Part shown: piece by piece, positions 1 through 21,032 of the stretch | Layout of the letters: every line of letters begins with the position of its first letter | How positions within the stretch are numbered: the first letter of the stretch is position 1 | From: a virus | Direction: 5' to 3' (one strand) | Length of the DNA stretch: 21,032 nt | Virus record (IMG/VR): IMGVR_UViG_3300047299_000014 | Location: 1-21,032 of that record | The notes under the pieces: generated by a model | What the model saw: the letters and a program-made list of their open reading frames with translations, nothing else | What the model was told of the DNA's origin: nothing | Database searches by the model: none | Translations under genes and position numbers: made by a program

Positions 1-473
1 CATTCAGCCTGCACCACAGCGCGATAAGTACCACCAGGAAACGCCTTGTTGTACCCATACTTGGCCGTGCTGGATACCTTAAACCATGTAGATCCAGCAA
101 GGTTCAAGCCGTATTCGGTGGAGTCACCAAAGACAACTTTGCTTGTCTCGTAGGTTGACATTGCGGCATCGGATACTTGAGACACAGAACTTGATCCAGT
201 CCAGACCAATGTGTCATTTAGCGAGGGACTTGTGGAAAAGCTCGTGGGCGTTGTAATCCGCGCTTTGTATGCGTTAGCCAGAGAAACGTCATACCGGATG
301 ACAGGCATCACACCACCGTCAGCAGGAGCCGTACTGAGTTTGTCGGCAGTAGGGTTTCCGTACACACCAGGCGTGTCTGTACTGATAACGCACTTGGATT
401 GCACGTTACCGGAAATAATGACTTCCTCTGCAAAGCAGATATTGGTCAACAGCAAAAGAAAAAGATACCTCAT
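1..473 (-). CDS. Secreted protein of unknown function (3' end outside window)
   Basis: The frame starts at ATG 473 and stays open for 157 codons to the left edge, so the C-terminus is missing. The first 15 residues, MRYLFLLLLTNICFA, form a clear signal peptide, with likely cleavage before EEVIISG. The mature part is rich in Ser, Thr, Gly and Val, alternates polar and hydrophobic residues like a beta-sandwich, has a cysteine early (SKCVI), and reaches FPGGTYRAVVQAE at the edge. That ending and the early cysteine recall secreted pilin-like or spore-coat-U-like beta proteins, but this is a weak structural guess. The start follows the upstream stop by two bases and has GAGG five bases before ATG, so it is translated with its neighbour. 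It is the third signal-peptide gene in a row. Function unknown. Confidence 0.78.
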   Translation of the reverse strand, partial: MRYLFLLLLTNICFAEEVIISGNVQSKCVISTDTPGVYGNPTADKLSTAPADGGVMPVIRYDVSLANAYKARITTPTSFSTSPSLNDTLVWTGSSSVSQVSDAAMSTYETSKVVFGDSTEYGLNLAGSTWFKVSSTAKYGYNKAFPGGTYRAVVQAE

Positions 474-475
474 GA

Positions 476-1291
476 TTACCTCTGATATTGAGAATCAACC
501 ATACGCTCGTGCAATATCTGTTGAGCCAGACCATTACGCAAGCCCACTTTACTTTCTGGCAGTTTAGCGTCTACAAGTTTCACTGTCTCTCTGTAAACAC
601 CGCCATCAATTTTCAATGTGTAGTAACTACTTAAATTAGTCACGTTCATTGATTGAAGAATCATTGACTGTGCAATGCCCTCCACAATTTTGTCAGAATC
701 TTTGATTTTCTCGATTTTCTCTTTTTTTGCCTCTTGTTGCTTGTATTCCTGCTCAGTCTTACTCATTGCTGACTTTACAGACGAATCATCCAAAGCACTG
801 TAAACGGCAGGAGTCTCAGGTATCACTGGCTTGTAACCAGGGCAACTAGGACTACTCTGAGGATTGAAACAATGGTCAATCTTGTATGTATATACAACAT
901 TTGGCTTTTCTACCGTACCTTGGCCATCAACCTCAATAGACCCCTTGCCCCAATTACCAATCGGCACATTGTCAACAGAAGCCATCTTGTTGATTGTTGT
1001 ACCAGGCCGACCAGACCAGTCATCAGTCTCACGAAAAACGTACCCATTTCCTCGTGCATCCAAATTTTGCACATGAACAAGCATGGCATCTTGAGGACGT
1101 TTCACGGCTGTATATTGATAGATCACACCGTTAACAGTAAGCCCAGACTCTTTTGGTAGGACGCTCATATCCCACGTTAAACCGCCCACAGCGGCATTTG
1201 TAGTCTGTCCGTAGGTAAACGGCTCAGAGTAAGAGCAAGAGGCCCAAAACGCCCAATAAAGAGCCAGAGCCGAAAGTCGTAGATTTCTCAT
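476..1291 (-). CDS. Secreted protein of unknown function, 271 aa
   Basis: I chose ATG 1291 because GGAGG lies six bases upstream and because the protein then opens with a signal peptide: MRNLRLSALALYWAFWASC, likely cut after SYS. The frame is also open further upstream to 1348, but that gives an unlikely Arg-rich leader. The mature protein has a beta-rich N-terminal half containing a CFNPQSSPSCPGY segment with two cysteines that could form a disulphide. A Lys/Glu/Gln-rich stretch (KTEQEYKQQEAKKEKIEKIK), probably a coiled coil or helix, follows, then a short C-terminal domain. The gene overlaps the preceding gene by 68 bases and is followed after two bases by another secreted protein gene. I do not recognise the family. 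The context suggests action in the periplasm or at the host surface, or incorporation in the particle. Confidence 0.8.
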   Translation of the reverse strand: MRNLRLSALALYWAFWASCSYSEPFTYGQTTNAAVGGLTWDMSVLPKESGLTVNGVIYQYTAVKRPQDAMLVHVQNLDARGNGYVFRETDDWSGRPGTTINKMASVDNVPIGNWGKGSIEVDGQGTVEKPNVVYTYKIDHCFNPQSSPSCPGYKPVIPETPAVYSALDDSSVKSAMSKTEQEYKQQEAKKEKIEKIKDSDKIVEGIAQSMILQSMNVTNLSSYYTLKIDGGVYRETVKLVDAKLPESKVGLRNGLAQQILHERMVDSQYQR

Positions 1292-1736
1292 CCTTGACCT
1301 CCACTGGTTTCGGGTTTGCCTGCCATGCCGCCTTTGCAGCAGGCCCAATCATCCCATCGTAAGGACAAGGCGTGCCAGCGTGCATCATGGCATCAAAGAC
1401 CTTTTGGTCTTGGCACATCACAGATACAGCGGCTACTTTCATGCCCATGTCGTACAGGGTCTTGGCGTTCTTCAAACGGATACAGTTTTCTTCGGTGAAT
1501 GTCGTACCAGCAGAGATGCCGAGAATCTGGGTTTGCACTGCGCCAGCAACTCCAACCGTACACAGATCGGATGTCGCATTTGCGCCAATTTGCGGAGAGA
1601 TTGCAGACGGAGGTGGAGATTTGACCGTAGTGGTCATGCTGCCATTTGTGGTGACAGTGCTCGTGTTTGTGGAAATAGTCTCAATCGGCTGTGCAAGTGC
1701 CGATGGTATTAGGAGAGCAATCAAGTATTTACGCAT
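1224..1736 (-). CDS. Exported, possibly membrane-anchored protein of unknown function, 170 aa
   Basis: The protein opens with a signal peptide, MRKYLIALLIPSALA, likely cut before QP. A Thr/Ser-rich low-complexity segment follows. Then comes a compact domain with three cysteines (SDLCTVG, EENCIRL, VMCQDQ) plus a fourth in GTPCPYDGMIG, an even number that would suit two disulphides in the periplasm. The C-terminus is strikingly hydrophobic (LLGVLGLLLLL and stop), so it could be a membrane anchor. I recall similar unnamed proteins from environmental phages but know no function. The start overlaps the end of a 30-residue membrane protein by eight bases, and the end overlaps the next secreted protein by 68 bases. 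It could be an envelope protein for exclusion or lysis, but nothing in it identifies an activity. Confidence 0.8.
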   Translation of the reverse strand: MRKYLIALLIPSALAQPIETISTNTSTVTTNGSMTTTVKSPPPSAISPQIGANATSDLCTVGVAGAVQTQILGISAGTTFTEENCIRLKNAKTLYDMGMKVAAVSVMCQDQKVFDAMMHAGTPCPYDGMIGPAAKAAWQANPKPVEVKDEKSTTFGSGSLLGVLGLLLLL

Positions 1737-1821
1737 ACAGCCCCCACACAGAATAGACAGTCCAAACCATCATTGCCACCACAAGAACAGCAGCAATGAA
1801 GGCAAGGATAAAGTCTTTCAT
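1729..1821 (-). CDS. Membrane micro-protein, 30 aa
   Basis: A 30-codon frame runs from ATG 1821 to TAA at 1729. Its product begins MKDFILAFIAAVLVVAMMV and continues to VWGLYA, giving one clear transmembrane helix with a short charged N-terminus. It overlaps the stop of the preceding gene in an ATGA junction and overlaps the next start by eight bases, so it fills the space between two genes with no slack, as translationally coupled phage genes do. No strong Shine-Dalgarno sequence is seen, so coupling would be needed. Single-helix peptides of this kind can be pinholin-like, lysis regulators or inner-membrane exclusion factors, but none of these can be assigned. Confidence 0.6.
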   Translation of the reverse strand: MKDFILAFIAAVLVVAMMVWTVYSVWGLYA

Positions 1822-2018
1822 TTCCAGTGACTCACGACCCATGAGACGACAGAGCCAACACCAGCGGCAATCGTCATGCCCATCCAAAACCCGCCTTTTG
1901 ACTTGTTGGCAAGCTCAAGAAGTTGCTTAATGTCGCCATCCATTGACTCTACCTTTGTGGTCAGAATCTCCACTTTGGCGATTAATTTTCCATACTCAAC
2001 AGGGTCAATGGATTCCAT
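1818..2018 (-). CDS. Small coiled-coil plus transmembrane protein (holin-accessory-like), 66 aa
   Basis: Residues 1 to 40 are a heptad-like amphipathic helix (LIAKVEILTTKVESMDGDIK). Residues 42 to 63 are a single transmembrane helix (GGFWMGMTIAAGVGSVVSWV), and the protein ends in HWK. Helix followed by a C-terminal membrane segment is the layout of XhlA-type and related holin-accessory proteins found near phage lysis genes, so a lysis or membrane role is plausible. No endolysin is visible next to it, which weakens that reading. The stop overlaps the 30-residue membrane protein gene by four bases (ATGA). The function is inferred only from architecture. Confidence 0.75.
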   Translation of the reverse strand: MESIDPVEYGKLIAKVEILTTKVESMDGDIKQLLELANKSKGGFWMGMTIAAGVGSVVSWVVSHWK

Positions 2019-2022
2019 AATG

Positions 2023-2244
2023 TCACTCTTGGGGTTTGTCAGATTCTACCGACAAAGACTGTTTGAGCATAGCGAAAAATGCGTCTCTGCCCACTTGCAT
2101 TTGGTCTGCGTTCCACCTAGCAGAGGCAATCTTGCGATCTAAGTCCGCCACGTGATTAACGAGAATTTTTTGCTGCTCAGAAAGGTCGTGAAAGTCGTAT
2201 TCAACATTGTCTATGACCAATGGGGTTTTTTCTTTGTTGCCCAT
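2023..2244 (-). CDS. Small conserved phage protein (DUF6447-like), 73 aa
   Basis: The protein has a short N-terminal strand region (PLVIDNVEYDFHDLSEQQK) followed by one long helix to residue 66 (about ILVNHVADLDRKIASARW onward). This layout, with the pattern I-D-x-x-x-Y-D-x-x-D-L-S-x-x, resembles the DUF6447 family that I recall from environmental phages, usually beside fibre or lysis genes. No biochemical role is known to me. Its start has only a weak AAAGA ribosome-binding sequence and lies just after a GC-rich hairpin at 2260 to 2281. It ends four bases before the next gene. It is probably a small structural or assembly helper, but that is a guess. Confidence 0.75.
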   Translation of the reverse strand: MGNKEKTPLVIDNVEYDFHDLSEQQKILVNHVADLDRKIASARWNADQMQVGRDAFFAMLKQSLSVESDKPQE

Positions 2245-2259
2245 GATTTTTCTTTAATT

Positions 2260-2281
2260 GCCGCCAAGGTCGGGTGGCGGC
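2260..2281 (-). other. GC-rich intergenic hairpin
   Basis: A perfect seven-pair inverted repeat, GCCGCCA pairing with TGGCGGC around an eight-base loop, sits between two small genes. On the minus strand it is followed by AATTAAAG and not by a T run, so it is not a canonical Rho-independent terminator. It could protect the 3' end of the upstream message, slow polymerase, or modulate the weak start at 2244. Confidence 0.5.
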
Positions 2282-2290
2282 TTCCCGTTA

Positions 2291-2581
2291 TCACCAAGGT
2301 GTGCCAGTAGCACTTACGGGATTCTTCTGAGCCTCAATCTGAGCCAGCACAGCAGCCTCGGTAGCGTCTTTGTCAACCTTAGCCCATACCCATTGCAGGA
2401 CAGTGGCTTCAGTGAGGGACTCGTAAGGGATGCTCAGTTCACCTTCAAAGGAGCAGGAGGCGTAGACGGAGCCGGAGAAGTTGCCGTCCACACCGGAGCA
2501 AGTCCAGTGGCCGACACGGACAAAGCCGGTAGCGACATCGCGCTCCAAGCTAGAGACAGACCATTTAATAGTTGCAGTCAT
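2291..2581 (-). CDS. Conserved phage protein of unknown function, 96 aa
   Basis: The protein begins MTATIKWSVSSLERDVATGF and ends IEAQKNPVSATGTPW. The opening strand with a Trp, the VGHWTCSG segment, the acidic TEATVLQWVWAKVDKDATEA helix and the terminal QKNP to PW tail form a pattern I recall from a widespread small family of environmental and cyanophage genomes (DUF7936-like), often encoded near tail fibres. No function is known to me. The start ATG 2581 is preceded by AAAGGAAA at good distance and lies 11 bases after the fibre gene, in the same transcript. It may be a fibre-associated or virion accessory protein, an inference from position only. Confidence 0.75.
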   Translation of the reverse strand: MTATIKWSVSSLERDVATGFVRVGHWTCSGVDGNFSGSVYASCSFEGELSIPYESLTEATVLQWVWAKVDKDATEAAVLAQIEAQKNPVSATGTPW

Positions 2582-2592
2582 TTCAGTTTCCT

Positions 2593-4563
2593 TTACAGAT
2601 TAGCGGCATCCAAACGTGCCTTGAGTTGGTCAATGGTATTTTGCTGCTCTTGAATCAAAGCCACAAGGTTTGCCATCACTTCAGGGCTACTTGGCTGGAT
2701 AGATTGGTACACAGGCTTGCCATCAGCATCCACAGCATCTTTTGTCCCGTTGCCAGAATACTTGGCAACTTCCATAAACTCGTGAGCAATGAAACCAACA
2801 CCTTTGCCAGAGCCATCCCACCAGTCCCAAGTCTTAGGCTGCAAAGCCATCACAAAGGCTTTGGCGCCAGTCAGAGCAGCAGGATTGTTCTTCAGGCGGT
2901 AGTCAGAGGTCAGGTTGTAGAGAACACCGGTGGTGCCATTTTGTGTGATAGAGCCAATACCAGTGCCGTTGTATGAAAAGGTGGCATATACAGCACCACC
3001 ACCTGTTCCCGATTGGTGTCCGATTGCAATACCTGACGCACTTCCGGCAGAAAAGTCTCTGAGCAAACAGAAACCGACAGTTGGCGTCCCTGTTGCACTC
3101 GTAGTCCCCACCAGCAAGTTACCACTCGCATCCAGCGTCATCGCCTGAGTGAAGCTGATAGCGTTGCCTGCTGTGCCGGAGGGGGCGGTGTACCAAACAT
3201 GCTGACCAGACGACTGAGAATACTGGGTGGCGTACCCATTCGTAATGTACTTGTTCCCTGCGTTATAGTACCAGTTGGCCGACAGAATTGCTTGGTTGTT
3301 ATATCCGGTAATGGAAGCCTGATTCGCTTGAAACACAGGCCCAACTGTCGCCCAAGCACTCGGAGTCACCCCGAGGCCGAGGTTGCCGGAGTTATCCAGC
3401 GTGAGCTTTGTCGCATAGCTGCTGGACGGTGTTTGCCAGATGAAGTTGCCTGCGTTGGTTAAGCCCACAAACCCGGTAACGCCTGTGTTTTTCAGCCCGA
3501 TATAAACATCAGTAGTGCTTGCTTCAAACAAGGAAACTGTAGAGCTTGCGCCGCCCAAAACATGAAGCTTATAAGTAGGCGAACTCGTCCCAATGCCAAG
3601 ACCTGTGGAGGTCAGGCGCATTTGTTCGGAGCCGCCATGATAGAAACGAATGTTGTTTGAACCTGCGGGATACAAAGTTAGGTCATTACTTGTGCCGCTG
3701 CCTATGATTCCGCTGTCAGTTCCAACATAACCAGCGTTTGAGCCTTGAGCATACAAGGCAAAATAAGCACCATTACCAGCACCAGTTCCACCGAAAAGCT
3801 TGGCAACAGAAACAGATGATGATGTGACTCCAAAAATTGAAGTCCCATCAAACGTCAGCGCACTCCCCGTGGTCAGGACTTTGGAGCCGTTGAGGTAGGC
3901 CACGCCGTTGGCGGTGCCACCAGAGAGCGTTACAGCGCCAGAAGCAGAAAGGGTAGTGACAGATGCAGTCCCACCAGATACGTTTGTCGCAGTCGTAGCC
4001 GTAGCAGCGTTTCCATAGATGTCACCGCTAATTTTGCTACCAGCCAATGACGTAATCCACGCAGGGTTTGAATACGAACCAGTTGAATAAAGACCGTTTG
4101 TGACAGTTCCAGCATTTCCACTGACATCACCAGTAACGTTTCCTGTCAAATTGCCAGAAAAACCACTTGTTGCAGTAATAGTCGTTCCTGTAATCAGTGC
4201 AGGCGTTGTTCCACCAATCGTAGTTCCGTTAATCGTGCCACCAGTAATCGTCACAGAAGCCAGTGCATCAGCTTCCATGGCATTGTTCAACTCAGCACGA
4301 GTGATTGATTTCAGCGTCAGCGCAGATTGATCCCAGATCAGGAACTTGTCATCAGAAGCGGTAGATGCGCCATCAATCGTTGACAAAGTGGTCGGATTGA
4401 CGTTTGCCAAGTTTTCTTTAGCAAGCGGATAACCACCAGCAAGCGTGCCGTCATGGATAACAGCTGTGTCCTTTGTGGTGTCGATGGTGACTTCACCCTC
4501 AAGACCAGTGAAAGTTGCGTGTTCGGCAGTTGTGCCACGGCGATGTTGTACGGCAGTAGTCAT
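2593..4563 (-). CDS. Tail fibre with Mtd-like N-terminus and S74 self-cleaving chaperone
   Basis: This 656-residue protein is probably the receptor-binding fibre. Its first 50 residues (MTTAVQHRRGTTAEHATFTG and following VTIDTTKDTAVIHDGT) match the N-terminal domain of major-tropism-determinant-type fibres, which attaches to the tail. Residues about 130 to 540 are a Gly/Ser/Thr/Asn-rich shaft with repeats such as GIGTSSPTYKLHV and GLGVTPSAW. The last 104 residues are a Peptidase_S74 intramolecular chaperone, with the Ser553-Lys558 dyad in SDYRLK, followed by GFIAHEF and a C-terminal helix (LVALIQEQQNTIDQLKARL). In this family the chaperone trimerises the fibre and cleaves itself off before the serine. 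The start has GAGGT six bases upstream, and the gene has its own promoter-like sequence. Confidence 0.9.
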   Translation of the reverse strand: MTTAVQHRRGTTAEHATFTGLEGEVTIDTTKDTAVIHDGTLAGGYPLAKENLANVNPTTLSTIDGASTASDDKFLIWDQSALTLKSITRAELNNAMEADALASVTITGGTINGTTIGGTTPALITGTTITATSGFSGNLTGNVTGDVSGNAGTVTNGLYSTGSYSNPAWITSLAGSKISGDIYGNAATATTATNVSGGTASVTTLSASGAVTLSGGTANGVAYLNGSKVLTTGSALTFDGTSIFGVTSSSVSVAKLFGGTGAGNGAYFALYAQGSNAGYVGTDSGIIGSGTSNDLTLYPAGSNNIRFYHGGSEQMRLTSTGLGIGTSSPTYKLHVLGGASSTVSLFEASTTDVYIGLKNTGVTGFVGLTNAGNFIWQTPSSSYATKLTLDNSGNLGLGVTPSAWATVGPVFQANQASITGYNNQAILSANWYYNAGNKYITNGYATQYSQSSGQHVWYTAPSGTAGNAISFTQAMTLDASGNLLVGTTSATGTPTVGFCLLRDFSAGSASGIAIGHQSGTGGGAVYATFSYNGTGIGSITQNGTTGVLYNLTSDYRLKNNPAALTGAKAFVMALQPKTWDWWDGSGKGVGFIAHEFMEVAKYSGNGTKDAVDADGKPVYQSIQPSSPEVMANLVALIQEQQNTIDQLKARLDAANL

Positions 4564-4581
4564 GGGTTCACCTCTTGTGAG

Positions 4582-4610
4582 ATTATAGGTTTTGCGTCAG
4601 ATTGCATCAA
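4582..4610 (-). promoter_or_regulatory. Sigma70-type promoter before the fibre gene
   Basis: On the minus strand TTGATG (4605 to 4610) and a perfect TATAAT (4582 to 4587) are separated by exactly 17 bases, close to the sigma70 consensus. A start about seven bases downstream would leave a leader of roughly 15 bases beginning just before GAGGT, the fibre gene's ribosome-binding site. It lies in a 64-base gap, one of the few real gaps in the operon, after an AT-rich gene. It was identified by eye only. It could give the fibre and downstream genes their own transcription. Confidence 0.6.
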
Positions 4611-4627
4611 TCGTAATCTTTTGCCTT

Positions 4628-5743
4628 TTATTCGTATTGGGTAGTGTCAATCGTATATGTCTTGAAATTCATGCCCAAGTTTTTACTGAAAGTTCTGTTT
4701 GAAATAAGTCCTGAATCAAAAGAAATTCCACTCCAGCACGAATATAAATTGCCATCGCTTTTTTTAGTCACTCCAGACAAAAATCCCTTTGACCAAGGCT
4801 CGCCATTGTAGTAAACAGCAGATTGGTATTGCATTGCTCCAGGACAGAATGTTGCTGAATTAGTTGGAATTGATCCTTGCTTGGCAAGCAAAGTTGTATC
4901 AGGCATAGTCCAATATGGGCCAGTTGTTCTTGATACACCTGCTGCAACATAATCACAACTTGCTCTCGCATTAAGCGGATTATTGCTTGCGTCAAATAAT
5001 AAACTATTATCTGCGTCATAAATACGCAAGCCATATCCATCATTAGAAGATGAACTCACATCTTCAAAACAATATATTTTTGGAGTTGTTCCGCCACCTG
5101 TATAACTTATAACAATCTCATGATTTGTTGCACTTGTTTTTTTGCTCATCACGACAGATGCTTTTTGCCCAACTATATCTTCTACAAAAGCAATTACATC
5201 ATTACTTGAACTGGTTATATTTGCAACTGCAATAGTGTCAATATACCAGCCCCTATGTAATTGATCTTCTCTTTCAACTATTGATGTTACAGTTGCCTTG
5301 CCTATAAAGTTATAGTTTGATGTGAAATCACTAATAATTACTTCACTATCATTATTTTTTACAAGAACTCCATAGCTTGATGTATTTGGTGCTGTATTTA
5401 CATAAACCCAAATTTGTGTTGGAGCATATAGTTGATATGATGGATTAAAGTTTGTTGACCAAGTAACTGTCGGATAAGCTCCAGAATTGTTGTATGTTAT
5501 TTCTGGCATAACAACAACTATTATTGCTCCAGAACTAGCCCAAGCAGATAAAGGCCAACCAGAGTTAGAAGCAAAATTCCAAAGCGGAACTGCCGATATA
5601 GTATGACCTGCAAGCTCTGGATATGATCTACTTCCAGCATTATTTTGTCCAACAAATATAGTGTCGTAATGCGACATACATTGCGTGCTTGTATCAAATA
5701 TAAGCCTATCTGACGAATTTCTAATTTCAACGCCGTAACTCAT
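4628..5743 (-). CDS. Three-repeat tail-associated protein (DUF6453-like), AT-rich
   Basis: The 371-residue protein has three related segments starting near residues 2, 123 and 236: SYGVEIRNSSDRLIFD, SYGVLVKNNDSEVIISD and GYGLRIYDADNSLLFD. Each is followed by a beta-rich stretch with aromatic residues. Short S-Y-G-L-x-V-x-x-x-D-G-type openings are typical of the DUF6453 family of phage proteins, which sit next to gpJ-like proteins and fibres, so a virion or receptor-contact role is likely. The start overlaps the end of the gpJ-like gene (ATGA). The gene is visibly richer in A and T than its neighbours, with many TTT, ATA and AAT codons, so it looks like a recently acquired cassette. Its exact function is unknown. 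Confidence 0.75.
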   Translation of the reverse strand: MSYGVEIRNSSDRLIFDTSTQCMSHYDTIFVGQNNAGSRSYPELAGHTISAVPLWNFASNSGWPLSAWASSGAIIVVVMPEITYNNSGAYPTVTWSTNFNPSYQLYAPTQIWVYVNTAPNTSSYGVLVKNNDSEVIISDFTSNYNFIGKATVTSIVEREDQLHRGWYIDTIAVANITSSSNDVIAFVEDIVGQKASVVMSKKTSATNHEIVISYTGGGTTPKIYCFEDVSSSSNDGYGLRIYDADNSLLFDASNNPLNARASCDYVAAGVSRTTGPYWTMPDTTLLAKQGSIPTNSATFCPGAMQYQSAVYYNGEPWSKGFLSGVTKKSDGNLYSCWSGISFDSGLISNRTFSKNLGMNFKTYTIDTTQYE

Positions 5744-8700
5744 GCTGACAAGTCTCCAATCTTGACTCGCAGAACACCGCTTGAGTCATAGACCTTAATC
5801 ACACGATTTGTCATTTCCATCCGTGCGCCAGACGTTGCAGTCTTGACATCAAAGTTGGCAGAGCCGACCAATGCGATGCTTTGAATCTTTGCCGCTGTGA
5901 TTGCAGCATCTTCAATCTTTGCCGTTGTGATTGCACCGTTGGCAATCTTGGCGTTTGTGATTACCGCATCGTTGATCTGGGCCGCGCTAGTGATAATGCC
6001 TGAAGATGCAATCAAACCACCAGTGATTGAGTTAGCAACAATCTTGTCAGCCGTAATCGCCCCAGAAGCGATTTTGTCTGCAATGACAGAGGAAGATGCC
6101 AACTGGTCAGAACTGATGGCTCCAGCGGCGATTTTGCCTGCTGTAATGGCATTTGCAGCCAGTTGGTCAGTACCAACAGCACCAGCAGCAATCGTTCCAG
6201 CCGTTACAGCGTCAGAAGCAATCTTGCCTGCCGTGATAGCACCAGCAGCAATCTGACCAGCAGAAATCGTCCCAGATAGGTCACCAGTAGCAACAGCAGC
6301 AGTCCAGGCTGAACCAGTGTAACGGTAAATCTTGTTGTCGCTTGTCAGAACAACCGTTCGGCCTTGGAAGTTACCGGACGAAGGCAAAGCAGATACAACC
6401 TCAACAGGACGCAGAGACTGGCTGAAGTTTGACGAGCCAAGCGTGCCTGAAATATCAGCAGCAGCAACAGACGTATCCCATGACGAACCCGTGTAACGAT
6501 ACATCTTGTTGTCAGTGGTCAGGAATACGATTTTCGGGCCTGTGTAGCCAGCAGCCACCGGAAGCTCATCAACAATCTTTACAGGCTCAATACCCGTGGC
6601 AAACGATTCAGCGTTTACCGATCCTGAAGTGATCGAGAAGATGTCATCCGTCCAGACGGTGTTTGTTGCATCCCAGCGGTACAGCTTATTGTTTGTCGTG
6701 TCGTACTTAATCTGGCCGTCAAAATCGCCAGTAGCAGGAAGCGTAGCGACAGGCTCAATGCCGTAAGCACCAGCCTCGCTAAACAGATTCATCACCTCCT
6801 CAGAGAATGAGTCAGAATCGACAAACTCAGTCGTTGCAGATACGCCAGTTGAGAAATCAGACTTGTTGCCAGTACGGTCAACCGACTTCAGCCAGTAATA
6901 ACGAGTGATGTTAATGCCCAAAGGAGCGTCAACAAACCGAGAGCCACGCAGAACTCCAACAAGCGTTGCAGTACCTGAATTATTAGTTGTGTTCCTGTAA
7001 ACCTCAACATAATCAAAATCCGAAACTGTCGGGTTAATCCAAGTCAGGACAATCTGGCGATAGTCACCATAAGCAACGATGCTTGATGGCACGTTAGGCG
7101 CAGTCTGGTCACCATAAGTAGTTTCGTTTGACGTAACGAATACCGAGCGAACGCCTAATGTATTGATAGCGCGAACACGGACAGCATATTCAGTACCAGC
7201 AACAGCGTTTGTAATGACGTAGTAAGGTGTCGTAACGAAAACAGAGTTGTAATTCGTTTCGCCAGAAGTCGTTGCATCAGTAATTGCACCGTAGTCTGCA
7301 CCACTGTCAGCGGAATTAGTAATCAGACCGTAGTTTGTGCTGGCCGTTGCGCTTTCTCCAACAGAACCCCAATCGAAGTTTGATGCTCCACGAATGTATT
7401 GGACTTCGTATTGATAGACAAAAGCGTTTGCAGGCGGTGTCCATGTGACCAACAGACCAGATTGAATATTGCCATCAGGTGTCGGGTTATTGATTGCCGT
7501 GATTGTCAGATCGGTCGGCGCAGCAACAGAGAAAGCATTTGGCAGGTTTGTATTTGGCGCAGGATCGAACGCCTGTTCTTCAGCGGTTGTCCAATCAAAT
7601 ACATCAGTGCTGATCTCACGAAGCTCAAGATCAACACCCAAAGCCTCGCCAAGTGCCACGTTAAGCGATACAACTTCAAACGGCTTTGCAGACCAACCAA
7701 GGCGCGTATTGTTGACCTGAATGATGTCACCAACATTGGCCTTAAGACCTTGCAGCTTGAGTGGCATGGTCAATGTGATTTGCTGACGAGCCTTCAGCAG
7801 TTCAATCTTTGCCAGACGCTGCGCCATCGTTGCAGACGTAGTGAACGGCAAAGTGATGTTCTTGTAGATTTCCTCGCCACCATCTTCAGTGACAGCGGTG
7901 GATGACTGAATGGACGGGAAATCAGTAGAGATGTAAGCGTTGTCAGACGATACAAACACGCCCTTAACGCCGTTGAAGTTCTCACGGCGCGACACCAAAG
8001 TCTGGACAGTAAAGCCAGAGCGAAGATCATCTTCATCAAACGTCAGAGTTGGCGTGTAGTAAGCACCAGCCAAGATGCGCCATTTGCCGCCAGACCATAC
8101 TGCCTTGCCTGCCATAGACGACAGCATTTGCAAGATGATTTCTTCAGGCGTTGAACTTGTGGCAAAAAAGCCATTCAACGCATATTTATGCTCAGTCCCA
8201 CCAGCAGCCAAGTCAACATCTTCATCACAGATATTGGCAGCAGCAATCAGCGCAGTCTCGTCAATCTCGTCCGCATAGACACAGCCCATGCCACGTTTTT
8301 CATCACAGAGATAATCTGCAACACACAAAGCAGGGTTGTTTGACCAGACAGTTGTTTCAGAACGTGGGTCGTAAACCTTCTTGCCACGAATCAGGAACGA
8401 GAAATTAGGCATCCCATTGGGATACACATCCTGGTCGTATTCAAGACGGATATAAGCCGCAGCACGGCCTTTCATGCGGTGGTTTGTAGTCCAGTTGCTG
8501 TCAGACTCAGAAACCAAGTCCTCAAACGCCGTCTGGCTGTCAGTTCCATATTTGAACTTGACGCGAGCCTTACCAGAGTAAGTGCCACCAGTCACATTGC
8601 CATTGGCATCAATCGTTACCTCAGTATCGCCAAAGTAAATCTTTTCAACAGCATCAATCTCATGACCAGCCAATGCGATGACAATGTGCAGATACTTGTT

Positions 8701-9048
8701 ATCGTTTGTACTTTCCAGATAAACAATCGTGCCACCAGTGCGCGAACGTCCATAGATGACCTTGTGAGGAGCCAAAGCATCACGGGTAGATGCCAATGCA
8801 CCAGCAGACAGCGCATTTGGATTTGCTGCACCCTTAGATAACGCATAAGAGGCAGCACCAAGTACAAGTGTCGTAACCAGAGATGAAGAAAAATAAGACC
8901 AAGCACTTACAACAAGGCTATCGCCAGCAATAGTGGCTAATGCTGCTGCTGATGATGTTAGAGCAACAGTTCCAGTCAGAAGTCCAACGCCAGTTGCTAC
9001 GCCTGCTGCGACTACCGCTGCTCTGAAGATGTTACCAAGTAGCGACAT
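5740..9048 (-). CDS. J: Central tail tip / host specificity protein, gpJ-like
   Basis: The 1102-residue protein closes the tail tip and carries host-recognition regions, as lambda gpJ does. The N-terminus is hydrophobic (about residues 8 to 70, AAVVAAGVATGVGLLTG onward). A tail-hub region follows, including a Phage-tail_3-like part near residues 290 to 480 (FDEDDLRSGF, GDIIQVNNTRLGW). Two fibronectin III-like domains lie around 515 to 650 and 655 to 745 (GLLVTWTPP, QIVLTWINP). Three tandem modules (763 to 929) with the LYRW or YRYTG motif and then 13 decapeptide-like repeats (930 to 1061) precede a short C-terminal cap. ATG 9048 has AGGA upstream. It is shorter than gpJ-like proteins that carry extra C-terminal receptor domains; host contact may be shared with the two downstream fibre-like genes. 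Confidence 0.9.
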   Translation of the reverse strand: MSLLGNIFRAAVVAAGVATGVGLLTGTVALTSSAAALATIAGDSLVVSAWSYFSSSLVTTLVLGAASYALSKGAANPNALSAGALASTRDALAPHKVIYGRSRTGGTIVYLESTNDNKYLHIVIALAGHEIDAVEKIYFGDTEVTIDANGNVTGGTYSGKARVKFKYGTDSQTAFEDLVSESDSNWTTNHRMKGRAAAYIRLEYDQDVYPNGMPNFSFLIRGKKVYDPRSETTVWSNNPALCVADYLCDEKRGMGCVYADEIDETALIAAANICDEDVDLAAGGTEHKYALNGFFATSSTPEEIILQMLSSMAGKAVWSGGKWRILAGAYYTPTLTFDEDDLRSGFTVQTLVSRRENFNGVKGVFVSSDNAYISTDFPSIQSSTAVTEDGGEEIYKNITLPFTTSATMAQRLAKIELLKARQQITLTMPLKLQGLKANVGDIIQVNNTRLGWSAKPFEVVSLNVALGEALGVDLELREISTDVFDWTTAEEQAFDPAPNTNLPNAFSVAAPTDLTITAINNPTPDGNIQSGLLVTWTPPANAFVYQYEVQYIRGASNFDWGSVGESATASTNYGLITNSADSGADYGAITDATTSGETNYNSVFVTTPYYVITNAVAGTEYAVRVRAINTLGVRSVFVTSNETTYGDQTAPNVPSSIVAYGDYRQIVLTWINPTVSDFDYVEVYRNTTNNSGTATLVGVLRGSRFVDAPLGINITRYYWLKSVDRTGNKSDFSTGVSATTEFVDSDSFSEEVMNLFSEAGAYGIEPVATLPATGDFDGQIKYDTTNNKLYRWDATNTVWTDDIFSITSGSVNAESFATGIEPVKIVDELPVAAGYTGPKIVFLTTDNKMYRYTGSSWDTSVAAADISGTLGSSNFSQSLRPVEVVSALPSSGNFQGRTVVLTSDNKIYRYTGSAWTAAVATGDLSGTISAGQIAAGAITAGKIASDAVTAGTIAAGAVGTDQLAANAITAGKIAAGAISSDQLASSSVIADKIASGAITADKIVANSITGGLIASSGIITSAAQINDAVITNAKIANGAITTAKIEDAAITAAKIQSIALVGSANFDVKTATSGARMEMTNRVIKVYDSSGVLRVKIGDLSA
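5866..6261 (-). repeat. Decapeptide repeat array in the gpJ-like protein
   Basis: Residues 930 to 1061 of the gpJ-like protein consist of 13 consecutive units with the pattern A-x-K-I-A-x-x-A-I-T, for example AGKIAAGAIS, ADKIASGAIT and TAKIEDAAIT. One unit is 12 residues and the rest are ten. The periodic Ile and Ala spacing suits an elongated trimeric beta fibre. The DNA copies are diverged, so protein-level selection keeps the pattern. Confidence 0.85.
6262..6762 (-). repeat. Three tandem 52 to 60 residue modules in the gpJ-like protein
   Basis: Residues 763 to 817, 818 to 877 and 878 to 929 share the order G-I/L-x-P-V, then LP, then a strand, D/N-N-K-L/M/I-Y-R and a Trp (NKLYRWDATNTVW, NKMYRYTGSSW, NKIYRYTGSAW). 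Modules 2 and 3 are closest, suggesting a recent duplication. Short DNK-x-YR-Y/W modules of this kind are common in phage fibres and tip proteins. Confidence 0.8.
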
Positions 9049-9059
9049 CGCTAGATTCC

Positions 9060-9650
9060 TTATGCTGTTGGCTTGGACTTGCCACTGGAGTCATTGCGAC
9101 CCCAGTTAATCGAAATCTCCTGCAAGTTAGGCACGAACTCAAAGGCTAAATCGCCCGGAAATTCCCTTTGTTGATCCTCGTTAGTGTAACGACTTTCGCG
9201 TGTTCTTTGAAGGTCTATCAGGCGGGACTCATAGCTGATCGTGATGATAGAAGTCTCACCATTTTCTTGCAGAGCAGGAATATCAAGCCTGCCCTCAAAA
9301 ATCATGTATGGGTCAACAATTATGTCGCCAGAAGCATCCAAAAAGCCGAGATAAACCCGACCCAAGGCGTTCTGACGAATGTCTGACAAGACAAGGGAGA
9401 TCATGTCTGACGGGATGCCACTGAGCGTAATGCTTGCGCCTTTTGCGCTTACGTCTGATGTTTCCTCAATCGCAGACACAGAAAACAGCGTTCCAGCACC
9501 AGTCCAAGTAGCAGAATCCCATGTCAGATCGCCAAAACCAGACCAAATGTTGAGCGTGCCTGATGCGAAATCGCCCTCAAACAGCAGAATTGGACTGACT
9601 TCAGTGCCAGATACAGCAGATTGGACACCAGACGACAGCAAACGGCTCAT
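9060..9650 (-). CDS. Distal tail / tail-hub protein (DUF2163-like), 196 aa
   Basis: The protein has an early Trp-rich strand region (LNIWSGFGDLTWDSATWTGA). The SAIEETSDVSAKGASITLSG segment follows and then ISYESRLIDLQRTRESRYTN, EDQQREFPGD and LQEISINWG. These features resemble the N-terminal part of DUF2163-type tail-hub proteins that sit between the tape measure and the gpJ-like protein, including those of gene transfer agents. It probably forms part of the baseplate-like hub. The start is an ATGA overlap with the upstream gene and has GGAGG four bases before ATG. No peptidase domain is present, so it does not replace the lambda gpK-type hydrolase. Confidence 0.8.
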   Translation of the reverse strand: MSRLLSSGVQSAVSGTEVSPILLFEGDFASGTLNIWSGFGDLTWDSATWTGAGTLFSVSAIEETSDVSAKGASITLSGIPSDMISLVLSDIRQNALGRVYLGFLDASGDIIVDPYMIFEGRLDIPALQENGETSIITISYESRLIDLQRTRESRYTNEDQQREFPGDLAFEFVPNLQEISINWGRNDSSGKSKPTA

Positions 9651-10264
9651 ATTGCCTCCACACAGGCAAACGTGATGCCGTAGATGGATGCCTCATCAAT
9701 CGAGTAGTTCACCTCGTTGCTTGCCAAACGCCACTGGCCTTTTGGTGCAATTACAGTGATTTGCGCGTTGTCGGCAGGAGAAGATCGAAGATTGGGCCAA
9801 ATATCAAGAGTGGCAATACCAGAAGCATCAGAATTAACATCGTTCAGCACCTTATACAAGCGGCTTGCCGATGCAGAGCCAAGTTGAATCCAGTCACCAG
9901 CCTTTAGGATGCCAGTAGTGCTGGTTGTCCATCCATCGGTGACTAATTCACTTCCAGTTTGGCTTGCGCCATAGACAAGAGGAGTACCAGTCCCGACACC
10001 ACGAGGAACAGTATTAGCCGGATCGCCAAGAAGAAACGTGCCATATTGACCATTGAGTTTGAGCAGGAAAGCAGCGATTTGCTCTGCATCTTCGCGCTTC
10101 ATTGGAGGCAGAGTAACTTCAGCTTCCCACCATTGTCCTTGGTGCTTATAGACCTGCTGTTGACCCGTAAAAGGCGATGCAGAGAACCCAACAACAGAAC
10201 GCGCCCGAATGTTCATCGAGCGAATCCCTAGACTTGGGAATGAAATTGGATATGTGATCGCCAT
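9647..10264 (-). CDS. Distal tail protein, tail-tip assembly, 205 aa
   Basis: The N-terminal half (MAITYPISFPSLGIRSMNIR, SVVGFSASPFTGQQQVYKHQ, GQWWEAEVTLPPMKREDAEQ) is the conserved part of a family that I know directly downstream of tape measure genes in siphoviruses of proteobacteria. The middle (GQYGTFLLGDP) and the later LKAGDWIQLG segment are also characteristic. The C-terminal half is probably a beta-barrel domain. Such proteins are thought to form the ring at the end of the tail tube (Dit- or gpM-like), which I take from position. It begins two bases after the tape measure stop with GAGG as ribosome-binding site, and its end overlaps the next gene by four bases. Confidence 0.78.
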   Translation of the reverse strand: MAITYPISFPSLGIRSMNIRARSVVGFSASPFTGQQQVYKHQGQWWEAEVTLPPMKREDAEQIAAFLLKLNGQYGTFLLGDPANTVPRGVGTGTPLVYGASQTGSELVTDGWTTSTTGILKAGDWIQLGSASASRLYKVLNDVNSDASGIATLDIWPNLRSSPADNAQITVIAPKGQWRLASNEVNYSIDEASIYGITFACVEAI

Positions 10265-10266
10265 GA

Positions 10267-12588
10267 TTACCTCAGAGCAGAAGCGTATGAACCGCCACGC
10301 AGTTTAGCGTCTGCAACGGCTGATTTTGCAGAAGCGGCAATCTGTGGCATCAAATTCATAATCTCAGCACGAACTGTTTGCTGTACGCCAGTTGTGACGT
10401 TGATTGTTTGGACAACAGTTACACCGCCACCGCTGATTTGGTTGTTAGGAGTAATTCCACCAGACGCACCAGGCGTGAAGATTTCAGGGCCATTTTCGCC
10501 GACCAGATACGAGTTGCCACCAGTTACAGGGCCACCCATAGCACGGCGACCCATGATGTCTGCGCTACTTGCACTCAGCGAAGATGTGCCCGGAACAATC
10601 GGACTAAACGAATTACCAATGCTTCCACTGATTAGTCCAGCAAGAGGGGCTGTAATCATTTGACGCATTTGGATGCGAATCAGATCAGCAATGATACTGT
10701 TTGCCAGATCACGGAAACTCAACTTTCCCGTTTGCACAAACGAGACAAGCATATCCTCCATGCCACGCAGAGCACGAGTAGTTGCATCCTCTGTGAAAGC
10801 AGCAAGATTTGAAACTTCCTCAAAATACTTGCCAGCACCAGTTTTGATGCCACCAACCAAATCTTTTTGGCTCGCCTGACGCTGTGCATTGATTTGAGCC
10901 ACCAAGCCAAGTTGTTCTTGATACTTGATGTTTGCAGCAGCAATAGCATTTAGCTTGCCCTGCTCAGTCAGGTTATCAAGGTTCTTGATTTTGACGATTT
11001 CTTCGTTGTACTTCTTGGTTAACTGAAGTCGTGCGTTTTCCATCAACTGCTGTTCGGCAGTACGGTAAACACCATCATTCTTCAAAGCAATTTGCTCTGT
11101 AATGATGTCCATATCTTGACGATACTTATCAAGATAGTTCAAAGACTTTTCAGCAGCATCAAGCTCTCGCTTTTCTTGTGCCCTGCGCTCTTCTGAATCT
11201 TTCAGAGACTGCTTTACAGACCACTCATTAATGTCGTTGTATTCCTTGTTGCGCTCATTTGAACGTTCACGCGCCCTACGCATCGCCTCAACAACATCAA
11301 GCTCCTTCTGAGCCTGTTCAACAGCCTTTTCACCACCAAGTTCACGCGCTTGTGCAATAACGTTAAATGACTTTCCGTAAAGAATATCATTTGTCTTGTC
11401 GCGCAAGTCTTTCAAAAAGTCTTTTAACTTTTCTGCACGTTTTTTGTCTTCAGGAGAAATGACAGGAACAATATTTCTCTGTCGTGCAAGACGAGCATCT
11501 TCAGCACTTGTATCAACGCCTTTCAGCAAAGCAAGTGCAGCATCATTTTTTTCTGCAAACTTCTTGGTGCTTACATACGTTAGATAGCCAACAATGCTTG
11601 CAACAGCACCGCCTATGGCAAGTATTGGCGCCGATATGCCTGCAATAGCCGCACCAATCGCAGATATACCTGCAATGACAGCACCACTGGTTGCAAAAGC
11701 CGTGATGCCAGCAATCACAGATATGATGGTAGGCTCAAAGCCTTTGACAGAATTGTGTAGATTGCCTATTTTTTCAGCAACATCGGTAATCATCTTTGAC
11801 AAAGAGCTTGTTGCTCCAGTCGAATCGTTTACCTTGCCAACAAACATTTGCATTGAGTTTGAGACAGTCTGAATAGCCTGCCCAACAGTCACATTCATGC
11901 GCCCAAACTCTTTGTCAACAATATCCTTCTGCGAAAGAAGTGCGCCAATCACGGAATCTGCACTTAATTTGCCTTCTTCAGCGTATTGACGCAACTGCCC
12001 AATGGTCATCTTCAAACCATCAGCAATAGCCTGTGCAACACGAGGAGTTTGTTCAAGGACAGAGTTTAATTCCTGTCCGCGCAACTGCCCAGATTGAAGG
12101 CCCTGCGCCAACTGCACCATCGCAGCAGATGTTGATTGAACGCTGCCACCCGAAATAGTCAGTGCCTTGCTAACGGTATTTGTTACAGAAAGCAAAGCAC
12201 CTTGGCTTGTACCAAGATGCTGAGTTGAACGTGCCAGCCTTGTATATAGGTCTGTCGTTGCCTCAAGGGGGTTTCTGGTCTGCTGTGAGATGTTGAACAA
12301 GTCCTGCTGGACAGAATTCAAATTCTGAGTTCCAGCAACAACAAGTCCCAATCGTGATGTCAGATTCGTAAACGTATCCGACAGACCAATCATTTGCTTG
12401 ACAACAGCACCAGCAGAAATTCCAGCAAAAGCAGAATTGAGCGTATTGCCCAACCCGCTAAAACTGGCACTGGTTTTCTTTGCGCTTTGATCTACTGCAT
12501 CAAGGCGACCAAGAATGGCGTTGAACGCCTGAGAAGTCTGGTCGCTGGCAGTTAGTTCAAACTTGATTTTCTCATTTGTTGCTGCCAT
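10267..12588 (-). CDS. H: Tape measure protein
   Basis: This 773-residue protein sets tail length. Residues about 60 to 250 form the tape-measure N-terminal domain (SRLGLVVAGTQNL, LYTRLARSTQHLG, GQLRGQELNSVLEQTPRVAQ). A long hydrophobic Gly/Ala/Ile region at about 287 to 339 may insert into the host membrane. Residues 340 to 600 are charged and helical, as coiled-coil tape proteins are. About 590 to 670 resemble the C-terminal lambda tail tape region (GMEDMLVSFVQTGKLSFRDL), followed by the YLVGENGPEIFTPG motif common in this family. At roughly 1.5 angstroms per residue the tail would be near 115 nm. The gpGT frame overlaps its first codons, as in lambda. Confidence 0.95.
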   Translation of the reverse strand: MAATNEKIKFELTASDQTSQAFNAILGRLDAVDQSAKKTSASFSGLGNTLNSAFAGISAGAVVKQMIGLSDTFTNLTSRLGLVVAGTQNLNSVQQDLFNISQQTRNPLEATTDLYTRLARSTQHLGTSQGALLSVTNTVSKALTISGGSVQSTSAAMVQLAQGLQSGQLRGQELNSVLEQTPRVAQAIADGLKMTIGQLRQYAEEGKLSADSVIGALLSQKDIVDKEFGRMNVTVGQAIQTVSNSMQMFVGKVNDSTGATSSLSKMITDVAEKIGNLHNSVKGFEPTIISVIAGITAFATSGAVIAGISAIGAAIAGISAPILAIGGAVASIVGYLTYVSTKKFAEKNDAALALLKGVDTSAEDARLARQRNIVPVISPEDKKRAEKLKDFLKDLRDKTNDILYGKSFNVIAQARELGGEKAVEQAQKELDVVEAMRRARERSNERNKEYNDINEWSVKQSLKDSEERRAQEKRELDAAEKSLNYLDKYRQDMDIITEQIALKNDGVYRTAEQQLMENARLQLTKKYNEEIVKIKNLDNLTEQGKLNAIAAANIKYQEQLGLVAQINAQRQASQKDLVGGIKTGAGKYFEEVSNLAAFTEDATTRALRGMEDMLVSFVQTGKLSFRDLANSIIADLIRIQMRQMITAPLAGLISGSIGNSFSPIVPGTSSLSASSADIMGRRAMGGPVTGGNSYLVGENGPEIFTPGASGGITPNNQISGGGVTVVQTINVTTGVQQTVRAEIMNLMPQIAASAKSAVADAKLRGGSYASALR

Positions 12589-13065
12589 TTTTAGACCTCT
12601 CGTGCTGTAACTTAGTCCAGATTTGCCACTCTACAAACTCCTCGACAGACATTGATTGTTCAAGTTCTGAGACTGTCTTTCCTAATTTCTCGGCAAGGAA
12701 AAACTTGAACTGCCTCTCGTTAGAGTTTAGGAGTTTTTTTCCAACTCCTGCGGAATTACAAGCATGATCTCAGCAGCAATACGAGCCAGGACGCTTGCGT
12801 CAACATTGGTTCGCAATGCAACCTTGTCTTCAATCGTGAAAAGAGGATCACCCTTCTCATCAAGTGCCTTCATAATCAGCAAATCAGCAAGCATCTCGCT
12901 TTCGTTGCTGCTCTTGGACACTACCTGCAACTTACCCTGATCGCGCAGAGTAAATGGCTTGGAATAGACAATAAATGGGCCTTTATCATCCCCCCATTCA
13001 GGCACTTCAATGCGCTTGACATGGAGGGAGTTAAAGTGATCTTTTGCTCGATCAATCGCTCGCAT
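12572..13065 (-). CDS. GT: Extended tail assembly chaperone gpGT made by -1 frameshift
   Basis: The gpG reading frame shifts back one base at A AAA AAC (12733 to 12739) and continues to TGA at 12572 to 12574, giving about 164 residues. The extra part after the shift reads KLLNSNERQFKFFLAEKL, then GKTVSELEQSMSVEEFVEWQ, IWTKLQHERSKNGSNK. The LAEKLGKTVSEL and EEFVEWQ stretch is typical of gpT-type extensions. In lambda-like phages the long form binds the tape measure while the G part binds tail tube protein, and neither ends up in the virion. The frame overlaps the start of the tape measure gene, again as in lambda. The coordinates include the slip, so direct translation of the interval will not give this product. 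Confidence 0.88.
12727..13065 (-). CDS. G: Tail assembly chaperone, gpG-like
   Basis: The 112-residue protein lies between tail tube and tape measure, the invariant place of the tail assembly chaperone. It is soluble and charged, with an N-terminal RIEVPEWGDDKGPFIVYSKP segment and a helical remainder (SSNESEMLADLLIMKALDEK). This resembles gpG-type chaperones that coat the tape measure and recruit tail tube subunits. The start overlaps the tail tube stop in TAATG, implying coupled translation. Normal termination is at TAA 12727, a few codons after a slippery heptamer, so this is the short form of a G/GT pair. Confidence 0.88.
   Translation of the reverse strand: MRAIDRAKDHFNSLHVKRIEVPEWGDDKGPFIVYSKPFTLRDQGKLQVVSKSSNESEMLADLLIMKALDEKGDPLFTIEDKVALRTNVDASVLARIAAEIMLVIPQELEKNS
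12733..12739 (-). other. -1 ribosomal frameshift slippery site A AAA AAC
   Basis: On the minus strand seven A residues and a C are read in frame as GAA AAA AAC TCC TAA, so A AAA AAC is correctly phased for simultaneous tRNA slippage by -1. An AGGAG Shine-Dalgarno-like sequence sits at 12745 to 12749, five bases upstream. AGGAGTT and AACTCCT flank the site as an inverted repeat. The -1 frame then opens for another 54 codons into the gpT-like extension. Confidence 0.88.
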
Positions 13066-13457
13066 TAGCTTGCCGTACCAGTAGTCAGTGCGCCAGTGCC
13101 TTGGATGGTGATCGAGGCTTCGACCATGCCATCAAAAGATCCGTTAATGGTCTTGCCAGTAACGATGGCAGTGCCAGTCAGATAGGTGTCGCCAGTGGTT
13201 GCGCCTTCAGGATAGAAGTTCACAGTCACTTCAGAACCCACAGTCAGAGCAACTTGACCATTGGTGTCAGTCTCGTCCCAGAACACATCAATAGAGCCGC
13301 TAAACGACTTCAAAGATGCCTTGTAAGTGCGAGCAGCATCACCCATCGTGGTATCTTCGATGGTGTCAGCAGTTTCAGAAACAGAATAAGAACGGATTTC
13401 GGCAATGGCATTAGCGCCAACCTTGACCGTGCCTTCAGAACCAGTATGTGTTGCCAT
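13065..13457 (-). CDS. V: Major tail tube protein
   Basis: The 130-residue protein opens MATHTGSEGTVKVGANAIAE and has the tail-tube fold signature of alternating strands: IRSYSVSETADTIEDTTMGD, then YKASLKSFSGSIDVFWDE, and a final TGKTINGSFDGMVEASITIQ strand pair. Lambda gpV also begins with the tube domain, but this version lacks gpV's C-terminal immunoglobulin-like domain and is about half its length. It polymerises as hexamer rings around the tape measure. ATG 13457 has GGAGG six bases upstream, one of the strongest ribosome-binding sites in the window, fitting a protein needed in hundreds of copies. It is followed immediately by the chaperone gene. Confidence 0.9.
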   Translation of the reverse strand: MATHTGSEGTVKVGANAIAEIRSYSVSETADTIEDTTMGDAARTYKASLKSFSGSIDVFWDETDTNGQVALTVGSEVTVNFYPEGATTGDTYLTGTAIVTGKTINGSFDGMVEASITIQGTGALTTGTAS

Positions 13458-13493
13458 TTTTGGCCTCCATTAAGATGATGATATTTTGCCACA

Positions 13494-13937
13494 TTAAGCG
13501 GCAGATTCAACCTCGTTTTCACGGTTTGTGTATGTCACCTGAACCGTTAAACGCCCAACACCAACTGGTTGCTCTCCGCTTCCATCAAAGTCTGCTTCAA
13601 ACGCAATTACCTTGGTGTCTTTTGCATACCCGCCACGAGTAAGGTCGCCATACAAGGCTTCCTCTACCTGTGCGGATATAGTGTCTAAAGTATTATCAAG
13701 GTTGGCCGTACCGGACGCATAAGCCTCAATAATTACCTCAAGTGTTCGCTCTTGTCTGCGCGGCGGCGCAATCGTGGCGTAATCAGTAGATTCAGACCTT
13801 GTATATACACACAGACCCGGCAGCTTTGACTGCTCAAGTGGGTACAGACGAGTCTGATAAACACGGCTACCAGTGGCTGACAAACCAGTCACTGCCGCAA
13901 CAATGTTTGACCGAATAAGTTGTCTCAAATGACTCAT
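13494..13937 (-). CDS. U: Tail terminator protein, gpU-like
   Basis: The 147-residue protein begins with a helix (MSHLRQLIRSNIVAAVTGL), then has LPGLCVYTRSESTDY, a strand RTLEVIIEAYASG, the helix NTLDTISAQVEEALYG and a C-terminal GVGRLTVQVTYTNRE strand. This order matches the gpU tail terminator family, which caps the growing tube and later docks to the head connector. Position between the gpFII-like gene and the tail tube gene agrees. The start overlaps the preceding gene in ATGA, and GGAG lies five bases before it. It could be gpZ-like instead, but the length and strand-helix pattern suit gpU better. No separate gpZ gene is present. Confidence 0.8.
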   Translation of the reverse strand: MSHLRQLIRSNIVAAVTGLSATGSRVYQTRLYPLEQSKLPGLCVYTRSESTDYATIAPPRRQERTLEVIIEAYASGTANLDNTLDTISAQVEEALYGDLTRGGYAKDTKVIAFEADFDGSGEQPVGVGRLTVQVTYTNRENEVESAA

Positions 13938-14239
13938 TGGCGCTCCAAGACAACAACAGTCATGCCCGTACCATCATCTTGAACAACGGTAGAGTGATAA
14001 GTCACACCACCAATCACAAAAGTATCGCCTTCTGTGCAGTTCTGGACATCGGATGTACGGACAAGTAAACGTGGCTGTTGCATGGCAAATCCAACCATGC
14101 CACCAGAGGAAATCTCAGAATAATCGTTGTCAAAAATGCCTTTGATGGTGACAGCACCGCCACCCTGCACGGTATAGGTCAAATTAAGACCAAAATCCGT
14201 CAGCATAAGCAAACGATCAGCAGCAGATTCGACAGCCAT
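13934..14239 (-). CDS. Head-tail connector, gpFII-like
   Basis: The 101-residue protein carries the gpFII pattern. VTIKGIFDNDY corresponds to the lambda IRGVFDDP region. It is followed by MQQPRLLVRTSDV (lambda LFVRTDEV), then EGDTFVIGGVTYHS (lambda GDTLTIG) and a final strand VVVLER. Lambda gpFII joins the head connector to the tail after DNA packaging, so this protein should sit below the portal and the gpW-like ring. The start is fused to the previous stop as TAATG with AGAGG seven bases upstream, and its end overlaps the tail terminator gene by four bases. Confidence 0.85.
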   Translation of the reverse strand: MAVESAADRLLMLTDFGLNLTYTVQGGGAVTIKGIFDNDYSEISSGGMVGFAMQQPRLLVRTSDVQNCTEGDTFVIGGVTYHSTVVQDDGTGMTVVVLERQ

Positions 14240-14427
14240 TATTCAGCCTCTGGAATTTCAGCAACGGCTTCCACAATCTCTTGTGGCTCTTCGACAAATT
14301 TACCTTCTGCGGTAGCTTTGCCGTTTTTCACAAATTCTTTTGCCTCTTTTGTTGGCAAGTCGGCTACTTCGCCAATCTTGAATCGACCAAGAGAGGTATC
14401 AGTATGTTTGGTAAACCTGATTTTCAT
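14239..14427 (-). CDS. Small head-region protein, paralogue of its neighbour, 62 aa
   Basis: I chose ATG 14427 (MKIRFTKHTDTSLGRFKIGE) because AAAGG lies six bases upstream; the frame is open further upstream to 14472 without a good ribosome-binding site. The core KIGEVADLPTKEAKEFVKNG and an acidic C-terminal tail (EEPQEIVEAVAEIPEAE) make it a small protein similar to the preceding gene product: aligned over about 37 residues, roughly 12 positions are identical. Small proteins with an I-G-x-V-x-x-L core are common after capsid genes in many phages. It sits where lambda encodes gpFI, a packaging accessory protein, but I see no direct match. Function unknown. Confidence 0.78.
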   Translation of the reverse strand: MKIRFTKHTDTSLGRFKIGEVADLPTKEAKEFVKNGKATAEGKFVEEPQEIVEAVAEIPEAE

Positions 14428-14629
14428 TTTTAGCCTTTCGACCACGTTTGATGATCGGCTTGGATTCATCAAGACCGATGGCTGTATTGCTCAAAACAGG
14501 CTCTTGATAAGGAACACAGCGACCAGATTTTTTCAAAGCAGCACCCTCTTCATAAGAGAGTTCCAGCACTTGACCAATCCTAGCGATTCCAACGCTAGTC
14601 ATTGTGTTTCTTACGAATTGGTATTGCAT
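14399..14629 (-). CDS. Small head-region protein, 76 aa
   Basis: The protein begins MQYQFVRNTMTSVGIARIGQ and continues VLELSYEEGAALKKSGRCVP. This is a diverged copy of the following gene's product (shared F, T, T-S, G, I-G, V, L and K-x-G positions). A basic segment (KRGRKAKNENQ) lies near its end. The start ATG 14629 lies just below the terminator that follows the capsid gene, and the only Shine-Dalgarno candidate, GAGG, forms part of the terminator's 3' arm. The end overlaps the next gene by 29 bases. It probably assists head completion or DNA packaging, by position only. Confidence 0.72.
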   Translation of the reverse strand: MQYQFVRNTMTSVGIARIGQVLELSYEEGAALKKSGRCVPYQEPVLSNTAIGLDESKPIIKRGRKAKNENQVYQTY

Positions 14630-14633
14630 AGTT

Positions 14634-14661
14634 AAAAACCTCGGAGGTTTCCCCCCGAGGT
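14634..14661 (-). terminator. Rho-independent terminator after the capsid gene
   Basis: On the minus strand ACCTCGGGGG pairs with CCTCCGAGGT (one G-T pair) through ten base pairs closed by a GAAA tetraloop, followed directly by TTTT. It begins 11 bases after the capsid stop. A terminator here would leave a high level of capsid message and reduce transcription of the downstream genes. Late antitermination or leaky readthrough must supply the rest. Confidence 0.85.
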
Positions 14662-14672
14662 CATGTCACTCA

Positions 14673-15764
14673 TTAGGGAGTGATGTCTGCGTCACCCAAA
14701 CAGAAGCTGGCGGCGTGGCGCACAGCAACGTCAGCGGACTGCATAGCCACCACACGCACAGTACCAGTGGTAGAAGCGGTGTAGGGGTCAACCAGAATGT
14801 CCAGACCACCCCACATACCGATAAGCAGGTCAGCGAAGTTACCGAAGTACACATCGCCAGCAGCCACTTGGTTCGACACAATGGCTTTGTAGCCGTTGAG
14901 TTGACCGCCGTCCAGAGCAAACAGGCCAGAACCGCTGTCTTTGGCAGTGGTTTTCAGAGCGCCAGCCATGGCAGCGTTCATGATGTAGGCCAGATTGCCG
15001 CGCAGAGCGTTATCAGCAGCCACTTCGGTTTCCATGCCAACAGCTTCAGCGAAGGTCGGGTAGGTAGCAGCGAAGTCCTTGGTGTTGATGCCGCTGGTGT
15101 TGCGGATACCAGTGGGTTGACCGCTGGTACCAGAACCACTCAGAGCGCCGAGGTCGATGGCCAGAGCCAGAGCAGAAGCCAGATCGTTACGAACCAGAGC
15201 TTCAACATCAGGCGAACCTTGCATCATCAACTGACGGGTCACATCGGTGTAAGCGCCAACAGTCTTGGGCGACATGGTGATCGAAGTGATCGTCATTTCG
15301 CTCTCGCTAGCAGCGGAACCTTCAGTGAACCAGCCACCAGAGGAAGCAGCAGACTTCTTCGGAATCTTGATGTTGCCTTGCAGACCAGTCAGCATCGTTG
15401 CGCCAGCTTGCATCACGCTAGAAGCGTTACGCAGGACATCAACGAAAGCGTCCGGACGGAACTGCTGACCAACCACACCAGCGTCATCGGTGGTGTTCAG
15501 GTCACGCTTAGTCCACTGGCGCAGAACGTCAGCGGGAACCAGCAGACCTTGAGCCGATTGGCCGAAGGCGCGTTGAGCAGCTTCAGAGCACTCGAATTCA
15601 AAGGCAGCGGCGCGTTGAGCAGCGCGGTCGGTTGGGTTGGCCAGAGCGTTGATAGCACGCATCAGGCTGAAGCGTTTAACTTCAGTCTTGTTCATGCCAA
15701 CATCTTGCTGGACGGGAGCGTCAAAAGCGCGGCTGTCAACAGCCACTTGCACGGAGTTTTCCAT
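14673..15764 (-). CDS. Internally initiated major capsid protein, 363 aa (possible second product)
   Basis: Met242 of the fusion protein, at ATG 15764, is preceded by AAAGGA with a seven-base gap, as good a ribosome-binding site as any in the window. It lies at the end of the linker between protease and capsid domains. The product would start MENSVQVAVDSRAFDAPVQQ and contain a short N-terminal delta-like region plus the complete capsid fold, a normal length for unfused capsid precursors. Separate initiation would let the phage make hundreds of capsid subunits per protease, as lambda does with nested genes C and Nu3. Whether this start is used is inferred from the site only. Confidence 0.5.
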   Translation of the reverse strand: MENSVQVAVDSRAFDAPVQQDVGMNKTEVKRFSLMRAINALANPTDRAAQRAAAFEFECSEAAQRAFGQSAQGLLVPADVLRQWTKRDLNTTDDAGVVGQQFRPDAFVDVLRNASSVMQAGATMLTGLQGNIKIPKKSAASSGGWFTEGSAASESEMTITSITMSPKTVGAYTDVTRQLMMQGSPDVEALVRNDLASALALAIDLGALSGSGTSGQPTGIRNTSGINTKDFAATYPTFAEAVGMETEVAADNALRGNLAYIMNAAMAGALKTTAKDSGSGLFALDGGQLNGYKAIVSNQVAAGDVYFGNFADLLIGMWGGLDILVDPYTASTTGTVRVVAMQSADVAVRHAASFCLGDADITP

Positions 15765-16487
15765 TTTGGTTTCCTTTGGGATTTTGACTTCGGTTACCAC
15801 TTCAGCGCGGATTTCCTCAGTCACGGTTTCGGTAATTTGTGGCTCTTCAACCACAGCTTCAGAGTTAGCCAAGACTTCTTCAAGACTACGACCAATGCCA
15901 ACGGACGGGTCAGCGGGAATAGACACGATAGATGCCTCAACTGGTCGCCAATTTGTTGCGCGGTAGGTGCGACCATTGTTCTCTTTCACCATCTTGGTAA
16001 TAGAGTAGCCAATGGACACATTCCCACGAATGTTGTCAGCGACATCACCATAAACCTCTGAAGCCAATGCGCTCTTACCGAAACGCACTGTCGCACGCAA
16101 CTTGCGTGCCGAGCCATCGAGGGATACGGATTCGATAACGCCAATCTGCTTTTCAGGATCATGATCCAGCAAGAGAGGCGCACGACCAGAGTTCAGGAAA
16201 CTCAAGTCGATAGATTCAGGAGAGTGATCCAAGACTTCAGACCCAAACGAACGCTCAACAGGCAATTCGCTGGAAATGGCCATGTTTACACGGCGCTCGT
16301 CTTGCACAACAGCCTCCATAGCGTCTGCACGAGTCAAACGCTCAGATTGCTTACGTTCTTCAGTAATCGCAACTTCTTCAACAACTTCAGTTGTCTCAGC
16401 AACAACCTCTTCGGCCACAGCTTGTTCAGCAACAACTTCAGCAGGAGTTTCTGCGATTACTTCATCAGTGGTAATGGGATTTTCCAT
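14673..16487 (-). CDS. Fused prohead protease and HK97-type major capsid protein
   Basis: The frame gives 604 residues from ATG 16487, which has AAAGG six bases upstream; it opens upstream to 16577, but that would overlap the portal gene without a ribosome-binding site. Residues about 70 to 200 are an S78-family prohead protease: FGSEVLDHSPESIDLS, LLLDHDPEKQIGVIES with the likely catalytic His109, NVSIGYSI with Ser158, and VEASIVSIPADPSVG. Before it lies an Ala/Val/Glu-rich acidic tail and after it a similar acidic linker (210 to 240). From about residue 265 the HK97-fold capsid protein follows (GLLVPADVLRQW, FVDVLRNASSVMQ, GGWFTEGSAASESEM, PYTASTTGTVRVVAMQSADV). The protease should free the capsid during maturation. 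Confidence 0.92.
   Translation of the reverse strand: MENPITTDEVIAETPAEVVAEQAVAEEVVAETTEVVEEVAITEERKQSERLTRADAMEAVVQDERRVNMAISSELPVERSFGSEVLDHSPESIDLSFLNSGRAPLLLDHDPEKQIGVIESVSLDGSARKLRATVRFGKSALASEVYGDVADNIRGNVSIGYSITKMVKENNGRTYRATNWRPVEASIVSIPADPSVGIGRSLEEVLANSEAVVEEPQITETVTEEIRAEVVTEVKIPKETKMENSVQVAVDSRAFDAPVQQDVGMNKTEVKRFSLMRAINALANPTDRAAQRAAAFEFECSEAAQRAFGQSAQGLLVPADVLRQWTKRDLNTTDDAGVVGQQFRPDAFVDVLRNASSVMQAGATMLTGLQGNIKIPKKSAASSGGWFTEGSAASESEMTITSITMSPKTVGAYTDVTRQLMMQGSPDVEALVRNDLASALALAIDLGALSGSGTSGQPTGIRNTSGINTKDFAATYPTFAEAVGMETEVAADNALRGNLAYIMNAAMAGALKTTAKDSGSGLFALDGGQLNGYKAIVSNQVAAGDVYFGNFADLLIGMWGGLDILVDPYTASTTGTVRVVAMQSADVAVRHAASFCLGDADITP
15772..15777 (-). promoter_or_regulatory. 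Internal Shine-Dalgarno sequence at protease-capsid joint
   Basis: AAAGGA on the minus strand precedes the in-frame ATG 15764 by seven bases. It falls in the coding sequence for Pro-Lys-Glu-Thr of the linker, a region free to vary, so a maintained ribosome-binding site there is plausible. Confidence 0.5.
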
Positions 16488-16509
16488 CTCTGACCTTTCG
16501 TTAACTATA

Positions 16510-17973
16510 TTATGCAACAGGCTCTTGCTGATTGGCAATATCAGCAGGAACAGGAGCTTTGTTGCCAAATGGCTCAAATGCCATTTTCAGACCATAACTC
16601 GCAGCCAATTCTTTTTCGGCTTGAATCTGGTCAAACTGCTCTTCAACATCACGACCATATTGGCTTGCAATGTCTTGCATGGACAAAATACCATTTTGCA
16701 AACCAACAACAGCAGCGTTCATTTCTTTCAAAGGATCAACCCACTGGAAACCACGGGCACGATAAACAGTTGCATCAGCAAATTTATCAAAACGGCTTGC
16801 AGGAATCATGATTACGCCATTTTCCATAATGCTCATCAAGAAAGCATTGAAAACAGGCTCAATAAAATGCTGAATCAGGAAATCCTGCAAAACCTTCCAC
16901 TGGTCACGATCTTCAAGCGTGCCTTGACGAATAGACGAGTAGCTAACGCCTTCAAGATCGTTTGCAAGGCTTGTGTAAGAAACACCAAGACCAGAAGCAA
17001 TGCCTCGCAAGATTGCCTTCTCAAAGTCGGCAAAAGCAGAGGTCGGGTGAGTTGGGTCAAACTGCTGGAACTCAACACCTTGAGGTAGTTGATGGAATGT
17101 TCCAGGATCGGCTTCCATAATTGGCACTTTGTTTTCAGTGTCATCAGCAACAAAGCCATCACCTTGAGGCGATGTAAAGAAACCCATTTTTGATGCGCCA
17201 ACACGAGCAGCAACCAACTCAGCTTCACGGTAGCCAGCAAGCATCTTCAAAGAAGAAATCACCGGAGACATCCAAGGAGCGCCGCGGGTTTGCATGGCTC
17301 GCTCTGGCAGATAAGCGTGAATGATCTTGTCCGCTGTCACTCGGTTGTACGACTTGCCCATCCACATTGTAGATGTATCGCCAGGATGCGAAGTGAACAA
17401 ATGGTAAGCAACTGGACGATTGAATTTGTCTAACTCAACGCCCATGCGAATACGGTTTCCGTTAGGAAGAACAGCGTTGTATTCCTCATCAAGCAAATCA
17501 GTCTCAATGAATTCAAGCGCAAACATGAAATCATTTGGATATTTGACAAGACGAACAAGAACTTCGCCATCGCGGATAAGAGACTCAACAAACAGTCGTT
17601 GAGCATCTACCCAAGACATACGACCATCAACGGTACACATACCCTTGCGAGTCCACTTTTTCCAAGAGTTCTCAACAATGGTATTTCCGATCATGTCCAT
17701 CGCGCCATTGTCGTTACGGGCTTTGACTTGAATCGTCACGCCACGCTCACCAACAATGTTTGTTTTGGCAAGAGTCAGAAAGCGTTTTGCATATTCGTTG
17801 TTGCGAGACAAATCACGGCAACGATTACGCAATGTCTTTAGTGCGCCTTTGATTTCCTCGTCAGCAGAGCGAGAAGATGCAACAAAGTCAGCAAACAATC
17901 GACCCTGATTGGCGCCAGCATAAGTGCGCTTCTTCAAGGGTTTCTTGCGAGAAAAAATATCAAGGATTCCCAT
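16510..17973 (-). CDS. B: Portal protein, lambda gpB family
   Basis: The 487-residue protein forms the dodecameric channel at one head vertex. It begins MGILDIFSRKKPLKKRTYAG and continues with the lambda-portal hallmarks LRNRCRDLSRNNEYAKRF, TNIVGERGVTIQVK, SLIRDGEVLVRLVKY and then IHAYLPERAMQTRGAPWMSP. The helix REAELVAARVGASKMGFF and the segment SGLGVSYTSLANDLEGVSYS follow. Lambda gpB has 533 residues, so the length fits. I chose ATG 17973, fused to the previous stop as TGATG with GGGGG upstream, instead of the TTG three bases earlier. In the lambda order it is followed by the protease/capsid gene, which starts 22 bases on. Confidence 0.93.
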   Translation of the reverse strand: MGILDIFSRKKPLKKRTYAGANQGRLFADFVASSRSADEEIKGALKTLRNRCRDLSRNNEYAKRFLTLAKTNIVGERGVTIQVKARNDNGAMDMIGNTIVENSWKKWTRKGMCTVDGRMSWVDAQRLFVESLIRDGEVLVRLVKYPNDFMFALEFIETDLLDEEYNAVLPNGNRIRMGVELDKFNRPVAYHLFTSHPGDTSTMWMGKSYNRVTADKIIHAYLPERAMQTRGAPWMSPVISSLKMLAGYREAELVAARVGASKMGFFTSPQGDGFVADDTENKVPIMEADPGTFHQLPQGVEFQQFDPTHPTSAFADFEKAILRGIASGLGVSYTSLANDLEGVSYSSIRQGTLEDRDQWKVLQDFLIQHFIEPVFNAFLMSIMENGVIMIPASRFDKFADATVYRARGFQWVDPLKEMNAAVVGLQNGILSMQDIASQYGRDVEEQFDQIQAEKELAASYGLKMAFEPFGNKAPVPADIANQQEPVA

Positions 17974-18566
17974 CAATTACCCCCAAATCGCACTTGAACA
18001 GTAGCGCCAGTCTGCTGACCCTTGCGAATTCGCTCGGCAACAGCTTGCTGTTGATATTCGCGCTTGTAGTAATTGCGAGCATCAAGAAGCTCTTTGAATG
18101 ACAGTTTGGTCAGACTGCGACCAGCAATCGTGTAGTTTGCAACATCAGAATCAGCCTTGCCACTAAGCAATGACTCAATCTTTGCAATCATTACCTCTGC
18201 GTGTGAGCGAGGATCAGCGCCATTTACATCAAGGTCAGCAACGCACTCAAAGTAACCGCGATCAACAATGATTCGGTTACCGTCAGAGTTTCGTGAAATC
18301 TCAAGCTGCCAGTGATATACGCCAGCAACAAAATCAGCCGATGTCGTGCTGTTAACAGAGAAAAGGTAGTCGCTACCACTTGCTGTGCCAGTAACTTGAA
18401 TCTCAGTGTTACCTCCACCAGTGATACGGGCTACATATTTTGCCGTATAAGCAGTGTTTGGATAATCCTGACCAAGATCGGTACGTTTCCACTGGATATA
18501 ATCCCCTGGACTTACCTTCTCAGGCTCAACAGTTGGCGCATTAGCAGAATCGAACAGGTTAGCCAT
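17973..18566 (-). CDS. Head-completion protein with extra N-terminal domain, gpW-like
   Basis: The protein has 197 residues, while lambda gpW has 68. The C-terminal 70 residues (ANYTIAGRSLTKLSFKELLD, then ARNYYKREYQQQAVAERIRK) match gpW's strand-helix pattern (lambda FTATSVSDLKKYIAEL). Residues about 10 to 115 form a separate beta-rich domain (PGDYIQWKRTDLGQDYPN, AKYVARITGGGNTEIQVTG, YHWQLEISRNSDGNRIIVDR) of a kind that could be immunoglobulin-like. The place between terminase and portal is exactly that of gpW, which stabilises the filled head. The fusion suggests a longer neck part or an exposed decoration. Confidence 0.78.
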   Translation of the reverse strand: MANLFDSANAPTVEPEKVSPGDYIQWKRTDLGQDYPNTAYTAKYVARITGGGNTEIQVTGTASGSDYLFSVNSTTSADFVAGVYHWQLEISRNSDGNRIIVDRGYFECVADLDVNGADPRSHAEVMIAKIESLLSGKADSDVANYTIAGRSLTKLSFKELLDARNYYKREYQQQAVAERIRKGQQTGATVQVRFGGN

Positions 18567-18599
18567 AGCAGCCCCACAGTTTCGTAAATTGTAGCGATT

Positions 18600-20450
18600 T
18601 TACCGCCATCTGTTAACAAACGAGTTGGGGTTTTTTGGTCTAACAACAGGCTTTTTCTCAGAAACCTCATCTTTTGCCTCTTGCCTGTGCTTATATTTCA
18701 GAGCAAGATTGTTCAAATTGACGTTCAAAATTGCCAAAGCAGCAGTAGCGTAAACCCTAACGTCCAATGCCTCGTTTCGAGTGCGAATCTTCACAAACTC
18801 ACGTTTTGAAAAGCCCTTGTGGTACTTAGTCACAATCTTTTCTGCTGTAAGCTGCTTGTAATATTCCTGATCTCTGCCTTCAGGAAAGTGGCAGTATCCG
18901 GGGCCTGGCTCGTTAATCTTGAACCGAGAAAACAGCTCATGTTTGATAGTGTCAACGCCAACAGGGAACAGCTTAATCTTGCCGATGTTGTTCTTTGATG
19001 GCTTGCCAACCATAGGCTTACCCTCTCCACCAACACCCTTGATGGCAAAAATGCGCCTTGCCTCACGAGTGGAGACATATCTGTAAACAGACTGAGTGTG
19101 GTGGCCACCAGAGTCAATACAAGTTGAGCGAATAATCATCTCTTCGCCAAACTCATGCTCAAAAGGCTGCGCAAGGAATTCGTCAAGTTCACGCCATATC
19201 AATGGCCCAGACGGGTCACCGTGAAAAACCTTGTACGCCATTGACCAAGACTCTTGATCTTTGCCCCAAGCAACGATTTCTGCCTCCAATCGGTCATCCT
19301 GAACGTCAACACCAGCCGTGAGAATCAAACCTTCAGCAGGAACAACGTCCTTGTAATCCTCTGCTCGCTCGGCAAGAGAATAGTCATCAACCTGATCTCC
19401 ACCCTCCTCCCATGTCTCGGCAAGATAGGTGTTTACCCATACCCTTAGAGTTGCTGGCTGTTTCCTGACCTCAAGAAAGTCTCTTACAGCGTCTTCTAAG
19501 GGTATCCACGGAGAATAGATGCCAGAAACAGAGAACCCAGCCGTCTTTGCAGACTTTGATTGAGCAATCCACTCACCCCTGCGGACAGCACGGGCGCGAG
19601 CAGCATCATCCCAGATGCTTCCACATTCCTCACAGACGTAATGTGCAGATTCGGGTTTACCATCATCCCACTTCACTTGACCCCATTTCAGGGTTTGTTT
19701 GTGGCCACAGTCGCCACATGGAACGTAATACTGACGTTTGTCAGATATATCAAAAGCATCCTCAATCCTAGATGCACCCTTGTTTGTCGGGGTGGATACA
19801 AGAATGATTTTGCGGTTCCAGAACGTGGCAGAACGCTTTTTGGCTAGCGTTACAGGATCACCTTCTGAACCTGCCGATACAGGAAAGCGGTCAACTTCGT
19901 CACACAGAACGACACGAATAGGACGGGAAGCAAGAGAAGCTGGACTGTTAGCACCACAAGCCGTGACATGGCCACCAGGGAAACTTTTGTGCAAAGTAGT
20001 GTTGCCAGAATCACGGCTGCGAGGGTCTTTGACAAGCCCCTGCAAAGCAGGAGTGTCACGTAACATAGGAGCAAGGCGGTCTTTACTCCAAGTCTGCGCC
20101 ATATCGAGGGTTGGCTGTACCACGAGGATTGGACTTGGGTCTTGGGCGATGTGGTATCCGACGACATTGTTCAAACACTCCGATTTACCCATCTGTGCGC
20201 CCATCATCAAGACAACAGTCTCAATAGACGGGTCAGAAATGGCATCCATGATACCGCGCTGGTATTCAGCGCGTGATGTATTCCAACTGCCAGGTTCGGC
20301 AGAGGATTCTGGACTCAACTTGCGATATTGGTCAGACCACTCAGATACCGTCAGCTTCGGTGGAGGCTTCAGACGCCGCCTCATCTGCTCCTTCAGAGCC
20401 TTCCGAAACGAGTCCAACTGCATCCTCTTGATTGATTCCGGCAATTTCAT
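18600..20450 (-). CDS. A: Terminase large subunit, lambda gpA family
   Basis: The packaging motor ATPase and nuclease has 616 residues from ATG 20450, preceded by GAGG six bases upstream. The frame is open to a TTG at 20477, and ATG 20384 also has GGAG close by, so the start is not certain. Visible parts are LTVSEWSDQYRKLSPE, the Walker A-like MMGAQMGKSE (about 82 to 91), Walker B RVVLCDEVDRFP (near 179 to 190), and the coupling motif ILVSTPTNKGASRIED. A zinc-binding set (CGDCGH, CEECGS) follows, then nuclease acidic residues in AGVDVQDDRLEAEIVAW and CIDSGGHHTQSVY. The length matches gpA (641). The gene overlaps the small terminase gene by about 110 bases. Confidence 0.94.
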   Translation of the reverse strand: MKLPESIKRMQLDSFRKALKEQMRRRLKPPPKLTVSEWSDQYRKLSPESSAEPGSWNTSRAEYQRGIMDAISDPSIETVVLMMGAQMGKSECLNNVVGYHIAQDPSPILVVQPTLDMAQTWSKDRLAPMLRDTPALQGLVKDPRSRDSGNTTLHKSFPGGHVTACGANSPASLASRPIRVVLCDEVDRFPVSAGSEGDPVTLAKKRSATFWNRKIILVSTPTNKGASRIEDAFDISDKRQYYVPCGDCGHKQTLKWGQVKWDDGKPESAHYVCEECGSIWDDAARARAVRRGEWIAQSKSAKTAGFSVSGIYSPWIPLEDAVRDFLEVRKQPATLRVWVNTYLAETWEEGGDQVDDYSLAERAEDYKDVVPAEGLILTAGVDVQDDRLEAEIVAWGKDQESWSMAYKVFHGDPSGPLIWRELDEFLAQPFEHEFGEEMIIRSTCIDSGGHHTQSVYRYVSTREARRIFAIKGVGGEGKPMVGKPSKNNIGKIKLFPVGVDTIKHELFSRFKINEPGPGYCHFPEGRDQEYYKQLTAEKIVTKYHKGFSKREFVKIRTRNEALDVRVYATAALAILNVNLNNLALKYKHRQEAKDEVSEKKPVVRPKNPNSFVNRWR

Positions 20451-20892
20451 TGAGCGCCTCATAGATGGCATCGTCAAGGATGCCTTTGATTTCTTTTACG
20501 TCTTTGGCTGTATATACAGTTCCAGCCACCTTAGAAGGAATGGACAGCATCTTTGCCCTGAAATTGGATAACTGCTCCCCAATCTCGTCCACAACCTTCT
20601 CGATCTCGATCACCTTGCCCTGCTCCTTGAGCAACTCAATCTCAACCAAAGCAGCTTCAGCAGCAATCTTACGCCTCTTGCCCTCTTCAATGTCAATCGC
20701 GTCCTGATTGCCAATCAGACCATTGACCCTTCTACGCTCCAACCACGCAATAACGTCAGACGTTTCGTAATCAGAACCAGCCCTGCCCTTGCGCTTATGC
20801 AGGATCGGAAAGTGTGGCTCCTTCTGGTACTGCGTCAAAGTCTCCTCTGACAACCCGAGAATGTCTGCCAACTGCTTCTTATTGACGATCAT
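20341..20892 (-). CDS. Terminase small subunit, Nu1-like
   Basis: The 183-residue protein recognises the packaging site and recruits the large subunit. The N-terminal 55 residues (VNKKQLADILGLSEETLTQY, then FPILHKRKGRAGSDYETSDV, IAWLERRR) are a winged helix-turn-helix of the Nu1 type. A long charged helix follows (IDIEEGKRRKIAAEAALVEI), as in Nu1's dimer region. The C-terminus is Glu/Ala/Ser-rich and acidic (ASEASTEADGI), lying in the part of the gene that overlaps the large-subunit start. ATG 20892 has GAGGAG five bases upstream. It is the first late gene in the window, so a cos or pac site is expected just upstream of it. Confidence 0.9.
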   Translation of the reverse strand: MIVNKKQLADILGLSEETLTQYQKEPHFPILHKRKGRAGSDYETSDVIAWLERRRVNGLIGNQDAIDIEEGKRRKIAAEAALVEIELLKEQGKVIEIEKVVDEIGEQLSNFRAKMLSIPSKVAGTVYTAKDVKEIKGILDDAIYEALNEIAGINQEDAVGLVSEGSEGADEAASEASTEADGI

Positions 20893-20897
20893 TGGCT

Positions 20898-20920
20898 CTC
20901 CTCTGCCTATTTTTTAGGCA
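20898..20920 (-). promoter_or_regulatory. Hairpin and ribosome-binding site in the small terminase leader
   Basis: An inverted repeat TGCCTA/TAGGCA with a five-base AAAAA loop on the minus strand (20904 to 20920) is followed at once by GAGGAG (20898 to 20903), the Shine-Dalgarno sequence of the small terminase. The remaining sequence to the right edge (about 110 bases) holds no gene I can support. It is where a packaging recognition site would be expected. Confidence 0.4.
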
Positions 20921-21032
20921 ACTTTCTGTCGTTTTGTTCATAGAACACACTCTACACCACTTTTGTGTGCTTTTCCTAGCAATGGTGCGGGTTTGCAACA
21001 CATCAAGCATTGGCATTTGCTATGAGCATCAA

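Follow-up and report, generated by a model that had tools for sequence, protein, structure and literature searches.

The question raised by this locus is what a row of exported proteins does downstream of the fibre genes of a phage, and to which larger unit the row belongs. The window, i.e., the whole stretch of DNA analyzed, is an entire virus record of 21,032 bp, an end-to-end contig without end repeats. Its minus strand carries a siphophage late operon (terminase, portal, capsid, tail and fibres), with five genes arranged head to tail from 2018 to 3 downstream of the fibre genes. These genes and their main parts are:

P0004, 1818..2018, minus strand: 66 aa, coiled coil and C-terminal TM helix; putative lysis-module entry gene, holin accessory-like
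P0005, 1729..1821, minus strand: 30 aa, one TM helix; putative small membrane peptide of the lysis module
P1, 1224..1736, minus strand: 170 aa; signal peptide, low-complexity linker, conserved Cys domain and hydrophobic C-terminal tail
P1 C-terminal hydrophobic tail, 1227..1280, minus strand: TTFGSGSLLGVLGLLLLL; hydrophobic in 65/65 non-redundant copies
P2, 476..1291, minus strand: 271 aa; signal peptide, jelly-roll domain, coiled coil and conserved C-terminal helix
P2 predicted jelly-roll, lectin-like domain, 875..1219, minus strand: residues 25–139; pLDDT mostly >90 here in the AlphaFold2 model
P3, 3..473, minus strand: ≥157 aa, truncated at the 3′ end by the contig; signal peptide, predicted pilin-like beta-sandwich

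Overlaps of 4 bp (P0004/P0005), 8 bp (P0005/P1) and 68 bp (P1/P2) join the first four genes, and a gap of 2 bp separates P2 from P3. The latter is short of its relatives by just the last 3–4 residues and the stop (consensus end ..AECIAx). The initial annotation had placed the cassette at 1–1821, coordinates that leave out most of P0004 (2018–1818).

Sequence and predicted fold of P1, P2 and P3

The comparison of the window with its closest relative, L094, and with L093, where synonymous change is unsaturated, gave dN/dS values of 0.07–0.18 for P1–P3. Because of these values, the three can be regarded as real genes under purifying selection. Their N-termini are signal-peptide-like as judged by the peak 12-residue Kyte-Doolittle mean hydropathy, a hydropathy test rather than a trained predictor. 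The peak values in the window are 2.16 for P1, 1.46 for P2 and 2.43 for P3, and values >1.6 were found among non-redundant relatives in 62/65 copies of P1, 73/85 of P2 and 72/75 of P3. The hydrophobic tail of P1 is of the GGLxALLLLL type and has no basic residues after it in every copy checked (n = 65). P1 matches phrog_20531, the function of which is unknown.

The model of P3 has a mean pLDDT of 91. Its best Foldseek match in the PDB was the pilin domain of PapG (probability 1.00, E 7.5e-3), and other matches were CfaB, FimG, FimF, CsuA/B and Caf1, all of this with modest structural similarity (weak E-values, TM-score 0.3–0.5, up to 0.52). With hhalign, the P3 profile gave probabilities of 78–82% versus 14 E. 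coli K-12 pilins, and all the other tested pairs gave 9% or less. Against a viral fold library, P3 gave nothing at E <0.001. So, it can be said that P3 resembles pilins both by predicted fold and by profile, the similarity being weak; a pilin-like surface layer was among the roles suggested in the initial annotation, and P3 is the candidate for it.

Concerning P2, the AlphaFold2 model (pLDDT 83) contains an N-terminal beta-sandwich followed by a coiled coil and the conserved C-terminal helix. The beta-sandwich is predicted to be a lectin-like jelly-roll, nearest to TNF-like lectins and BcsB (weak matches, E 3e-4, low TM), and it also matches weakly viral capsid and tail-knob folds. That P2 could be a lipoprotein was ruled out: the family lacks a conserved Cys, and its consensus SYSYSE suits ordinary signal peptidase.

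A six-gene set inherited as a block

At least 588 relatives were found in a scan of IMG/VR with P1. In about 150 loci fetched with P1, P2 or P3, the order P1-P2-P3 was fixed, with absences almost solely at contig ends. The window P3 is 49–78% identical to 54 relatives, and the window P2 is 32–65% identical to 61. The clustering of neighbours added three genes, P4, P5 and P6, after P1-P2-P3 in the relatives. P4 (~123 aa) is exported according to its signal-peptide-like N-terminus, and P5 (~138 aa) is exported too, with a helix-like C-terminal part; neither matches any known family confidently. P6 (~170 aa) reads from its sequence as an inner-membrane protein with one TM helix near the N-terminus, a long, charged, heptad-like coiled coil and a C-terminus ..ALDNPLA.

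All six genes occurred in order in 44 of 85 non-redundant loci, most of the others being cut by contig ends or lacking one gene call. In an IMG/VR scan seeded with P5 (35 contigs, seven of them cut at the sequence end and four already in the first set), P1–P6 were found in order and on one strand in 28/28 untruncated loci. The gene order was constant across scans seeded independently from P1, P2, P3 and P5. P1–P3 open a mobile six-gene unit carried by phages, P1–P6, which is inherited as a block and swapped between phage morphotypes; the window holds the first three genes and the contig end cuts the set.

These results bear on several points of the initial annotation. Its row of exported proteins without known function is borne out for P1–P3 by the signal-peptide-like N-termini, the purifying selection and the constant order, and the co-conservation that it proposed to look for was found in the 28 untruncated loci. 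Its comparison with known virion and spanin proteins, once run, found no similarity for P1–P5. On the other hand, its extent of five genes has to be corrected to six. The Pfam and PHROGs searches of P1–P5 gave no function, and no significant match appeared when solved structures were searched by sequence or profile.

Spread of the set among phages

The carriers of the set include T4-like phages (gp23 in 9 of 37 long set-bearing contigs), T7-like phages (portal in 3 of 39 long contigs) and lambda-like phages (L084 contig and window phage, both with a GpA-type terminase). In a midpoint-rooted tree of P1+P2+P3, most tips of which carry no morphotype label, T4-like copies fell in several separate clades and siphophage copies in two. 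This incongruence of tree and morphotype fits an exchange of the set between phage families. A P1 scan of genome contigs yielded eight loci, all in metagenome bins, and a bacterial origin of the set was rejected: to judge from the record titles, the eight are probably misbinned phage.

The phage type of the window can be compared with cultured phages. From the terminase (62–64% identical) to the gpJ-like gene, the window and two isolated Roseobacter phages, CRP-811 and CRP-821, are colinear; in both isolates, annotated lysis genes come soon after the fibres and the P1–P6 set is missing. Because these colinear phages are without it, the set can be considered accessory in phages of this type. 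Among 50,697 annotated phage records, none carried the full set, the queries P2, P3 and P4 giving no match, and its description was not found in the open-licence papers searched, so the six-gene module is apparently undescribed.

Reduced relatives do occur in a Pelagibacter phage and in T5-like Vibrio phages. In Pelagibacter phage HTVC115P, gp54, gp53 and gp49 are homologous to P1, to the C-terminal part of P2 and to P6, respectively (E 1e-53, 1.6e-6 and 6.5e-33); unlike the full set, this phage has no P3–P5 at that place, and gp53 and gp49 are separated by other small genes. The T5-like Vibrio phage pVp-1 encodes homologs of P3, P4 and P5 as gp077–gp079 with the order kept (E 9e-10, 1.5e-10 and 1.4e-15), but P1, P2 and P6 were not found, and a lipoprotein gene comes next instead. 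A different arrangement was seen in Pelagibacter phages Mosig, HTVC202P and HTVC023P (L153, L154 and L155), where a relative of P1 precedes a long protein with an acidic middle, unrelated to P2 in sequence, similar to it in layout and with a signal-peptide-like start in two of the three. Nearby they encode a membrane protein that has a coiled coil and terminates in NPLA or NPLG.

The spread of the set and the export of its products also bear on the explanation that the six are virion components which become part of the particle either in the periplasm or upon lysis. The genes do come after the fibre genes in the window, and the P2 jelly-roll has the weak matches to capsid and tail-knob folds. 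However, tailed phage particles assemble in the cytoplasm, five of the six proteins have signal-peptide-like N-termini, and the T4-, T7- and lambda-like phages that exchange the set have virions unrelated to one another. This explanation is considered very improbable.

Relation to lysis genes

Relatives of P0004 lie directly before holin and endolysin/peptidase genes, or a few genes from them, in DSL-LC05, ctnlZ23 and Venkman. In ctnlZ23, a P0005-like 30-aa gene comes next after the P0004 relative, and in other phages P0004 relatives (P0005 in one case) are present without P1–P3. From these neighbourhoods, P0004 and P0005 can be assigned to the lysis module, outside the exported set. The treatment of the five genes of the window as one unit thus stands for P1–P3, which travel together with P4–P6, and has to be given up for P0004 and P0005.

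In L094, the P0005 counterpart is followed by P1–P6 and then by a holin-like gene and a T4-type lysozyme (Pfam E 1.4e-31). In ctnlZ23, which has no set, P0005 is followed by two other small genes and then by a related holin-like gene and lysozyme, the label holin-like being read from the sequence of a gene unnamed by Pfam. Because of the gene order of L094 versus ctnlZ23, the set can be located within the lysis module in the lineage of the window and L094. That no endolysin is seen here, as remarked initially, holds within the window, and it is due to the contig end.

A broader view was given by a proximity test, with four endolysin families searched and a simple placement model: of the 18 independent long contigs in which an endolysin was recognised, nine had it ≤2.5 kb from the set (3.6 expected, P = 0.003), and the other nine had no tested endolysin close by. 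The closeness is moderate evidence of a link to lysis. In pVp-1, the P3–P5 relatives lie directly before holin and endolysin genes. The annotated start of pVp-1 gp080 (L158, ~6242–6445) seems late, as an upstream GTG gives a lipoprotein signal (..LMISGC); gp080 may be an o-spanin before the holin.

These data raise the possibility of a lysis accessory, which would open or weaken the outer membrane or time the release, P6 being i-spanin-like and P1, P2 and P5 its outer-membrane or periplasmic partners. In its favour are the place of the set in L094 between P0005 and the holin-like and lysozyme genes, the proximity test, the order of genes in pVp-1, the i-spanin-like topology of P6 and the lack of an identified spanin in ~13% of phages examined (PMC6139136). 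On the other hand, L004 has the set alongside an Rz/Rz1-like pair directly after its lysozyme, consisting of an Rz-like TM/coiled-coil gene (2730–3233) and an overlapping, out-of-frame lipoprotein ORF at ~3055; this coexistence also weakens the idea of the set as a simple spanin replacement. Furthermore, a tested endolysin is missing from the vicinity in half of the independent contigs, the set is missing from CRP-811, CRP-821 and ctnlZ23 in spite of their lysis modules, and six proteins are many. To our knowledge, there is no lysis protein with a pilin-like fold. A lysis accessory is the main rival explanation, though rather unlikely. Envelope modification and a new lysis system, both suggested in the initial annotation, are still candidate roles.

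Comparison with known systems

The set is like the chaperone-usher pili (type 1, P, CFA/I, Csu) in that P3 is similar to a pilin subunit and the exported parts are encoded side by side. P3 appears to be a pilin-type subunit with an incomplete Ig fold, with the weak similarity already mentioned. The usher (PF00577) was above cut-off in 0/37 long set-bearing contigs, some of them fragments, with a positive E. coli control, and the PapD-type chaperone (PF00345) was found in 0/39 long contigs. Two assignments that were plausible by eye gained no support: P4 as a PapD chaperone, from either the PF00345 search or the profile comparison (1.4% with five E. coli chaperones), and P5 as a TolC-like protein, from the profiles. 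We know of no counterparts of P1, P2, P5 and P6 in chaperone-usher pili.

Phage-borne curli (type VIII) are comparable to the set as a multi-gene envelope module of aquatic phages moved between phage families, curli modules being exchanged between pelagiphage families (PMC9599517, PMC7029224). Unlike curli, the candidate subunit of the set is pilin-like and not a curli repeat. A curli link, suggested by the pelagiphage papers, was ruled out by the absence of the CsgG pore (PF03783) from all 37 long set-bearing contigs, with positive controls in four genomes. For phage-borne curli pores, a change of permeability has been proposed (PMC7029224, PMC9599517), and a similar idea can be considered for the set: a periplasmic uptake or secretion device altering the outer-membrane permeability during infection, for nutrient gain or effector export. 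A multi-part exported set with an inner-membrane anchor would suit it, but the searches detected no channel, transporter or energy-coupling family, nor was a TolC-like P5 supported. Such a device seems improbable.

With the two-component spanins (Rz/Rz1), the set shares a protein anchored in the inner membrane whose long coiled coil extends into the periplasm, as P6 reads from its sequence, and the frequent vicinity of holin and endolysin genes. It differs from them in having six genes and in coexisting with an Rz/Rz1-like pair in L004. A motif scan for an o-spanin-like lipobox ORF gave none convincing in the window, L094 or L093; in L084, the sole match was P4, with a doubtful lipobox. The set fits none of the named systems tried, chaperone-usher pili, curli and spanins, and it is filed under none of these, as neither usher, CsgG nor PapD domain was found.

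Proposed mode of action

The co-inheritance, the signal peptides and the topology argue strongly for a joint action of the six products in the host envelope and not in the virion. P3 argues, with moderate strength, that what they build is a pilin-like structure. The chances of the two together, i.e., of a mobile module building a pilin-like structure in the infected cell's envelope, are judged about even. In such a structure, P6 would span the periplasm from the inner membrane, a short structure, on the surface or in the periplasm, would be built from the pilin-like P3, P2 would supply a carbohydrate-binding head, P4 and P5 would be a periplasmic partner and the outer-membrane part, and P1 would be anchored via its hydrophobic tail. 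Being produced late in infection, such a structure would most likely alter the infected-cell surface. The least certain step is the role: it could exclude or capture other phages or cells, or shield progeny from receptors.

A purpose of surface change rather than lysis is favoured weakly to moderately: the predicted folds resemble pilins and lectins, the parts are many, L004 has a spanin-like pair as well, and the curli modules of pelagiphages offer a precedent. Against an envelope structure stand the weak matches of P3, the frequent position of the set beside lysis genes and the lack of cell clumping with phage-encoded curli (PMC9004378). The absence of an usher and of any significant chaperone similarity of P4 leaves the assembly of a pilin-like subunit unexplained. 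A more specific proposal, of a phage-only, horizontally exchanged, self-contained envelope apparatus, in which an usher-free pilin-like polymer with P6 as anchor across the periplasm and the lectin-like P2 would be displayed on cells infected by unrelated aquatic phages, is put forward tentatively, at somewhat less than an even chance.

Strong selection, common to its carriers, must act on a six-gene unit kept intact in aquatic phages of T4-, T7- and lambda-like type. If the surface structure is real, these phages remodel the exterior of the infected cell in a way that differs from both chaperone-usher pili and curli; if the role is in lysis, the set bears on how some phages breach the outer membrane. 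With the gene set now defined, and reduced relatives carried by the cultured phages HTVC115P and pVp-1, the question is open to testing. The novelty claimed is that of the module, whose function we infer.

Additional observations

Some genes close or related to the set are worth noting. In 7 of 85 non-redundant loci, the set is closely followed by a class 3 lipase gene (L032, 13417–14127, and relatives), which may have an envelope role. In one lineage (L046, 9539–9886, and relatives), a small exported protein is encoded just upstream of P1, and it probably matches Pfam Phage_OMP, a cyanophage outer-membrane-like beta barrel. Roseobacter phage CRP-810 gp51 (L156, 9210–9632), annotated as a lysozyme, is a membrane-anchored coiled coil related to P6 (E 2.7e-10), so that its annotation is probably wrong. 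Finally, a 634-aa ORF at the capsid position of the window (14673–16577) aligns with the annotated major capsid proteins of CRP-811 and CRP-821 (56% and 36%) and may be a protease-capsid fusion.

Follow-up and report, generated by a model that had tools for sequence, protein, structure and literature searches.

The protease-capsid fusion gene described here is very likely two genes in one reading frame with a common stop codon, in which a weak upstream start would give a minor fusion protein and an internal start an abundant delta-capsid protein. The window, i.e., the whole stretch of DNA analysed, is a virus record of 21,032 bases, and its minus strand carries a head-and-tail module. Genes for the small and large terminase, a head-tail joining protein, and a lambda-type portal precede the fusion ORF, and genes for head closure, tail terminator, major tail protein, tail chaperone, tape measure, and fibres lie 3' of it. 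The first-pass annotation had placed protease and capsid in a single frame, and this was borne out: the minus-strand ORF runs uninterrupted for 604 codons, from an ATG at 16487-16485 to a TAA at 14675-14673, with matches to Pfam families PF04586 and PF05065. The range it gave, 15764-16487, holds the protease and linker part, but the full feature extends to 14673. The AAAGGA that it reported in the linker, seven bases ahead of an in-frame ATG, was located at codon 242 (ATG at 15764-15762 and AAAGGA at 15777-15772, separated by 7 nt), within a stretch predicted to be disordered. The gene, its parts, and its immediate surroundings were as follows:

16510-17976, minus strand: portal gene, 5' of the fusion ORF; low-copy comparison for codon usage
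16494-16498, minus strand: Shine-Dalgarno (SD) sequence AAAGG of the full-length start (ATG at 16487); duplex −3.4 kcal/mol, weak
14673-16487, minus strand: fusion ORF (protease-linker-delta-capsid); 604 aa, 64.1 kDa
15918-16340, minus strand: predicted S78 protease domain, residues 50-190; pLDDT about 90
15711-15908, minus strand: disordered linker containing Met242, residues 194-259; pLDDT < 50
15762-15777, minus strand: internal initiation site AAAGGA-AACCAAA-ATG (Met242); putative start
14673-15764, minus strand: nested in-frame gene from Met242, putative delta-capsid precursor; 363 aa, 37.8 kDa
15504-15710, minus strand: helical delta/scaffold-like region in the predicted structure, residues 260-328
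15450-15503, minus strand: second disordered stretch (residues 329-346); the cut that frees the mature capsid subunit is expected here
14676-15449, minus strand: HK97-fold capsid domain by profile and predicted structure, residues 347-604
14643-14655, minus strand: terminator-like hairpin and T-run right after the capsid stop; weak by count

With a predicted SD duplex of −5.6 kcal/mol, the internal site is stronger than the full-length start (−3.4 kcal/mol). The pattern AAAGGA-N5-9-ATG occurred twice in the 21-kb window, both times on the coding strand, and the second occurrence is the start of a 96-aa ORF at 2581. Terminator-like hairpins numbered three in the searched region, against 2.5 expected. 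Searches of the window for tRNAs and against Rfam returned no match. Opposite the fusion gene, an open frame of 485 codons (14604-16061, plus strand) is probably no gene but a shadow ORF that codon bias produces. Ahead of the protease domain, 16340-16487 (minus strand) encodes an acidic tail rich in Glu, Val, and Ala. The annotated ORF is far longer at the N-terminus in some relatives (loci L082, L089, L092, and L093); the fusion ORF annotated in CRP-821 is 974 aa, and in CRP-811 and CRP-821 the extension overlaps the 3' end of the portal gene.

Profile matches identified both halves of the protein. Residues 90-199 matched PF04586, the S78 prohead protease (29.2 bits, cut-off 21), and residues 339-598 matched PF05065, the HK97-type capsid (152.2 bits, cut-off 24.2), with TIGR01554 (115.8 bits, cut-off 27.5) also placing the latter among HK97-fold major capsid proteins. 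The HK97 proheadase equivalog TIGR01543 scored 26.6 bits, below its curated cut-off of 59, and NF045541 (scaf_prot_MCP2, a model for prohead protease/capsid fusions) scored 135.4 bits over residues 62-313 only, below the full-model cut-off of 525; the fusion works like NF045541 proteins, though it lies outside that NCBIfam family. NF045540, the Gifsy-2 type tripartite protein with a ClpP-like protease, was absent from the profile matches of the fusion, whose protease is of the S78 type. Residues H109, S158, and E184, which we take to be the catalytic residues, were invariant across 87 sequences.

A structure model built from 87 aligned homologues, among them three of nine loci of an additional set used nowhere else, had a mean pLDDT of 75.9; an earlier 26-sequence model was dropped (pLDDT 41). 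Among solved structures, the roseophage R4C capsid matched best, and those of GTA, D3, and HK97 ranked high as well; the matches include 8gta and HK97 chains (3qpr, 8fqk). According to the model, Met242 sits in the disordered linker that precedes the helical delta region. The deposited R4C shell chain, without its N-terminal part, comprises residues 362-629 of a 629-residue ORF, and R4C residue 362 aligns to approximately residue 335 of the fusion, within the second disordered stretch. Accordingly, the product of the internal start would consist of a 93-residue delta region and a 270-residue shell protein. In R4C (vB_DshS-R4C), the Met at the junction is Met189. Since the N-terminus of the mature capsid lies near residue 335 and not at Met242, mature virions cannot test the internal start. 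The portion of the R4C paper that was available (PMC10276861) contains neither "protease" nor words starting with "cleav".

Conservation of the junction ATG and its SD was investigated in the 80 closest viral loci (55-87% identity over the best segment) and in 17 of 84 phage records, plus three more distant phages. When sites were picked by SD, all 80 viral relatives had a junction ATG with a best duplex of −5.6 kcal/mol or stronger. As these sites had been picked by strongest SD, an SD-blind rule, which takes the first ATG after the protease end, was added; it found a junction ATG in 98 of 98 loci (the window, 80 relatives, and 17 named phages). Under this rule the duplex was −5.5 or stronger in 85/98 loci and in 34/44 de-replicated loci, compared with 65 of 777 other in-frame ATGs in the same ORFs. 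A rule that began 40 codons upstream and took the first ATG from there was dropped, as it ran into the protease domain and altered 23 of 44 picks; under it, 18/44 loci reached −5.5. All 17 named phages had the junction ATG, 12 of them with a duplex of −4 or stronger, and two (Murka and Mano) had a weak junction SD. The first-pass annotation had asked whether close homologues lack the site; all of them keep it. Cyanophages S-LBS1, S-CBS3, and S-CBS1 (L086, L089, and L092) kept the junction ATG with no SD. Cyanobacteria depend less on SD pairing, and an SD-less junction ATG would fit SD-poor initiation in such hosts.

The same site extends to much more distant relatives. Scanning bacterial and archaeal genomes with a family profile yielded 80 loci at 35-56% identity, which by record title come from several proteobacterial classes and other phyla; 79 were used, and L104, with an interrupted frame, was left out. 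A junction ATG was present in 79/79. By the first-ATG rule, 65/79 reached −4 (14/79 fell short) and 60/79 reached −5, the latter compared with 183 of 1104 other ATGs. One phage relative at 56% identity (L099) was found on a contig of a Euryarchaeota-labelled MAG, probably a misbinned viral contig.

The simplest alternative is that only the full-length fusion is translated, each subunit bearing a protease and losing it by cleavage afterwards, and that the ATG and its purines are a by-product of a linker rich in Lys and Glu. Glu, Lys, and Val do abound in the linker, and their codons readily yield AAGGA-like DNA; shuffling of the linker codons was significant (p < 0.05) in just 16 of 44 loci taken singly, and the R4C virion data are equally compatible with proteolysis. 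Against this, synonymous choice at the site goes beyond what the protein needs. Resampling synonymous codons from the usage of each gene gave an expected duplex of −3.9 compared with an observed mean of −6.5, from loci partly picked by best SD, and 40/44 loci were stronger than expected; the representatives are related, and z-scores and p-values overstate their independence. In 12 close relatives, synonymous variation was zero at K-4, E-3, and K-1, just three codons, compared with a mean diversity of 0.386 upstream. The SD is also retained where the codon register shifts among subfamilies: one spells it aag-gaa-acc-aaa-ATG (KETK-M) and another gaa-agg-aaa-act-gaa-ATG (ERKTE-M). Different amino acids encode the same SD, which indicates that the DNA motif is kept and the peptide is not. 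The residues following the ATG resemble gene starts (MENS, MSD, MAE, MTEE), while the linker varies freely. By these sequence comparisons, the internal site is not a product of chance; its strength exceeds what the protein alone would demand, and it is under selection at the nucleotide level. The check suggested in the first-pass annotation, whether AAAGGA-ATG is conserved in homologues beyond protein need, came out in favor of its interpretation in both close and distant homologues.

Codon usage provided a second line of evidence against translation of the full-length fusion only. Pooled over 44 loci, synonymous codon usage broke nine codons behind the internal ATG (bootstrap 8-12), with an excess of 13.0 at the peak versus 4.7 at the mature capsid boundary (~+93). 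Taken singly, 25/44 fusion loci had a break beyond all of 30 permutations; in a portal control, breaks were seen in 3/38 portals versus 19/38 fusions of the same loci rerun alongside. Rare codons (ATA, AGA, AGG, CGA, CTA, GGA, and GGG) accounted for 3.9% of codons in the portal, 4.4% in the protease part, 0.6% over the 92 codons that follow the ATG, and 1.0% in the capsid part, and their share was lower in the capsid part than in the protease part in 43 of 44 loci. GC3 alone was set aside as a poor measure. The distant set showed a weaker, broader break at +18 (2-19) and a fall in rare codons from 5.8% to 3.0% and 3.5%, with the capsid lower in 67/75. Judged by codon choice, the protease half resembles a low-copy gene and the remainder, from Met242 onwards and with the discarded delta included, a high-copy one. 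Translation of the fusion only would equalise codon selection on both halves; since they differ, the step is a sign that the internal start is used, and the earlier proposal that capsid is made in excess gains support from it. A single product needs equal translation throughout, and we consider the full-length-only explanation very unlikely.

Pooled local mRNA folding was weakest at the ATG (45-nt MFE of −4.6 versus about −8.6 to −12 around it), and in the distant set, too, it was weakest there (−3.8). For the window alone, the codon change point was significant (gain of 50.1, compared with at most 41.1 across 200 permutations), and it peaked at codons 186-218, 24-56 codons upstream of Met242, so that it is the pooled data, not the window alone, that put the break at the internal start. 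Local mRNA structure at the site in the window was ordinary (−7.8 versus a median of −9.3).

In the two-start arrangement that we favor, we infer initiation at Met242, the ratio of the products, their co-assembly, and the exact cut site. Ribosomes starting at 16487, with its weak SD, would make a minor 64-kDa protease-delta-capsid fusion, and those starting at Met242, with its stronger SD, large amounts of a 38-kDa delta-capsid precursor that corresponds to HK97 gp5. The unequal strength of the two initiation sites would determine how much is made of each of the two products, which end in the same C-terminus. Long and short products would co-assemble through their common delta-capsid part, and the fusion would take the protease into the procapsid via its own capsid domain. 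Once assembly is complete, a cut by the protease near residue 335 would leave ~270 aa in the mature shell.

Excess capsid could instead come from a separate shorter transcript with a promoter inside the protease region, in the style of herpesvirus UL26.5, with the ribosome-binding site serving that message. Such a transcript would yield an identical end product and would still require the SD and ATG. However, the sole sigma-70-like match in 14400-16900 lies at 16538-16509, upstream of the entire gene (one match versus 1.6 expected, with a promoter type that may not be the phage's own), and we regard this explanation as quite improbable. Least probable of all is that the internal start is a relic of separate protease and capsid genes whose stop was lost recently, leaving the start and codon bias behind: HK97, which we take to have the same protease-then-capsid order, and Cellulophaga phi39:1, whose genes are split at the equivalent place with the capsid gene starting right at the protease gene end, speak in its favor, but the fused state and the site extend to relatives of as little as 35% identity across many bacterial groups, an age at which an unselected SD would no longer persist, and the three SD-region codons are without synonymous change in the 12 close relatives.

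Other protease-capsid fusions were examined for the same arrangement. The capsid gene of Salmonella phage Gifsy-2 is said to have been described by Effantin and colleagues in 2010 as "tripartite", with a ClpP-like protease, scaffold, and capsid. Like the fusion studied here, it is a single ORF with protease, scaffold region, and HK97-fold capsid and an SD-ATG behind the protease (GAGGAG and Met221, directly behind it). It differs in its protease fold (ClpP versus S78), its capsid family (PF25209 versus PF05065), and the lack of a clear codon step. Gifsy-type loci were used in 78 of 81 cases (L197-L199, with a frame broken or short, were left out), giving 21 after de-replication. An SD and ATG stood behind the protease in 21/21, stronger than the synonymous expectation in 20/21, and with a dip in mRNA structure. 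No clear codon-usage step was seen at the internal site of this type, and the first-ATG rule failed (0/21) because an SD-less ATG precedes the site; for these two reasons the case is weaker there. The site was also present in both RcBaka, taken from 60 of the 1595 Gifsy-type phage records, and a Helicobacter prophage fusion.

Small actinophage fusions (Microbacterium EE, RRH1, and others) likewise consist of a single fusion gene, with little sequence similarity to the one in the window. Four of 87 RRH1-type records were taken, plus RRH1 and BurtonThePup. With the junction judged by eye, five of the six (RRH1, BurtonThePup, GMA5, GRU3, and BlueFeather) had an SD and ATG near the protease end; of the five fusions submitted to Pfam, which did not include GRU3, BurtonThePup alone gave a protease match. 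Gordonia phage Emperor (L278, fusion CDS 351-2210) had no SD-ATG between protease and capsid. Emperor does have gaaaggaccccaccATG (Met121), an SD-ATG ahead of the protease and behind an N-terminal hydrophobic segment. A similar ATG, ahead of the protease and capsid domains, is noted for EpicDab in PMC9671378.

Across these comparisons, the two-start arrangement appears to hold family-wide and to recur in other protease-capsid fusions, and is not the trick of one phage. We think it probable, with less assurance than for the family itself, that phage protease-capsid fusions are generally hidden two-start genes, in which fusions of independent origin, differing in protease fold and capsid family, kept or evolved an internal ribosome-binding site at the border of the capsid part, the long form acts as a minor "Trojan" subunit delivering the protease into the shell, as in Gag-Pol but through initiation strength, and the main capsid gene is unannotated in the records examined. 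Every annotated fusion record that we examined had the long CDS only, and none had a nested capsid CDS.

The arrangement resembles several known systems. In lambda C/Nu3, a short protein is made from an in-frame start inside the protease gene and has a common C-terminus with the long one; the nested product is scaffold only, and the capsid protein (E) has a separate gene. The parallel with C/Nu3 drawn in the first-pass annotation therefore applies to the in-frame start with a ribosome-binding site in the protease gene and to the shared stop, but not to the nested product, which is predicted to include the capsid domain as well as delta. HK97 gp4 (protease) and gp5 (capsid with a delta domain) are similar in size to the two parts here, a 241-codon protease part and a 363-aa delta-capsid, gp5 being 385 aa long; in HK97 a stop separates the two genes, whereas the fusion ORF has no stop there, and an extra fusion product would be made. 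In herpesvirus UL26/UL26.5 and retroviral Gag/Gag-Pol, a minor long form brings the protease into the particle and a major short form builds it. These systems achieve it by a second promoter or frameshift/readthrough and not by an internal ribosome-binding site. The long-minor, short-major arrangement proposed here follows the logic of lambda C/Nu3, UL26/UL26.5, and Gag/Gag-Pol.

Nested in-frame starts in protease genes, as in lambda, are known. Protease-capsid fusions are also known, from NCBIfam models and from PMC7302621, which names protease-scaffold-capsid fusions in several actinophage clusters and, in the part available, mentions no internal start. In the open-access literature, subscription journals being mostly outside the scope of the search, no report of internal initiation in protease-capsid fusions was found; the word "protease" does not occur in the available part of PMC4524720, on GMA5 and GRU3.

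A two-start gene would explain how protease and capsid can be fused without a protease on every subunit, and suggests a route for the protease into the procapsid. If this reading is correct, what is annotated as "major capsid protein" in many phages, among them VP882, phiHAP-1, R4C, Gifsy-2, and the Microbacterium EE phages, represents the minor product, and the real capsid precursor begins some 150 to 540 codons downstream of the annotated start. Masses expected in proteomics and constructs for structural work would change. The codon-usage step also offers a means of finding other nested genes from sequence alone.

Elsewhere in the module, the tail assembly chaperone gene (13065-12727, minus strand) contains an in-frame slippery heptamer, A-AAA-AAC, at 12730-12742, just ahead of its stop. 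The −1 frame continues without a stop for ~55 codons beyond this, reaching the tape measure gene, as in a classical frameshift of the lambda G/GT type.
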